Positions 1-64,000 of a stretch of DNA of 64,000 nt are shown here, one piece after another (position 1 is the stretch's first letter; every line of letters begins with the position of its first letter). This stretch comes from Vibrio sinaloensis (GTDB taxonomy: Bacteria; Pseudomonadota; Gammaproteobacteria; Enterobacterales; Vibrionaceae), in NCBI RefSeq assembly GCF_023195835.1, contig NZ_CP096200.1, positions 744,001 to 808,000 on the forward strand. The letters are read 5' to 3'. The notes beneath the pieces are model-generated. The model worked only from the letters and a program-made list of their open reading frames with translations, made no database searches and was not told the DNA's origin. The translations under genes were made by a program, and so were the position numbers.

Positions 1-47
1 ATCCTCTTGAATAGGACATACACAAACTCTCTACATCGTTTGTAACC

Positions 48-190
48 GGAACGATGATCAAGAAGGTTATCATGATCATGCTTGCGAGGGATAAGTCAGG
101 GTAGGGAACAATGATCAAGGCTAAAATCGCCCAATAGCAAGTTTTACTTATGGTCGGTTGAAATGATCAAAGATCGGAAAAATGATCAAG
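48..190. repeat. Cluster of RctB 39-mer-like / half-site repeats in the inc region
   Basis: Four related sites share the core AATGATCAAG or a close variant: 48-62, 105-120, 161-172 and 176-190. The first is followed at 72-85 by an iteron-like ATGATCATGCTTGC, so 48-86 spans exactly 39 bp with a GATC at each end. In V. cholerae the 39-mers are inhibitory RctB sites that restrain initiation. Assignment to that class is by resemblance and position, not by an alignment. Confidence 0.7.
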
Positions 191-332
191 TGATATCCAG
201 CTCCGGAAGCATGAAAAATATCACTCAAATTACGGAAGAATGCAGACAGACTAAAGGTTAACGTCCGTTGACTGGCTATCGTGGCGAGCAATTGAATGAC
301 AAAGCTTAAGTTGACCAATTGCGACACCCATC

Positions 333-468
333 ATGATCATGCTTTCGCACGTTTTGTTCCGCTATCTCATCGAATCGAATTCATCATCCTGTGTATTTCG
401 ACCGATAAATCTGATGCTTAAGCGTGCAAATCACGCTAATATGAGCTCACCTTGATCATTGTTTCGAG
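333..468. repeat. Two further RctB-type sites left of the DnaA box
   Basis: ATGATCATGCTTTC at 333-346 is identical to members of the main iteron array. CCTTGATCATTGTTTCGAG at 450-468 is nearly identical to a site at 3239-3257 beyond rctB. Between them lies the region corresponding in position to rctA of V. cholerae; I see no reading frame there that I would call a gene. Confidence 0.6.
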
Positions 469-528
469 TGAGATGGCGGTTTTCTCACCCGTGACAAGCA
501 GCTTGATTGTTGCCTTTATCCATTCAGC

Positions 529-537
529 TGTGGATAA
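529..537 (-). promoter_or_regulatory. DnaA box of ori2
   Basis: TGTGGATAA is the exact complement of the consensus DnaA box TTATCCACA. It sits 14 bp left of the six-iteron array, the position of the essential DnaA box in V. cholerae ori2. Confidence 0.88.
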
Positions 538-551
538 GATGTGTAACCTTG

Positions 552-679
552 ATGATCATGCTTTCATTAACCCTTTGATCATTGATTCGGTTGAACAATG
601 ATCATGGTTTCAAGGATTTTTGATCATGCTTTCAGATACTTAATGATCATGCTTGCGAGAAAGTCATGATCATGCTTTC
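552..679 (+). repeat. Six phased iterons (RctB 12-mer array)
   Basis: Six copies of WTGATCATKSWTKC begin at 552, 575, 598, 620, 643 and 666. Intervals are 23, 23, 22, 23 and 23 bp, about two helical turns, so the bound faces are aligned. All point the same way and each contains one GATC. The copies at 552 and 666 are identical (ATGATCATGCTTTC); 575 and 598 deviate most. Number, spacing and position match the initiator-loading array of the V. cholerae minimal ori2. Confidence 0.9.
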
Positions 680-683
680 CAAG

Positions 684-845
684 CGTTAAAAAAATAGCTC
701 TTTAAAGACAATTACTTACGGAGCTAACACCTCTCGGATCAATAGATCATATAATCAATTAAGATCAGATTAATCAAAAAGATCAGTTATTTAAAAGCAA
801 TAAGTTTTTCTTTATTTATGATCTTTTTTTCTTTATTCTTTCGGA
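684..845 (+). promoter_or_regulatory. AT-rich unwinding element with ATCA repeats; rctB promoter region
   Basis: Strongly AT-rich. Six ATCA tetramers on the + strand start at 738, 746, 754, 764, 773 and 782, 8-10 bp apart, and are followed by T-rich tracts to about 840. In V. cholerae ori2, RctB is reported to contact ATCA motifs of the opened strand; here the repeats lie just where opening should start. The same interval must hold the rctB promoter, so initiator autoregulation and origin opening overlap physically. Confidence 0.7.
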
Positions 846-885
846 ACTATAGCGATATTACGGCTAGTGTGACACGGATCTAATA

Positions 886-2856
886 ATGAGCTCTGAAGAA
901 AAACGACTGATCAAAGCGCCAAGAAGCCATAAAGATGGACACTTATTTGAAGTGTCTGAATCGGCGGTGAACTGGATAGAGCAATACCAACATTTCAAAG
1001 GCGTTACGAAAAGCATCGTTGAGCTTCTGAACCTGATTTCACTGCGTGGCTTTAGCAGTAAAGATGGTCTGGTGTCGACAACTGAGCTGATTGAAGCCAC
1101 TGACGGACAAGTGACCCGCGCTGCAATTCAACAGCGATTGCGCGCAGCGGTTAACATTGGCCTGTTCCAACAAATTCCCGTTCGCTTTGAAGAAGGGCTT
1201 GCAGGGAAAACCATGCTGCATCGCTTCGTCAATCCGAACCAGCTCATTTCAGTACTTGGTGCCACCAGCTTAGTCACCGAGTCGGTCAAACAAACTGAGA
1301 AACAGAAACGTTCCAAGGCGTTAGCACAAACTCAAGTGAACAAACGTCTACTCAACGAACATGGTCTCAATACTCCGCCTGCAATGAAAGATGAAGCGGA
1401 TCAATTTGTGGTATCTCCGACCAATTGGGCAGGTATCATTGACCAGGCCCTCGCACCACCACGCACGCGCAAAAGTTATCAAAAAAGTATGGTTTCGATC
1501 TCCGGAACCCGCGCTGTGATCGAAACACGATCATCGAAAAACATCATGACAGTGGATGATCTGATGACGCTGTTCGCCCTGTTCACGCTGACCGTGCAGT
1601 ACCACGAGCACCACCAGCATCAGTACCAGCTCGATGGCACTCATGTTCCCAACAAAACCCCACTCTACATCACCGATATTTTGTCGCTGCGTGGCAAAAA
1701 AGACAGTGGTCCTGCTCGCGATTCGATCCGTGACAGTATTGATCGCATCGAGTTTACCGATTTCCAACTGCACGAACTGACGGGACGTTGGTTAAGCGAG
1801 AACATGCCAGAAGGCTTTAAGAGCGATCGTTTTCGTTTTCTAGCTCGTACCATTACTGCATCGGAAGAAGCCCCTACAGAGGGCGCTGACGGCGAAATTC
1901 GCATTAAACCAAACCTATACATCCTGGTTTGGGAGCCTTCATTCTACGAAGAGCTACTCACGCGCGATTATTTCTTCCTCTTTCCGCCAGAAATCCTGAA
2001 GCAACACACATTAGTGTTTCAGCTTTACAGTTACTTCCGTAGCCGGATGTCACGTCGTCATACCGATTCCATGCTTCTGAGTGAACTCAATCAGAAGTTA
2101 GCACGCAATATTGAGTGGCGTCGCTTCTCTATGGATCTGATCCGTGAGCTAAAAAGACTGTCTGAAGACAAAGGATCCGATGATTTCTTTGTGGTCAATT
2201 TGTGGGGTTACCATCTGACGATCTCGGCTCAGATCGAAAAAGATAAGATCAAAGACTATCAATTTGACATTAAATGTGACGCTGAAGAGGTGTTGCGTTA
2301 CTCCCGTGCGCGCACCACTAACGCCGGTAAGCGCAATATGGCGCCAACGCTTCCTAACCCGTTGCGAAATGAAATGGTTTCTAAGCAACAGCTTGAAGAA
2401 ATGTCACAGATCATCGATGGCGAGTTTGAGCCAATCCAACGCAAAGAGCGTTCACCGCGTGGTAAACTAGGCCGCCGTGTCAAACAGCGTAAACACCTCG
2501 TCGAGATCAATGCGGACGAAATTACCATAACCTTGTCCAAATATACCTCACCAGTGGCCCTAGAACGCTCTATAACGGCTTTAGCTGCTATGACCGGACA
2601 TTCCCACGCCTCTATCCAAGAAGAGTGCCTGGAGCTCATTGACAAGCTTGATTACCTGCGAGTAGGCGAGCAGGTTATCCCGTATGAGACGTTGAGTAAG
2701 ATGGTCGAGCTCTACAATAGCCAGAGTGAGAATAAACATTTGTCGATCGAGCGTTTGATCGCAGGTTTAGCAGTTCGGCGTAAAGTGTGTAAACAGGTAT
2801 TCGAAGGTCACTTAGACGAAACCGTGTTTCGCGCACTGGATGAAGTGGCGGTGTGA
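886..2856 (+). CDS. rctB: Chromosome II replication initiator RctB
   Basis: 656 codons, close to the 658 residues of V. cholerae RctB. RctB is the initiator specific to the secondary chromosome of Vibrionaceae. It binds methylated iterons (12-mers) to open the origin and 39-mers to restrain it, through several winged-helix domains, and is remodelled by DnaK/DnaJ. The protein starts MSSEEKRLIKAPRSHKDGHL and keeps the basic, helix-rich character of the family throughout; the basic stretch RSPRGKLGRRVKQRK lies at about 517-531. Identification rests on recognising the protein plus its place directly after an ori2 array. The ATG at 886 follows a poor ribosome-binding site, which would fit low, autoregulated expression. 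A hairpin terminator follows at 2878. Confidence 0.95.
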   Translation: MSSEEKRLIKAPRSHKDGHLFEVSESAVNWIEQYQHFKGVTKSIVELLNLISLRGFSSKDGLVSTTELIEATDGQVTRAAIQQRLRAAVNIGLFQQIPVRFEEGLAGKTMLHRFVNPNQLISVLGATSLVTESVKQTEKQKRSKALAQTQVNKRLLNEHGLNTPPAMKDEADQFVVSPTNWAGIIDQALAPPRTRKSYQKSMVSISGTRAVIETRSSKNIMTVDDLMTLFALFTLTVQYHEHHQHQYQLDGTHVPNKTPLYITDILSLRGKKDSGPARDSIRDSIDRIEFTDFQLHELTGRWLSENMPEGFKSDRFRFLARTITASEEAPTEGADGEIRIKPNLYILVWEPSFYEELLTRDYFFLFPPEILKQHTLVFQLYSYFRSRMSRRHTDSMLLSELNQKLARNIEWRRFSMDLIRELKRLSEDKGSDDFFVVNLWGYHLTISAQIEKDKIKDYQFDIKCDAEEVLRYSRARTTNAGKRNMAPTLPNPLRNEMVSKQQLEEMSQIIDGEFEPIQRKERSPRGKLGRRVKQRKHLVEINADEITITLSKYTSPVALERSITALAAMTGHSHASIQEECLELIDKLDYLRVGEQVIPYETLSKMVELYNSQSENKHLSIERLIAGLAVRRKVCKQVFEGHLDETVFRALDEVAV

Positions 2857-2877
2857 TCAAGCGATGTCGACTCACTT

Positions 2878-2901
2878 AGCCAGCAATTTGCTGGCTTTTT
2901 T
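2878..2901 (+). terminator. rctB terminator
   Basis: Inverted repeat AGCCAGCAA-ttt-TTGCTGGCT followed by a T run, 22 bp after the rctB stop codon. Confidence 0.85.
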
Positions 2902-3139
2902 ATGTTCGGTTACCGCCTTTCACACCCTGTTACACTCTACGCCGATATATACAAACCTACGACATTCCCCTGACATCGCACTGACAATGGCACCACTGGT
3001 GTTGGCTATTATTTATCCCGAATAGACAACCTTTTGTCCTTTCTGATGAATGAGGGATAGGATTATCCCGAATAGATTGGCTCATATTGTTACATTCATT
3101 CTGAATTGTTTTGCGAGTTCTCTGAACTCGCTTTTTTTT
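2902..3139 (+). ncRNA. Possible short untranslated transcript between two terminators
   Basis: No convincing gene. The stretch sits between the rctB terminator and a second strong terminator at 3113-3139 that has no upstream gene of its own. TTGTCC (3032-3037) and TAGGAT (3056-3061), 18 bp apart, resemble a promoter and would give a transcript of roughly 70 nt ending at the second terminator. TTATCCCGAATAGA occurs twice, at 3013-3026 and 3063-3076. A backup terminator without a small RNA is the simpler alternative. Confidence 0.3.
3113..3139 (+). terminator. Strong intrinsic terminator in the rctB downstream gap
   Basis: Perfect 8-bp stem GCGAGTTC/GAACTCGC with a 3-nt loop and a run of eight T. 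Confidence 0.8.
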
Positions 3140-3171
3140 GCCTAAAATTCAGTGAATTAACCAGGTCTACT

Positions 3172-3257
3172 GGAACAATGATCAAGGACGATATTGATCA
3201 TTGTTCCACTCACTTTCTGCTAATGACGTAACTCACCGCCTTGATCATCGTTTCGAG
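3172..3257. repeat. RctB-type sites downstream of rctB, including a perfect inverted repeat
   Basis: GGAACAATGATCAA at 3172-3185 is repeated in perfect inverse at 3194-3207 with an 8-bp spacer. A further site, CCTTGATCATCGTTTCGAG at 3239-3257, matches 18 of 19 bases of the ori2 site at 450-468. The first 14-mer also equals the core of the inc-region site at 105-120. They therefore look like RctB binding sites on the far side of the initiator gene; the last lies inside the 3' coding end of the next gene. Confidence 0.65.
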
Positions 3258-3699
3258 ATTCATTCCAAGCCTGTTGCTGCATAAATCGCACATGGTTCTC
3301 GATCAACTGTTTAGACTCTTGTCGCCATTGATCCTGTGTTTGCTGCTGACAAAACTCCAGACTTAGCACAACCAAGTGTTGCGTGCGCTGAATAGCCCAG
3401 TTTTTTATCTCGAATTCGGCACCGGATTGGCTGGTCAGTTGCTGCAAGCGTCCGTAAGCAAGCTGAATAAACGAATAGGCGCGCAGCGGCGCTGATTCTC
3501 GGTAATGTAAATAGAGCCGCAGGCACGCGTCCAGCCACAGTGGAAGAACTTGTTGGCTCAACGAATGAGTGGGAGATGACCAAACCGCTTTGGGGGTAGC
3601 GAGCAAAAGCTGCTCGAGTTCTTGTACTTGATCATGCTTCCGCTTTAGGTGCCAATCGTTCACTTGAACGAGCCAGTTTTCAATGGTCAAAGGGGTCAT
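3220..3699 (-). CDS. Conserved-looking hypothetical protein next to rctB
   Basis: 159 codons, starting MTPLTIENWLVQVNDWHLKR. I do not recognise the family. The protein is glutamine-rich, predicted helical and soluble, with no signal peptide or membrane segment. It converges on rctB. Two RctB-type GATC repeats are embedded in its coding sequence: 3239-3257 (C-terminal NDDQ region) and 3628-3641 (the KHDQVQ region near the N-terminus), where TTGATCATGCTTCC differs by one base from an ori2 iteron. Replication control may thus constrain codon use here. A role in origin control is possible from position only. Confidence 0.7.
   Translation of the reverse strand: MTPLTIENWLVQVNDWHLKRKHDQVQELEQLLLATPKAVWSSPTHSLSQQVLPLWLDACLRLYLHYRESAPLRAYSFIQLAYGRLQQLTSQSGAEFEIKNWAIQRTQHLVVLSLEFCQQQTQDQWRQESKQLIENHVRFMQQQAWNESRNDDQGGELRH
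3628..3641 (+). repeat. Isolated iteron-like RctB site inside a gene
   Basis: TTGATCATGCTTCC, one mismatch to the ori2 iteron at 620-633, 2.95 kb to the right of the array. Confidence 0.5.
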
Positions 3700-4025
3700 G
3701 ATGCATCCGTTGGCGACTATGGGCTTTGGTTAAGCTTGGCTCGGATTGGAGAGATTTGCCACATTGGGTATTGCGCTGATGCCGCGCGGTTCTAACCAAG
3801 AGAGTGGGGGCAAGAAAGTGAGACGCTGATCGCCTTCATTTCTGTAGGGGTAATCCTTTAAATGTACTTCGCCACACACAGGGGTGCAAAAGTTATTTAT
3901 ACAAAAAACAATAAGAGTTACCGAACTATTAGCACAATCACATTCTGGAGCTAAAATTCTTAACAAGGGGCGATAGGTTTTGCTACAGATTAAGCGTCCC
4001 TAGCATGGTTTGTTCGGAGGTGATT
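3700..4025. other. Intergenic stretch
   Basis: It separates a leftward gene from a rightward one. A leftward TTG-initiated frame of 78 codons (3730-3966) has no family resemblance and no good ribosome-binding site, so it is not called. The AT-rich part around 3885-3915 probably carries promoter elements for the rightward small gene. Nothing else is supported. Confidence 0.4.
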
Positions 4026-4223
4026 ATGTCCATTAATTCTATTGACCATGATGAAATCAGTAAAATTGCTAGTACTTGGGACTTCACGGAAGAAGTTGAA
4101 GAGAAAGCGCCATCTAAAGGTGTCAAATCTGCCGAAGCTCGTCGTCGCATCGAAGCACTGAGAGAGATTCGCGAAAGCGGTTTGACCATTGAAGAGGCAA
4201 AAGAACTGGGCATTTTGCATTAG
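4026..4223 (+). CDS. Small conserved hypothetical protein
   Basis: 65 residues, very charged, with an acidic N-terminal half and a helical C-terminal half rich in Arg and Glu (ARRRIEALREIRES near 39-52). It resembles the small PA3496-like proteins of gammaproteobacteria in character, but I cannot assign it firmly. The ATG at 4026 is chosen over an in-frame ATG at 4005 because CGGAGG lies 6 bases upstream of it. No function is known to me. A terminator follows at 4250. Confidence 0.75.
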   Translation: MSINSIDHDEISKIASTWDFTEEVEEKAPSKGVKSAEARRRIEALREIRESGLTIEEAKELGILH

Positions 4224-4249
4224 TTCGACCAACTAACACGAACACTAGA

Positions 4250-4280
4250 GGGTGGCACTGGAATACCGCCCTTTATTTTT
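4250..4280 (+). terminator. Terminator after the 65-residue protein
   Basis: 7-bp stem AGGGTGG/CCGCCCT (one G-T pair) followed by TTATTTTT. Confidence 0.65.
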
Positions 4281-4386
4281 GCCATTTTTTTGATCTATTC
4301 TGCGACACATACTGAGATTGGCTCTCTACAATCGGCTTCGGTATGGTATATTCCCACTCCATATTTCTACAGATTAGAGCCAAGGT

Positions 4387-4596
4387 ATGTCGATCAACTT
4401 GTCTACTCTTCCAGCGAGCGAGAAGAACAAAATTGAGCTTGATAAACAAGCGTCGTTTTTGGTTTGGAAACTCCGAGAAGCGAAGGCTATGCCTGATGAA
4501 ATCGATCAGCAAGCCGCGAAAATTGCTGACGATGATGAGAAAGCCTCATTCTTAGAGTCTGTTGAAAAATACAAACGAGTAATGGGCGTGGCGTAA
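4387..4596 (+). CDS. Small DUF3283-like protein
   Basis: 69 residues, MSINLSTLPASEKNKIELDK at the start, helical, soluble and acidic. I associate it with DUF3283, a short Vibrio-type family of unknown role, from memory of the N-terminus. The ATG at 4387 is taken rather than the out-of-frame alternative at 4343. It lies 91 bp before the YebC-family gene in the same direction and may share a transcript with it. Confidence 0.7.
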   Translation: MSINLSTLPASEKNKIELDKQASFLVWKLREAKAMPDEIDQQAAKIADDDEKASFLESVEKYKRVMGVA

Positions 4597-4687
4597 CCTG
4601 CCTTTTCCTCTGCAAGGCGAGAAATTGAAAAGCGCTCGTATTTTGCTAGAATCTTCCGCGTTAAATTGAATTAGAGAGAACATCCCG

Positions 4688-5404
4688 ATGGGAAGAAGTT
4701 TTGAAGTGCGCAAAGCCTCAATGGCGAAAACTGCTGGCGCAAAAATTAAAGTTTATTCCAAATACGGTAAAGAAATTTACATGTGCGCGAAAAACGGTGG
4801 TTCAGACCCAGATATGAACCTGTCGCTAAAGCACCTGATTGCTAAGGCGAAGAAAGACCAAGTTCCAGCACACGTTATTGAAAAAGCGCTTGATAAAGCT
4901 AACGGTGGCGGCGGTGAAGATTACCAACCTGCACGCTACGAAGGTTTTGGCCCAGGTGGAACAAGTGTGATTGTTGACTGTTTAACAGACAACGGTAACC
5001 GTACATTCCAAGATGTTCGCCAGTGCTTTGTTAAGACAGGTGCAAAAATTGGTGTAGAAGGCTCCGTTTCTCACATGTTCGATCATCAAGCGGTATTCCA
5101 ATTTAAGGGCGATGATGACGAAATCATTCTCGAAACCCTAATGATGGAAGACGTGGATGTCACTGACGTTGAGTTAGAAGATGGTGTGATCACGGTATTT
5201 GCGCCTCACACTGAGTTCTTCAAAACCAAAACCGCGTTGAACGCTGCATTCCCAGATTTGACTCTAGACGTTGAAGAAATTACTTTCGTTCCTCAAACGC
5301 ACACGCCAGTTGCAGGTGAAGACGCCGAGAAGTTCCAAAAATTCTTGGATATGCTAGACGACTGTGATGATGTTCAGCAGGTTTATCACAACGCTGAGCT
5401 GTAA
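4688..5404 (+). CDS. YebC/PmpR-family protein (TACO1-like)
   Basis: 238 residues, the usual length. Hallmarks are the N-terminal basic helices ([19 protein letters not shown] near 57-75), the G-rich [19 protein letters not shown] segment and the central and C-terminal alpha/beta domains. The family was described as transcriptional regulators, and its mitochondrial and bacterial members also act on the ribosome to relieve stalls at difficult motifs. Vibrios carry a YebC on the large chromosome as well; this origin-proximal copy resembles the YeeN-type paralogue. GAGAGAAC upstream of the ATG at 4688 supports the start. A bidirectional terminator follows. Confidence 0.88.
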
Positions 5405-5423
5405 TAGCGTCAATCATTAAACG

Positions 5424-5450
5424 AAAAACCGAGCTTTGCTCGGTTTTTTT
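5424..5450. terminator. Bidirectional terminator between convergent genes
   Basis: AAAAACCGAGC-ttt-GCTCGGTTTTTTT. An A run on one side and a T run on the other let it serve both the YebC-family gene and the leftward DUF2798 gene, whose stop codon it touches. Confidence 0.85.
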
Positions 5451-5685
5451 ATGCCTGTGAAACCGGATTTGTCCCGGCTAGCCAAATGGATAGTCTGCGT
5501 ATTTGTGGCAGCACCGTCAGATTCAGGGTCAATGCCACTGGCCATGCGACAACAAAGCTCTCGCGCCAGATAGCAGGCCAGTCACTACTAAAGCCCAGTC
5601 GATAACCAGAGATCAGCCCCGACATGAATAGGGCCATAGTGAACGATGACAGTAGGGCGGTAATCCAAAATTGTTTGCGACTCAT
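5449..5685 (-). CDS. DUF2798-type small membrane protein
   Basis: 78 residues with two predicted transmembrane helices, about 7-28 (ITALLSSFTMALFMSGLISG) and 42-60 (ESFVVAWPVALTLNLTVLP). Pattern and length fit DUF2798, a two-helix inner-membrane family of unknown role. It is divergent from the LysR gene to the right, which may control it. Confidence 0.8.
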   Translation of the reverse strand: MSRKQFWITALLSSFTMALFMSGLISGYRLGFSSDWPAIWRESFVVAWPVALTLNLTVLPQIRRLSIWLAGTNPVSQA

Positions 5686-5767
5686 GGTTTTTCCTTAGTG
5701 GTTGTTGTTTTGTTGTCAAATAGGATATAACCATTCAATAGTGAAAAATATATTCAGGTTTAGAAGT

Positions 5768-6673
5768 ATGAGTTCCATATTTGGAAACATTGACGATCTC
5801 TATTTGTTCTGTTCGGTGGTCGAGCAGGGCTCATTACTCTCCGCATCAAAGAAACTGCACTTGCCCGTCTCTACCATGTCACGCCGCTTGTCTGCTCTTG
5901 AGCAACGCTTAGGCACACGTTTGCTGGAAAAGAGGGGCAGAGAGCTGGTCGCCACTCAAAGTGGTTTAGAAGCCTTTGAGCAGCTAAAGAGTGGCATGGA
6001 ATCGATTGAAGTTGGCTTTGGGCAAATGCTCAGTGAAACTCAGGCAGTGTCTGGGAAAATCAAGCTGGCCATCCCTCATAACTTTTATCAAGCGTTTGTT
6101 GGGGAAGTGGTTGAGCAGTTTTTGGTTGATTTTCCTCACGTCTCGCTCGATCTTGTGCTTAGTCAGGAGCAAGCTGTTCCGCAAACAGACAGAGACTTGC
6201 TGATGACGTTTGATCTGACTGAGATGGATGAGATGATCGCGCGGCCCTTGTTTAAAGCTCATCAGGGCTTCTTTGTCAGCCCTGAGTATTTGCAAAGTGT
6301 AGGTGAGATTGCAGATCTTTCCGCGCTGAGCAAGCTGAATTGGGTGAGCGTCGATCACGCGCTCGATATTTCGGTGTTCGAGCAAGAGCAGTTGGTCGAT
6401 GTGATAAGCATTAAACCCAAGTTGATCGTGAACGACATTATTGCGGTCTGCGGCGCGGTGGAAAAAGGGCTTGGGGTGGCGGCTCTCCCTTTTCGCCACG
6501 TTCACCAGCGAATGAACCTAGTGCGTGTGTTGCCACAATATCAGCGTGGGGTACGGCAAGCCTATCTGGTTTATAAACAGCGCCGCTATCAACCAAAAGC
6601 GTTAAGCTTGCTGATTGAGCGGCTATTGGCTGGTGTGGAAAAAATGCAAAACCCAAGGCACTTTACAGTGTAA
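5768..6673 (+). CDS. LysR-family transcriptional regulator
   Basis: 301 residues from the ATG at 5768; a longer frame from 5702 adds 22 unconserved residues. The N-terminal winged helix (residues 5-65, VEQGSLLSASKKLHLPVSTM) is followed by a periplasmic-binding-like effector domain. It resembles the CrgA/DsdC-like group that represses divergent or downstream transport and dehydrogenase genes. To the left it is divergent from the DUF2798 gene. Immediately downstream is a dehydrogenase remnant that was probably its partner or target. Confidence 0.88.
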   Translation: MSSIFGNIDDLYLFCSVVEQGSLLSASKKLHLPVSTMSRRLSALEQRLGTRLLEKRGRELVATQSGLEAFEQLKSGMESIEVGFGQMLSETQAVSGKIKLAIPHNFYQAFVGEVVEQFLVDFPHVSLDLVLSQEQAVPQTDRDLLMTFDLTEMDEMIARPLFKAHQGFFVSPEYLQSVGEIADLSALSKLNWVSVDHALDISVFEQEQLVDVISIKPKLIVNDIIAVCGAVEKGLGVAALPFRHVHQRMNLVRVLPQYQRGVRQAYLVYKQRRYQPKALSLLIERLLAGVEKMQNPRHFTV

Positions 6674-6709
6674 AGCCGCTGGATTGGGTGCAAAGATAGA
6701 GGAACAAAA

Positions 6710-6748
6710 ATGGATAAAGTGGTCATCGTTACTGGCGCAGGGCGATAA
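6710..6748 (+). pseudogene. N-terminal remnant of a short-chain dehydrogenase/reductase
   Basis: ATG at 6710 after the ribosome-binding site AGAGGAA opens MDKVVIVTGAGR and then hits TAA. These 12 residues are the typical first beta-strand and glycine-rich TGxxxGxG start of an SDR enzyme, ending just where the second glycine should follow. The rest of the gene is missing: the stop codon of the convergent cupin gene lies only 16 bp further. It looks like a deletion scar behind the LysR gene. Confidence 0.6.
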
Positions 6749-6764
6749 CCGTAGGATGGCGCTA

Positions 6765-7418
6765 TCAATCCACCGGTAGATGGCCAGTTTTGACCAGAAT
6801 AACGGTGGGCTGCTCGACATAAGGAAAATGCTCACTCATATGTGGACTGCGTATCCAACTGCCCGCTGAATAGCGGCCATATTCATCGGCAAACTCACCA
6901 GACAGGACCAATATCTCTTCTCCACCAAAGTGACGATGTGGTTGGAATCTCTCGCCAGCGGGCCATTTGACCAATGCCACATGCTCATGCTCAAACTCAT
7001 GCAGCGGCATGACTTCTAATCCTCCGATGCCGGGCAACCAGCTCTGGCTGTGGGTATCGACTCGGACCGTCGCTTCATCACGCGGGTCAAACTGATTGAG
7101 CTTGACCAGAATATCGCAGCCTTGGCGGCTAAAAGGCGCGTGGTGACTGCCAGGTGGATTACGTAAGTAGGTCCCGGCCGGGTAGTCGCCATGTTCGTCT
7201 GAAAACACACCTGCCAATACAAAGATCTCTTCGCCCATAGGATGATAGTGGGTTTGAAATTGAGAGCCAGCCTCATAACGAACAATACTGGTGGTGTGTC
7301 CGGATTCAGCCGCTTCTCGCTCAAGTGGTTTGCGCCACACGCCTTTTGCTGGACTGGCGACCCATTCCATCTCGGCGGTGTTGACCACCACTCGCTGAGA
7401 CAAATTCATATTGAGCAT
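6765..7418 (-). CDS. Double-cupin protein, ChrR-like
   Basis: 217 residues with two tandem cupin barrels. Barrel one has metal-ligand motifs THYHPMGEEIFVLAG (about 56-70), barrel two PHRHFGGEEILVLSG (about 162-176), each with the HxH...E pattern of a mononuclear metal site. The family includes the C-terminal half of ChrR anti-sigma factors, but the zinc-binding anti-sigma N-terminus is absent, so anti-sigma activity is not expected. A small enzyme or metal-dependent sensor is possible. GGGAGAG precedes the ATG at 7418. Confidence 0.82.
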   Translation of the reverse strand: MLNMNLSQRVVVNTAEMEWVASPAKGVWRKPLEREAAESGHTTSIVRYEAGSQFQTHYHPMGEEIFVLAGVFSDEHGDYPAGTYLRNPPGSHHAPFSRQGCDILVKLNQFDPRDEATVRVDTHSQSWLPGIGGLEVMPLHEFEHEHVALVKWPAGERFQPHRHFGGEEILVLSGEFADEYGRYSAGSWIRSPHMSEHFPYVEQPTVILVKTGHLPVD

Positions 7419-7517
7419 CGAGACTCTCCCAAATCATGTGTTGTTATGTCATATGATGTTTGTGGCAAAAGATAGCACATCCGGGGCGAACAACTCGTGT
7501 CGGATGATAAAAGCCTT

Positions 7518-7541
7518 AACGACCAATAAAAATCGGTCGTT
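7518..7541 (-). terminator. Hairpin at the end of the GH13 gene
   Basis: AACGACC/GGTCGTT stem with a loop, touching the stop codon of the leftward GH13 gene. There is no T run after it on the minus strand, so terminator function is uncertain. Confidence 0.35.
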
Positions 7542-9013
7542 TAGCCTTTAGCCAGCGTGCTTAAGTCTATTCGCTCGGTTTGACCATTGAGCTGACTAGA
7601 AATCTGGGCACGTTGCTGACTGAGGTCAAGGGCGAATTCCACGCGGTCGTTTTGATGCTGCCAAGCGAGAGTCAGCATTTGACCGCCCCCTGAGAGTTGA
7701 AACTCTCCATCAAAGGCGGGCTGAGTGTTGCGAAGCTGAATCAGCGCCATCAAACCTCGTACAACCGGTTGTTGCAATTGTTTGCTGAGCGTTTGTCGGT
7801 CTAGATAGGGGCGATTGATATCCCGCCCAACCTGGGTTTGCTCCAGCAGAGCCATGTCATTGTCCATCGCCAGTAAACCTGCGTAGTAAACTTGAGGCAC
7901 GCCAGGACTAAAGAATTGAATCGCGCGCGCGATGAGGTAATGAAAATCGTTTTTGCCCAAGGCTTCATAGTAACTGCAGTTAACTTGGTATAGATCGAGG
8001 TTGTTGGCCGCTGCACCGGTTGCCAGCCGGCTTTGCCCGTGACTGTTGGCATGAATGGTTTCCACTAGCTTGTCGATTTGCGCTGCATTGAGTAGCCCCG
8101 GTTTATCTCCTTCCGGGCCCGCATCTATGATGCCAATGCCATCGTGGGTATCCAATACGGTGAGACAGTTGCGCGGGGCGATGCTCAACCAGTGGATGAG
8201 CGGATCGACATCATTGGCGGATAGCGCATGCAGCACCAGAGGTGGCAAGGCGAAATCATAAACGCGGTGAACCCGCTTTGCGACGTCTATTTGAGTTTGG
8301 TAGTGGCTATGGATCTCAGCAACGGTTTCCATGCCCAGTTCGTTAGCGCGACGGGAGAGGTGGTCAATAAAATCAAAGGTGTCATCGAGCATAAAACAAC
8401 TGGTGTTGGGTCGCTTGATTGCGTAACCCGCCGCATCGAGTCGAATGATTTTGATCCCACTATCGGCAAACAGCCCCAGTACCTGCTCGAGGTAGGCTTT
8501 CCCCTGCGGATGTTCAACGTTGATATCAATCTGATTGTCGGTAAAAGTGGTCCAGAAGTTAACCTGTTGACCTGATTTGAGTGTTTTAAGGCTAAAGCAG
8601 CGGCTCGGACGAGGTCGATAGATGGCGCCTGCTTGCTGGTCAGTAATCCCTTCCGGAAAGATATCTTGCTCCTTTAAAAACAGCGGCCAGTATGGCGATA
8701 ACTCTCCTTTATCCAGCACATCCAAGAACTGTGGTGATTGCGCCGACGCATGGTTCACAATCAGATCCGCCATGATGTCACAGTGCTGACTTAACTGTTT
8801 AACCTCAGCCCAGCCGCCCAAACGAGGATCGACTTGTTGATGATCGATAGGATCAAACCCAGCATCACTGCCATCAATCGGATAAAAGAAGGGTAACAGA
8901 TGTACCCCTGCAAACAGATCGTTTAGTTCAGTGGTTAGCAGTGAGGTTAAAGCGGGTAAATCTGCGCCACTTAAGCGGTCGACGTAAGTGATCAATTGAA
9001 CTTTGTTTTGCAT
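7541..9013 (-). CDS. Sucrose phosphorylase-type glycosidase (GH13_18)
   Basis: 490 residues from the ATG at 9013, which has AAGGTG just upstream; a TTG-initiated frame from 9034 is less likely. Sucrose phosphorylase converts sucrose plus phosphate to glucose 1-phosphate and fructose in the cytoplasm. Catalytic signatures are RLDAAGYA (nucleophile D193), VAEIHSHY (acid/base E233) and DTHDGIG. The loop NLDLYQVNCSYY matches bifidobacterial sucrose phosphorylase as I remember it. GH13_18 also contains glucosylglycerol and glucosylglycerate phosphorylases, so the acceptor is not certain. It lies in the same direction as the ABC importer genes and probably ends their operon. No fructokinase gene is adjacent. 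Confidence 0.85.
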   Translation of the reverse strand: MQNKVQLITYVDRLSGADLPALTSLLTTELNDLFAGVHLLPFFYPIDGSDAGFDPIDHQQVDPRLGGWAEVKQLSQHCDIMADLIVNHASAQSPQFLDVLDKGELSPYWPLFLKEQDIFPEGITDQQAGAIYRPRPSRCFSLKTLKSGQQVNFWTTFTDNQIDINVEHPQGKAYLEQVLGLFADSGIKIIRLDAAGYAIKRPNTSCFMLDDTFDFIDHLSRRANELGMETVAEIHSHYQTQIDVAKRVHRVYDFALPPLVLHALSANDVDPLIHWLSIAPRNCLTVLDTHDGIGIIDAGPEGDKPGLLNAAQIDKLVETIHANSHGQSRLATGAAANNLDLYQVNCSYYEALGKNDFHYLIARAIQFFSPGVPQVYYAGLLAMDNDMALLEQTQVGRDINRPYLDRQTLSKQLQQPVVRGLMALIQLRNTQPAFDGEFQLSGGGQMLTLAWQHQNDRVEFALDLSQQRAQISSQLNGQTERIDLSTLAKG

Positions 9014-9080
9014 GGATGGCACCTTGTTGGTCAAAGCAAATGCACAGTAGACGCAGTCAAACTCTGGTCTACTGTGGGAA

Positions 9081-10172
9081 TTAGAGATGCTTTAGCGATA
9101 TCCCGTCTTGATTGAACAGATGGATTTTTTCCACATCGGCCTTAAGGTAGATCTGCTCTCCACGATGGAAGTCTAAGATCCCGGGCAACTTAGCAACAAT
9201 CGCTTCGTCATGACCGTCGGCATTAATGTGCAGCAAGGTCACCTCACCTAATGATTCAACAAACAAGACGGTTCCGGAGATGATTGCGTCCTCTTGTTCG
9301 GCGACGAGGTAGTCTTCAGGCCTTACCCCTAATTGCAATTGGCTGCCGCTTAGATCTGGGTTAGCCGCAATGGGGATGTCAATCTCAAGCCCACTCTCAG
9401 CCTTGACTTTGCAGCGCTCTCCCGCTGAAACCAATGTGGCGGTACTAAGGTTCATCGCGGGCGAGCCGATAAACTGCGCGACAAACACATTGGCTGGGTT
9501 GGTATAGAGTTCTAGCGGGGTGCCCACTTGCTCGATTTTACCTGCCGACAGCACCACAATTCGATCTGCCAGCGTCATGGCTTCGACTTGATCGTGGGTG
9601 ACATAAATCATCGTGGTTTGTTCGAGTTGCTCTTTAAGGTTGGCAATTTCAATTCGCGTTTGCACCCGTAGCGCAGCATCCAAATTGGAAAGAGGCTCAT
9701 CAAATAGAAACACCTTTGGCTGGCGAACAATCGCGCGACCAATCGCCACCCGTTGTCTCTGGCCCCCAGACAGCGCTTTTGGTAAGCGGTCTAGGTAAGG
9801 TTCCAGTTGCAGCATTCTGGCCGCTTCCATTACTCGCTCATGAATGGCTTCTTTTGACTCTTTGGCAATGCGCATCGCAAACGCCATATTGTCGTACACC
9901 GTCATGTGCGGATAGAGGGCGTAAGTTTGAAATACCATGGCAATGCCGCGCATGGCGGCGGGTAAATCGTTAACGCGCGCTTCCTCAATAAAGAGATCTC
10001 CAGAGGTGATCTCTTCAAGTCCGGCAATCATGCGTAATAAGGTCGACTTACCACAACCCGATGGGCCGACAAACACCACAAATTCCCCTTGCTTTATATC
10101 CAGATCGATACCGTGCAGAACTTGAGTGTCACCATATGATTTCGTTACGTTGGTTAAAGCTAATCCTGTCAT
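9081..10172 (-). CDS. aglK: ABC importer ATPase, MalK/AglK type
   Basis: 363 residues from MTGLALTNV (ATG at 10172). Walker A GPSGCGKST (about 37-45), signature LSGGQRQR, Walker B VFLFDEPLSNLD and the switch histidine in VTHDQVEA are all intact. The C-terminal third is a TOBE/regulatory domain as in MalK and UgpC. It powers the two permeases encoded just upstream (28-bp gap). In enteric bacteria such ATPases also interact with regulators, but no such partner is evident here. The longer frame from 10229 overlaps the permease gene and adds no conserved sequence. Confidence 0.92.
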   Translation of the reverse strand: MTGLALTNVTKSYGDTQVLHGIDLDIKQGEFVVFVGPSGCGKSTLLRMIAGLEEITSGDLFIEEARVNDLPAAMRGIAMVFQTYALYPHMTVYDNMAFAMRIAKESKEAIHERVMEAARMLQLEPYLDRLPKALSGGQRQRVAIGRAIVRQPKVFLFDEPLSNLDAALRVQTRIEIANLKEQLEQTTMIYVTHDQVEAMTLADRIVVLSAGKIEQVGTPLELYTNPANVFVAQFIGSPAMNLSTATLVSAGERCKVKAESGLEIDIPIAANPDLSGSQLQLGVRPEDYLVAEQEDAIISGTVLFVESLGEVTLLHINADGHDEAIVAKLPGILDFHRGEQIYLKADVEKIHLFNQDGISLKHL

Positions 10173-10200
10173 TTCATTATTCTCATCATTTGCAAACGGC

Positions 10201-11382
10201 TTATTTGACCGAGCCAGAAAGAAGTCCACGAACTAAGTATCGTTGTAGGGTAAAGAACACCGCGAGCGGCACTGCGATAGACACAAACGCTGATGCGGTA
10301 AGGATCTCCCAGTTGCCGCCACGAGAGCCGAGTAGCTCACGTAATCTTGCGGTCAACACCATGTGCTCTTCACCGGTACCGAGGAACACGGTGGCGACCA
10401 ACAGATCGTTCCACACCCACAAGAACTGGAAGATGCCAAACGAGGCGAGGGCAGGAAACGAGAGCGGCAGCACGATACGCATAAAGATTTCGAAGTCGGT
10501 AGCGCCATCCACTTTGGCCGACTCGATGATCTCTCTCGGCAAACTGGAGATGTAGTTACGCAGTAAATAGATGGCAAGGGGCAGGCCAAAGCCCGTGTGG
10601 GCAAGCCAAATCCCGAGATACGTCTTGGCACCGACGCCGAAAAACGCGCCAATGTCGTTATACAGCCGCAACAGTGGAATCAAGGACATTTGCAGGGGCA
10701 CGACTAACAAGCCAACCACCAGCGCAATTAATAGATTGCGCCCGGGCATTTTCATCCAAGAGAGGGCGTACGCGGCGTAGGCGGCAATCAGAATCGGGAT
10801 GACCGTCGCCGGTATGGTCACTGTGAGTGAATTGATAAATGAGCGACCAATCCCTTCTGCCGTCAAGACTTCTTCATAGTTGGCTAAACCAAACTTGGGT
10901 GGGACGACCGCGGTAAAGAAGATGCGTTTTCCTCGCGAGCCTTTGAATGGCTCAGGTGAGGTCATGCGATATTCGCCATTTTCGGCAACCGTGAGCGTAC
11001 CCCCACCGTTCATCTCGGCGACGTCGCCAGGCTGATACTTGGTGGGTTCACGGGAAGAAAAACCAAACGCGCTGATGGTACTGGGTTGACCATTGACTAG
11101 CAGTTGTCCTGACAGCAGGTACTGGTCGCCCTGTTGAATTTGTTGGTCAGGATGGTCGGTGCGCTCAACCAGATTTTGTTGTGAACTGGTGAGGGAGGTC
11201 CACCAGCCCGAAAGCGCCAGTTGGTCTTTATCACGAAACGACGAGATAAACAGCCCCGCAGTCGGTAGCGTCCACATCACCACGATGACCAGTACTGAGA
11301 AATGCACCAGCAGGGTCAGCGGCGAGCGTCTTAATTTGCTCAAACCGAATTTGGCTTGGTTCGCTGTGGTTGAATCTGACAT
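10201..11382 (-). CDS. aglG: Alpha-glucoside ABC permease, AglG/MalG type
   Basis: 393 residues from the ATG at 11382 (GGAGGATCGCTAATG). One N-terminal membrane helix (about 17-38) is followed by a periplasmic insert of some 120 residues and a five-helix permease core. The EAA loop is at EIIESAKVDGATDFEIFMRIVLP. The large insert after the first helix is characteristic of AglG. The stop codon of the preceding permease overlaps this start as TAATG, so translation is coupled. Confidence 0.9.
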   Translation of the reverse strand: MSDSTTANQAKFGLSKLRRSPLTLLVHFSVLVIVVMWTLPTAGLFISSFRDKDQLALSGWWTSLTSSQQNLVERTDHPDQQIQQGDQYLLSGQLLVNGQPSTISAFGFSSREPTKYQPGDVAEMNGGGTLTVAENGEYRMTSPEPFKGSRGKRIFFTAVVPPKFGLANYEEVLTAEGIGRSFINSLTVTIPATVIPILIAAYAAYALSWMKMPGRNLLIALVVGLLVVPLQMSLIPLLRLYNDIGAFFGVGAKTYLGIWLAHTGFGLPLAIYLLRNYISSLPREIIESAKVDGATDFEIFMRIVLPLSFPALASFGIFQFLWVWNDLLVATVFLGTGEEHMVLTARLRELLGSRGGNWEILTASAFVSIAVPLAVFFTLQRYLVRGLLSGSVK

Positions 11383-12392
11383 TAGCGATCCTCCATTTGC
11401 GCGCTTGCTTGGCGCATGTTCCAAACCATCACCGGGATAACCGCAACCATAATAATGACGGCGATCGCCGCGCCGCGTCCAAAGTCGCCGCCGCCACGGA
11501 ACATCCAGTCAAACATCATGTTGGCGAGGACTTGAGTGCTCCATTGGCCGTTGGTCATGGCCAACACAATATCGAAGACTTTGAGCACTAAGATGGTGAT
11601 CGTGGTCCAGACCACCGCGATGGTGCCCCAGATTTGCGGAATCAATATTTTGAAGAAGATTTGCACGCCATTGGCACCGTCAAGTACGGCCGCTTCAACG
11701 GTCTCTTCTGGAATGCCACGCAGCGCCGCTGAGAGGATCACCATGGCAAAACCGGTTTGGATCCAGATTAAGATCACCATCAAGAAGAAGTTGTTCCAAA
11801 ACGGAATGGTGATCCAAGCCTGTGCGGTTCCGCCAAACGCCTCGACAACCGCATTAAGTATGCCGATTTGTTCCGATCCCGGTGCCCGGTAGTCATAGAC
11901 GAACTTCCAGATGATGGACGCACCAATGAATGAAATCGCCATCGGCATAAAGATCAGACTCTTGGCGATATTGCCCCAACTGACTTTGTCAGTCAGTGCA
12001 GCGATCACTAGCCCAAAGAAGGTCGAGGCAGCAGGTACCACCAGCAACCACAATAAGTTGTTAAACAGCGACTCGCGAAACTCAGGATCGTTAAATAGCC
12101 ACGCGTAATTGGACAGTCCGACATACTGGTCACCGTTTCGGTCATGCAGGGATAACACCACAGACTCAAATACCGGATAAACCAAATACAGACCAAGGAA
12201 ACTCAAGGCCGGGCCGAGAAACAGCCAGGGACGAATCGAGGCTGCGCGCCTTAGGTTACGAGCCATGACTTGGTTGGATACGTTTTTGGTGGGAAAGATC
12301 ACGCTCAACAACCAGTTGGTCCCTAAAAAGTAGACCACGCAACTGGCAACGCCTAACGCCATGATAAATAAAGAGGAGTAGAGCTGTTCCAT
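11382..12392 (-). CDS. aglF: Alpha-glucoside ABC permease, AglF/MalF type
   Basis: 336 residues with about eight membrane helices and the EAA loop EETVEAAVLDGANGVQIFFKILIP near 223-246. The extra N-terminal helix (about 5-33) and a helix-loop before the core match AglF of Sinorhizobium. Together with AglG it forms the membrane channel for alpha-glucosides delivered by the binding protein. Expression is probably lower than that of the binding protein because a hairpin separates the two genes. Confidence 0.9.
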   Translation of the reverse strand: MEQLYSSLFIMALGVASCVVYFLGTNWLLSVIFPTKNVSNQVMARNLRRAASIRPWLFLGPALSFLGLYLVYPVFESVVLSLHDRNGDQYVGLSNYAWLFNDPEFRESLFNNLLWLLVVPAASTFFGLVIAALTDKVSWGNIAKSLIFMPMAISFIGASIIWKFVYDYRAPGSEQIGILNAVVEAFGGTAQAWITIPFWNNFFLMVILIWIQTGFAMVILSAALRGIPEETVEAAVLDGANGVQIFFKILIPQIWGTIAVVWTTITILVLKVFDIVLAMTNGQWSTQVLANMMFDWMFRGGGDFGRGAAIAVIIMVAVIPVMVWNMRQASAQMEDR

Positions 12393-12433
12393 CGCTATCT
12401 CACTTATACCATTGGAAACAAAACCGAGGTGTC

Positions 12434-12469
12434 AAAAAGCCGATAGAAACCGTGTCTATCGGCTTTTGG
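12434..12469 (-). terminator. Intercistronic hairpin between aglE and aglF
   Basis: AAAAGCCGATAGA...TCTATCGGCTTTT, a near-perfect stem with a short loop. It lies 10 bp after the binding-protein stop and 42 bp before the first permease. Such elements let binding-protein mRNA accumulate above permease mRNA by partial termination or 3'-end protection. Confidence 0.7.
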
Positions 12470-12478
12470 CTCAAGCGG

Positions 12479-13831
12479 CTATTTCAATGCATCCCAAGTG
12501 GTTTGCACATCGTTGGCAACATCTTGCGCAGACTTGCCACCGCTGTAGTCGACCATACCGGTCCAGAATGCACCAGCGCCGACTTTGCCCGGCATCAGAT
12601 CAGAACCATCGAAGCGGAACGTGGTCGCTTGAAGCAAGATTTCCCCTTGTTTCTTCAGTGTGTCGTTGCCATAAGCGTCGACATTGGCGCCTTTGTGCGG
12701 GGTTAAGAAACCTGACTGAGCCATCCAAATCTCATGAGCAATTGGAGATTGTAAGAACTCCATAAACGCACGCGCAGCAGGCGAGTCTTTGGTGATACTC
12801 CACATCGTACCTGCACCCAGAACCGGCTTACCTAAGTCTTTAGACTCGTAGGCAGGGAAGTAGAAGAAGTCGGCATCTGTACCCAACACTGTGCCTTCAG
12901 GGAAGAAGCTTGGAATGAACGAAGCTTGACGATGCATGTAACATTTCACTGGTGAAGTGAAGAGTCCTTTTGGTGAATCACGGAAATCGGTGGCCGCGAC
13001 TGCACGAGCCCCACCGTCGACAAAGGCATCGTTACGCACAAACCAACCAAACTCCTCAATCGCGTTGACCACTTTTGCGTCGTTGAACTTGAGCTCATTG
13101 GTGACCCATTTATCGTAGTCTGCTGGAGATTGAGTGCGCAGCATCATGTCTTCCACCCAGTCCGTCGCTGGCCAACCTGTGGCGCCACCCGAACCTAACC
13201 CAACACACCAAGGTGTCTCGCCATCCGCAACGATCTGCTCTGTGAGCGCTTTGAGCTCTTCCATCGTTTGTGGCACTTCGTAGCCCGCATCTTCAAAGTT
13301 TTCAGGCACGTACCAAACGAGCGATTTGAGGTCCACTTTATAGAAAAAACCATATAACGCTTCTTTACCATCTTTACCGGCAAAGGTGCCCAAATCGACC
13401 CAAGATGAACCCGCGGCATAATTGTCGTTGATCCAATCTGCCATTTTTGGCTCTAGCGGAGTTAAGAAGCCTTTTGAAGCAAGGTCAGCGGCAAGGCCCG
13501 GCTGAGGGAAAATGGCGATGTTAGGGGCACTACCGGCTTGGACGTCAATCGCAATCTGTTGCTCGAATGAGTCTGAACCTGAGTAGTTGACTGTGGCGCC
13601 TGTCGCCTGTTCGAAGTAGGCGATAACGCTTTCAACTAACTCTTTATCTTCGGTCAACCACGGACCGAAAATGGTAACGGTTTGTCCTTTGAGATCTTGG
13701 CTTTTGAGCGCTTCATAGCTTTGCCAATTAAAGCGAGCGTCTTCACCGGGGGTATATTTTAAGTCAGCAGCAATCGTAGGGAGCGAGAGCACTGCGACAG
13801 CAATCGAACTAGCAATTAGAGTGGTTTTCAT
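12479..13831 (-). CDS. aglE: Alpha-glucoside ABC substrate-binding protein, AglE type
   Basis: 450 residues with an N-terminal signal peptide (MKTTLIASSIAVAVLSLPTI, cleavage near AIA/AD about residue 22) and the two-lobed solute-binding fold of family 1. Length and gene order (binding protein, two permeases, ATPase) match the aglEFGK system of rhizobia, which takes up sucrose, maltose, trehalose and related alpha-glucosides. It has no lipobox, so it should be a soluble periplasmic protein. It is the first gene of the operon, divergent from the LacI-family gene, with operator palindromes in between. Confidence 0.9.
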   Translation of the reverse strand: MKTTLIASSIAVAVLSLPTIAADLKYTPGEDARFNWQSYEALKSQDLKGQTVTIFGPWLTEDKELVESVIAYFEQATGATVNYSGSDSFEQQIAIDVQAGSAPNIAIFPQPGLAADLASKGFLTPLEPKMADWINDNYAAGSSWVDLGTFAGKDGKEALYGFFYKVDLKSLVWYVPENFEDAGYEVPQTMEELKALTEQIVADGETPWCVGLGSGGATGWPATDWVEDMMLRTQSPADYDKWVTNELKFNDAKVVNAIEEFGWFVRNDAFVDGGARAVAATDFRDSPKGLFTSPVKCYMHRQASFIPSFFPEGTVLGTDADFFYFPAYESKDLGKPVLGAGTMWSITKDSPAARAFMEFLQSPIAHEIWMAQSGFLTPHKGANVDAYGNDTLKKQGEILLQATTFRFDGSDLMPGKVGAGAFWTGMVDYSGGKSAQDVANDVQTTWDALK

Positions 13832-13933
13832 TGGTTAGACTCCGTGTTCAGATACCTATTTAACGTTTCTTGTTATGTACATCGAACTTAATGACCTCAT
13901 AAGCGAAAGACGGCTGCGCTGTTAAGGTGTTTT

Positions 13934-13947
13934 CTTAATCGATTAAG
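13934..13947. promoter_or_regulatory. LacI-type operator, site 1
   Basis: CTTAATCGATTAAG is a perfect 14-bp palindrome with a central CG, the hallmark of LacI/GalR operators. It lies 102 bp upstream of aglE in the divergent control region. Confidence 0.75.
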
Positions 13948-14101
13948 TTGTCACTAACTAAAGTAGAAGTTGCAGCCAAAATTGCTCGTTTTTTGGGCGC
14001 ATGTTGTGCTTTTGATCAAGTTTTGACCTGCTTTACTGTGCAAAAGTTGACCGCCTTCAAAGTTAAATTATTTGTATTACTTGCGTGAGTACTGATTTTT
14101 A

Positions 14102-14115
14102 CTTAATCGTTTTAG
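14102..14115. promoter_or_regulatory. LacI-type operator, site 2
   Basis: CTTAATCGTTTTAG keeps the left arm and central CG of site 1, and 4 of 6 bases of the right arm. It is 168 bp from site 1 and 61 bp before the regulator gene. The two sites could allow loop formation. Confidence 0.55.
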
Positions 14116-14175
14116 ACTTTGGAAAAATATTGACTATCTTTGCCTATAGATTTGACCTTTGGACGCGGCCCTCAC

Positions 14176-15207
14176 ATGCAAAACAAAAAGCCAACACTTA
14201 AAACCGTAGCTGAATATCTTGGGGTTTCAACCGCGACGGTCTCTAATGCTTTTAATCGACCGAATCAGTTATCTCAGTCTTTGAGAGAGAGAATCCTCTC
14301 TGAGTGTGAGAACCTCGGCTATAGCGGGCCAAGTATTACCGCTCGCAGTTTGCGCACTGGAAAAACAGGGGTGATAGGGCTGTTGCTCGCTGACAATCTG
14401 GCGTTCAACTTTACCGATCCAGTCGCGACAGAGTTTCTGACCGGCATTTCTCAAATGCTCGACCAAGAGCACGTCAACATGTTGATGCTGCCGTCTAAGA
14501 CCGAGAACTACCAAAATACCCAAGTGGAAACCATCCCCGATAGCTTTATTGTCTATGGTAAGCCGATGGACGCCAACGTGATGAATTTGATCACCCGTCA
14601 GCGCAAGCCCTTAGTGACGGTGGATTTCTGCTGGCCTGATGTGCCCTCGATTAACGTCGATAACGAACAAGCTTGTTACGACATTGCTTGTCACGCCATT
14701 CGTAGCCCGCAAGACCAAATCTTGATTCTAGGTTTGCGACTTGAATCCACCAATGCTTTGGCACTGGCTAACCTCGACCATCTTTACACCGAGGAAGAAT
14801 CCGTTTCTCGTTGTCGATTCGAGGGCTACAAACGTGCGATTCGTGATCAAGGGGCGACGCTTGATGTAGAAAATGTTTGGCAGATACATGAGTTAGAGAA
14901 AAAGGTATTGAAAACCATGTTGCGCGGCGCGCTGACTTCACCAAAGCGCGCCGATGTATTGCTGTGTATGAGTGACAAGATTGCCCTTGCCGCCCTCGAG
15001 GTGACTCAAGAGCTTGGGCTACAAGTCCCTGAACAGATACGTATTGTTGGTTTTGACGACATTCCAGCCGCTGAGCCAGCGGGCTTGACCACGGTCAGAC
15101 AGCCGATTATGCATAAAGGGCAGCTTGCTGCTCAAATGGCGATGGGGCATATCCCCTACCAAACCATGGTGCTCGAGACTGAGTTAATGACTCGCAGTAC
15201 CAGTTAA
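14176..15207 (+). CDS. aglR: LacI-family repressor of the alpha-glucoside cluster
   Basis: 343 residues from the ATG at 14176; a TTG frame from 14140 adds 12 residues with no family match. The N-terminal HTH (KPTLKTVAEYLGVSTATVSN, residues 4-23) and hinge helix are followed by a sugar-binding core that ends in the typical IRIVGFDDIPAAEP segment. It is divergent from aglE and co-directional with the alpha-glucosidase gene 31 bp downstream. It is expected to bind the two CG-centred palindromes and release them on binding a sugar. The symbol aglR follows the rhizobial analogue and is an inference. Confidence 0.88.
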   Translation: MQNKKPTLKTVAEYLGVSTATVSNAFNRPNQLSQSLRERILSECENLGYSGPSITARSLRTGKTGVIGLLLADNLAFNFTDPVATEFLTGISQMLDQEHVNMLMLPSKTENYQNTQVETIPDSFIVYGKPMDANVMNLITRQRKPLVTVDFCWPDVPSINVDNEQACYDIACHAIRSPQDQILILGLRLESTNALALANLDHLYTEEESVSRCRFEGYKRAIRDQGATLDVENVWQIHELEKKVLKTMLRGALTSPKRADVLLCMSDKIALAALEVTQELGLQVPEQIRIVGFDDIPAAEPAGLTTVRQPIMHKGQLAAQMAMGHIPYQTMVLETELMTRSTS

Positions 15208-15238
15208 AGGTTATCAACACGTTTAAGGAGTAACCATC

Positions 15239-16930
15239 ATGAGCACGCACCAATTAGAAAGGCGCTGGTGGCACAATGCCGTGGTCTACCAGATCTATCC
15301 GCGCAGTTTCAATGATTCGAATGGCGACGGGGTAGGGGATATTCCCGGCATCATTGAGAAACTCGACTACATTGCCGGTCTTGGTGCCAACGTGATCTGG
15401 TTAAGCCCAGTTTATCAATCTCCGATGGATGACAACGGTTACGACATCTCTGATTATCAGCAGATCGCGCCTGAATTTGGCACTATGGCCGACATGGACC
15501 AACTGATTGCCGAGGCAGATAAGCGCGGGATTAAGATTGTGATGGATTTGGTGGTCAACCACACTTCCGATGAGCACGCGTGGTTTAAAGCCTCGCGCAG
15601 CGACAAAGATAATCCTAAGCGTGACTGGTATATCTGGAAGGATCCAAAGCCAGATGGCAGTGAGCCGAATAACTGGGAGTCGTTTTTCAAACCCAAAGCG
15701 TGGACCTTGGACAAGCAAACCGGGCAGTATTATCTGCACTTGTTCAGTAACAAGCAGCCGGATCTCAATTGGGCCAATCCTGAGGTGCGAGAGGCGGTGT
15801 ACGATATGATGCACTTCTGGCTCAAAAAAGGGCTAGGCGGTTTTCGCATGGACGTGATCAATATGATTGGCAAACCGTCAGACTTTCCCGATGCAACCAT
15901 TTTTGACCAAGGCGTCGCGGGTTGGGAACATTGGTCGAACAATTTGCTGGTTCATCAATACTTGCGTGAAATGCACGATAAAGTGCTGAAGCACTACGAT
16001 GTGTTGACGGTGGGAGAAACGCCATTTACCACTACACTGGATGGGCGTTACTACTCACACCCGGCCCGCAACGAGATCAGCATGATATTCCAATTCGAAC
16101 ATGTCAGCATTGATCGAGAAGAGCATAACGCGGTCAAAAAACCGTTCGATTTGGTCCAATACAAAGAGATCATGACCCGCTGGCAAGAAGACTTGTACCA
16201 AAAAGGCTGGAACAGCCTGTATTGGAGCAACCATGATCAGCCACGCACCGTTTCTCGCTATGGTTGTGATTCGCCCCAATACCGAGTGATCAGCGCCAAG
16301 ATGCTCGGGACGGTGTTACACATGATGAGTGGCACGCCGTATATCTATCAAGGCGAAGAGATCGGGATGACCAATAAGCATTTCAACTCCATTGATGAGT
16401 TCAATGACTTAATGGCAAAATTCCACTATCAAAAAATGCGTGACCGTGGGGTCAGCGACGCAGACGCGATTGCCTTCCTCAATGACTTCTCACGCGACCA
16501 TGCTCGTGTGCCGATCCAATGGAACACGCAGCCAAATGCGGGTTTCACCACTGGCACACCTTGGCTGCCGGTCAATACCAATTATCCAGACATTAACGCC
16601 GAACAGGCCGTGAGCGATCCAAACTCTATCTATCACTACTACCGACGCCTGATCACCTTGCGCCAAGGTAAAGAGTATGGCGACGTGATTGTCTATGGCG
16701 AGCATCAGCTACTCGACCCAGAGGATAGTCAGGTTTACGCTTACACCCGTACTCATCAAGGTAAGTCACTGCTGGTGATTGCCAACTTTACTGACGAAAA
16801 GGTGGAGAGAAGTTATGCCGCTGAGGTGAAGCAGACGGTGATCAATAATTATCCTGGCAGCGTCGCGAGTGTGGCGAAACTCACTTTACAGCCCTACCAA
16901 GCGTTAGTGCTTGAGGTTGAATCGAGATAA
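15239..16930 (+). CDS. aglA: Cytoplasmic alpha-glucosidase, GH13_31 (oligo-1,6-glucosidase type)
   Basis: 563 residues; AAGGAG lies 8 bases before the ATG at 15239. Catalytic signatures are DLVVNHTSDEH (103-113), GFRMDVIN (nucleophile D205), LTVGE (acid/base E260) and SNHDQPR. There is no signal peptide, so it acts on imported sugar. The residue after the nucleophile is Val206, the residue found in alpha-1,6-specific members such as Bacillus oligo-1,6-glucosidase; alpha-1,4-specific maltases usually have Ala, Gly or Thr there. Isomaltose-type substrates are therefore likely, though sucrose or maltose activity is not excluded. It follows the LacI gene and is presumably co-transcribed. Confidence 0.9.
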   Translation: MSTHQLERRWWHNAVVYQIYPRSFNDSNGDGVGDIPGIIEKLDYIAGLGANVIWLSPVYQSPMDDNGYDISDYQQIAPEFGTMADMDQLIAEADKRGIKIVMDLVVNHTSDEHAWFKASRSDKDNPKRDWYIWKDPKPDGSEPNNWESFFKPKAWTLDKQTGQYYLHLFSNKQPDLNWANPEVREAVYDMMHFWLKKGLGGFRMDVINMIGKPSDFPDATIFDQGVAGWEHWSNNLLVHQYLREMHDKVLKHYDVLTVGETPFTTTLDGRYYSHPARNEISMIFQFEHVSIDREEHNAVKKPFDLVQYKEIMTRWQEDLYQKGWNSLYWSNHDQPRTVSRYGCDSPQYRVISAKMLGTVLHMMSGTPYIYQGEEIGMTNKHFNSIDEFNDLMAKFHYQKMRDRGVSDADAIAFLNDFSRDHARVPIQWNTQPNAGFTTGTPWLPVNTNYPDINAEQAVSDPNSIYHYYRRLITLRQGKEYGDVIVYGEHQLLDPEDSQVYAYTRTHQGKSLLVIANFTDEKVERSYAAEVKQTVINNYPGSVASVAKLTLQPYQALVLEVESR

Positions 16931-16938
16931 GTGAGGTC

Positions 16939-16968
16939 AAGTGCCACGGGGTCAACCGTGGCACTTTT
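16939..16968. terminator. Terminator between convergent genes
   Basis: Perfect 11-bp stem AAGTGCCACGG/CCGTGGCACTT with a 6-nt loop and short T run, between the alpha-glucosidase and the leftward LysR gene. Confidence 0.75.
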
Positions 16969-16991
16969 ACACTGTAAACACAATGATGGGG

Positions 16992-17873
16992 CTAGATTTT
17001 TTTGGCAGTCAGAAGTTCGTTAAGATACGTGAACACCGGCCCTCTATGGCTATTCGCGCGCCAAAGCAGATCGGCGGCATAATAGAGTTCGGCTCGTTGA
17101 AATTCAGGTTGGAACTCGATCAATGTCCCCATTGCTTGACGCTCTATCGCCATGGATTTCGGCAAAAACGCCCAGCCTAGACCTTGTTCGACTAAACGCA
17201 CCATGTCATCTAAGTCCGCAGCCTGCCAAATCTCTTGAGAGAGTTTACTGGTCGCATTGAGCACACTGTTTTCTAGCATACTGGTACAAACAATTTGCCT
17301 TTCTGCAATTAAGGTTTCATTGTCCACTTCACTCATGTCCGAAAAGTCAGAGTCTGGACTACAGACACATACCCACTCGATTTGTTCAACAGCGACAAAT
17401 TCCAAGTTGTCAGGAACCGCTTTTGAACCCAAGTTAAGCGCCAGATCTATTTCACCGTTTAGGATCGCGCTGTTCAGTTTCTCACCAGATAGTTTCAATA
17501 GTTGAACTTGAGTAAAAGGGAAACGCTGAGCCATTTTCTCTAGAGCGCTGTCGATGACCGAAAGAGGGACCAGTGGGTCAATGCCGATGCGTATAACATC
17601 TTCAACATCTTCTGTCGTACCCTGAGCAAAACTATGAATTCGTTCTGCCTGTCTGAGAAGGACTTTGGATTGCTCGTAAACACGTTCACCTTGAGCGGTT
17701 AATTTAGGGTACTTGGTCGAGCGGTCAAACAGCGTGACCCCTAAATCCAACTCTAAGTTATTGACCCCAATACTCACTGAGCTCTGACTTTTACCTAAAT
17801 GGCGAGCAGCTGCAGAGAAGGAGCCCTTTTCGGCGGCTGCAATGAATGCTGTGATTTGTTCAAGATTAAGCAT
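16992..17873 (-). CDS. LysR-family transcriptional regulator
   Basis: 293 residues. The N-terminal HTH reads ITAFIAAAEKGSFSAAARHL (8-27) and is followed by a standard effector domain. It sits alone between convergent alpha-glucosidase on its left and a long intergenic stretch on its right. Its target is unclear; autoregulation or control of the leftward genes beyond 18100 is possible. The start at 17873 is supported by the alignment of the HTH to the very N-terminus. Confidence 0.87.
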   Translation of the reverse strand: MLNLEQITAFIAAAEKGSFSAAARHLGKSQSSVSIGVNNLELDLGVTLFDRSTKYPKLTAQGERVYEQSKVLLRQAERIHSFAQGTTEDVEDVIRIGIDPLVPLSVIDSALEKMAQRFPFTQVQLLKLSGEKLNSAILNGEIDLALNLGSKAVPDNLEFVAVEQIEWVCVCSPDSDFSDMSEVDNETLIAERQIVCTSMLENSVLNATSKLSQEIWQAADLDDMVRLVEQGLGWAFLPKSMAIERQAMGTLIEFQPEFQRAELYYAADLLWRANSHRGPVFTYLNELLTAKKI

Positions 17874-17974
17874 AGCAATCCTATCTGAAAGTCAGTTGGT
17901 TGAGGCTTTCAAATATTAGTTAAATACATAATCCAGAGTCAACTTTAAGTGTCTCTTTATTAGGGGCAAGCACC

Positions 17975-18015
17975 ATTTTCCATTTAAATAACGATCAATT
18001 ATTTAAATGGAAAAT
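17975..18015. repeat. Perfect 17-bp inverted repeat in intergenic DNA
   Basis: ATTTTCCATTTAAATAA at 17975-17991 is exactly inverted at 17999-18015 with a 7-bp spacer. It is almost purely A/T, has no trailing T run on either strand, and lies between the start of the LysR gene and the end of the next leftward gene. An operator, or a hairpin that terminates without a T tract, are the options. I saw no second copy of it in the window. Confidence 0.65.
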
Positions 18016-18106
18016 GTCTTTTGAGTGCTCTCACTGGCGAATATTGAATGCACTTCATCTCATCAGGATGTTATTAGGTTGCAGTTAAACTCACCAGGCA
18101 GTGAAC

Positions 18107-18601
18107 TTACTTATCCAGCTTCCAGTTAGAGGCTAGCTCTCGCCAGTTGGTCATTTCTATGTCAGCGTAAGAGCTAAAACTGTGCACGCCAACAAAGGCT
18201 TTTTCCCCGATTTTTTTTACCTGTTGAGTGAGTTGGTCGTGTGAGCTTGAAGCAAGCTCTGACCCCTCGTGGTGCTGCGAGAACTGGCTTGAGAACCTAA
18301 CAATATCATCAATTTGTGCGCGCCATAGATGGTGTTGGCGTAAATAGGCATACACCAACCATGTCGTATAGGCAGAACGTCGGTAACCAAAACCTACCCA
18401 GCCTTGATAGGTGGCGGTCTTTACTTTCGCCCTGCATAAAGCTTCCCAACTCTCATATTCAAATAACCGACAAACGGCTTCACGAGATAGTCGTTGCTCC
18501 TGTTGGTCTGAACTTTCGAGTACTCTTTTAACTCGAACTTCGATGCCGAGATCTTCCACGATCCACAGTTGAGTTTTATCTTTCGGATCTATCAAATGCA
18601 T
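18107..18601 (-). CDS. Hypothetical protein
   Basis: 164 residues from the ATG at 18601; a TTG codon seven residues earlier is the alternative, and GGAG lies 12 bases before the ATG. I do not recognise the family. The protein is soluble, with several Trp and Tyr residues (GWVGFGYRRSAYTTWLVYAY near 87-106). It has no signal peptide or membrane helix. It ends 90 bp from the 17-bp inverted repeat. Confidence 0.55.
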   Translation of the reverse strand: MHLIDPKDKTQLWIVEDLGIEVRVKRVLESSDQQEQRLSREAVCRLFEYESWEALCRAKVKTATYQGWVGFGYRRSAYTTWLVYAYLRQHHLWRAQIDDIVRFSSQFSQHHEGSELASSSHDQLTQQVKKIGEKAFVGVHSFSSYADIEMTNWRELASNWKLDK

Positions 18602-18757
18602 TAGCACAAAAAACTCCAACAAAAATAGTGTGATACAGCGCTGTAGTTAACTAGACGCGTATCACGGCGGTAGAGGGTGACTTGCAATGGTATTGCTGGG
18701 CAGCGAAACAAAAAAATCGCAATGACGTGCGACTCTTTTGTGGATATCGGCTTCAAG

Positions 18758-19507
18758 CTATTGATACACAGCATTAAACGCAGCCGTTTCTAGCATGTTT
18801 CTTAAATTCGCGGACTGAGGATGATCAGGATGGATTTTATGACTCAATATGTCGTCAATGTTGACCGATGAGCCGTAAGTGGCGGTGTTCAGTTCGCTAT
18901 CCGGGCGAAAAGTGATCGCATCTATACTGCCGCCAAAAAACAAGCCGCTATTCTCAGAAACCATCAGTGTTGAAATGCCGTCTTTGCCTCCAACCACTTT
19001 GCCGCTAATGCCTTTGGCTATAGTCAAATCAGCTGTTGCACCGACTCGAAATGGTTTCGAACTGATCTGGTTGAGCATGTCGTTGCTTAAGATAACCCCA
19101 ATGCCTTCGACTTTTTGAGCGCCCGCCAGCAAGCCAAACATAACACTATTGAACTTAACGAATACTGGGGCACTCCACTGCTGTTCTTTGCGAGCTAACA
19201 GGATTCCTCTGCCCCATTGTGCACCGAGCACAAATCCCAATTGATGGCTTTTAGGCACGATCAGAATCGCTTTGGCAATACCTGTGGTGGTCTTAACTGA
19301 GTCCCAATACTGGTTGGAGTTAAAGCGAGAGAACTGTTGCTCTGATATTTTGACCAAGTTATTCGATTGAGTTTGGAGTTTCGATGTTTCGACTTGTTGC
19401 TGCGAACTTTGAGCTAGGGCAGCTCCAGACGAAATCGACATCAGGAACAGCAACAAGACGCTCATCAAGTTCCATCTAGTTGAGCCAGTGCAGTTGGAAA
19501 TAATCAT
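18758..19507 (-). CDS. Secreted SYLF-domain (YSC84-like) protein
   Basis: 249 residues from the ATG at 19507, preceded by GAGG. A hydrophobic signal segment (about 15-31, MSVLLLFLMSISSGAALA) leads to a domain of some 200 residues with the glycine-rich features of the SYLF/YSC84 lipid-binding family: LIVPKSHQLGFVLGAQWGRG and a later GGSIDAITFRPD. In this family the domain binds acidic phospholipids; bacterial members are periplasmic or outer-membrane-associated. The frame stays open upstream to 19708, but that extension has no signal-like sequence and would bury the signal peptide, so it is excluded. Confidence 0.78.
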   Translation of the reverse strand: MIISNCTGSTRWNLMSVLLLFLMSISSGAALAQSSQQQVETSKLQTQSNNLVKISEQQFSRFNSNQYWDSVKTTTGIAKAILIVPKSHQLGFVLGAQWGRGILLARKEQQWSAPVFVKFNSVMFGLLAGAQKVEGIGVILSNDMLNQISSKPFRVGATADLTIAKGISGKVVGGKDGISTLMVSENSGLFFGGSIDAITFRPDSELNTATYGSSVNIDDILSHKIHPDHPQSANLRNMLETAAFNAVYQ

Positions 19508-19830
19508 GATATTGGCCTCATTGACTGTAGTGTGAAACGTCGCAACTCTCTGATATTGCGCCGTCAATACTCGGTTTAGTTGTGACGGCTTCTGCCCACT
19601 CAGTACCTTGATGGTTGCGACAGCATCCGCTCGAGATTGTTTAAATGTCACGGGCTCGGTACTGACCGCTCCATTTTGGTCTATGGCCACAACAATACCT
19701 GTCTTCAAAGAATATATAGAGTTAGTTACTATTCGTTTTTTTAATAGTTTTCATTGAAAAACCCTCTTCTTGAGGCCAGTTTGTAACGTTGGCTGGGTTT
19801 TTAAGTTTTTGAAAATAATGTATTTTTATA
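19508..19830. other. Intergenic stretch between the RND pump and the SYLF gene
   Basis: It contains the open upstream extension of the SYLF frame (19508-19708, no supporting features) and an AT-rich part at about 19720-19830 that probably holds the SYLF promoter. No other gene is seen. Confidence 0.4.
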
Positions 19831-19831
19831 C

Positions 19832-19868
19832 AAAAGGCCCCTAAATTGACTCGAGCAAGTTTAGGGGC
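19832..19868 (-). terminator. Terminator of the RND pump gene
   Basis: Minus-strand stem GCCCCTAAA/TTTAGGGGC with a 14-nt loop, followed by CTTTTG. Confidence 0.75.
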
Positions 19869-19890
19869 TTAAACCGGTTATGCTTTCAGA

Positions 19891-22800
19891 CTAAGCAGTG
19901 TGAGCAAGTATCGATTTGTGCTTCAGTTCACGGATCGACTGGAACACAACGAACAGCACACAAGCAGCAATACAGCCGATGAAGGTTGCTGACACGATGC
20001 CACCAAATGACGCCCAACCTAAGGCTTGTTGCGCTCCGCTACCAATGGCATCGGCAACCATTAACGGAATCAAACCTACAGCGAAAGAGAAGGCAGTCAT
20101 AAATACCGCGCGGGCACGTAAGCGCATGGCTTCAACGGCTGCGTGCTTGAGTGCGTAGCCTTGCACTTCTCGAAGCTCTTTGGCGTATTCCACGATGAGA
20201 ATAGCGTTTCGTACCGCCATACCAATCAGCAAGACTGCCGCGAGTTGAGTGAACAAGGTAATTTCAACGCCGAGTTTTGCCACGCCAGCAACAATCCCGA
20301 TGACTGCTGTCGGTACCATGGTCATGATAGCGGCAGGGATCAACCAGCTTTCGTATTGTGCGACCAGAACAAGATAAGTCACCAGTAGCGCCAGAGCGAG
20401 AATGATGGCAGTTTGGTTTCCGGCCTGGATCTCCTCTTTTGCCGTACCTGTAAACTCAATCGCATAGCCTTCTGGCAGATCAAGCGACTTCAACGTCTCA
20501 ATAGCAGCACCACTTGACAGGCTTGGAATCACATCAATGGATACCGACTGTTGACCGTTAAAGCGGTTAAGGAAGTTTGGTAACTTAGTGTTCTCCAAGT
20601 CAAACAGTTTACTCGCTGGTTGGCTTTGTCCATTGCCGTAGGTAATGAATACGTTGTCTAACGCGTCTTGATTCAGTCGATGCTCAGGGGCATTTTGCAT
20701 CATGACTTTGTAGTTTCGACCGTATAGGTTGAATGTATTGACATATTGACCGCCAAAGTGCGCTTGCATACCAGCGACAAGATCAGCGTAAGTTACCCCG
20801 TACTCAAGCATGATGTCGCGTTTGACGTTCAATTTTAGTGATGGTTTATCGACTGAAAACTGGGTCATTGCAATGGCAATAGAGTCAGAATCATTAAGCT
20901 GTTCCATTATTTGTTGAGTGTCTTTCATCAGCTCTTGCGCAGAGCGACCAAGCTTGTCAATCAACATAAAGTTAATGCCATCGACCATGCCCAACTCTGG
21001 AATAACCGGTGGTTTGAAAGCGAACCCACTGATTTGGTTGTCTGCAAGCACTTGGTTTACTTGTTCGGTGATCTCATCATCTGAGTGCTTGCGTTCTTCA
21101 AGCGCATCAAGATTAAGCAGAATTAAGAAGCTACTCATATCGGCGGTATTATTGAGCAGATTAAAGCCAGAGGCAGCGATCGAGTTTTTTACCCCATCAA
21201 CTTGTTGAAGTTGTTCTATTAAATCTAGAGCATGTTTGTCGGTAACAGGTAAGGCTGTACCAGGGTCAAAACCACCAACGACAAAGATCGCGCTGGTATC
21301 TTCTGCGGGCAGCATGCCTTGAGGGAGATCTTTTCCGTGGTCGACGGCTTGCCACACTAAAGCGCCAAGTAGCAACAGAGAGATGATCGGGAAGCGCACA
21401 AACTGTTTTGTCACGAAGGTAAAGGCTGTGATTTTTCCGCCAATCACCCGCTCAACTGAACGAGCCAACACGCCTTTTTTCGGGCGTTTCATGAACAAGA
21501 CACACAGTGCTGGTGTTAGGCTCAATGCGACGACGGTAGAGACTAGAACCGACACGGATAGCACGATACCGAACTCACTGTAAATAGTGCCGGTCATACC
21601 TTGCATGAAAACAGTCGGCGCGAATACAGACAGCAATACCAAAGCAGAGGCAATGATCGGTGATACCACTTTGTCCATGGCACGAACAATCGACTCGCGA
21701 ACACTCATGTCAGGGTTATGGTGCAGTTCGTGTTCGGCTGCCTCAATCACAATGATAGCGGCATCGACGACAATACCGATAGCCATGACCAAGCCAAGCA
21801 TAGAGATAATATTGATATCGATACCTAGGCCAAACATGAAGGCGAATGTGCCAATCAAGGATACTGGGATGGCGGTGACTGTGATCAGCGTTAAGCGGAT
21901 TGACTGCATGAACACCAACGTCACTAGACCCACAATCACGACGGCTAACAATAAGGTTTCGATCACATTGTCGATTGCCCCCAAAACAAAGCTGGTCGCA
22001 TCGTATACGTAGTCGATCTGATAGTGAGTGTCGAAAGTGTTAAGGAGATCGGCTACGGCTTGGCCGACTTCAACGGCATTCGCATCGGGAGTTTTATAAA
22101 TGAAGACCACTGAACCACTGTCGGCGCCAGCATAAGCATTGGCAGTGTACACCTCTGCGCCTAATTCAATCTGTGCTACGTCTTTGAGCAGAATACGTTT
22201 TTGCAGTGCATCACCGCGAACAACGATGTCTTCGAACTGCTCTTTTGTGGTTAAACCACCGTCTACTGTAAGCGGGAACTCAAGCAGATCGCCTTGAAGT
22301 GAACCTGCAGGACTGATCTTATTTTGTGTGCTAATGGCATGGTTGATTGCCGCTACATCGACAGAATATTGCTTCATTTTGACCGGATCTAACCAGATGC
22401 GCATGGCGTACTTTTTCTCACCTAGTACATCGACTTTAGAAATACCGGGAATACGCTGTAACGCCTCTTTAAACGGTCCGCCAGAGAAGCTGCTGATTTC
22501 GGTGTCTTTCGCTTTTCCTGTTGGATCTTTAATCGAAAGGCCTATTAACATACCGTTAGACAGCTTTTCTACCTTCACACCATTTCGAGCAACTTCGGGT
22601 GGTAGTTCGGGAAGAGCGAGGTTGACTCGGTTTTGTACCAAAGTGACGGCGTTATCTGCATCGGTCCCATTTTCGAATACCACCTCGAGCGAATAGGTTC
22701 CATCTGCGCCAGAGGTCGACTTCATGTACTCCATCCCGGTGACGCCATTCACCTGTTTTTCGATCTCTGGTGCGACCGATTTGGTTATCACTTCAGCTGT

Positions 22801-22956
22801 CGCTCCGTCCATCCATGTATCGACAGCTATTGTGAGGGGCGCAACATCTGGGTATCGCCCCATGGGAGATTGCAGTGCCGATACGACACCTGCAATGGAA
22901 ATAAAAATGGAAAGAACAATGGCAAGCTTGGGCCTGCTGATAAATATCTTAAACAT
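19891..22956 (-). CDS. RND-family efflux pump inner-membrane subunit without adaptor gene
   Basis: 1021 residues from MFKIFISRPK (ATG at 22956, AGAGGTCC upstream). Topology is AcrB-like: two periplasmic loops of about 300 residues and two six-helix bundles. The helix-4 relay motif reads GIVVDAAIIVIE with Asp398, but the partner Asp of AcrB (D408) is Ala399; the AcrB Lys940 position reads Arg in RNAILIVEYAKEL. A single-Asp relay also occurs in metal-type pumps such as CusA. No periplasmic adaptor or TolC-like gene is nearby; an MFS gene lies 171 bp upstream. It must borrow an adaptor or work with an unusual partner. Substrate unknown. Confidence 0.9.
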   Translation of the reverse strand: MFKIFISRPKLAIVLSIFISIAGVVSALQSPMGRYPDVAPLTIAVDTWMDGATAEVITKSVAPEIEKQVNGVTGMEYMKSTSGADGTYSLEVVFENGTDADNAVTLVQNRVNLALPELPPEVARNGVKVEKLSNGMLIGLSIKDPTGKAKDTEISSFSGGPFKEALQRIPGISKVDVLGEKKYAMRIWLDPVKMKQYSVDVAAINHAISTQNKISPAGSLQGDLLEFPLTVDGGLTTKEQFEDIVVRGDALQKRILLKDVAQIELGAEVYTANAYAGADSGSVVFIYKTPDANAVEVGQAVADLLNTFDTHYQIDYVYDATSFVLGAIDNVIETLLLAVVIVGLVTLVFMQSIRLTLITVTAIPVSLIGTFAFMFGLGIDINIISMLGLVMAIGIVVDAAIIVIEAAEHELHHNPDMSVRESIVRAMDKVVSPIIASALVLLSVFAPTVFMQGMTGTIYSEFGIVLSVSVLVSTVVALSLTPALCVLFMKRPKKGVLARSVERVIGGKITAFTFVTKQFVRFPIISLLLLGALVWQAVDHGKDLPQGMLPAEDTSAIFVVGGFDPGTALPVTDKHALDLIEQLQQVDGVKNSIAASGFNLLNNTADMSSFLILLNLDALEERKHSDDEITEQVNQVLADNQISGFAFKPPVIPELGMVDGINFMLIDKLGRSAQELMKDTQQIMEQLNDSDSIAIAMTQFSVDKPSLKLNVKRDIMLEYGVTYADLVAGMQAHFGGQYVNTFNLYGRNYKVMMQNAPEHRLNQDALDNVFITYGNGQSQPASKLFDLENTKLPNFLNRFNGQQSVSIDVIPSLSSGAAIETLKSLDLPEGYAIEFTGTAKEEIQAGNQTAIILALALLVTYLVLVAQYESWLIPAAIMTMVPTAVIGIVAGVAKLGVEITLFTQLAAVLLIGMAVRNAILIVEYAKELREVQGYALKHAAVEAMRLRARAVFMTAFSFAVGLIPLMVADAIGSGAQQALGWASFGGIVSATFIGCIAACVLFVVFQSIRELKHKSILAHTA

Positions 22957-23127
22957 GGTGGACCTCTGATGGATGTGGAGGATGGGCACCCTCAGCATAC
23001 TCAAAGGCGTATTTAGCAACAATGTAGGTTCTATAGAGAGAACGAATAGGTCCTACTGGTAGAGAAGTTCTGTCAACAGTTGTTAGTAATTGCGGTAAAC
23101 GGTATCGAGCTCAGGTAACCGTCTTCT

Positions 23128-24213
23128 CTATGCTCGGCTGGATTTGAGTACCGAGGCCATCATCCAATAAGTGAGGAACAGCATCACAGTCAACTCAGGC
23201 AATACCCACCCCGAAATCAACACCAAAGGTCCTAACGCCGCTCCAAAGGTTTGCGCCACCAAAACAAAGCAAAGAATGACTCGGGCATGTCGACCTGTCG
23301 CAATCGAACCAAGCGCCAGGGGTAGCATGAAATTCCACAGCAGTTGGAAAAAGAAGGTGGCGGCAACAAAGCGACTCATTGAGTCATCCAAAACGATCAC
23401 GCCTACCACCAAGCATTGTAAGCCGATCGCAATGGGCAGTAGTTTGGATTTCTTGGCATGTACCCAGTTTAGGGTGGCCAAGATCGCACCGAGGACACTA
23501 AATAGGGTACCGATGGAAAAGAGATACCCTTGCTGTTCAATAGTGATGTCGCGAGCGTTAGCATAGAAACCGAGTGTTGACCAAACCGCGGAGTGGGTCA
23601 TCATGACCATGGCAATCGCACCCAAGCTGATAAATATCAGCGAGTAATCAAGTTGCTCAGACGGTCGAGAACTGATGGTTGTTTCACTTTGTAAGGGTTT
23701 GAATAACAAACAGACGGCTGCCAATGCGCATAGGACAAACAAAATGGAGCGCGGGCCATAGGTTTGAACCCAATAAGGTAAAAACAAAAACAGTGCAGCC
23801 GTGAACAACATTTGGATGGCGATGGCTTTACCAAAAGCAGCATCGGCATTTTCTTCACTCCCCAGGACCTCATAACCCCGAACGATCACCAAACCTGCGA
23901 GCACCCCAGCAACAGCACGAATCATGAAGAACATGGTGAAGTCGGCAGTCATGGCACTGAGCAAATTACATATGCTTAGTCCAGCGAGAGCGAAATTTTC
24001 GTTGTAGCGCACGCCCCACTTCAATGCTTGGTAGTTGATGCCACAAGCTAGCGCAAAGCCCATCAACTCTACGGTAGCGAGGCTATTGAGCTGAGTTTTT
24101 GAGAGCAGAAAATAGTCTGACAACGTGGTTAAGAACAGTGGCAGTATGGAAAAAACAGCCGCTGCAATCGCCAGTTTGATACTTGCTGATAGCCAGTTGG
24201 GGGCGGTAATCAT
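23128..24213 (-). CDS. MFS transporter
   Basis: 361 residues, almost entirely hydrophobic, with about 11-12 predicted helices. It is on the short side for an MFS carrier (usually 390-420), largely because of short loops and termini. No substrate-specific motif was recognised. It is in the same direction as the RND gene with a 171-bp gap, and a drug or metabolite export role is plausible from that company. Confidence 0.8.
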   Translation of the reverse strand: MITAPNWLSASIKLAIAAAVFSILPLFLTTLSDYFLLSKTQLNSLATVELMGFALACGINYQALKWGVRYNENFALAGLSICNLLSAMTADFTMFFMIRAVAGVLAGLVIVRGYEVLGSEENADAAFGKAIAIQMLFTAALFLFLPYWVQTYGPRSILFVLCALAAVCLLFKPLQSETTISSRPSEQLDYSLIFISLGAIAMVMMTHSAVWSTLGFYANARDITIEQQGYLFSIGTLFSVLGAILATLNWVHAKKSKLLPIAIGLQCLVVGVIVLDDSMSRFVAATFFFQLLWNFMLPLALGSIATGRHARVILCFVLVAQTFGAALGPLVLISGWVLPELTVMLFLTYWMMASVLKSSRA

Positions 24214-24331
24214 AACTTTGCCCTAGGGTGTGATGTCTTACTGATAACTTACATCAATTTGTTAGGTTAGGGAAACAGCTTGTCTGTGCTAAAGATGAAG
24301 GTGAGAGGAGAAGTGGATTTGATGATCCTGC

Positions 24332-24365
24332 GATGCAACCCACCAAGTAAAAGGTGGGTTGCATC
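24332..24365 (-). terminator. Long perfect hairpin after the acyltransferase-type hydrolase gene
   Basis: 13-bp perfect stem GATGCAACCCACC/GGTGGGTTGCATC with an 8-nt loop, 8 bp after the stop codon of the leftward hydrolase. No T run follows on the minus strand, so it may act mainly in mRNA stability. Confidence 0.55.
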
Positions 24366-24373
24366 ATCATTGA

Positions 24374-25549
24374 CTAGTCAAAACAAACTTGAGTGTATTC
24401 TCCTTTCATGAACAGAGGGTTTTCCGGGGCAAACTCAGCACAGCCCGAGTTCAAGTCCCAAATGAATGCTTTGGTAGTCACGAACTCATCACCGTTGTAT
24501 TTAGATAAGTTGACCGGTTTTGAGTTGAACAGGTACTTCATTGATTCAACCGTTAGCTCTGGCGTGAATTTAATAAAGTTGTCTGCCGCATCTTTTCTCG
24601 CAAACGTCCAGAAGTTCTTTCTGTTCACTTCAGTTTCTTGCTGCGCGCTTGTTCCCTCAGGGATGAGCTTGTCTCTTAGCGATTGAGAGTGGTTGGTAAA
24701 CGCTACACCCTTATCATTGCCACGGTGGACTACAGTTTCTGCACCTGCGACATTGATGGCGGCGTAACCGCCTTGGCTATCTGCAACCGTCATATTCATT
24801 GGTACGATAAGCTTATATTGCTTGGCAAGGGCAATCACTTCTTCAACCGAGTTCATTCTAGCGGCCGTTGAAGCAAGTGCATCTAAGGTGATGATATTAC
24901 TGTAATCGGCTGTAGATTGAATGGATTTACGTCCTAGATGCGTGATAGTTACACCCACTTTGCGACCCATTTGCTGGAATAGAGTGCCATCTCCAATTTC
25001 GCCAATTTGATGGTCGGTTTTCAACAGAGTTGTATCATCTTTGATGGAGCTTAGTGGCCAATCTAGAGTTTGACCGACTAAACCATTGTTGTATGCGACC
25101 GAAGTACAACCGTTCGGTAGGTCGATGTAGTCAGTAATGCTCTCACCTGTAACGCCTGAATCAATCGTGAAATCCGGAGCCATGGTGCTTGCAACTAAGC
25201 GTTCGAGCGAGATGCCACGATACTGGGCTTGAGATTTCAACATTCTGAAGTGATCAGGGTTAATTTTTGCAATATTCTTGATGGCTTGCTTTGCAATGTC
25301 TAACCATTGCTCTGCGTCATCACCCAATGGAGCGAGTTCTTCACCACGTTCCAGAGAACTTTTAGCGATAATAACGCCAATCTCTTCAGGTGTTTTACCT
25401 GTTGCATCAATCACGTAGGCCTGTTCCTGAACGGCTGCGCGGTCTGCATTGAAGTAAGGTAGGTTATCGCCAATGACGTTAGCTGAATCCGTTGCATGAG
25501 CCATTGATGAGGCGGAGATAATAAGTGCTGCGATTAGTTTAAGTTTCAT
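24374..25549 (-). CDS. Secreted Ntn hydrolase, penicillin acyltransferase (AAT) type
   Basis: 391 residues with a signal peptide (MKLKLIAALIISASSMAHA, cleavage near 19). The segment NGCTSVAYNNGLVGQTLDWP places Cys148 after Gly147, the autocleavage site that exposes an N-terminal Cys nucleophile in the acyl-CoA:isopenicillin N acyltransferase family (C45). Downstream VGVTITHLGRKS and a later NHS fit the same fold. Such enzymes hydrolyse or transfer linear amides; the physiological substrate is unknown. It is divergent from a LysR gene (99-bp gap) which probably controls it. Confidence 0.85.
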   Translation of the reverse strand: MKLKLIAALIISASSMAHATDSANVIGDNLPYFNADRAAVQEQAYVIDATGKTPEEIGVIIAKSSLERGEELAPLGDDAEQWLDIAKQAIKNIAKINPDHFRMLKSQAQYRGISLERLVASTMAPDFTIDSGVTGESITDYIDLPNGCTSVAYNNGLVGQTLDWPLSSIKDDTTLLKTDHQIGEIGDGTLFQQMGRKVGVTITHLGRKSIQSTADYSNIITLDALASTAARMNSVEEVIALAKQYKLIVPMNMTVADSQGGYAAINVAGAETVVHRGNDKGVAFTNHSQSLRDKLIPEGTSAQQETEVNRKNFWTFARKDAADNFIKFTPELTVESMKYLFNSKPVNLSKYNGDEFVTTKAFIWDLNSGCAEFAPENPLFMKGEYTQVCFD

Positions 25550-25648
25550 AGCGTTTACCTTTCTCTATATGTGTTTCGATTTACGAATAGATTAACAACA
25601 AAAATCGGATTACTATTAACTGGTAACTATGCATAAAAAGGATAGGGT

Positions 25649-26527
25649 GTGATTTCTTACAACCAAATGAAAGCGTTCTTGACGGTGGTGGAAGTGGGTT
25701 CCATGAGCAAAGCGGCTAAACGGCTGTATTGTTCTCAATCTACGGTCAGCCGTTTGATTGAGCAGCTTGAGGACGAAACGGGGTTGCAGCTATTTGAACG
25801 TGACTTCTCATCTAAACGCCTATCATTAACCGAATCTGGTCAAGCGATTCAGACCAAATGTCAGCAAACACTGACTGGTTTAGAAGAGTTCGAGAGCTTT
25901 TGTCATGGTTTAAGTGCTGGGGTTGAAGCCGAAATGACCCTAGCTATACCCCAGTTGTTTCAAAGTCACCAGTTGCAACGGATGTTGTCAAAACTGTTTA
26001 AAGCCTTTCCCAATACCCAGTTTTCGTTTGTTGAACCCTCAATCAATACGATCGTTCGACTTGTAGAACAAAAGAAGGTGGACTTTGCGTTCAATATTAC
26101 AACCTATGAGTATGGTCATGGGGTGGATTTTTTGGGAATACAAGAGCTTAGGGCTTGTATGGTAGTGGCTCAAGATAGCCCTCTCGCGACATTAAGTAGG
26201 GCTTCCATCGCCGATTTAGAGCAGCATCGTCACGTCACTTTCCGCCAATTATCGAATAGAAAAGTGGAAGGGCTCAATTTTTCCAAGCATGTTATAGAAG
26301 CCGATACCATTCATCAGCAGTTGTCACTTCTTGCACCAACAGCTGGTTATGCTGTGATTCCAGAATCGATGTATCAGAGTTTTAAAGATGTCTATGGGCT
26401 TGCTCGATTGCACAGCGAAGTAGATAGCCGACTTGTTTACTCGTGCCACGCTATGTATCCGCAAAACAACTTAAATAAGCCTGTGAATCAATGGCTAGTG
26501 AACTACATTAAGGAGCATTGGCAGTGA
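25649..26527 (+). CDS. LysR-family regulator divergent from the AAT-type hydrolase
   Basis: 292 residues, GTG start at 25649 behind AAGGATAGG. HTH MKAFLTVVEVGSMSKAAKRL (7-26) and a standard effector-binding region. The divergent arrangement with the secreted hydrolase gene and the short shared promoter are the classic layout for LysR control of a neighbouring gene. No terminator is seen directly after it. Confidence 0.88.
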   Translation: MISYNQMKAFLTVVEVGSMSKAAKRLYCSQSTVSRLIEQLEDETGLQLFERDFSSKRLSLTESGQAIQTKCQQTLTGLEEFESFCHGLSAGVEAEMTLAIPQLFQSHQLQRMLSKLFKAFPNTQFSFVEPSINTIVRLVEQKKVDFAFNITTYEYGHGVDFLGIQELRACMVVAQDSPLATLSRASIADLEQHRHVTFRQLSNRKVEGLNFSKHVIEADTIHQQLSLLAPTAGYAVIPESMYQSFKDVYGLARLHSEVDSRLVYSCHAMYPQNNLNKPVNQWLVNYIKEHWQ

Positions 26528-26870
26528 GTTGTGCAAGAGCCATCCGCTGATTTCGATAAGTTAACGATCAGGCAGCAGCGCTAATTGCTGCGCTTACTCA
26601 AGAGAGCTGCGCTAACGTGTTCGAGTTAGGAAAAACAGGTGAGCCAGTGACTTGGACTGCATGTGAGTAAGTTCTAAGAAAGAATGAGAGGCCAGAGCCT
26701 CTCATTTTTTTTGCTTAAATGAAGTGCATTGGGCGACATCTTTGGAAAGAGTGCTGAACGAGGCTTGACGAACGGTTCGTTATTGAGGCAAAACAGTTAA
26801 GCTTAATTAAAAAGCATAAACTTCTTCTTTAAAGATTGACTCGAAACATGAAAGAAAAGGCAAGGAAGCG
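26528..26870. other. Intergenic stretch between two LysR genes
   Basis: A terminator lies at 26683-26712. The AT-rich segment about 26770-26840 (TTAAGCTTAATTAAAAAGC) probably carries the promoter of the next LysR gene. No gene is seen. Confidence 0.4.
26683..26712 (+). terminator. Intrinsic terminator after the LysR gene
   Basis: ATGAGAGGC/GCCTCTCAT stem, 4-nt loop, and a run of eight T. Confidence 0.8.
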
Positions 26871-27779
26871 ATGATAGTCACTACAGAGCGTTTACTATAT
26901 TTATGGGCTGTCGCGGAAACGGGCTCCTTTTCGGCAGCAGGGCGTCAATTGGGTGTTTCAGCGGCGGCCGTTCAACAGTCTATTCAGGCATTTGAGTTTG
27001 ATCTCGAAGCGACCTTGTTTGAACGTCATTCTGGTAAGCGACCAACGTTGACTCTTTTGGGGCGTCAAATCTACCTTCAAGCTCTCGAAATCATTCCTAA
27101 GCTCGAAGGCATCGAGAAACATGCGCAAGCCGTCAGTGCAGGGGAAGAACCTCAGCTTCGAGTCGCCACGCACGGCATGGTGATGTTTGAACATTTCAAG
27201 CAAGTCTTCGTCGAGTTTAAGCAAAAATACCCCAATGTTGAGTTGGTGCTATTTGATGGAGAGAGCGCGACGCTTAGCTCTGATCGGGTTCGACTTAACT
27301 CTGGTGAGCATGTTCAACCAGTCGATATTATGTTAACGCCAGGTCGACTTCGGAGTGATCATGGAGGAGAGGATGCTATGGTTGACCGTATCTACTGGAC
27401 AGTGGTTGTCTCTTCGTCTCATCCTTTAGCAAAAATACGGGGTGGTTTGACACATGCCGATCTCTACTCGCATTCTCAATTGTTCCCTTTACCGGGGATG
27501 GTGAGTACGCAAGAGTTAAGTGAAGGTTTAAGGTTAGGGCCGAACCTGACTCACTATTCAAGCTTCTACCATCTTCGTGAGCTCCTATTAGCCGGTGTGG
27601 GCTACGCCTTCTATCCTAGACAATTGGCTGAGCCTTTGATTGAAAGCGGATTGTTAACTGCCTTGGACCTTGAGTTTGACGATGGCCAGATGAACTGGGC
27701 GGTAGAACTGGCGTGGGTGCATGAATTGGGGCCGGCAGGTCGTTGGCTGGTGGAACAGATGATTGAAGCTAAACCATAA
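26871..27779 (+). CDS. LysR-family regulator upstream of the choloylglycine hydrolase-type gene
   Basis: 302 residues, ATG at 26871 after AAGGAAGCG. HTH LLYLWAVAETGSFSAAGRQL (8-27). Effector domain of normal length. It lies 97 bp upstream of and co-directional with the secreted Ntn hydrolase gene, which is its likely target. Confidence 0.87.
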   Translation: MIVTTERLLYLWAVAETGSFSAAGRQLGVSAAAVQQSIQAFEFDLEATLFERHSGKRPTLTLLGRQIYLQALEIIPKLEGIEKHAQAVSAGEEPQLRVATHGMVMFEHFKQVFVEFKQKYPNVELVLFDGESATLSSDRVRLNSGEHVQPVDIMLTPGRLRSDHGGEDAMVDRIYWTVVVSSSHPLAKIRGGLTHADLYSHSQLFPLPGMVSTQELSEGLRLGPNLTHYSSFYHLRELLLAGVGYAFYPRQLAEPLIESGLLTALDLEFDDGQMNWAVELAWVHELGPAGRWLVEQMIEAKP

Positions 27780-27876
27780 AGTTAATCTTTAAGGAGTTTA
27801 AAATCCCTTAAAATAAAAATCGGTAAATTAAACCCAACTTAAGCAAACAACAAAATGTTCGAAAGAGGGTTTAATT

Positions 27877-28965
27877 ATGAAAAAGTCAATCATCGCAATC
27901 GCAATTGCCGCTTCAGCCACTGCTGGTATCGTATCTACTGCTTCCGCTTGTTCTAGTGTCTCTGCAATTACAGACCACGGCACGTTAACCATGCGCTCGA
28001 TGGATTGGGCTGTGCCTGTAGAAGCCATTGCCAAAGTAACACCTGTTGGTACAACCATGGTTTCTGATTCTCCAAGCTATAAAACCCAAGCTACTTGGAA
28101 AACTAAGTATCACACCGTTTCTCTTTATGATGAAAACATCTTTAAAGGCACAGCCTATGATGCATTCAATGACCAAGGCATGTCTGTTCATGGACAATAC
28201 ATGGAAGCGAGCGAGCCTTTCCTTGAGCTGCATAAGAATAATGACAACGGTGCACCGGCGGTTGACAATGGTCAGTTAGCCACGTTTATTGCCTCAAATT
28301 ACAAAAACGTCGATGAAGCTATTACCGGACTAGACAAAGGTGAATGGCAGCCAGCTTACTCGGATTTAATGATGGGCATGACCCACCTAGTACCAGCGCA
28401 CTTTAATATTCGTGATAAAGAAGGCAATGTGGCGCTTATCCAGCTTAACGCGAACGGTGAGCTAAAAGTATGGCGTGGCAGCGCAAATGACAATCTTCGC
28501 TTTGTTACTAATGAACCTTTGTATCAAGAGCACATTGAATACCTCAATGAGGTGAGCCCAAACATGACGGCCAACAATGTCCCCGCTGACTATTCGTCAT
28601 TAAATCGATACGTTCGTGGTCTACATCATGCTAAGGGCCAAAGCTTTGAAGGTTTAAACTACCAGCAAACCATGGCAGCTCAACGCTTATCTTTCCACTC
28701 TGCGGTTGCGATTCCTCTTGACTTGGATGTACCTGCAGAACCTAGAAACGGCAAAGGTGCGGAAAGCATGGGTGTGTTCCCAACGTTCTTCACAACACAG
28801 TACAACTTGAATACTGGGGATGTAGTGCACGACAATTTGTATGACGGTCAATTGATTAAGTTCAATCTAGAAGACACTAAAAATACCAAAGTAGAGCTGT
28901 GTGCTAACCTGACTCAGCAATCTGAAAAAGGGGAGTTTGTACCGAAGTTTGAAGCATGTGAGTAA
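27877..28965 (+). CDS. Secreted choloylglycine hydrolase-family Ntn amidase
   Basis: 362 residues. The signal peptide ends ...STASA at residue 24 so that signal peptidase would expose Cys25 as N-terminal nucleophile, the activation route of Gram-negative members of the family. SMDW (about 47-50) and the later HFNIRD segment fit the choloylglycine hydrolase/penicillin V acylase fold. Members cleave bile-salt amides, penicillin V or acyl-homoserine lactones; the sequence alone does not decide. A strong terminator follows, and the LysR gene precedes it. Confidence 0.88.
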   Translation: MKKSIIAIAIAASATAGIVSTASACSSVSAITDHGTLTMRSMDWAVPVEAIAKVTPVGTTMVSDSPSYKTQATWKTKYHTVSLYDENIFKGTAYDAFNDQGMSVHGQYMEASEPFLELHKNNDNGAPAVDNGQLATFIASNYKNVDEAITGLDKGEWQPAYSDLMMGMTHLVPAHFNIRDKEGNVALIQLNANGELKVWRGSANDNLRFVTNEPLYQEHIEYLNEVSPNMTANNVPADYSSLNRYVRGLHHAKGQSFEGLNYQQTMAAQRLSFHSAVAIPLDLDVPAEPRNGKGAESMGVFPTFFTTQYNLNTGDVVHDNLYDGQLIKFNLEDTKNTKVELCANLTQQSEKGEFVPKFEACE

Positions 28966-28996
28966 CGATTAGAGCTTAGTTAAAACCTCGAAGAAT

Positions 28997-29038
28997 GAAC
29001 GCCCGAACATTTTAAATGTTTGGGCGTTCTTTTTTTTT
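28997..29038 (+). terminator. Terminator of the choloylglycine hydrolase-type gene
   Basis: Long stem GAACGCCCGAACATTT/AAATGTTTGGGCGTTC (one G-T pair) and a run of nine T. Confidence 0.88.
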
Positions 29039-29332
29039 GAAGATAGTGTGATGGCTTGTTATTGAATAAGTGCTTCTCTGGTATCAACAACCCGAGTAGC
29101 GATTTATTGATTCAGCGCACCACTATGGGGGGCTATGCACGCCCCTTTCACCATCATACTCGCTAGAAACGAAGCCGGATTGTTCGACGTAATAAGTGAG
29201 CCAGAGCCTTTAGCTTAAGAGAAGGCTTGCGTGACCACGTGATAATCGCAATCACCTACGATAGGTAGCAAGGGCTCGGTTTAAATCTACCTGAAAGCGC
29301 CTACACCAACTGGTGCAGGCGTGAGTGGCAAG
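29039..29332. other. Intergenic stretch between convergent genes
   Basis: No gene. A hairpin (CGCCTACACCA/TGGTGCAGGCG, about 29299-29321) sits just after the leftward AraC-type gene and may end its transcript, although the T run is absent. Confidence 0.4.
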
Positions 29333-30244
29333 CTATTTGATGGCAGTACAAAAGCTCACATCGGCGTGCTGGGTTTGAGGATCAAAGCTGTGATAAAGCT
29401 CAAAGCAAGGTCTATCGTCACTTTCGATACCTGACTCGATCACTCGCGCCATCAAGTCATCCCAGGCTTTGGCGTATTGCGTCGTCTGCGTGATCTGTTG
29501 GCGCATTACGGCGTACTCACCGCCCGGAAAGTCCTGCAACTCAATCCCATCCGGGACTTGGGTATCGTCAGGAACCATCAAACAGATGTCGGTGCGGCAC
29601 TTATCACTGGGGGTGATTTCAGGGTTGTCGTGGTAAATGAAAATGCAGGTGTTACCGGCTAGCCCTTTCATACCTGCCCATTGATACAAACGGCCACTTG
29701 GCTCTTCATAACCGTCACCATACGGGCCAGTTACGCGGATATAGGCGAGTTTTGACGCTGCAAATTGTTGGGTTTCCATGATTTTGCTCCATGTTGTTGA
29801 TTCGCAGTCAGTATAAGCAGCGTCTGATTCGAGGTCGTTTCCAATCTTGCGCAAGGTGTGTCCTATCTTGCTATTTCGCGCCAATAGCGCAAATTGTTGA
29901 TAGTTCTCACAATCACGGAAAGCACTGGGTGTGACACCAAAATGCTGTTGAAAGGCTTTGGCTAAACTTTGCGACGATGAAAAGCCAAACTCCAATGCAA
30001 TATTGATGATGGGTTGTTTGGTTTTAAACAGTTCATCTGCGGCGGCTTCAAGGCGCAGTCTGCGAATAAAGTCGGCCAAGGTTTCTCCCTGAACGGCTTT
30101 GAAAGTGCGGTGGAAATGGTAAGGCGATAGATTGGCCAACGCCGCGACTTCGGGCAAGTTGAGTGGTTGGTCATAGTTTTTTTCGAGGTAGCGGATCACA
30201 GGATTAAGCCGCTTTTGATAGTCAACACGCATGGGTTTTCTCAT
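29333..30244 (-). CDS. AraC-family regulator with GyrI-like effector domain
   Basis: 303 residues from MRKPMRVDYQKRL (ATG at 30244; upstream frame to 30292 is unconserved). The double HTH is N-terminal (about 10-110: LPEVAALANLSPYHFHRTFK and ALEFGFSSSQSLAKAFQQHF). It is followed by a GyrI/Rob-type small-molecule-binding domain (about 145-300, ending AYAKAWDDLMAR... and DVSFCTAIK). Members respond to amphipathic drugs and activate efflux or detoxification genes. It is convergent with the hydrolase gene on its left and co-directional with the DUF3297 gene upstream, but separated by some 170 bp. Confidence 0.87.
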   Translation of the reverse strand: MRKPMRVDYQKRLNPVIRYLEKNYDQPLNLPEVAALANLSPYHFHRTFKAVQGETLADFIRRLRLEAAADELFKTKQPIINIALEFGFSSSQSLAKAFQQHFGVTPSAFRDCENYQQFALLARNSKIGHTLRKIGNDLESDAAYTDCESTTWSKIMETQQFAASKLAYIRVTGPYGDGYEEPSGRLYQWAGMKGLAGNTCIFIYHDNPEITPSDKCRTDICLMVPDDTQVPDGIELQDFPGGEYAVMRQQITQTTQYAKAWDDLMARVIESGIESDDRPCFELYHSFDPQTQHADVSFCTAIK

Positions 30245-30349
30245 CGTTCCATGAATTGCTATGAAGACTAATTGAATCGGGCTGAGATTCAAACTTGGCA
30301 GTAAAAAGTTGCGACAGTCAACGTTGATTGACAGTGGATGATTAACAGT

Positions 30350-30389
30350 AAAACGCTCGACAAGCGCTCAGCAGAGAGAGCTCGTCGAG
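30350..30389 (-). terminator. Terminator of the DUF3297 gene
   Basis: Minus-strand stem CTCGACGAGC/GCTTGTCGAG followed by CGTTTTAC. Confidence 0.6.
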
Positions 30390-30411
30390 GCTGTTTTTCT
30401 CGGCAAGCGAC

Positions 30412-30657
30412 TTACACGTAGTAAGCTTCAACCGTACCTTTCAATTGGATAAGCATTGGGTTGCCGTAGCGGTCTTTCGCTTTTGGCGAAGCAATTTTGA
30501 TCCAGCCTTCGCTCACACAATACTCTTCGACATCGTTACGCTCTTTGCCGTTGAAACGGATACCAATCTGGTGATCAAAGCACTCTTTAACAAAGAAAGG
30601 GCTGCGCGCGTTGCCCGATAGGCGATCTGGTAAAGCAGGTTTAGTTGTGTCGTTCAT
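30412..30657 (-). CDS. DUF3297-family protein
   Basis: 81 residues, MNDTTKPALPDRLSGNARSP at the start, matching the short DUF3297 family in length and in the central FDHQIGIRFNGKERNDVEEY segment. Function unknown; soluble, no signal peptide. Single-gene transcript bounded by its own terminator. Confidence 0.85.
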   Translation of the reverse strand: MNDTTKPALPDRLSGNARSPFFVKECFDHQIGIRFNGKERNDVEEYCVSEGWIKIASPKAKDRYGNPMLIQLKGTVEAYYV

Positions 30658-30775
30658 GTTCGAGACCTTGAAGTCATTAAAAAAAGTGCGTCATTGTAGT
30701 CACAGCTTGGCGTGCATTCAAGCTTAACTCGCCGACAGACTCGTGCAGTTTGTGGTTGCAATTTTGGCAAATTGC

Positions 30776-30805
30776 TTTAGTGTTATACCTATGTATAACA
30801 CTAAA
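30776..30805. promoter_or_regulatory. Perfect operator palindrome upstream of the GntR-ABC operon
   Basis: TTTAGTGTTATAC at 30776-30788 and its exact inverse GTATAACACTAAA at 30793-30805, 4-bp spacer. It ends 17 bp before the GntR start codon and overlaps the likely promoter (TATAC/GTATAA). YtrA-type GntR regulators typically repress their own operon from such a site. Confidence 0.82.
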
Positions 30806-30822
30806 GCGAGGAAGCGACGAGG

Positions 30823-31194
30823 ATGACTGATTGGAATGATTCCCAACCGATATTTCGTCAGCTTGCTGATCGCATTATCGAACAAATACTGCAAGGCATT
30901 TGGTCTGAGGGGCAAGCGCTGCCTTCAGTGCGCTCAGTGGCCGCTGATCTTAAGATTAATCACCTTACCGTGATGAAAGGTTACCAACTGCTGGTGGATG
31001 AGGACTTGATTGAGAAGCGACGCGGCCAAGGCATGTTTGTCACCATAGGGGCGCTGAATCGTTTAAGAATCAAGCAAAAACAGAATTTTATTGAGCAGCA
31101 AATTCCTGCAATTGCGACCAAGTTACAGCAGCTAGAGATTCCATTGGACGAGTTTATTGTGCAGTTAAAGCAGCACGTTAAGGGTGAAGTATGA
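30823..31194 (+). CDS. GntR-family repressor, YtrA subfamily
   Basis: 123 residues: a winged helix (about 10-75, LPSVRSVAADLKINHLTVMK) and a short C-terminal helical dimerisation tail, the size of YtrA-type regulators that accompany ABC transporters. GAGGAAGCGACGAGG precedes the ATG. Its stop overlaps the start of the ABC ATPase by 4 bp, so the operon is regulator-ATPase-permease. Self-repression through the palindrome just upstream is the expected mode; the inducing signal is often envelope stress or a peptide antibiotic. Confidence 0.88.
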   Translation: MTDWNDSQPIFRQLADRIIEQILQGIWSEGQALPSVRSVAADLKINHLTVMKGYQLLVDEDLIEKRRGQGMFVTIGALNRLRIKQKQNFIEQQIPAIATKLQQLEIPLDEFIVQLKQHVKGEV

Positions 31195-32057
31195 GCGTAT
31201 TAATTGAGGCGAGTCAGGTATCTAAGCAGTATTCTGGCCGTGATAAACAGCAGCAAGCGCTGAAAAACATCAGTTTTGAGTTGAAAGCAGGTCAAGTGTT
31301 GGGGCTCCTTGGCCACAATGGCGCGGGCAAGTCAACGCTGATCAAAAGCCTATTGGGTGCGCAGTCATACCAAGGGCAGATCGCGATACTAGGGTTGGAG
31401 CCACACGCCCATCGCGCTCAAGTGATGCAGCACCTATCGTATATCTCTGATGTCAATGTGCTGCCTGAATGGATGACGGTCCAGCAATTATTGCGCTATA
31501 CCTCGGGTGTGCATCCCAGCTTTGATCTGACTAAAGCTAAGTCGGTTTTGGCGCAAACAGACATTAAGCTGGGCAGCAAAATCAAATCTTTGTCCAAAGG
31601 AATGAAAGTGCAACTGCATCTCGCTGTGGTGATATCAACGGATACGCAAGTTTTGATTTTGGACGAGCCGACCTTGGGGCTGGATTTGGTGTACCGCGAT
31701 ACCTTTTATCGCCATCTATTGGAATGGTTTCATGATGGAGAGCGAGCACTGATCATCGCCAGTCATGAAGTATCAGAAATAGAGCACCTGCTGACCGATG
31801 TGCTGATTTTGAAGCATGGTCAAGCGGTGTTGCAGTCACCGATGGAGAACTTGGCGCAAAAATACGTGATTGTTGAAACTCGAACAGAAAACGATGCTGA
31901 GATCGCCGCCCTGCAGCCGCTGTCGCGAGAGTCGGGGTTGGGAACAACCCGCTGGCTGCTTGACGCCCAAGATGCTGAAAAGATTGATCAGGTCGAAAAA
32001 ATTTACAATGTAAAACTGGCGGATCTGTTTTTAGCCTTACAGAAGGAGGCCGTGTAA
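31191..32057 (+). CDS. ABC transporter ATPase (YtrB/CcmA type)
   Basis: 288 residues. Walker A GHNGAGKST (about 41-49), Walker B VLILDEPTLGLD and the switch His in ASHEVSE are intact. The signature reads LSKGMKVQL instead of LSGGQ, a variation common in this exporter-type group. The C-terminal 70 residues form an extension. The gene overlaps both neighbours (4 bp with the regulator, 1 bp with the permease). Confidence 0.9.
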   Translation: MSVLIEASQVSKQYSGRDKQQQALKNISFELKAGQVLGLLGHNGAGKSTLIKSLLGAQSYQGQIAILGLEPHAHRAQVMQHLSYISDVNVLPEWMTVQQLLRYTSGVHPSFDLTKAKSVLAQTDIKLGSKIKSLSKGMKVQLHLAVVISTDTQVLILDEPTLGLDLVYRDTFYRHLLEWFHDGERALIIASHEVSEIEHLLTDVLILKHGQAVLQSPMENLAQKYVIVETRTENDAEIAALQPLSRESGLGTTRWLLDAQDAEKIDQVEKIYNVKLADLFLALQKEAV

Positions 32058-32887
32058 TGAATGCTAATCTATACATGCTTGAAAAGGAGTGGCTGGAGCA
32101 TAAGTTAATCACTCGCATTCCTATAGTATTGCTGGTGTGTGGCGTGGTGCTTTTAGTCAGCATTTTGATGAATTCAACGATTCAGAGTAATGTGACTTAC
32201 GAGCTAACCTATGATTCAGACCACGCCATGTCAGGGTATGAGCTCGGACAACAACTGAGCGAAATGGTGCTTGGCTTTAGCGGGCTGCTCTCTATTTTGC
32301 TGACCAGTCTTTATTTCCCCAAAACTTTGCGTAAAGAACGCCAAGAAGGCAGTGTGATGTTTTGGCGCAGTATGCCGGTGACCGATTTAAACATCCACTT
32401 GGTAAAGCTGGTGTTTGGCCTGTTTGTCACGCCGGTGCTGTGCTCGATGTTAGTCATCAGTGCCGATTTTTTGATGTGGTTAATTAACGTCGTGATGGCA
32501 CAGCAGTTTCCGCTGTTCTTCACTGGGGAGTCCTTCAGCTATGTGCTGACTCATTGGTTGGAGTTTATTGGCCGAATGTGGTTGGTCGGCCTAGCGTTGG
32601 CACCGCTGGCGGCGATCGCGATGGCGGTTTCGCACAAGGTTAACTCGCCGTTACTGGTGATGTTAGTTGGCTTTTTTGTGATCAAGCTGGTGGCCAATAG
32701 TCTGTTTTCCACATCGGTGGTGGGCGATTTCTTTAGCGCAGTGACCGTACTACCGCTGGATATTTTGGTGTCGGAGAACCCATTCACCGCCGTGGCTCGT
32801 ATCGGCGCGTTGAATTTGCTTGTCTATATATTGCTTGGAGCGTTGGGGCTAGTTGCGAGCTTAAAGTTCAGTCGCTCGTTAGATTGA
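32057..32887 (+). CDS. ABC transporter permease, six-helix type
   Basis: 276 residues with six predicted membrane helices: about 20-38, a helix pair around 75-95 and 115-140, then about 165-190, 200-218 and 250-270. Partner of the ATPase encoded immediately upstream with an ATGA overlap. The substrate is unknown. A strong terminator at 32945 closes the operon. Confidence 0.85.
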   Translation: MNANLYMLEKEWLEHKLITRIPIVLLVCGVVLLVSILMNSTIQSNVTYELTYDSDHAMSGYELGQQLSEMVLGFSGLLSILLTSLYFPKTLRKERQEGSVMFWRSMPVTDLNIHLVKLVFGLFVTPVLCSMLVISADFLMWLINVVMAQQFPLFFTGESFSYVLTHWLEFIGRMWLVGLALAPLAAIAMAVSHKVNSPLLVMLVGFFVIKLVANSLFSTSVVGDFFSAVTVLPLDILVSENPFTAVARIGALNLLVYILLGALGLVASLKFSRSLD

Positions 32888-32944
32888 GCACACCAATCAC
32901 AGCAATTTTCGGAACATCTAATTGATGCGATTGATATTGGTAAT

Positions 32945-32974
32945 AAAAAAGGTAGCGATTTCGCTACCTTTTTT
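32945..32974. terminator. Bidirectional terminator
   Basis: AAAAAAGGTAGCGA-tt-TCGCTACCTTTTTT; symmetric A and T runs serve the ABC operon on the left and the leftward small gene on the right. Confidence 0.88.
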
Positions 32975-32989
32975 AATTAAATCATCGGA

Positions 32990-33142
32990 TTATGCTTTCT
33001 TAAGGTCTTTGGCTGGGTAAGTGAGTGACATACCTTCAACGGTAACACGCACGTAGAAGCCACCACTGCTTAAACCTGTGACGACCATTTTACCGAGATC
33101 AACGCCTTTAGTTGCAACAACAACATCATCAATTGCGAACAT
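32990..33142 (-). CDS. 50-residue hypothetical protein
   Basis: ATG at 33142 preceded by AAGGTG with 5-base spacing, reading MFAIDDVVVATKGVDLGKMV and ending SLTYPAKDLKKA. The 51 codons have no rare-codon oddity, a good ribosome-binding site and their own shared terminator, so I consider it real. It looks like a compact beta-rich soluble protein (alternating VVVA, VVTGL, FYVRVTVEG). Family not recognised. Confidence 0.7.
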   Translation of the reverse strand: MFAIDDVVVATKGVDLGKMVVTGLSSGGFYVRVTVEGMSLTYPAKDLKKA

Positions 33143-33276
33143 GGTTACACCTTATAGTCAATGAACTGTTTCGGTGCGGATTAAAGCAGTAACCCAGTAA
33201 GATGACTAATCTGATTTTTTGTCGATAAGATAAAACAAATTTTGCCAATGATACGCGTAAAACTATATAAACATCA

Positions 33277-34869
33277 TTAGTTTAAGTTGTTTTTCTTAAA
33301 CGTTTCCGCATAGGCCTTGTCTTCACGCATGATGTGCTGTACCAACCAGTTTTTCAAAAATGCCATCAGCTCATCGCCGATGTTTTCTCCCTTCTCGACC
33401 CGAGCTTGAAATTCCAATACTTGCTCAACCAATTGCTTGTGCTTCGCCACATGCTCTTTAGTGTGCGAGTAACCAATTTGCTCGAATAACACTTCTTCGT
33501 AGGTGAAGTGGTTGGCGGTGTAATCAATCAGCCCCTGAACCACGCGTTTGATTGAGGCTCGCCCGTAATGATGAGTGAGCAAATGGTAGAGCTCGTTCAC
33601 TAGGTGGACTAAGGTTTGGTGTTGGCGATTGATTTCATCTAGGCCAATGTCGAGCTGATCATTCCACTCCATCAATTTGTCGCGTTGTAACTCTTCCACT
33701 TCGATCTGGTGATGGTCTGTGGCAAAGCGATGCAGCAAAGAATCGATTTCGCCTGACAGATTGCGCACCGTGATACTGGCAATTAAGGTTTCTTGAGTGG
33801 CTTTCACGTTGTTGTCCGACTCCGTCGCTATCAGTTGTAAGCACTGTTCAAGACGCTGAGTTTGGCCGAGCTGTTGCTCTGAAGAGGTGGCTATTTGCTG
33901 ACTAAATTGACTGACTTCGTCGATTTGTAAGTGCAGTTCCTTAAAGGTATTTTCTGCGGTCGAGGCAATGTCGAGCGATTTAGTCATGCTCGATTTGTTC
34001 TCTTGCATGGTCTGCAAGACGTCGTCGGTTTTGGCTTGTAAGTTAGCGATTTTGCCGCGAATTTCTTCGGTGGCCTCTTGGGTTCGCACCGAAAGCGAGC
34101 GCACCTCATCGGCGACCACCGCGAACCCGCGCCCTTGCTCGCCAGCTCGAGCGCTCTCTATCGCCGCATTCAATGCCAATAGATTGGTCTGTTCAGCGAT
34201 ACCGCTGATGGTTTCCATGACTTGGTTGATTTGTGCCGTCTCTTCCATCAAAGATTGAAAGTGTTGATTAGAGTTGTCGATATGTTGATTGGCGTTATCT
34301 AACGCTTGCTCAAGCGCCATCATGTCTTTGGTGCCTTGGTCGGCTTTGGCTTTGGCTTGATTGGCTAATGAAGCGGTCGACTCACAGTATTCAGACACAT
34401 TTTGGGTAATGTCTGACAGCTCGCCGATGATCTGTTTGGCGTTGTCCACATCGCGCTTTTGACCAATCGCGCCATTTTTTGATAGCGCCGAGTCTTCTTG
34501 CACTGTGTCTGCGACTTCAAGTAGGCGGGCGGTCGACTTGCGTAGTGCGTGCACGGTACGAGAAATATCTTCACCAATCCGATTAAAGGTGCGCAGTAGT
34601 GGTCCATTTATCTGGTTCTGCGCCGACACGCGCACGGTTAAGTCCCCTTCAGATAAGTGCACAGCGGCTCGTCGAAGTTGGTCGAGTAAACCATTGATAG
34701 AGAAAACTAACAGTACTACAACCGCGTGATAGAGAGCGAGTAAGGCGAGCCACATCCACTGCTGCTGGGAAAGCAACAGGTAAGCGATAGGCAATACCAA
34801 CAGGCTCAGCAGCAGTGCCCACTGCGCTGAGGAAAGGTGACTTAGCTTTGCTAACTGGGTTTTAAACAT
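33277..34869 (-). CDS. Chemoreceptor fused to a bacteriohemerythrin domain
   Basis: 530 residues. Two adjacent N-terminal helices (about 17-58) without a real periplasmic sensor, a HAMP-like segment (about 60-115), the conserved signalling tip [20 protein letters not shown] (about 227-246), and at 395-525 a hemerythrin domain with [40 protein letters not shown] and [10 protein letters not shown], which carry the His and acidic ligands of a di-iron oxygen site. The ligand is therefore sensed inside the cell, most likely oxygen, for aerotaxis. Single gene. Confidence 0.9.
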
Positions 34870-35160
34870 AGCGCCGCTCCTTGTTCGCTATTCCGTCCGC
34901 CGCTCCCTTAAATCTAGGTCATAGATGGCTGAACAGCCTAAAAAAGGCGCGTTAATGACAAAAAGGCAAACAGAGTGCTGGTCGGTATGAGATGCTGTTT
35001 GGTGGGCCACGTAGGGAGAGGTCGATCGTTAGAGCAATTTGTCATTGCCTATGCCACAGATCTGCCATTTGGTGCTTTATTAATAAAATGTAGTCATGTT
35101 TGATGGGGGTTGTTAACAGCTCTATGAATAAATGCACCGGCGAGTGCATGGGAACACGCA
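34870..35160. other. Divergent promoter region of the chemoreceptor and the sensor kinase
   Basis: No gene is seen. The region separates the leftward chemoreceptor from the rightward kinase and must hold both promoters. No copy of the 16-bp GACACAAATGACCCAA repeat is present here, so the kinase-regulator pair is probably not under its own sigma-54 control. Confidence 0.4.
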
Positions 35161-37110
35161 GTGAATCAGTCAGTTAATCAAGGCTTTAGCCCAATGGACA
35201 TTAGGTCCAATTCCTCTTCTCTCCGATCGTTTAAGTGGCGTGGTATCGAAGTGCGCCTTGGTTTGGCGCTCGCTTTGTTGTCGCTCACCACCTTGCTGCT
35301 GGCACTGTTTAGCTCGACAACATACGACAAACTGGAGCAAGCGCTGGTCGAGCTGAAAGAGCAAGACATTGCTTCGCTCGAACAAGCCGCGCGCTTAAAC
35401 GACATGGTGCGCTTGGTCATTACTGATTCTGCGCAACTAGTCGATGCCGACTCTAACCTCGAGCGGCAAAAAGCGATGCAACGTATTAATCAAAGCATCG
35501 CCGTGATGAAGCAGGTACTGGCGCACTTCCCTGAATATCACGACTACTTTAAAGACTTGATCGTTCAGGTGAACAACAGCTTGAGTTTGCTTCACCAAAG
35601 TGGCGAGGAGTCACGCGCGTTGAACAAGCAGCTGCGCAACTTGTTGGAAGGGTTCTACCCGCTGTTGCAACAAGTGAGCGAAGAGATTGAGCAACTGCCC
35701 AATCAACAAAAATCGCAGCTGCAATACAGTCAGCTCAATGCACTGCTGTACTACCAGCTGGGATTGGTCGAGAAGCTCTACAATGATGGCAGCTTTAACG
35801 AACTCGACTACACCACTTATCGCTTGGAACAACTGGGGCAAGAGTGGTTTGGACTTTGGCTTGCTAGTGGTTTAGCCGATTCAATGCCTGCGCTGGATGA
35901 AAAGCTGTCGGTGATTTACACCTTAGCGTCGCGCTCCAGTCGGCTGGTAAAATTGAAAAACCAAGCGTTGGAACATCACTATCAGCAAGCCTATTTGCTG
36001 GAGAATAGCCGCGAGTATTTGCACCAACTTTCAGTGCAGATCGAGCGCAACAGTGCCAAGGTCAACCTAGAGATAGACCGTTCAATTGCCAAGGCGCAGC
36101 GCTCACTGACCTCGAATCGAACCTTCTCGTTGCTGCTGTCACTCTTTAGTGTGTTGGCGGCAGCCGGTATTGCCTGGTTTTATGTGAGGAAGAATATTTT
36201 GCAGCGCCTACTCGATTTGCGTGACGACATGTTTGCCATTTCGACTGGTCATCTGGATACACACATTGAGCTCAAAGGGCATGATGAAATCACTCAGATG
36301 GCCAAATCGCTGCAAGTGTTTCAGGCCACCGCGCAGGTGGTGAAGCGCACCAATCAACGTTTAGAAGCGGAAGTCGAGGAGCGCAGAGTGGCGGAAGAAA
36401 AACTGCGAGTGACTCAAGATGAGTTGGTGCAGGCCGGGAAACTGGCCGCTTTAGGCCAGCTGAGTGTCGGCATTACCCACGAAATCAATCAACCTTTGAC
36501 CGCGATTAGCAGTCATGCCCGCAGCGCACAAAAATGGCTTGATCAGCAACGGCCAGAGAAAGCGGTGCACAATCTGAAGAAAATTGAAGTCTTGCTCGGT
36601 AAGGTGGCGGCGTTAACTCGTCATCTCAAAGCGTTTTCGCGCAAAAGTGACGGCAAGGTATCGTCGGTGGCGGTGATGCCTGTGGTGAACGATGCGCTAG
36701 AGCTGTTTGCTAATAGTGGCGCGCCGATTGTGCTCGATTGTGCTCTGACGCCGCAAGAAATCGTCAAGGCCAATCCGATTCGCTTAGAGCAAGTGTTGGT
36801 CAATTTGATCAGTAATGCGGTGGACGCGGTTGCAGATTCTGGTGAGCCGCTGATTGTGGTGTCGGTCAAGCGTGTCGATAGCCAGGTGACGATCGCGGTA
36901 AAAGACAATGGCAAAGGCATTTTGGCCGAAGACTTACCGCATATTTTTGACCCATTTTATACCCGAAAAGAGGTCGGCAAGGGATTAGGGCTTGGCTTGT
37001 CGATCGCGTTTAACATTATCAAAGATTTCGGCGGTTCGATTCGGGTCTCTTCACAGCCACAGCAAGGTAGTGAATTTGTCATAGTTTTGGAACAAGGTGA
37101 AACCTCATGA
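35161..37110 (+). CDS. DctB-like sensor histidine kinase
   Basis: 649 residues, GTG start at 35161 with GGGA upstream; an ATG at 35194 is an alternative. A membrane helix at about 32-50, a long helical periplasmic sensor domain (about 51-318), a second helix (about 322-342), HAMP, a coiled coil, then HisKA with phosphoacceptor His440 in SVGITHEINQPL and an HATPase domain (NLISNAVDAV, DNGKGI, GLGLGLS). The kinase core is of the DctB/PgtB group that partners sigma-54 activators. The sensor is all-helical rather than the PAS-like fold of DctB, so the ligand is likely different. Overlaps the regulator gene by 4 bp. Confidence 0.9.
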   Translation: MNQSVNQGFSPMDIRSNSSSLRSFKWRGIEVRLGLALALLSLTTLLLALFSSTTYDKLEQALVELKEQDIASLEQAARLNDMVRLVITDSAQLVDADSNLERQKAMQRINQSIAVMKQVLAHFPEYHDYFKDLIVQVNNSLSLLHQSGEESRALNKQLRNLLEGFYPLLQQVSEEIEQLPNQQKSQLQYSQLNALLYYQLGLVEKLYNDGSFNELDYTTYRLEQLGQEWFGLWLASGLADSMPALDEKLSVIYTLASRSSRLVKLKNQALEHHYQQAYLLENSREYLHQLSVQIERNSAKVNLEIDRSIAKAQRSLTSNRTFSLLLSLFSVLAAAGIAWFYVRKNILQRLLDLRDDMFAISTGHLDTHIELKGHDEITQMAKSLQVFQATAQVVKRTNQRLEAEVEERRVAEEKLRVTQDELVQAGKLAALGQLSVGITHEINQPLTAISSHARSAQKWLDQQRPEKAVHNLKKIEVLLGKVAALTRHLKAFSRKSDGKVSSVAVMPVVNDALELFANSGAPIVLDCALTPQEIVKANPIRLEQVLVNLISNAVDAVADSGEPLIVVSVKRVDSQVTIAVKDNGKGILAEDLPHIFDPFYTRKEVGKGLGLGLSIAFNIIKDFGGSIRVSSQPQQGSEFVIVLEQGETS

Positions 37111-38447
37111 CGCTAAGAAAACAGATAACACTGATTGACGACGAGATGGACGTGGTAGAAGCCGTCAGTGAAATGCTCGAATTAGAGGGCTTTGATGTGG
37201 TGGGCTTTACCGACCCTAAACTGGCGCTTAAGTCGCTGAACCCAAGCAGCCAGCAAGTGGTGCTGTGTGACGTGCGCATGCCCAAGTTGGATGGCTTAGC
37301 CATGCTCGATGCGATTCAAAGTCGATCGCCGCATTGCCAAGTAGTGTTGATGAGCGGCCACGGCGATATCCCGATGGCGATTGAAGCGATGAAGCTGGGC
37401 GCGTTTGATTTTATTGAGAAGCCACTGCAAAGCGATGAGTTGATCGAAAAACTCAACCTCGCCAATATCCACCTGCAACAGATGGCCGAGCAGGTGGTCA
37501 GTGCCCCTGAGTTACCGATTGAGAATGTGGTGATTGGCGAGTCGGCATCGATGGAGATGGTGCGTACCCAGATCTTGGCGTTGGCGCGTACAGGTGTCGA
37601 CACCATCATCAACGGGGAAACCGGAACCGGCAAGGAAGTGGTGGCGCGCGCGCTTCATCAATATTCTCCGCGTCGAGATAAGCCCTTTGTGGCGATTAAC
37701 TGTGGCGGTATGACCGAAAGCATTATTGAAAGTGAACTGTTTGGTCATGAGGCGGGGTCGTTCACCAGCGCCAATAAAAAACGCATAGGTAAGATTGAGC
37801 AAGCCCATGGCGGCACGCTTTTTCTCGACGAAATCGAAAGTATGCCCATTTCGGTACAGATCAAACTGCTGCGGGTGCTGCAAGAGCGCGTCATAGAGCG
37901 AGTCGGGGGAAATAGCTTGATCCCGGTGGATATTGTGGTGGTTGCAGCAAGTAAAGCCGACTTATCAGCCCTGAGTCAGCGGGGAGAATTCCGTGCCGAT
38001 CTCTTCTATCGTCTCAATATCGCCAGTCTCAACTTGCCGCCGCTACGCCAACGCAAAGAGGACATTCAGGCCCTATTTCGTCACTTTGTGGTTCAAGCGA
38101 GTCAAAAATACAAAACCCGAGCATCGACCCTTTATGCTGAGCAAATCCAGCAACTGTGTCGTCATGATTGGCCGGGCAATGTCCGCGAGCTAAGAAACGT
38201 GGCAGATCGATTTGTGTTGGGTATTGTCGGTGAAGGGTTTGATTTGCAAGCGCCGAGTGTCACTGGTAGCGAGGCGTTCGCGTTTGAGCAGCAGATGGAG
38301 CAGTATGAGCGCAACGTTCTGACCGAGGCCTTGATCGAGATGTCAGGCAATATCAATGAGGTCTCTTTGCGGCTTAACCTGCCACGTAAAACCTTGTATC
38401 GCAAAATGAAGAAGCATCAACTGGATAAGGAGAGCTTCAAGGCCTAG
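37107..38447 (+). CDS. DctD-like sigma-54-dependent response regulator
   Basis: 446 residues: receiver domain with phosphoacceptor Asp55 (CDVRMP), AAA+ sigma-54-interaction domain (Walker A GETGTGKE 170-177, Walker B GGTLFLDEIE) and a C-terminal Fis-type HTH (about 405-440, GNINEVSLRLNLPRKTLYRK). The sigma-54 contact loop reads GSFTSA at 217-222 instead of the usual GAFTGA. It keeps the essential Phe-Thr pair but is altered at two other positions. It should bind the 16-bp repeats found upstream of the two sigma-54 promoters that follow. Confidence 0.92.
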   Translation: MTLRKQITLIDDEMDVVEAVSEMLELEGFDVVGFTDPKLALKSLNPSSQQVVLCDVRMPKLDGLAMLDAIQSRSPHCQVVLMSGHGDIPMAIEAMKLGAFDFIEKPLQSDELIEKLNLANIHLQQMAEQVVSAPELPIENVVIGESASMEMVRTQILALARTGVDTIINGETGTGKEVVARALHQYSPRRDKPFVAINCGGMTESIIESELFGHEAGSFTSANKKRIGKIEQAHGGTLFLDEIESMPISVQIKLLRVLQERVIERVGGNSLIPVDIVVVAASKADLSALSQRGEFRADLFYRLNIASLNLPPLRQRKEDIQALFRHFVVQASQKYKTRASTLYAEQIQQLCRHDWPGNVRELRNVADRFVLGIVGEGFDLQAPSVTGSEAFAFEQQMEQYERNVLTEALIEMSGNINEVSLRLNLPRKTLYRKMKKHQLDKESFKA

Positions 38448-38462
38448 ACACAAATGACCCAA
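38447..38462 (+). promoter_or_regulatory. Enhancer-type repeat, copy 1
   Basis: GACACAAATGACCCAA, starting on the last base of the regulator gene and 58 bp left of the first sigma-54 promoter. It is identical to copy 2 and differs by one base from copy 3, both in front of the second sigma-54 promoter. Confidence 0.75.
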
Positions 38463-38519
38463 GTGAAGCTTGTTTGCGACAGTTTGCTTATATCATGCTG
38501 AAATAAAAGGAAAAATTAA

Positions 38520-38537
38520 TTGGCATAGAGCGTGCTA
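38520..38537 (+). promoter_or_regulatory. Sigma-54 promoter of the glycerophosphodiesterase gene
   Basis: TTGGCATAGAGCGTGCTA has the -24 GG and -12 GC with the obligatory 10-bp spacing. Predicted transcription start near 38547, about 107 bp before the start codon. Confidence 0.78.
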
Positions 38538-38653
38538 CATGTGATGCGACTTTGACGATAACAACAAAAGATTCAACAGCTTGTAAAACGTTTGAAACTT
38601 GCTCAGTCCAGAGTCTTGTATCCACGATAGAACATTTGCTGCAGGAGAAACCA

Positions 38654-39865
38654 ATGAAGCAAATCGTAACCAGTAGTATCGCGCTCTTAATCGGCGTCAG
38701 TTCAATGGCTATGGCAGGCAATGAACCGGCCCAAGTCGGTCCACGTCCACTGTATCTAGTCAGTGACATGGAAAACAGTCCTCTAAAAACTAAGTTGGAA
38801 AGTTGCAGCAATGGTCCTTTCCATCGCAGTGACTTCTCCATCGGCCACCGCGGTGCTGCGATGCAGTTTCCAGAGCACACCAAGGAATCTTATTTAGCCG
38901 CGATTGCGATGGGAGCAGGGGTGCTAGAGTGTGATGTGACCTTTACTAAAGACAAGCAATTGGTTTGTCGCCATTCGCAAAGCGATTTGCACACCACCAC
39001 TGATGTTTTAGCGCACCCAGAACTTGCTAAAAAATGTACGGTTCCATTTAAGCCTGCTAACCCTGCGACCGGCGAAGATGCTCAGGTGGAATGTCGTACC
39101 TCTGACTTTACCTTGGCGGAGTTCAAAACCTTAAAGGGTAAGATGGATGGTGCGAACCCGAAAGCCACCACTGTCGAAGAGTACATGCAAGGCACGCCGG
39201 GCTGGCGCACCGATCTTTACTCGCAAACCGGCACCTTGATGACGCATGCCGAAAGTGCGGCGCTATTTAAACAATATGGCGTGAAAGTGACGCCAGAGCT
39301 CAAATCGGCAGCGGTTGAGATGCCATATCAGGGATTCACTCAGCAAATGTATGCACAGAAGCTCATCGATGAGCTTAAGCAAGCGGGCTTTGCCCCAGAA
39401 CAAGCGTTTGTTCAGTCGTTTAACCTCAATGATGTGAAGTACTGGATTGAAAACGAGCCGAAGTTTGGCAAGCAGGCGGTCTATCTTGATGATCGTATGT
39501 ATGAGCAGCAAGACTTCGTTGCCTCTCTTGAGAACATGAAGGACTTGCAAAAGCAGGGGGTTAACATTATCGCGCCACCGCTTTACGCCCTGATTGAGCT
39601 CGATGACAACAAGCAAATTGTTGCCTCAAACTACGCGAAGCTCGCTAAGCAAGCAGACTTAGACATTATCGCATGGACACTCGAGCGCTCTGGCCCGCTG
39701 GCACAAGGCGGTGGTTGGTACTACCAATCGGTGACCGAGCAGATCAAGCGTGACGGCGATATGATGAAAGTCCTCGATGTACTGGCCAAAGACGTCGGTG
39801 TGTTAGGCGTGTTCAGTGATTGGCCATCGACCGTTACTTACTACGCTAACTGTATGGACATCTAA
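38654..39865 (+). CDS. Secreted glycerophosphodiester phosphodiesterase
   Basis: 403 residues from the ATG at 38654 (GCAGGAGAAACCA before it). Signal peptide [20 protein letters not shown] with cleavage near residue 21, so periplasmic. The GDPD motif [20 protein letters not shown] (about 64-83) carries the catalytic His and the metal-binding Glu, followed by [10 protein letters not shown]. It hydrolyses phospholipid-derived glycerophosphodiesters to glycerol 3-phosphate and an alcohol. The insertion between the motif and the C-terminal barrel makes it longer than E. coli GlpQ (about 358). It has its own sigma-54 promoter and terminator and lies directly upstream of a phosphate-type importer. 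Confidence 0.9.
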
Positions 39866-39896
39866 TACAAACATCGGGTCGTTGACCAAGTTCATA

Positions 39897-39918
39897 AAGG
39901 GCCAACTGGCCCTTTTTT
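39897..39918 (+). terminator. Terminator of the glycerophosphodiesterase gene
   Basis: AAGGGCCAACTGGCCCTTTTTT, strong stem and T run. Confidence 0.85.
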
Positions 39919-39935
39919 GTCGCTGTTTATGATGG

Positions 39936-39985
39936 GACACAAATGACCCAAATGTTTGTTTTTATCAAGGACAGAAATGACCCAA
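39936..39985 (+). promoter_or_regulatory. Enhancer-type repeats, copies 2 and 3
   Basis: GACACAAATGACCCAA at 39936-39951 and GACAGAAATGACCCAA at 39970-39985, starts 34 bp apart (about three helical turns). They end 91 and 57 bp left of the second sigma-54 promoter, a normal distance for an activator of the DctD type. Confidence 0.75.
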
Positions 39986-40042
39986 ATGCTGAGAGGTGTT
40001 TTGTGGATGTTGCTAAGTGTTTGAAAATATAGCCATAAATAG

Positions 40043-40060
40043 TTGGCACAACCTCTGCTA
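40043..40060 (+). promoter_or_regulatory. Sigma-54 promoter of the phnDCEE-like operon
   Basis: TTGGCACAACCTCTGCTA, very close to the consensus TTGGCACG-N4-TTGCT, GG and GC 10 bp apart. Predicted start about 40070. Confidence 0.87.
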
Positions 40061-40105
40061 TAGAGGGAGGGAATATCAACAATAACGTGAATGTAAGGTT
40101 CTAAT

Positions 40106-41146
40106 ATGAAAAACAGTGTAAAAGGATTGTTAATCGCTGGCTCTTTGATGCTGCCAACGCTGGCGATGGCCAATGAGTGTGCTAACCGTGGGGTTCTGGA
40201 TGAGAGATATTGTGACGAAAACCAAGACTTGGTTGCCGATGCGCCTAAAGATGCCTCTGAGTGGATCGACCCAAGCACGCTAGTGTTCACTTACACACCC
40301 GTTGAAGACCCGGCGCTATACAAAGATGCTTTCGCTGATTTTCAGGCGCATCTAAGCAAAATAACCGGTAAAAAGGTCATCTACTACACTGTTCACTCTA
40401 ACTCTGCTCAGGTCGAAGCGATGCGCTCTGGACGTCTGCACGTTGCAGGCTTCTCGACTGGCCCAACTGGTTATGCCGTTAACCTTGCCGGTTATGTACC
40501 CATCGCCGTGAAAGGAGATGAGAACGGCTTTCAAGGCTACAACTTAGTTACGATTGTGCGCAAGGACAGCGGCATCAACGAAATGGCCGACCTGAAAGGC
40601 AAGAGAGTTGCCCATACCTCCGCATCATCCAACTCGGGTAACTTAGCGCCACGTGCTCTATTCCCGGCGCAAGGCTTGGTCCCTGATGAAGACTACAAAG
40701 TGCTTTACTCAGGTAAGCATGACCAATCGATTCTAGGGGTTTACAACGGCGACTACGACGCAGCGCCAGTGGCATCGGATGTTTACGATCGCATGGTGGC
40801 CGCAGGTCGTGTTGATGATTCTGAGCTCAAAATCATCTACCGCAGCCCACGTTTCCCAACGTCTGCATTTGGCTATGCGTACAACCTCAAGCCAGAGTTG
40901 GTGGAAAAAATCAATCAAGCCTTCTTTAGCTACCGTTTCACGCCTGAAATGAGCGCTGCGTTTAAAGGCGCGGATCGCTTCTCGCCAATCACTTATCAAG
41001 AAGATTGGTCAGTCATTCGTGATATCGCTCATGCCACAGGTACTGCTTACACCAAAACAGGGCTTAAAAAGCTGGCAGAAAAAGATGCGGCTAAGCGAGC
41101 CAAGAAAAAAGCGGCCGAGTTAGCCAAACAAGCCACTAACCAGTAA
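40106..41146 (+). CDS. phnD: Phosphate/phosphonate-type ABC substrate-binding protein (PhnD family)
   Basis: 346 residues with a signal peptide ([20 protein letters not shown], cleavage near AMA/NE about residue 22). The PhnD fold is visible from [20 protein letters not shown] (about 56-75), the [20 protein letters not shown] segment that lines the anion pocket, and the [11 protein letters not shown] segment. Family members bind phosphonates, phosphite or phosphate. The last 25 residues are a Lys/Ala-rich tail not typical of the family. No phosphonate-processing enzyme is encoded nearby, so the ligand may be phosphate or an organophosphate ester. Confidence 0.9.
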
Positions 41147-41167
41147 TTCTCCAATCTGACGCCAATA

Positions 41168-41205
41168 GCACGGTGCCCTTGTGTGTAGGGCGCAGGGCAC
41201 CGTGC
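41168..41205 (+). terminator. Intercistronic hairpin between phnD and phnC
   Basis: Perfect 12-bp GC-rich stem GCACGGTGCCCT/AGGGCACCGTGC with a 14-nt loop and no T run. It probably protects the upstream binding-protein mRNA. Confidence 0.65.
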
Positions 41206-41238
41206 ATCCTAAATAGAACAATCACAAGGAACTGTAGT

Positions 41239-42024
41239 ATGGCCGTAGCAAGCTGTGATAGCGCACAATACGACGGAATTAAAATAAGCAATCTGTTTCA
41301 CCAATACGTTGCCGGAAAGCCTATTCTCAAAGGGATCGACATCGACATCGACCAGCCAGGGATCATCGCTATTATCGGCCCATCAGGTACCGGAAAAAGT
41401 ACCCTGCTGCGCTGTATCAACCGCCTCAATGATCCCACCAGTGGTGAAATCCTGTTTCAGGGCCAAGACCTGACTAAACTGCAAGGTCAAGCGCTGCGCA
41501 ACCAGCGTCGCCATATCGGCATGGTCTTTCAAGAGTACAACTTGGTCGAGCGTTTGACGGTGATTGAGAACGTGTTGTCTGGTCGTTTGGGCTATATGTC
41601 GTCGTGGAATGCTTGGCGCCGCAACTACTCGCAGCAAGATTTGCGCAAAGCGTTTGAGTTGTTGGAGTTTGTTGGATTACAAGATTTTGCCAATCAGCGT
41701 GCCGATAGCCTGTCGGGCGGTCAGCGTCAACGAGTCGGAATCGCCCGTGCGGTGATGCAAGACCCATACATTTTGTTGGCTGATGAGCCGACTTCGTCAC
41801 TCGATCCTAAGACAGCCGTTGAGATCATGGAGCTGATGGAAACCTTCGCCAAAGAGAAGCAAATCCCGGTACTGGTTAATATTCACGATGTGAACCTAGC
41901 CAAGCGTTTTGCTAAGCGCATTATCGGTATGTGCAATGGCACGGTGCACTATGACGGCAGCCCAGAGGGTATTAGCGAGCAAGATCTGAAAATCATCTAC
42001 GGAGGTGAGTCATGGCTGGATTAA
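41239..42024 (+). CDS. phnC: PhnC-type ABC importer ATPase
   Basis: 261 residues from [10 protein letters not shown] (ATG at 41239 after AAGGAACTG; the longer frame from 41173 runs through the hairpin). Walker [10 protein letters not shown] (about 50-58), signature [10 protein letters not shown], Walker [13 protein letters not shown] and the switch His in NIHDVNLA are intact. It energises the two PhnE-like permeases; it overlaps the first by 13 bp. Confidence 0.9.
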
Positions 42025-42806
42025 CCTCGTCGACCCCTCAAGTGGAAAACCCATTTAAAGCCTCTTGGTTAAGCCGTCTTGGTTTGGTCGCGGTTGTTGG
42101 CTACCTGTTTTACAGTTTCTCCACACTCAATCTCACGCTTGACCGATTGATGATAGGCTTTGGAGAGAGTGAGCGCTTGCTTTCTCGTATGTTTCCACCT
42201 GATTTTTCACGTTCAAGCCTGCTGTTGAGCGGGCTGGCTGAGAGCTTACAAATTGCGATCATTTCAAGCTTCTTTGGCATAGTGATATCGCTGTTTCTCG
42301 GCTTGCTGGCAGCGCGCAATATGATGCCATCTATCGTATCGACGCCTGTACGTGGCTTCATTGCGCTATGCCGCTCCTTCCATCCGGTGATCATTGCCAT
42401 CCTGTTCGTCAAGGCGGTGGGGTTTGGTGCGTTAGCTGGGATTTTGACCTTAGTGTTCGCTTCGATTGGTTTTATCGCCAAGCTGTTTGCGGAAGCGATC
42501 GAAGAGATCTCGTTCAAGCAAGTAGAAGCGATCCGCGCCACTGGAGCAAACTTCATCAGTGTGATTCTGTTTGCAGTGATGCCGCAGGTGTTTACTCGCT
42601 TTATCGGCTTTGCCAGCTACCAGCTAGATTCCAATCTGCGTAACTCCACTATGGTCGGCATTGTCGGTGCGGGAGGTCTCGGCGGGACCTTGTTCTCGGC
42701 TTTCCAGCGCTTCGATTATGACTTTGTCGCGGCCATTCTAATCACCATTATCGCGCTGATTTTGGTGGGTGAATTCTTGTCTAATGTAGTAAGGAGAATT
42801 TTCTAA
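42012..42806 (+). CDS. phnE: PhnE-type permease, first copy
   Basis: 264 residues, about six membrane helices and a permease EAA loop ([20 protein letters not shown]). Starts inside the end of phnC. Its partner is encoded next with a TAATG-type 1-bp overlap, suggesting a heterodimeric channel. Confidence 0.9.
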
Positions 42807-43609
42807 TGACCACCGCTTCGATTGATAGAGAATGGCAACGCTTTACGTTCAATGAACGGCTGGCAAGATTTGCCGCCTACTTCTGTTTTGTGGCTGCGAT
42901 TGTTTGGTCTTGGCAGACCGTGGAGATCATCCCAGAGTTCCTTTACGACGCGCCAGCGCAGTTTGCGGATATGTTTAGTCGTATGGTGCCACTTGATTAC
43001 GGATTCTATCCAGAGACCATTCACGATGCTTTGATAGAGACGTTGCACATCGCCACATTGGGCACACTGTTCACCTTGGTGCTTGCGATCCCTTTGGCGC
43101 TGCTCAACGCGCCCAATATCACCCCAAGTAAAACGCTCAACTGGATCGCGCAATTCTTCTTGGTCTCTTCGCGCTCAGTCAACTCGTTAGTGTGGGCACT
43201 GCTGTTTATCGCGCTGTTTGGCCCCGGCGTTTTGGCGGGAATCATGGCCATTGCGGTGCGTAGTGTCGGTTTTGTCGGTAAGTTGTTGGCAGAGGCGATT
43301 GCCGAGGTCAACATGGGGACCATTGAGGCGTTAAAGGCCACGGGTGCCTCATGGATGAGTATCCTGGTTAAAGGCTACTGGCCACAGGTGATGCCAGCGT
43401 TTTATTCGATTGTACTGTTCCGCTGGGATATCAATGTTCGTGAATCGGCGGTGCTGGGTTTGGTGGGTGCTGGCGGGATTGGGGTGGTCCTCAATGATGC
43501 TCAAAACCTGTTTGAGTGGCAAAAAGTCTCTATGGTGCTATTGAGCATATTTGCCGTGGTTGTATTGGCAGAAGCGCTGGTGGTACATGTACGCAAAAAG
43601 TTGATTTAA
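42806..43609 (+). CDS. phnE2: PhnE-type permease, second copy
   Basis: 267 residues, same fold as the preceding gene and its EAA loop is EAIAEVNMGTIEALKATGAS. Two distinct PhnE genes in a row occur in several phosphonate or phosphite importers. Last gene of the operon; a terminator follows at 43661. Confidence 0.9.
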   Translation: MTTASIDREWQRFTFNERLARFAAYFCFVAAIVWSWQTVEIIPEFLYDAPAQFADMFSRMVPLDYGFYPETIHDALIETLHIATLGTLFTLVLAIPLALLNAPNITPSKTLNWIAQFFLVSSRSVNSLVWALLFIALFGPGVLAGIMAIAVRSVGFVGKLLAEAIAEVNMGTIEALKATGASWMSILVKGYWPQVMPAFYSIVLFRWDINVRESAVLGLVGAGGIGVVLNDAQNLFEWQKVSMVLLSIFAVVVLAEALVVHVRKKLI

Positions 43610-43660
43610 TCTAGTTGCCAGGTGCTTACAACTAAGCTCCAAGCAATTAAGACACTAAGC

Positions 43661-43686
43661 AAAAAGCGGCCTCCAGCCGCTTTTTT
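43661..43686. terminator. Bidirectional terminator after the phn-type operon
   Basis: AAAAAGCGGC-ctcca-GCCGCTTTTTT. Confidence 0.85.
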
Positions 43687-43743
43687 GATTTACTCGTCGT
43701 CCCTTTGCAAGCCAAGGCGGCGTCGTCCCGGTTCACCGTGCCA

Positions 43744-43908
43744 CTATTTAGTGGCCGCGCTGCTGTCGTCCTGTTGCATCGGTGGTTGAGAATCTTGTTG
43801 TTGCTTTTGCTTGTCGTGCATCGCTTCGATAAGCTCGCGATCACGCTGGGCAAAGTAAATATCTTCTTCTGCTTTGCCGCGCAGTCGAAGTTTTTCTGTA
43901 AAGTCCAT
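43744..43908 (-). CDS. Small conserved hypothetical protein
   Basis: 54 residues from MDFTEKLRLRGKAEEDIYFA (ATG at 43908, GAGG 8 bases upstream; the longer frame to 44031 is rejected). Helical, with a Gln-rich C-terminal tail. Proteins with this kind of N-terminus are widespread small unknowns in marine gammaproteobacteria. It lies downstream of, and in the same direction as, the HAD phosphatase gene (73 bp). Confidence 0.75.
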   Translation of the reverse strand: MDFTEKLRLRGKAEEDIYFAQRDRELIEAMHDKQKQQQDSQPPMQQDDSSAATK

Positions 43909-43981
43909 CACGCCAACCTCTTCATGCTGGTCCGTTATCATTAGTATAGTCAGACCGAGAGAAAACGTGTCGGCGAGTGGT

Positions 43982-44764
43982 TTAGCTCTGTTTGAGCGCG
44001 AGCAGTGCATGGGTAAATTCGGCAAAGCCAAAGCCTCCTGGCTGGCTCATCACCAAATTTGGCTTATGGTTGAGTTGCTGCCAATAGTGCTCGATGTTTT
44101 TCACCCCTACGCTCATTGGCAGGGTTTCAAACATCTGCTGATCATTGAGCGAGTCACCGACATAGCAGCATTTACTGATAATCTCGCTATCGCTCAGCCC
44201 TTGTTGACGCAGGTAGGCGAAGGCGCTGTTGCGCTTGGAGTGGTCGCCATACCACGCATTGATGTGGATCGAACTGGCGGTCGCATGGGCGCCCATCGCA
44301 TGGATACGCGCAACAATTTGCTGGACGGTTTGGCTATCAACCGGAGAACGGTTTTGACCAATATCGATCGCCACCTCACATAGGCGGTAGGCTTGGTCGA
44401 GCGTCAGGTTTATCTCGCGATAGTCGTGTAGGATCTGTTCAATTTGCTGTTTGAGGTGCGCCTGTTGGCGACGCATAGTGTCGATATCGACTGAGGAGGA
44501 GAGGGTAATGCCGGGTTCACTTTTCTCCAAGCAAAATGCGCCATTTTCGCCGAGCACTGCGTCAACAGGCCAAAGCTGAGCAATATGATCGCACCAGCCC
44601 GCGCAAGCACCTGTAACGGCCACCACCTTGATGCCCTGTTGCTGCAAGCTATTAAGGGCGAGTAACGTTTCTGCGGGGAGTTTTCCGCGCCAAGTTAGGG
44701 TGTCGTCCACATCGGTGAGTACCCACTCAATCTTATTCCATTCAGGTGTCAGCACGTTTGTCAT
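43982..44764 (-). CDS. HAD-IIB phosphatase (mannosyl-3-phosphoglycerate phosphatase-like)
   Basis: 260 residues. Motif I DVDDTL (Asp18 nucleophile, Asp20 acid/base), motif II VAVTGACAG, motif III with KRNSAFAYL, motif IV VGDSLNDQQMF. The C2-type cap and the length fit the IIB group including YedP/MpgP. Vibrios are not generally known to make mannosylglycerate, so the natural substrate remains open; a sugar phosphate or phosphoglycerate is likely. Convergent-to-divergent layout with the RNA methyltransferase gene to the right. Confidence 0.82.
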   Translation of the reverse strand: MTNVLTPEWNKIEWVLTDVDDTLTWRGKLPAETLLALNSLQQQGIKVVAVTGACAGWCDHIAQLWPVDAVLGENGAFCLEKSEPGITLSSSVDIDTMRRQQAHLKQQIEQILHDYREINLTLDQAYRLCEVAIDIGQNRSPVDSQTVQQIVARIHAMGAHATASSIHINAWYGDHSKRNSAFAYLRQQGLSDSEIISKCCYVGDSLNDQQMFETLPMSVGVKNIEHYWQQLNHKPNLVMSQPGGFGFAEFTHALLALKQS

Positions 44765-44961
44765 CCGTTTTATCTCTTTGACTCAATAGTTTACCTGCTC
44801 AATGTAGATAATACCGTGATGGCGTAGTAAGTTGCTCGAATGCGCATAGTGGCGGCGCTTTGCTGGTGCTCGTGACCTTGTTCAGCCCTCTTTTGCTTCG
44901 CCATGCTTTGCTCTATAATTGGCGCGCTTTTATCGCCAGCCCTCTCTACCTTGGACATATT

Positions 44962-45699
44962 ATGATTTCGAAAAACCAGCTCAAACTCCTGCGTGCTTTA
45001 GGCCAAAAGAAACAGCGCAAAGCGCATGGGCTTTTTTTGGTTCAGGGTGAAAAGAATGTGCTAGAGCTGGTTCAGTCTGAGTTGGTGGTGAAAAATCTGT
45101 TCGCAACGTCAGAGTTTCTTGCTCAGCATGCGAGTGCGCTTGGCGATGTTGAATGCGTTGCAGCGACGCTCGAAGAGCTGACCAAAGCGAGCACTTTAGT
45201 CAGCAATAACGCGGCGATTGCGGTGGTGGAGATTCCAAACATTACAGTACCGAGCGCGGAAGGCTTGATGATCGCCCTCGACGGGGTGTCTGATCCTGGA
45301 AACCTAGGCACCATTATCCGCCTTGCTGATTGGTACGGTATTAAGCACATTGTCGCCAGCCAAGACTGTGCGGATCCTTATAATCCGAAAACCATCAGTG
45401 CCACTATGGGCAGCTTTGCTCGAGTGACGGTCAGTCAGATCGATTTGCCCGCTTATCTTTGCTCTGCCAACTTGCCGGTTTATGGTGCGTTTCTGGAAGG
45501 TGAGAGCGTACATAATACCGAATTTTCCGCGCAAGGAATCTTGTTGATGGGCAGTGAATCCCACGGTATTCGTCCTGAGGCAGGACAATACGTCACCAAC
45601 AAAATTACCATTCCAGCCTTTGGTGGTGCAGAGTCGCTCAATGTTGCTATGGCGACGGGCATCATCCTCGACAATATGCGTCGTCAGCACGGCCACTAA
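44962..45699 (+). CDS. SpoU/TrmH-family RNA 2'-O-methyltransferase
   Basis: 245 residues from MISKNQLKLLRALGQKKQRK (ATG at 44962; the upstream extension to 44860 is not conserved). An N-terminal L30e-like substrate-binding domain (1-95) precedes the knotted SPOUT domain with motif 1 ALDGVSDPGNLGTIIRLADW, motif 2 ILLMGSESHGI and motif 3 IPAFGGAESLNVAMATGI, which form the SAM knot. It methylates ribose in rRNA or tRNA; the specific nucleotide cannot be told from sequence. Confidence 0.9.
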   Translation: MISKNQLKLLRALGQKKQRKAHGLFLVQGEKNVLELVQSELVVKNLFATSEFLAQHASALGDVECVAATLEELTKASTLVSNNAAIAVVEIPNITVPSAEGLMIALDGVSDPGNLGTIIRLADWYGIKHIVASQDCADPYNPKTISATMGSFARVTVSQIDLPAYLCSANLPVYGAFLEGESVHNTEFSAQGILLMGSESHGIRPEAGQYVTNKITIPAFGGAESLNVAMATGIILDNMRRQHGH

Positions 45700-45740
45700 G
45701 CTTGGGTGAAGTGGAGCCACTTCACCTTACTATTCTATAG

Positions 45741-46109
45741 CTACTTATCGGCGCTATCACTTCCGCTGGCTGTGCTTAATAACTCGTTCAAGCCGCCGGC
45801 ATTGTGCAACTGAGTAAAGCCTTGCGCCTGTAAATAGCGAAATGCTTGCCCAGAGCGGTTGCCACTTCGACAGTAGAGCACAATCGGTTGGTCTTTTGCC
45901 ACGTGTGCGAAATGTTGCTCCAACTCTGCCAGAGGATAGTTGACCGCATTGTCGAGGTGGCCGGCTTGAAACTCCGGCGCGGTGCGAACATCCACCACCA
46001 GAGCGCCTTGTTCTATCCAGTGCCAACCTTGCTGAGCACGTTGGCTCGCATAGCTAACGGCGCTGAATAAAGACAGCGATAGCAGCGTAAGAGTGATCAA
46101 TCTTTTCAT
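45741..46109 (-). CDS. Periplasmic rhodanese-like sulfurtransferase
   Basis: 122 residues, signal peptide MKRLITLTLLSLSLFSAVSY (cleavage near 21), then a single rhodanese domain with active-site loop CRSGNRSGQ. Resembles PspE of enterobacteria in size and location. It converges on the RNA methyltransferase gene. Confidence 0.88.
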   Translation of the reverse strand: MKRLITLTLLSLSLFSAVSYASQRAQQGWHWIEQGALVVDVRTAPEFQAGHLDNAVNYPLAELEQHFAHVAKDQPIVLYCRSGNRSGQAFRYLQAQGFTQLHNAGGLNELLSTASGSDSADK

Positions 46110-46267
46110 CGGGCTTTCCTTGTTACTGAGTGCTTAAGTCCATCACAAAATTCTATCTTGGTTGGTCGCTTGTCGCGAGTATGATTTTCTACTGTCTATA
46201 CTATCAATACTAGATCTTTGCTACTTTTCGGTGAGTACAAAGGGTATTGATTAGGGTAGGAAATCAG

Positions 46268-46768
46268 ATGAATAAGATAATGATTACAGGGCTTGCTGCG
46301 CTGGGGCTAACTCTCTCTGCTTGGGTGATGGCGCTGCCGACGCCTAGCGGCGAACCCATCCTGTGGATTTCTGGCGCAATATCGGAAACCAACTCGGACA
46401 GTGTCGCTGCGTTTGATGAAGCCATGGTGAGTCAACTGCCGCAAGCCACTATTAATACCAACAACCACGTGGTTGAGAGCGTACTGGAGTATCAAGGACC
46501 AACACTGGAAAGTGTCCTAGAGCTGGTGGGTGCCAAAGGTGAGTCGGTAAAAGTGGTCGCTTGGGATGATTATGTGGTGTCTATTCCTGTTGCAGATATC
46601 ACTAAATATCAAGTGCTGCTTGCCACACATGAGGCGGGAGAGCGGATGAGCATCGACGACAAAGGCCCATTTTTTGTGGTGTTTCCTTTTGCTGACCATC
46701 CTGAACTTCGCAACGATTACTACTACAGCTTGTCGGTATGGCAGGTGAAGGAGATTATCGTTGAGTAG
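46268..46768 (+). CDS. Periplasmic molybdopterin-fold protein without cysteine
   Basis: 166 residues from the ATG at 46268 (AGGAAATC upstream). Signal peptide to about residue 22, then a single domain with the GEPILWISGAI opening and the late DDKGPFFVVFPF and SVWQVKEIIVE segments of the oxidoreductase molybdopterin-binding (sulfite-oxidase type) fold. The domain lacks any cysteine, so the conserved Mo ligand is missing. It overlaps the hybrid kinase gene by 8 bp and probably acts as a binding or sensing partner rather than an enzyme. Confidence 0.78.
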   Translation: MNKIMITGLAALGLTLSAWVMALPTPSGEPILWISGAISETNSDSVAAFDEAMVSQLPQATINTNNHVVESVLEYQGPTLESVLELVGAKGESVKVVAWDDYVVSIPVADITKYQVLLATHEAGERMSIDDKGPFFVVFPFADHPELRNDYYYSLSVWQVKEIIVE

Positions 46769-48893
46769 TGAGATGAAGCCGATTGGCTCGTTATCAGGCC
46801 GTGTGTTTACCGCGATCGTAGCGACACTGGTTTCGGTGCTACTGATCATGATTGGTTACTTTTTTTATTCCGTTACCGAAATTCGCAATATCGCTCCGCA
46901 GCCCTATGTCACCATAGTGAACAACAATTTATCGGCCAAAGTGAAATTACTGTCGTTCAAAAATGAGCTGCTAGGATTTCAAAAGGCGCCCTCCAATCAG
47001 GCGCTGAGTCAACTCAAACTGAAAGCTCGAGTGCTGCGGGCCAGTATCCTGCAAGACTTTCAATCGAATCGTACTATTGAAGCGCATCAGCAATATGGCG
47101 ATATCAAAAGGCTAACCGAATTAAGCTTAGAGATTGAAGGAGTATTTACTCGTATCGAGTCGGTCACCTTGGAGAGTCGTGCTCTACTCGACAACCTCTC
47201 TCTCCAGTTGAACGGTGTCTATTCTCGTCTTAACACATATTTGTCCAGTTTTGTCTCTGAGGTACAGAAGAATCAGATGCAGTTCTTGTTGTATAAAGAG
47301 AACCTGCACAACAAACAGTATCTCTATCTGGTCATCATTTTAGTCTGTTCACTACTTATGGTGGGGGTGATTTCGTGGATGTACTTGAACCAGAGTCGCT
47401 TGAGCCAACACTTGCGTGAGCAAACCCAAGCGATGCAACAAGCTAAGCTTTTGGCTGAGCAAAGTGCGACCACCAAGGCGCGTTTTCTTGCCAACATGTC
47501 ACATGAGATGCGCACGCCGCTCAATGCCATTATTGGTCTTAGCCAAAAAGAGTATTACCTCGCAGCAGATCAACAAACTCGACATTTTCTAACCTTGATC
47601 AATAGCTCCGGCCAGCATTTACTTAAGTTAATCAACAGTGTTCTTGATATCAGTAAGATTGAGCAAGGCAAGGTCGCGCTGCATCTCGAGACATTTTTAT
47701 TCAGCGAACTGGTGGCGGCATCGAAAACGATTTTCATCGACATGAATAAGCCGCAAGTCGAAGTCTTGTTCACTACCGATGCGGCGGAGGATTTTACCTT
47801 ACGTGCCGACCAAACTAAGCTGCTGCAAATCATCAATAATATTAGCTACAACGCGGTTAAATTTACTCACCAGGGCTTAGTTGAGATCCGCCTCTCTGTG
47901 GATACTCAGCAGCAGTTGACCATAAAGATTAAGGATACCGGCATTGGTATGAGTGAGGAGCAACTGGGGCGGGTGTTTGAGGAGTTCACCCAAGCAGATG
48001 ATTCCATCACTCGCCAGTATGGTGGCAGTGGTCTTGGGTTGTCGATCTGTCAATCTTTGGTCCAGCTGATGGGGGGACAACTTTCGGTCACCAGTCAGCT
48101 CAATCAGGGCACTGAGTTTGTCATTCAAATTCCGGTTGAGGTGGTCGAGCGACAACCTCTAATCGACATGCAACGCACTGCCTTGGCGGTGAATGTGGTG
48201 GCGCCGAATATCCATGCGCAGAAAGTCATTACCACTGAGCTGTCACAACTGGGTCTGTTTGACCCTGATGCCAATTTCACTGTCTATTATCAAAGCCATG
48301 AAGCCACGCTAGAGGCCGGCTTACAGCTGGTTCAAACGGAACATTTGCAAGGCTTATTGGTGGTTGCCGATCTTAATATGGTGGTTCCTGAGAGTGATGG
48401 TGTGGTTAAACTCACCAAACCTTATGACCTGTTCACTATGGTTGCGTCTTTACAGACAATGCAGTCAGGTATTGCTCACCCATCCAGCACCCAAACGCTC
48501 CACATCGGCGATCACGTCAAGGTGTTATTGGTTGAAGATATGCGCGTTAATCAGATTGTCGCCACTAAGATGCTGAGCCTGCTTGGGGTGAGTTGGCAAA
48601 CGGCCAATAACGGTAAAGAGTGTCTTGATAAGCTGAAAAATGAACACTTTGATCTGGTGTTTATGGATATTCAAATGCCAGTGATGGACGGCATTCAGGC
48701 GCTTGAGCAAATTAAGCAGCAAGAATTGGCACCCGATACCGTCATTATTGCGCTGACCGCCAATACTTTCGATAGCGATGTCAGCGACTATCTTGAGCGA
48801 GGGTTTGCGGACGTGTTAGCCAAGCCATTTCAACTTGAGTCCATGGTCGCGATGATAAAACGGTACCTGCCGGCCTATCGCGCTGTGGTTTAA
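46761..48893 (+). CDS. Hybrid sensor histidine kinase with receiver domain
   Basis: 710 residues from TTG at 46761, with AAGGAG 8 bases before; an ATG at 46773 is the alternative. Membrane helices at about 15-37 and 186-207 bracket a helical periplasmic domain. HisKA His248 in ANMSHEMRTPLNAI, HATPase (NISYNAVKFT, DTGIGM, GSGLGLS), a degenerate segment about 485-585 where a first receiver would be, and a C-terminal receiver with Asp636 in VFMDIQMPVMDG. No DNA-binding partner gene is adjacent. It is translationally coupled to the molybdopterin-fold protein. Confidence 0.9.
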   Translation: MSSEMKPIGSLSGRVFTAIVATLVSVLLIMIGYFFYSVTEIRNIAPQPYVTIVNNNLSAKVKLLSFKNELLGFQKAPSNQALSQLKLKARVLRASILQDFQSNRTIEAHQQYGDIKRLTELSLEIEGVFTRIESVTLESRALLDNLSLQLNGVYSRLNTYLSSFVSEVQKNQMQFLLYKENLHNKQYLYLVIILVCSLLMVGVISWMYLNQSRLSQHLREQTQAMQQAKLLAEQSATTKARFLANMSHEMRTPLNAIIGLSQKEYYLAADQQTRHFLTLINSSGQHLLKLINSVLDISKIEQGKVALHLETFLFSELVAASKTIFIDMNKPQVEVLFTTDAAEDFTLRADQTKLLQIINNISYNAVKFTHQGLVEIRLSVDTQQQLTIKIKDTGIGMSEEQLGRVFEEFTQADDSITRQYGGSGLGLSICQSLVQLMGGQLSVTSQLNQGTEFVIQIPVEVVERQPLIDMQRTALAVNVVAPNIHAQKVITTELSQLGLFDPDANFTVYYQSHEATLEAGLQLVQTEHLQGLLVVADLNMVVPESDGVVKLTKPYDLFTMVASLQTMQSGIAHPSSTQTLHIGDHVKVLLVEDMRVNQIVATKMLSLLGVSWQTANNGKECLDKLKNEHFDLVFMDIQMPVMDGIQALEQIKQQELAPDTVIIALTANTFDSDVSDYLERGFADVLAKPFQLESMVAMIKRYLPAYRAVV

Positions 48894-51124
<2,231 letters not shown>

Positions 51125-51129
51125 ACAGC

Positions 51130-51154
51130 AAAAAGGCACCCTCGGTGCCTTTTT
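51130..51154. terminator. Bidirectional terminator after the protease gene
   Basis: AAAAAGGCACC-ctc-GGTGCCTTTTT, between the protease and the leftward chemoreceptor. Confidence 0.87.
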
Positions 51155-51182
51155 CTTATGTTGTCTTTTCTATTCGGTAACA

Positions 51183-52844
51183 CTATACCTTAAAGCGGCC
51201 AACCAGTTCATACAGTTCATTGGCTCTTTGGTTCAGCTCCTGACTACCGGCGCGGTTTTCATTAGCGAGCGCTGCCGATTGTGAACTTTGATCGGAAATG
51301 ACCACCACACGCTGTGATATTTCTTGACCGACCAAGCTCTGCTCCTCAGTCGCGGTCGCAATCAGCGAGTTCATGTCCATGATGGTTCCAATCGACTCTT
51401 GAATCTTAATTAAGGCTTGGGCGGCAGCGTTGGCTTCTTCTACGGTCGATTCACCGCGCTTCTGACTTGATTCCATCGCTTTAACGGCATCATCGGAGGC
51501 GGCTTTAAGCTGTTCGATCATCTGATGGATTTCGCCGGTACTGTCTTGAGTTCGACTCGCAAGCTTACGCACTTCATCGGCCACCACGGCAAAGCCTCGG
51601 CCTTGCTCACCAGCACGCGCGGCTTCGATCGCAGCGTTAAGAGCCAGTAGATTGGTTTGTTCGGCGATGTCTTGAATTACGGCGAGAGAAGAGGAAATGT
51701 TTTGTACATCGCCTTCTAGACGTGAAATCACACCATTCGCTTGTGACACTTCTTGCGCCAGTGCCTCAACTGAGTCTGCGGCTGAGTTAACGATGTGTTG
51801 CGCCTCTTTGGCGTTATCATCCGCTTGTTTGGCAGAATCTGCGGCTTGATTAGCGTTGTTTGAGATTTCACTCGCGGTGGTAGTCATCTCAGTCATGGCG
51901 GTGGCCACTTGTTCGGTTTCTTCACGCTGACCTGAGGCCAGTTCGTCCACTTTGGCTGCGCGCTGCGACATATCATTGGTCTCAGCCACTACCTGATGAC
52001 CAACGTCGCTGACACTGCGAATAATGGTTTGTAGGCTGGCGACGAAGGCATTGAAGTTGCGGCTTAGTTTAGCAAATTCTGGTGCCTTGAAATCTTCCAT
52101 ACGGGCCGTTAAGTCCGCATCACCACTAGCAAAAGAGCTAATCGAAGCATCAAACATTTCAAGCGGTTTCATGATGGTGCGATTCACCGCCACTGCAAAC
52201 ACGCCAACGATGGCCGCAATGATGATACAGAACACCACAATCGCCGACAGTGTGGTTTGCAATGCACTTGTCGTCGCTTGTTCCATCTCTGCCACGATGG
52301 CGTCGATGTCATCGGTATAAAAACCCGTCCCGAGCATCACATCCCACTCTGGGATAAAGATGGAGTAACTGAGCTTAGGTAAGGCTTCGGTTTGTCCAGG
52401 TTTAGGGAAGTAGTAGGTGGTGAAATCACCAGTCTTAGCGTTGCGCAGTAAGTCTTGAATCAGGTAGTTGCCTTGCTTGTCTTGCAGGCTCCAAAAGTTC
52501 TCGCCAATGCCTTTGTCGCTTTTACCTACCGCGACACGCACCCCTTTGGAGTCATAGGCAAACACGTACCCTGACTCACCGTACTCCAACGTCTTGAGGG
52601 TTGGCAGCGCTTCTTCTAACGAGGCGCCGCGCTGAAGAAAGGGAGTAATGGCAGATTTTGCCATCTGAATGTAGTTTTTCAGCTCCTCCTTCTTCATGTT
52701 CATCATGTTGGAGCGTGTGACTTCGATCTGTTGTTGGTTAAGATCTGAAGTTTTTATGTAGGTCACCCCAAGCATACCTAGGGTGATCACAAGCAGTGGC
52801 ACAAGAGCCAAAATATAGAGGCGGCTACGAATTGAAAGACTCAT
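51183..52844 (-). CDS. Chemoreceptor with periplasmic single Cache domain
   Basis: 553 residues. Membrane helices about 9-30 and 199-220 enclose a periplasmic sCache domain (about 31-195; [10 protein letters not shown] and [15 protein letters not shown] segments). A HAMP follows (about 222-275), then the methyl-accepting signalling domain with tip [20 protein letters not shown]. sCache receptors sense small organic acids or similar. Members with this architecture are numerous in vibrios, including near ori2 of V. cholerae as I recall. Confidence 0.92.
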
Positions 52845-53030
52845 ACAAACATCCTGTTATTGGTGCAAAGTGACATCATGTCTAGCAAAGCTGATCTAGC
52901 TACGATGTCCTGTTATTGGAATCATTGTTATAGACCAAAAGTTTATCTATTAAGATTAGCCAATTTATCGGCCAAGGAATGTGAGTCTTGAGTGATTTAT
53001 GATTGCTATTGAGTTAGACATTAGTCCTAT

Positions 53031-53417
53031 CTAACGAGAACATTGACCGTCCTCACATTTACTTTTACCTGTCAGTAACTTAGACCAACGGTATCGATTG
53101 CGCGCAAACCCTAGGTAAGCCCAATCTGCGAGAGGCTTGACCACCGACCAGCGCAAGGGGGCGTAGATCCACCCTTTGCCGACCAATTTCCACGCTTGGT
53201 AGGTAACGTCAAGGCCGAGTAACAGCGCGCCATCAGGGGTGAGCGCGTGTAGGATCTGGCCTGCTTTGGTTTTGTCGATATTGGGATAGTGGCGCATCTG
53301 TTCGCTCTGAATATCGACCAATTTTATCTGTTGGCGCGCGTCGTGACGTTGCAGTGCATCCATCTCTTTTACGCACAGTGGGCAGAAGCCGTCATAAAAA
53401 ATGATCAGTTGGTACAT
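53031..53417 (-). CDS. DCC-family (DUF393) thiol-disulfide protein
   Basis: 128 residues, with the DCC signature FYDGFCPLC near the N-terminus (Asp-x-x-Cys-x-x-Cys) and a C-terminal PLAD..YLGFARNRYRW segment. Predicted thioredoxin-like cytoplasmic protein of unknown substrate. The final CEDGQC adds a second Cys pair. Confidence 0.87.
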   Translation of the reverse strand: MYQLIIFYDGFCPLCVKEMDALQRHDARQQIKLVDIQSEQMRHYPNIDKTKAGQILHALTPDGALLLGLDVTYQAWKLVGKGWIYAPLRWSVVKPLADWAYLGFARNRYRWSKLLTGKSKCEDGQCSR

Positions 53418-53608
53418 AGTTTACTCCTTTGGCCTATTCTACGCGCCAAGACAGATGACTGATCAGCAAGTGGGGCTTTTAGATTGTTATCGTAGTTTAA
53501 GCACTATGTTTGCCATAGTGGAGACTCAGTCATAGCGATTAATAGTAGGGCAGTGACTTGGCTTGTGCTACACTCGCCGACCTTTCCGTTTCTTTAAGAG
53601 AATATCCC

Positions 53609-53965
53609 ATGAGCCTGAAGCAAGAACTACAGAACCTAAACAATCGCATTGATACCTGTCAGCGTAAGTTGGAGGCTGCCAAAGGGCGTGGTGATCAGGA
53701 AATGATCAGTAAGTTTACCGACGAACTGGAAAAGCTCAGTAAAAAAGCCAGTGCGACTCAACATAAGTTGAAGTACGACATGAATAAAGAGCGTAAGAGT
53801 CTGCTGGATATGCCTTTCTCTCGCCCAATTACCAAAGCTGAGCAGGCTGATATGGGCAAGCTAAAGAAATCAGTAAAAGGGCTAGTGGTGGTGCATCCGA
53901 TGACAAAACTGGGCAAAGAGCTACGCCTTGAAGTGATGACGGGCTACGCGCCGAAAAAGTTTTAA
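53609..53965 (+). CDS. yibL: YibL-family ribosome-associated protein
   Basis: 118 residues from the ATG at 53609; upstream codons to 53558 are not conserved. A helical coiled-coil N-terminal half and the conserved end [20 protein letters not shown] / [11 protein letters not shown] / LGKEL closely match E. coli YibL as I remember it. YibL copurifies with ribosomes; its job is unknown. Confidence 0.88.
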
Positions 53966-53993
53966 AAAAAAAGCGCCGACTGGCGCTTTTTTT
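53964..53993. terminator. Bidirectional terminator between yibL and malT
   Basis: A run, stem AAGCGCC/GGCGCTT, T run; serves both convergent genes. Confidence 0.85.
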
Positions 53994-54006
53994 CTAATTA
54001 GCAACC

Positions 54007-56715
54007 TTAGTAACCCATCAATTGCAGCAGATTCTCGGCGGTTTTTATCGCCTCTTTACGATTGGCAATATTGAGCTTTTGGTACAGATTGCGGATATGC
54101 GTTTTAATCGTGGTGCCAGCCACGTCAAGCTCTTGCGCAATTTGCTCGTTGCTAAACCCGGAATAGATTAACCCCAACACCTGCCATTCGCGCTGAGTCA
54201 GAGGGCTGGTGCGCACCAGTTCTGGAATATTGGGGTGATTGACCAGCTTTTCGACAAACTCTTCGTCAAAGTGAATCGAGCTGCTTCGTTGATTGGTTGA
54301 GATGTCTTTCAACAGCTGCTGAGCTCGATGACGCTCTAAGTCGCCAAGATCATGTTTGTTGTTGAGCTTTTCAAGGATATGCCCAATCTTGTCACCGTCG
54401 ACTAGGAAGTTACCCAGCATGCCGGTTTGATTGGTCAGTTCGAGCGCTTGCTTGAGGTACTGCTGTGCATTGGCTTCATCTTGCTGAGATATCGCCAAAA
54501 CCGCTTGCACGATGAGATTGCGGTTGGTGTCGGTCAATAACTCGTTTTCGCTTGCCTGTTGTTGAATAAAGCTCAGCGTTTCACTCGCATCATCAAACTT
54601 GCCTAGCGCAATCTGAGCGCGGGCAATGTTGCGCCACTGCAACTGAGTAAAGTGGTTACACGCTTGCTCGGGGCGCACCGTGGTTTCAAGCCACTGGGCG
54701 ATCGATTCCAAATCGCCACGTGCCTGCCAAAATAAAATCAAAGAGAGCGAGGCATTGGCAGTCCAGTCAACGTGATAGGTAGACTGTTTGAGCAGATGAA
54801 TAATTTGATCGATAAATTTACCCGCTTTGTCTATCTCGCCACGACCAATGGCGATACGTGCCAACATCGAGTAACTATGTAAGTGCTTACTCGGGCTATG
54901 GTTGCCGAGCACATCGAGCCCCTTATAGGCGCACTCTTCAGCTTCATCGAGACGATTCCAACACCACAAAATTTGCGCGCGAACGCGCAGCAAGAATTCG
55001 TGCAGCGGGACTTGATGCAGTTGCTGCTCTTCGATCAGTTTGAAGGCATTGTCCTGTACTTCATAGGCAGCTTGCACATAACCTTGAGCAATCAAGATTT
55101 CACTTTGTTGTAGCATTGCCCACAGCGCCTGATGGTAAACCTGATACTGGCGCGCCAGCTTCTCTGTTTGCTGCATCATAGGCAGAGCGCGGCTTAGATG
55201 GCCTAATACGTGATTGACTTCACCGACCACCGAGGTGGCGACGATGCGGCTGCGGTAGATGGTGGAGTCGAGTTGACTAAGCGCGAGCTCGGCCAACTCC
55301 AGAGCTTGCTCGGGCTCGTTGCGGTTGATCGCAACCTGAGCACGCAATGCGTTGAACTCACCTTGCTCTTTGCTGCTCAGTACCACATTGAGCTTGGCCA
55401 TTTGCTGGTCGGCTTTGGATAGTAGGTCGCTGACATCGTTGTAGCGGTGTTGGCTTTGCGCTAACCAGGCTTGCAGCATACACAGCTTCGGCTCACTGTA
55501 GAGCTGTTCTGTCGTCAGGGAGTTGATCGCTTTTTCAAGGGTTTGCAGTTCACCGCTGTTGAACATGTTCCAGCCATACTGGCTCAAAATATCTGCGGTG
55601 AGTTGGCTATCGCGCGCTTCTTGCGCATGACGCAGTGCTTGGTGCGGTGAAGACAACTTAAGCCAAGCCGTAGCGGCTTTTCTGTGTAACAGCTTTTCTT
55701 GTTGAGGGATACGCGCCGTCCGCTCGTGAGAGAGGAATTCTGCGAACAGGTTATGGAAACGGTACCAGTTTTGCTCTCCCTCAAGCGGATGAATAAACAG
55801 ACCAAATCGGTTGAGGGATTCAATCATGCTCAGCGCATCTTCACGTTCGGTGAGCTCAGAGACCAACTGGTCGTTGAAATGATCAAGCACTGAGCATTGC
55901 AGTAGGAACTGCCGAGTCTCTTGATCTAACAGATCGAACACCTCTTCTACCAGGTAGTCCCACAGGTGCGCGTGGTTAAACTGTGAGAAGGACTCGGCCG
56001 ATTGGGCGAGGGTTTTGTGCTGATGTTGAGCCTGTAGTGCGATCAACTGCAGTGCTGATGGCCAGCCTTCAACATAGTTGCGCAGGTTGTTCGCGGTGGT
56101 GTCATCAATGCCGTCACTGACGCGCTGATTAAAGAAACGCGTCGTCTCTTCGGTGTCAAACGCCAGCAGCTCATCGCCGATCTCTATCATTAAGTCGCGA
56201 ACGCGCAGGTTGGCAGTGCCGAGTGGCGGGGCTGCGCGACTGGTGACAACTAAGGTCAAATTATCTGGCATGTGTTTGAGGAAAAAGCGCATCGCTTCGT
56301 GTATTTCGTCATCGGCGATCAGATGGTAGTCATCCAGCACCAAATAACACTCTTGATGAAAGTTTGACATCTCAGTAAACACTTCACCAAACAGCGAGTG
56401 CAGAGACGAAAACTGACGCTTCTCGGCCAGCTTTTGCGAGCTTGGACAGCTTCCATCGGTGGCTTTGTTCAGTGCTTTCAGCAAGTAATTGATAAAACGA
56501 AATGAGTCGTTGTCGCTCTCATCTATGCTATACCAACCGACATTGGGTTTATCCGACAGCCATTGTGCGGCCATGGTGGTTTTGCCATATCCAGCAGGGG
56601 AGCGGAGCAGCACCAACTTGTAAAAAGGCGCTTGTTGCAATAAATCAAGCACTCTTGGTCGTACGATCGCGTTGTGCAGTCGGCCCGGGCGCGTTAATTT
56701 CGAAGGAATCCACAT
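54007..56715 (-). CDS. malT: Maltose regulon activator MalT
   Basis: 902 residues, the length of MalT. STAND-type NTPase with Walker [10 protein letters not shown] (39-47) and [10 protein letters not shown], a winged-helix and TPR-like superhelical sensor (about 430-800), and a C-terminal LuxR-type HTH ([20 protein letters not shown]). MalT is activated by maltotriose and ATP and binds asymmetric MalT boxes to turn on mal genes. Divergent from malP with 567 bp between them, as expected for its target. Confidence 0.95.
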
Positions 56716-57282
56716 CGTCTTAATCCCAATTTGATGTCCTGCTGGTCATCACTCAATCACTCGGATGGAGTGAAGGCGATGTTGAGCAAAATCTGTTCAA
56801 TTTAGCGTGTTGCTATGAATAGTACTGGAGATCAAAAGCAACAGTTATTGATCAGCTGTCGGTTTTTCGCATATTTCACACTTTGGCTTCCTCTACGCCC
56901 TGTATTTGTGATGCTGGTCACTTATTGCTGGGTAATAAACTGTGTTCTAACTCTCTATCTGCACCGATAAGCGTGAAAGTTGCACTCAAAACAAAAACAT
57001 TCTGTGACAAAGTATACATTTTCACCAAATAGATATTCTCCGCAACATGTATCTTTAATACGTCAGAGCTAGGCTAAATTCGTTGATGGTGTGATCTTAG
57101 TCACCCGAGCTCAGGCGTAGCGATTTTTTAATGAGAGTTGGATCACTGAGCCTATGGATATACACCCTCTACGCCCTGTTTCCTCCTCCTAAATTGGTGG
57201 CTAGGTGGGAGGATGTTTTACTGAGCGTGTCAATGCACGATATGGCACAGATGGATTAAAACCAATAAGTGAGATTTCTCTA
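56716..57282. promoter_or_regulatory. malT-malP divergent control region with two CRP-type sites
   Basis: TGTGATGCTGGTCACT (56907-56922) and TGTGATCTTAGTCACC (57090-57105) each fit TGTGA-N6-TCAC, the CRP consensus, one on each side of the middle. The first is 192 bp upstream of malT and the second 178 bp upstream of malP. The 14-mer CCTCTACGCCCTGT occurs exactly at 56890-56903 and 57166-57179; its complement resembles a MalT box in its G-rich ends. TCCTCCTCCT (57181-57190) and GGGAGGATG (57207-57215) are further MalT-box-like cores in opposite orientation. MalT and CRP co-control is established for enteric mal genes. Confidence 0.68.
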
Positions 57283-59736
57283 ATGAAACCTACGCAACAG
57301 AAAAATTTTGATAAGGCTTCGTTTCAAGCCGATGTGAAGATGCACCTTTCTGCGACTTACGCGAAAACAGTGGAAACCGCGACTTCACGTGAGTGGTACC
57401 TTGCCATGGGCAAAGCGCTGGCTGAGATCACCACACTTGATCTTCTAAAGACTGAGCAAGACCCAAAAATCAAAAACGCCAAAAGCGTTAACTACCTTTC
57501 TCTTGAGTTCTTGATTGGCCGCTTGACAGGTAACAATCTAATTAGCCTTGGTCTGTACGATCAAATCACGGATGCGATGGCTGAACTAGGGCAAAACCTA
57601 ACGGATTTGCTAGAAGAAGAGCGCGACCCATCATTGGGTAACGGTGGTTTGGGTCGTTTGGCGGCGTGTTTCATGGATTCATGTGCAGCACAAGAGTTCC
57701 CAACGGTCGGTTACGGCCTGCATTACGAATACGGTCTATTCAAGCAATCATTCGAAGAAGGTCGTCAGAAAGAAACACCAGACGCGTGGCGCGGTGTAGA
57801 AGGTTACCCTTGGGAAGTCGCGCGTCCCGAATTGGCGCAAGAAATTGGCTTCTATGGTCACGTAGAAGTGACGCACGAAAACGGCCGCGAAGTACGTAAA
57901 TGGGTACCAGGTATGACAGTAAAAGCGATGCCTTGGGATCTGCCAATCGTAGGTTACGAGTCAGACACGGTTTACCCGCTTCGTCTTTGGGAATGTCAGG
58001 CGATTGCGCCATTCTCGCTAGCCAGTTTCAACAACGGCGACTACTTTGAAGCTCAGCACGCATTGATAGATGCGGGCAACATCACCAAAGTACTGTACCC
58101 AAATGACAACCACGAGAAAGGCAAAACACTGCGTCTAATGCAGCAGTACTTCCACTCAGCAGCGTCGGTACGCGATATTTTACGTCGTCATGAAGCGGCT
58201 GGCTTCGCTTTGGCTGATCTACCAAAGCAAGAGACTATTCAGCTTAACGATACTCACCCAACCATCGCTATTCCAGAGTTGATGCGTATTTTGATTGATG
58301 AAAAAGGTCTCTCTTGGGAAAAAGCGTGGGAAATCAGCTCACAAACCTTCGCTTACACTAACCATACTCTATTGCCAGAAGCGCTAGAGACTTGGCCAGA
58401 GTCGCTAATCCAGCGTCTACTTCCTCGTCACATGGAAATCATCTTCGAAATCAACCACCGCTTCCTCCAAGAAGTTCGCGCAATGTGGCCTGGTGATGGT
58501 GAGAAACAAGCTAAGCTGTCTATCATCGAAGAAGGTTTCAACCGCATGGTTCGCATGGCTAACCTATGTGTAATCGGTTCTTACGCGGTAAACGGCGTAG
58601 CGGCACTGCACTCTGAGCTAGTTAAGAAAGATCTATTCCCAGAGTTCCACGAGATGTTCCCAACTCGTCTGCATAACGTAACGAACGGTATCACGCCACG
58701 TCGTTGGTTGAAGTTCTGTAACCCAGGTCTATCTAAGCTAATCACTGACAAGGTGGGCAGCGAGTGGCCAGCGAAACTTGAGCAGCTAGAAGGCATTGCG
58801 AAGTACGCTGATGACGCCAAGTTCCAAAAAGAATTCATGGCGGTGAAAAAAGCCAACAAACAGCGCCTTGCTGATTGGGTTAAAGAGAACATGGGTATCG
58901 AGCTCGATACTAATGCTATCTTTGATGTGATGATCAAGCGTCTGCACGAGTACAAACGTCAGCATCTCGATCTGCTACACATCTTGTCTCTGTACCATCG
59001 CATCATCAACGAACCTGGCTTTGAATGTACGCCACGCGTCTGTTTCTTTGGCTCTAAAGCGGCGCCAGGTTACCACTTAGCGAAAGAGATTATTTTCGCT
59101 ATCAACAAGATCGCTGACAAGATCAACAACGACCCACGCGTTGGCGACAAACTGAAAGTGGTCTTCATCCCTGATTACCGTGTCAGCATGGCTGAAATGC
59201 TCATCCCTGCTGCTGACGTTTCTCAACAAATCTCGCTAGCGGGTAAAGAAGCGTCAGGTACTGGTAACATGAAGATGGCACTAAACGGTGCACTTACGAT
59301 TGGTACCATGGACGGCGCGAACGTTGAAATTCGCGAAGAGGTGGGTGATGACAACATCTATATCTTTGGTCTTGAAGTGGATGAAGTCGTGGCACTGAAA
59401 GCCGCTGGCTACAACCCTTACGACTACTACCATGCAGACCCACTGCTGAAAGCGTCACTCGACCTCTTGCTCGGTGATGAGTTCACACCAGGTCAACCTG
59501 GCTTGCTACGCGCAACATACGACAGCTTGCTAGATGGTGGTGACCCATACCTATGTTTGGCTGACTTTGCTTCTTACGTGCAAGCGCACGAAGCGATGGC
59601 CCAACAGTACCAAGACCAAGCAGGTTGGGCGAAGAAGGCGATACTCAACACTGCATTGGTCGGCAAGTTCACCTCTGACCGCTCAATTCGAGACTACGTG
59701 AACAATATTTGGAAACTTGAAGCGGTGAAACGCTAA
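57283..59736 (+). CDS. malP: Maltodextrin phosphorylase
   Basis: 817 residues from MKPTQQKNFD (ATG at 57283; a longer frame from 57205 runs through the control region). Glycogen/maltodextrin phosphorylase fold; PLP-lysine motif EASGTGNMKMALNGALTIGT near 640, and the glucosyl-phosphate pocket sequences NGGLGRLAACF and RLHEYKRQHL. It releases glucose 1-phosphate from maltodextrins. It lacks the N-terminal regulatory site of animal enzymes. A hairpin at 59751 separates it from malQ. Confidence 0.95.
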   Translation: MKPTQQKNFDKASFQADVKMHLSATYAKTVETATSREWYLAMGKALAEITTLDLLKTEQDPKIKNAKSVNYLSLEFLIGRLTGNNLISLGLYDQITDAMAELGQNLTDLLEEERDPSLGNGGLGRLAACFMDSCAAQEFPTVGYGLHYEYGLFKQSFEEGRQKETPDAWRGVEGYPWEVARPELAQEIGFYGHVEVTHENGREVRKWVPGMTVKAMPWDLPIVGYESDTVYPLRLWECQAIAPFSLASFNNGDYFEAQHALIDAGNITKVLYPNDNHEKGKTLRLMQQYFHSAASVRDILRRHEAAGFALADLPKQETIQLNDTHPTIAIPELMRILIDEKGLSWEKAWEISSQTFAYTNHTLLPEALETWPESLIQRLLPRHMEIIFEINHRFLQEVRAMWPGDGEKQAKLSIIEEGFNRMVRMANLCVIGSYAVNGVAALHSELVKKDLFPEFHEMFPTRLHNVTNGITPRRWLKFCNPGLSKLITDKVGSEWPAKLEQLEGIAKYADDAKFQKEFMAVKKANKQRLADWVKENMGIELDTNAIFDVMIKRLHEYKRQHLDLLHILSLYHRIINEPGFECTPRVCFFGSKAAPGYHLAKEIIFAINKIADKINNDPRVGDKLKVVFIPDYRVSMAEMLIPAADVSQQISLAGKEASGTGNMKMALNGALTIGTMDGANVEIREEVGDDNIYIFGLEVDEVVALKAAGYNPYDYYHADPLLKASLDLLLGDEFTPGQPGLLRATYDSLLDGGDPYLCLADFASYVQAHEAMAQQYQDQAGWAKKAILNTALVGKFTSDRSIRDYVNNIWKLEAVKR

Positions 59737-59750
59737 ACAAGCCAACAAAA

Positions 59751-59772
59751 GCCAAGGCCCTCGTGCCTTGGC
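59751..59772 (+). terminator. Attenuator-like hairpin between malP and malQ
   Basis: GCCAAGGC-cctcgt-GCCTTGGC stem with only a weak T-rich tail. Partial termination or mRNA stabilisation is possible, since malQ follows in the same operon. Confidence 0.6.
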
Positions 59773-59838
59773 TCTACTTCTTTTAGATATAAGATTACCC
59801 TACATTTTGAAGGTATAAGCAGTCCTTCGGAGAGAGCG

Positions 59839-62019
59839 ATGAAACAACAAAACGCATTAAAACAAGTCGCTGAAATGGCGAGAATTGCCGACAGCTACGT
59901 GAGCGCGTGGGGCGATGAAGCGAAGGTTTCAGAAGAGACCATCCGCCGCCTACTAGCCTCGCTAGGTTACGATACAACCAATGACGAAACACTTCTGAAA
60001 TCGGCGGAGAAAAAGCACAAAAAAGATGTGCTCGAACCGGTACTCGTGGTACGTGATGGTGAGCCTGTGGAAGTCTCCCTTAACCTAGGAGTCAGTGCTA
60101 GAGAGAGCGAGTTTAGCTGGCGTCTAGATACGGAGCAGGGAGAGGTACTTGAAGGCTATCTTCAGTCGCAAATCGTGCGCGATGAGCGCAGTGAGGGTGG
60201 CCCTTTAGTGTTTGCACTACCAAGTGATATTGCTTGGGGTTATCACAAGCTAACTGTTATGCGTAAGCGCCGCAAAGCGCCGTATGAGATGACGTTAATT
60301 GTGACGCCACGCGCTTGTTACAAACAAGATGCGATTGAGAGTGGCAAAAAAATGTGGGGCCCAAGTGTCCAGCTATACACTTTGCGTACTCAGCACAACT
60401 GGGGCATTGGTGACTTTGGCGACTTGAAACAGTTCGTGGCGGACATTGCGTCCCGTGGTGGCGACTTCGTTGGCTTGAACCCGATCCATTCACTGTTCCC
60501 AGCGAATCCGGAAGGCGCAAGCCCATACAGTCCGTCATCGCGTCGCTGGTTGAATATCCTGTATATCGATGTCAGCTCAGTGCCTGAATTTGCATTGAGC
60601 ATTGAGGCGCAGCAGCGCGTCGGTAGCGCTGAGTTCCAACAACGTTTGCAAAAAGCGCGTGACTCTCACTGGGTCAACTACACCGAAGTGGCGGATCTTA
60701 AGTTGAACGTGCTGCCTTTGCTGTTTGACGAGTTCAAAACGCGTCACCTTGACAAGAACACCGAACGCGCACAGAAGTTTTTAGCCTTTGTTGAGGAAGG
60801 TGGTGATAGCCTGCTGCATCAAGCGGCGTTTGATGCCCTTCATGCTAAGCTCCATGCCGAAGACCACAATGTGTGGGGCTGGCCTGTTTTCCCAGAAGAG
60901 TATCGACAATTTGATAGCAGTGCTGTCACGGCCTTTATCGAAAAAAATCAAGATAAAGTCCATCTTTACATGTACTTGCAGTGGATTGCCGACATTCAAA
61001 TCAAAGAAGCGCAAGCTTTGGCTGAAGAGAAAGGCATGTCAGTCGGCTTATATCGAGATCTCGCGGTAGGGGTTGCCGATTCTGGTAGCGAAACTTGGGC
61101 TGACGACGGAAATCTGGTGATGGACGCCAGCATTGGTGCGCCGCCGGATGTGCTTGGCCCACTTGGTCAAAACTGGGGTCTGCCTCCACTCAATCCACAA
61201 GTTCTGCACGCAACCAGTTATGATGCTTACATCAAGTTATTGCGTGCCAACATGAAGCATTGTGGCGCATTGCGTATCGACCACGTGTTGGGCTTGCTGC
61301 GTTTATGGTGGATTCCAAAAGGTGAAAACGCGACACAAGGCGCGTACATCTACTACCCAGTCGAAGATATGCTGGCGATTCTAGCCCTAGAATCACATCG
61401 TCATCAGTGTAGCGTGATTGGTGAAGATTTAGGGACAGTGCCGGACGAAATCGTCGATATTTTGCGTGATGCGGGTGTCCATTCGTACAAAGTCTTCTTC
61501 TTCGAAACATCTGAAGACGACGGCGGTTACATCTCTCCTGTTCACTACGCAGAGCAGTCGATGTCGGCTTTATGTACTCACGATATGCCGACTCTACGTG
61601 GTTTCTGGCATTGCGATGACCTAAAAATGGGCGAAGAGCTTGGCCTGTACCCAGATGCAGAGCAATTAAAAGGGTTGTTTGCAGACCGCCTTGAGTCTAA
61701 GCAAGGCATTCTAGACTCCGTCGCTTGGCACGGTTACCTGCCAGAAGGTGTAGGACGAGATGCGCAATACGTACCTATGGACTCGTATCTTGCAGAAGCG
61801 TTGCAGCTGCATGTGGCGGCGGGCGCATCAACACTGTTGAGTGTTCAATTGGAAGATTGGTTAGAAATGGACAAACCTGTCAACATTCCTGGCACGGTTG
61901 ATGAGTACCCGAACTGGCGTCGTAAGCTGTCAATGAACCTGGATCAAATCTTTGCTCATGAAGGGGTCAACCGGATTGCACATAAGCTGACTGAAGTAAG
62001 AGCAAAAGCGAGTAAATAA
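59839..62019 (+). CDS. malQ: 4-alpha-glucanotransferase (amylomaltase)
   Basis: 726 residues, typical for bacterial MalQ with the N-terminal extension of about 140 residues (E. coli MalQ 694). GH77 barrel signatures DLAVGVADSGSETW, LRIDHVLGL (nucleophile Asp) and IGEDLGTVP (acid/base Glu) are present. It disproportionates maltodextrins in the cytoplasm to produce longer chains for MalP. Upstream GGAGAGAGCG precedes the ATG. Confidence 0.95.
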   Translation: MKQQNALKQVAEMARIADSYVSAWGDEAKVSEETIRRLLASLGYDTTNDETLLKSAEKKHKKDVLEPVLVVRDGEPVEVSLNLGVSARESEFSWRLDTEQGEVLEGYLQSQIVRDERSEGGPLVFALPSDIAWGYHKLTVMRKRRKAPYEMTLIVTPRACYKQDAIESGKKMWGPSVQLYTLRTQHNWGIGDFGDLKQFVADIASRGGDFVGLNPIHSLFPANPEGASPYSPSSRRWLNILYIDVSSVPEFALSIEAQQRVGSAEFQQRLQKARDSHWVNYTEVADLKLNVLPLLFDEFKTRHLDKNTERAQKFLAFVEEGGDSLLHQAAFDALHAKLHAEDHNVWGWPVFPEEYRQFDSSAVTAFIEKNQDKVHLYMYLQWIADIQIKEAQALAEEKGMSVGLYRDLAVGVADSGSETWADDGNLVMDASIGAPPDVLGPLGQNWGLPPLNPQVLHATSYDAYIKLLRANMKHCGALRIDHVLGLLRLWWIPKGENATQGAYIYYPVEDMLAILALESHRHQCSVIGEDLGTVPDEIVDILRDAGVHSYKVFFFETSEDDGGYISPVHYAEQSMSALCTHDMPTLRGFWHCDDLKMGEELGLYPDAEQLKGLFADRLESKQGILDSVAWHGYLPEGVGRDAQYVPMDSYLAEALQLHVAAGASTLLSVQLEDWLEMDKPVNIPGTVDEYPNWRRKLSMNLDQIFAHEGVNRIAHKLTEVRAKASK

Positions 62020-62107
62020 TGCCGATGTTGCAGAGTGAACATAGAAAATTTAAGGCTATATCACTCTATGTAGAGCAGGAATTCGGTAAACTAGAATCAT
62101 GCTAATC

Positions 62108-62132
62108 AAGCCCGCTATTTAGCGGGCTTTTT
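62108..62132 (+). terminator. Terminator after malQ
   Basis: AAGCCCGCT-att-AGCGGGCTTTTT. Confidence 0.85.
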
Positions 62133-62241
62133 CGCTTATTTGACCCGCTATTCTCTCTGTGTACCATTCAGTTATGCTCAGGGTAAATAGCACCATCAGC
62201 GCCGGTTTTCGGCCAGAAAGTTAGGTTAGGGAGAGGACGAC

Positions 62242-64000
62242 TTGAAAGCAACAACGTTAGATAAGGCAACAAAGATATATAACCAACTTTCGCATGCGAC
62301 ATTTGCAGATCCTTTCTCTTTTATCGGTCCTTATATCGACCCAAAACAAGGGGCGCTCAGGGTATGGATGCCAGGTGCCGACAAAGTTGAGTTGGTGATT
62401 GATGAGGAGCGGATAGAGTTAGAACGCGAAGATGCGTCGGGGTTTATTTTAAAGCAGCAGCGTGACTTGCACTTAACCCATTATTTGTTAGCGGTAGATT
62501 GGAACGGCACCGAGCAGTTGGTCGATGATCCTTACCAATACCACAACATCTATGCGGAGTATGACGATCTGCACACGCCAAAAGAAATGTATAAGCACAT
62601 GGGCTCGCAGTTCGTGACATTAGAGCGTGATGGTAAGCAGATTTCGGGGATACGCTTTTTGGTTTACGCGCCGCACGCGTCGGCATGTAGCTTAGTCGGT
62701 GAGTTTAATCAGTGGGATGGTCGCCGTACGCCGATGCAGCGTCTTGACTATGGTATTTGGGGGATTTTTATTCCCAATTTGCCAGAGGGAACTCAATACA
62801 AGTTTGAGCTTAAGGGGCCTAACGGTGAAGGGCTGCCGCACAAAGCCGATCCTTGGGGCGCTTACGCAGAGCAGTACCCCTCATTTTCATCTGTGACTTA
62901 TGATCACAGTCGTTATCAGTGGCAAGATCAGCAATGGCAGCAGCGTCCAGTCACAGAGAAACGCAAGCAAGCTTTGTCTTTTTATGAGCTACACCCTGGC
63001 TCTTGGCGTCGCGCCGCAAACGGTGATTTCCTCAATTATCGAGAGTTGGCCGACCAATTGATCCCTTATCTGGTCGACATGGGCTACACCCATGTTGAGT
63101 TGATGCCGGTTTCTGAACACCCATTTTATGGCTCTTGGGGCTACCAACCGGTTGGACTGTTTGCACCAACCAGTCGTTACGGTTCGCCGGATGACTTTAA
63201 GTACTTCGTTGACCAATGCCACCAAGCAGGACTTGGTGTGGTGCTCGATTGGGTACCAGCACACTTCCCGTCAGATGATCATGGCTTAGCCAACTTCGAT
63301 GGCACACCTTTGTTCCACGATCCCGACCCTCGTCGTGGCTGGCATCAAGACTGGAACTCTTACATTTACGATCTTGGCCGTGAGCACGTACGCCGTTTCT
63401 TGGTTTCTAATGCGCTGTATTGGTTTGAACAGTTCCATATCGATGGTATCCGTGTCGATGCGGTGGCGTCGATGCTCTATCTCGACTATTCACGCAGCCA
63501 TGACCAATGGGTACCGAATGTCGATGGCGGAAACGAAAACTATGATGCTATCGCCACCCTGAAGTGGATGAATGAGGAAGTGTACAAATACTTCCCTAAC
63601 GCGATGACGATTGCAGAAGAGTCCACTGCGTTTCCAGGTGTTTCTGCACCGACGTTTATGGGCGGCTTAGGGTTTGGTTTTAAGTGGAATATGGGTTGGA
63701 TGCACGACTCGCTCTCCTATATTCAACAAGATCCTGTTCATCGCAAATACCATCACGATACCATCACCTTCCCGCTTGTTTATGCACATAGTGAAAACTA
63801 CGTGTTGTCGTTATCCCACGATGAAGTGGTGTATGGCAAAGGTTCGATTCACAATAAGATGCCGGGTGATGAATGGCAGCAAACCGCCAACTTACGTGCC
63901 TATTTGGGTTATATGTATGCGCAGCCGGGTAAAAAGCTTAACTTTATGGGGGCGGAGTTTGGTCAAACCGGTGAGTGGAATCACGATGACCAATTACAAT
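62242..64000 (+). CDS. glgB: 1,4-alpha-glucan branching enzyme (partial, runs off the window)
   Basis: 586 codons within the window; the 3' end is missing. TTG start at 62242 after GGGAGAGGACGAC, 5-base spacing from AGAGG; the first ATG in frame is at 62371 and would cut into conserved sequence. Carbohydrate-binding module about 20-115, a second around 125-225, then the GH13 barrel: [17 protein letters not shown] (nucleophile Asp406), IAEES (Glu459), [14 protein letters not shown]. coli GlgB has these residues at 405 and 458, so numbering fits the TTG start. It introduces alpha-1,6 branches into glycogen. Confidence 0.94.

Follow-up and report, generated by a model that had tools for sequence, protein, structure and literature searches.

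Is the two-component pair encoded upstream of a phosphodiesterase gene and an ABC importer operon the local regulator of both, and which substrate would such a circuit serve? We asked this of positions 35161 to 43609 of the window, the 64,000-nucleotide stretch of DNA analyzed here, for which the initial annotation had called a kinase, a sigma-54 regulator, a glycerophosphodiester phosphodiesterase (GDPD), a phosphonate-family binding protein, PhnC and two PhnE proteins. All of these gene calls held on comparison with Pfam and NCBIfam. We consider it probable that this block encodes a sigma-54 circuit, self-contained and induced by its substrate, for the uptake of glycerol phosphates. The gene content, repeats, promoters, constraint, co-loss with the regulator and pocket identity were read from sequence; the sensor fold comes from a structural model.

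The sensor histidine kinase (35161..37110, + strand, 649 aa, GTG start) has an all-helical sensor at approximately residues 54-322, followed by HAMP, HisKA and HATPase domains; HAMP and HATPase were found by Pfam/NCBIfam, and the HisKA match fell just under the Pfam cut-off (24.4 of 26.9 bits). Its gene overlaps by 4 bases that of a sigma-54-type response regulator (37107..38447, + strand, 446 aa) with the order REC-Sigma54_activat-HTH_8, that is, a receiver (PF00072), an AAA+ domain (PF00158, 218.6 bits against a cut-off of 20.2) and a C-terminal Fis-type helix-turn-helix (PF02954). Receiver residues D55 and K105 are kept in 35 of 35 syntenic loci from Vibrio, Photobacterium, Moritella and Alginatibacterium, this set being the window and 37 others (L009-L045) minus three without the regulator (L012, L017 and L035). 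The sigma-54 contact loop reads GSFTSA in the window where GAFTGA would stand, and G-[SA]-F-T-[SG]-A throughout the set (GSFTSA in 31, GSFTGA in 2 and GAFTSA in 2); exact GAFTGA occurs in none of the 35 regulators, and the central F-T is always kept. The pair had been labelled DctB/DctD-like; among named NCBIfam models the best match was PgtB in the case of the kinase and NtrC in that of the regulator, none reaching its cut-off. The kinase reached 202.2 of the 1000 bits set for the PgtB equivalog (NF047794), and the regulator 305 of the 650 bits set for the PgtA equivalog (NF047793). A gene with a sigma-54 DNA-binding domain (rpoN) is present in the genome.

The phosphodiesterase (GDPD family, PF03009; 38654..39865, + strand, 403 aa) has an N-terminus that by eye is signal-peptide-like, and its HRG and ECDVTxTxD motifs are found in 35/35 loci. 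Downstream on the same strand are genes for a GpxB-like (PhnD family) periplasmic binding protein (40106..41146, 346 aa; PF12974, and TIGR01098 above cut-off), an ABC transporter ATPase of the PhnC family (41239..42024; TIGR02315 above cut-off) and two permeases of the PhnE family (42012..42806 and 42806..43609; both above the TIGR01097 cut-off).

These Pfam and NCBIfam names say phosphonate, and the binding protein sits in a broad phosphate/phosphite/phosphonate subfamily, as would suit a version of the circuit in which the pump is a phosphonate importer and the substrate a phosphonate or some other phosphate ester. We think this version unlikely. The product of a periplasmic GDPD is glycerol phosphate, not phosphonate, and the binding protein scores 134.6 of the 261.1 bits set for the PhnD equivalog (TIGR03431). 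By far its best relative among PDB sequences is GpxB (9lf9, E 3.6e-82), followed by PtxB (1.1e-27), with PhnD (3p7i) at 1.8e-15. GpxB is a glycerol-1/3-phosphate binder whose pocket residues and affinities are given in the available text of its published description (PMC12718374). Eight of the nine pocket residues (9lf9/9lfb) are identical in the binding protein in 35/35 loci, the ninth being a change of T247 to serine, a position for which that text reports mutation to alanine only. All 35 binding proteins have Arg and Ser at the positions of GpxB Arg223 and Thr247, where, in the same text, PhnD has Glu177 and Asp205. Overall identity to Marinobacter GpxB is only 47%. On the 9lf9 match and the pocket, the importer is more plausibly of the GpxB type than a PhnDCEE system, with glycerol phosphate rather than phosphonate as its likely substrate; the earlier term organophosphate fits.

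Candidate -24/-12 promoters were found where the initial annotation had placed them, on the + strand at 38520..38536 for the GDPD unit (TTGGCATAGAGCGTGCT) and at 40043..40059 for the transporter unit (TTGGCACAACCTCTGCT), with predicted transcription starts near 38547 and 40070. Single consensus matches would not stand out, as the loose -24/-12 pattern has 78 matches in the window against 77.7 expected; both promoters are credible because they are conserved and lie at a near-fixed distance to the repeats. The latter had been described as a 16-mer with one copy before the GDPD-unit promoter and two copies, spaced 34 bp apart, ahead of the transporter promoter. That layout stands, with the correction that the third copy is not identical: GACACAAATGACCCAA is exact at 38447 and 39936, and the copy at 39970 is GACAGAAATGACCCAA, with one mismatch. 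At up to three mismatches the window contains four matches, compared with 0.59 in shuffles of it. The remark that there was no other copy extends to the whole genome, in which GACASAAATGACCCAA occurs in these three places only. Genome-wide matches at up to two mismatches (8) are about as many as in a backwards-read control (7), so that only close copies are meaningful; none of 7 further loose genomic sites has a promoter of at least 9/12 at a conserved distance. We assigned the copies as candidate enhancers on the + strand: AGACACAAATGACCCAA at 38446..38462 for the GDPD unit, overlapping the regulator stop codon, and, for the transporter unit, GGACACAAATGACCCAA at 39935..39951 as the distal site and GGACAGAAATGACCCAA at 39969..39985 as the proximal site, 34 bp from the distal one.

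All 35 syntenic loci keep a single site ahead of the GDPD gene and a pair ahead of the transporter, at a near-fixed distance to GG-N10-GC, and we therefore do not attribute the repeats to chance. The site matrix was derived from these same 35 loci and applied to the + strand alone, and the base-level reading of the site draws on 105 orthologous sites, 48 of them distinct. Mean identity is 85% in the sites and 39% in the spacer (465 pairs from 31 of the 35 loci), figures that by rule omit three loci with 33-bp spacing and also omit L021, where two identical sites were mislocated. Among the best 80 of 226 GDPD relatives, 34 carry the block and 46 are without it within the fetched stretch, some stretches being short. 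The best 27 listed among the relatives (L009-L035) are from Vibrio, or Vibrionales in the case of L024; the organism thus groups with Vibrio, and the enteric framing given to it earlier should be dropped.

Within the genus (227 genomes), the site pair is present in 60/60 genomes with the regulator and in 1/167 without it (G209), the latter chance-like; the backwards-read control gave no such pair. The spacing is 34 bp in 56 of the 60 and 33 bp in the other four, which have a weaker second site. The regulator (at least 69% identity) and the binding protein (at least 86%) occur together in all 60, and the binding protein was found without the regulator in one genome, which is 79% complete. Family-wide, the regulator at E <= 1e-150 is present in 66/325 genomes and 4/13 genera. 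The 35 loci and 60 genomes are not independent trials, because the loci are related. In L012 and L017, which keep the GDPD gene and lack the regulator, the enhancer and the -24/-12 element are eroded inside conserved flanks. As side observations, one regulator-free genome (G138) has a single intact site beside a GDPD remnant, and in a genome from another genus of the family (G609) the regulator match is partial (residues 130-445), and the 5 kb fetched contain one site.

These distributions bear on which protein binds the repeats. The genome contains other sigma-54 activators, for example a 48% identical paralog of the regulator with a canonical GAFTGA, and one of these could bind the repeats while the adjacent pair controls something else. 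We judge this very improbable. Of the 227 genomes, 166 have a match to the regulator at E <= 1e-120 but only 60 have one at 69% identity or more, and it is with these 60 that the paired sites go; in L012 and L017, where the local regulator is absent, the sites have decayed. We give almost no credence to the idea that the genes belong to the Pho regulon, with PhoB binding the repeats as diverged Pho boxes. In its favor are a phosphorus-related function and two GAC-type words in the repeat, but no Pho box stands out upstream of either unit: the best matches in the window to the Pho-box consensus, 12/18 and 10/18, are about at shuffle level (means 10.6 and 10.9), and the sites go along with the local sigma-54-type regulator in 60/60 genomes and keep a near-fixed distance to -24/-12. 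The closed circuit predicted in the initial annotation, in which the repeats act as enhancers of two -24/-12 promoters under the local regulator, is strongly supported, at the level of sequence, by conservation, co-occurrence and co-loss.

In this closed regulon the kinase would respond in the periplasm to glycerol phosphate, or to the binding protein carrying it, and would phosphorylate the regulator. The regulator would bind the dyad GGACA-N4-TGACC, singly before the GDPD gene and as the 34-bp pair before the transporter operon, and loop to RNA polymerase-sigma-54, opening both promoters. The GDPD, probably periplasmic, would cut glycerophosphodiesters there, and the GpxB-type ABC importer would take up glycerol-3-phosphate and perhaps glycerol-1-phosphate, with glycerol phosphate as the presumed inducer and a possible phosphorus or carbon source. 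The model of the kinase sensor (m5daace3d90f6) resembles TorS/HBM folds by Foldseek, and TorS is a kinase that operates together with a binding protein. We suggest, tentatively and with more doubt than belief, that the GpxB-type binding protein, loaded with GDPD-made glycerol phosphate, docks on this TorS-like sensor, making a positive-feedback three-part sigma-54 switch that works through the GSFTSA activator and a lipid-debris sensor for marine Vibrionaceae and relatives. A variant nested within the preferred circuit, to which we give nearly even weight, is that the helical domain binds glycerol phosphate directly, as McpS does malate, and that the binding protein serves transport only. For the sensor model, chemoreceptor domains that bind ligand directly are matches about as good as TorS; against the variant, TorS-TorT heads the Foldseek list, at a modest E-value of 8.5e-4, and the related PgtC-PgtB-PgtA and AioX-AioS-AioR systems sense via a periplasmic partner.

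The circuit itself was not found in the literature searched; several systems resemble it in part. In Salmonella, organophosphate uptake is driven independently of PhoB by the regulator PgtA, for which contact with sigma-54 is predicted; this makes sigma-54 control less of a departure than first claimed. PgtABC-PgtP likewise couples a sensor kinase and such a regulator to an organophosphate uptake gene; its target is the PgtP antiporter, whereas here it is an ABC importer plus phosphodiesterase, predicted to serve glycerol phosphate. AioR is of the sigma-54 type. The TorT partner belongs to another binding-protein family, and TorT-TorS differs further in that of three loci scanned here none exceeded the Pfam cut-off for the TorS sensor (L043 scored 19.8 of 27 bits, and the other two gave no match). 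AioX-AioS-AioR and ArrX, an AioX orthologue, also join a periplasmic sensor protein to a kinase and regulator, and ArrX matches the binding protein significantly in sequence (E 1.2e-12); there, however, the sensor is a dedicated binding protein, and here it would be that of the ABC importer. Enterobacterial ugp shares the uptake of glycerol-3-phosphate, there for phosphorus and, in Salmonella, under PhoB, whereas no Pho box stands out at the units described here; UgpB is without sequence homology to GpxB (PMC12718374).

The GpxB transporters of Phaeobacter and Marinobacter share the binding-protein family, eight of the nine pocket residues and an ABC importer with ATPase and permeases. In the available text of the 2025 report they are widely distributed and induced by glycerol phosphates in Phaeobacter; the word "operon" is absent from its PNAS main text, and the text available describes no regulator (PMC12718374). 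Eleven GpxB-type loci from outside this set (L137-L147), of which 7 are at least 70% identical to Marinobacter GpxB, differ from ours: within 350 bp upstream they lack the repeat, and no -24/-12 match there exceeds 7/12. In two of the eleven (L144 and L145), which belong to two other families within the class, a GDPD gene, 59-60% identical, adjoins the operon. The present locus supplies a specific, testable regulator for the Vibrio branch of these transporters, with predicted sites read to the base. It suggests that marine glycerophosphodiester scavenging can be set by substrate via sigma-54 and not by phosphate starvation via PhoB, which bears on the recycling of lipid phosphorus.

We also note two minor non-coding elements. 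A terminator-like hairpin with a T run, read from sequence, lies between the GDPD gene and the transporter enhancers (39897..39918, + strand); a general terminator scan did not list it, and 24/35 loci have a similar hairpin under a strict rule. Tentatively, an IHF-site-like element (40014..40026, - strand) lies between enhancer and promoter on the transporter side. Scored against an IHF consensus, and with the transporter region of L021 cut too long because its two identical sites were located at one place, 30/35 loci reach 8 or 9 of 9, compared with 23% of shuffles, and 27 of these 30 share one position.

The block comprises genes for a kinase (35161-37110), a sigma-54-type response regulator (37107-38447) and a GDPD-family phosphodiesterase (38654-39865), followed by a binding protein, an ATPase and two permeases (40106-43609). 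An rpoN gene was found in the same genome (4.17 Mb, two contigs). Both -24/-12 promoters proposed in the initial annotation, at 38520 and 40043, were recovered. The repeat that it described as identical in three places, GACACAAATGACCCAA, is exact at 38447 and 39936, but the copy at 39970 has one mismatch. The genome-wide 16-mer search that it had suggested located GACASAAATGACCCAA only three times in the genome, each time within the block. Because loose -24/-12 matches are as frequent in the window as expected (78 observed versus 77.7), a single match means little, and conservation is the test.

Querying the contigs of named genomes with the phosphodiesterase identified 226 relatives. We retained the best 80, and in 34 of them the kinase, regulator, phosphodiesterase and binding protein genes occur in the same order. 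Together with the window this gave 35 loci from Vibrio, Photobacterium, Moritella and Alginatibacterium, many of which are close kin and hence non-independent. For a scan of the + strand we used a matrix derived from 65 seed sites in these same loci. It detected a total of 105 sites: in every locus, one precedes the phosphodiesterase gene and two precede the binding-protein gene. On the transporter side, the distal site starts 110 bp from the promoter GG in all 35 loci, and the spacing of the paired sites is 34 bp in 32 loci and 33 bp in three (L043-L045), placing the proximal site 76 bp and 77 bp from the GG, respectively. The corresponding distance on the phosphodiesterase side is 76 bp (13 loci), 78 bp (17), 79 bp (2) or 66 bp (3). 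Pairwise identity between loci averages 85% within the sites, compared with 39% in the 17-bp spacer (465 pairs, 31 loci). The arrangement of repeats and promoters is therefore, from its conservation, more than chance. The site consensus is RGACANNWWTGACYCAW, with A at the Y position in three sites and C at the last W in two; TGAC-N-CA is invariant, as is GACA save for one exception. The sites form an imperfect dyad, GGACA-N4-TGACC, which would suit a DNA-binding domain of the Fis type.

A second comparison, independent of synteny, covered 227 genomes of the genus. The regulator (at least 69% identity) is encoded in 60 of them, and the binding protein (at least 86%) in the same 60 and in one further genome that is 79% complete. 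Two sites 34 bp apart, allowing up to two mismatches, were found in 57 genomes: 56 of the 60 that bear the regulator, plus G209, whose pair has two mismatches and in which a stricter rule recovered no site. The remaining four regulator-bearing genomes have the pair at 33 bp, and the 34-bp pattern read backwards as a control was found in none of the 227. The GACASAAATGACCCAA set occurs at 29 places in 22 genomes, with block genes at all 29 loci and the regulator present in 21 of the 22.

The exception, G138, is a deletion scar: its locus (L100, 3 kb fetched) retains a 3' phosphodiesterase remnant and one intact site, and within these 3 kb the kinase, the regulator and the transporter are absent, along with most of the phosphodiesterase gene. 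Remnant and site lie between the chemoreceptor gene found ahead of the block in the window and a gene matching, by eye, the ORF at 44860-45699. Two other loci, L017 and L012, keep the phosphodiesterase and have no kinase, regulator or binding-protein gene within the 15 kb fetched. Aligned with their relatives, they conserve flanking sequence, for instance ahead of the start codon, but the enhancer lacks otherwise invariant bases and the promoter has decayed (the -24 GG is lost in L012, and GGCA is changed to GGTA in L017). In G216 (L108) the phosphodiesterase gene at this location is reduced to a fragment and its -24 reads TTGGTGC, whereas the transporter-side site pair and promoter are intact. 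Thus sites and promoters are retained where their regulator and target are retained.

Within the window's genome, the predicted regulon is closed, consisting of just the block's own two units. GACANNNNTGACYCAW occurs at ten places (six for the backwards control), and the three in the block have promoters matching 9-10 of 12 positions at the conserved distances. At those distances the other seven places lack any promoter of at least 9 of 12, the nearest case being L005, with 7 of 12 at offset 94. Upstream of the kinase gene the only match has three mismatches and lies at 34222, inside a chemoreceptor gene, and therefore the kinase/regulator pair is not expected to be under the same control. That divergent neighbor (33277-34869) encodes a signalling protein of the chemoreceptor type that contains a hemerythrin domain; counterparts at least 73% identical adjoin four of the 34 blocks fetched (L009, L010, L011 and L013) and are also present in L017 and L100.

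The regulator's sigma-54 contact loop, for which GAFTGA is the usual sequence, reads GSFTSA, whereas a paralog encoded elsewhere in the genome (48% identical) has GAFTGA. Among the 35 orthologs we found GSFTSA in 31, GSFTGA in two and GAFTSA in two, all conforming to G-[SA]-F-T-[SG]-A. Given the strong conservation of the promoters, the regulator has probably not lost its contact with sigma-54.

As to the substrate, the best solved relative of the binding protein by sequence is Marinobacter GpxB (9lf9/9lfb; E 3.6e-82), whose structures were solved with glycerol-1- and glycerol-3-phosphate (PMC12718374). That study reports nine ligand-holding residues in GpxB; all 35 loci share eight of them and have Ser in place of Thr247. 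Glu177 and Asp205, described as marking phosphonate-binding PhnD (PMC12718374), are replaced in the window's protein just as in GpxB. A phosphodiesterase gene 59-60% identical to the window's adjoins a GpxB-type operon in 2 of 11 loci fetched from elsewhere (L144 and L145), so a phosphodiesterase and a glycerol-phosphate importer would form a coherent pathway. We consider the in-silico case for glycerol phosphate good. The 350 bp upstream of the 11 GpxB-type loci (L137-L147) contain no repeat, and their -24/-12 matches reach 7 of 12 at most; among the loci sampled, control by sigma-54 would thus be limited to the window's branch. A second type of binding protein, 47-51% identical to the window's, is encoded in 42 of the 227 genus genomes, 15 of which also have the window type. 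The three examples examined (L137-L139) share 72-78% identity with Marinobacter GpxB, and their loci do not have the sigma-54 arrangement.

We consider the in-silico case for the predicted sigma-54 circuit unusually strong. Among the papers listed by our literature searches none deals with it, and the terms glycerophosph, phosphonate and glycerol-3 are all absent from the main text of a sigma-54 regulon survey published in 2025 (PMC12316311). The initial annotation regarded such control as a departure from PhoB regulation in enterics. The departure is smaller than that, because control of this kind is already known: Salmonella is reported to use some organophosphates independently of PhoB (PMC10715179), and part of its regulator PgtA is predicted to touch sigma-54 (PMC11077982). 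The word enterics is also unfitting, because the 27 top-ranking named relatives all belong to Vibrio or Vibrionales. Assignment of the kinase and regulator as PgtB and PgtA was ruled out by NCBIfam cut-offs.

In Photobacterium profundum ATCC BAA-1252 (L038:3537-5413), tblastn aligns the kinase in two pieces that join at 4685, which may reflect a frameshift. Downstream of the block, a HAD-IIB phosphatase (43982-44764), which weakly matches phosphoglycolate and mannosyl-3-phosphoglycerate phosphatases, has the same downstream position in 17 of the 34 blocks fetched.
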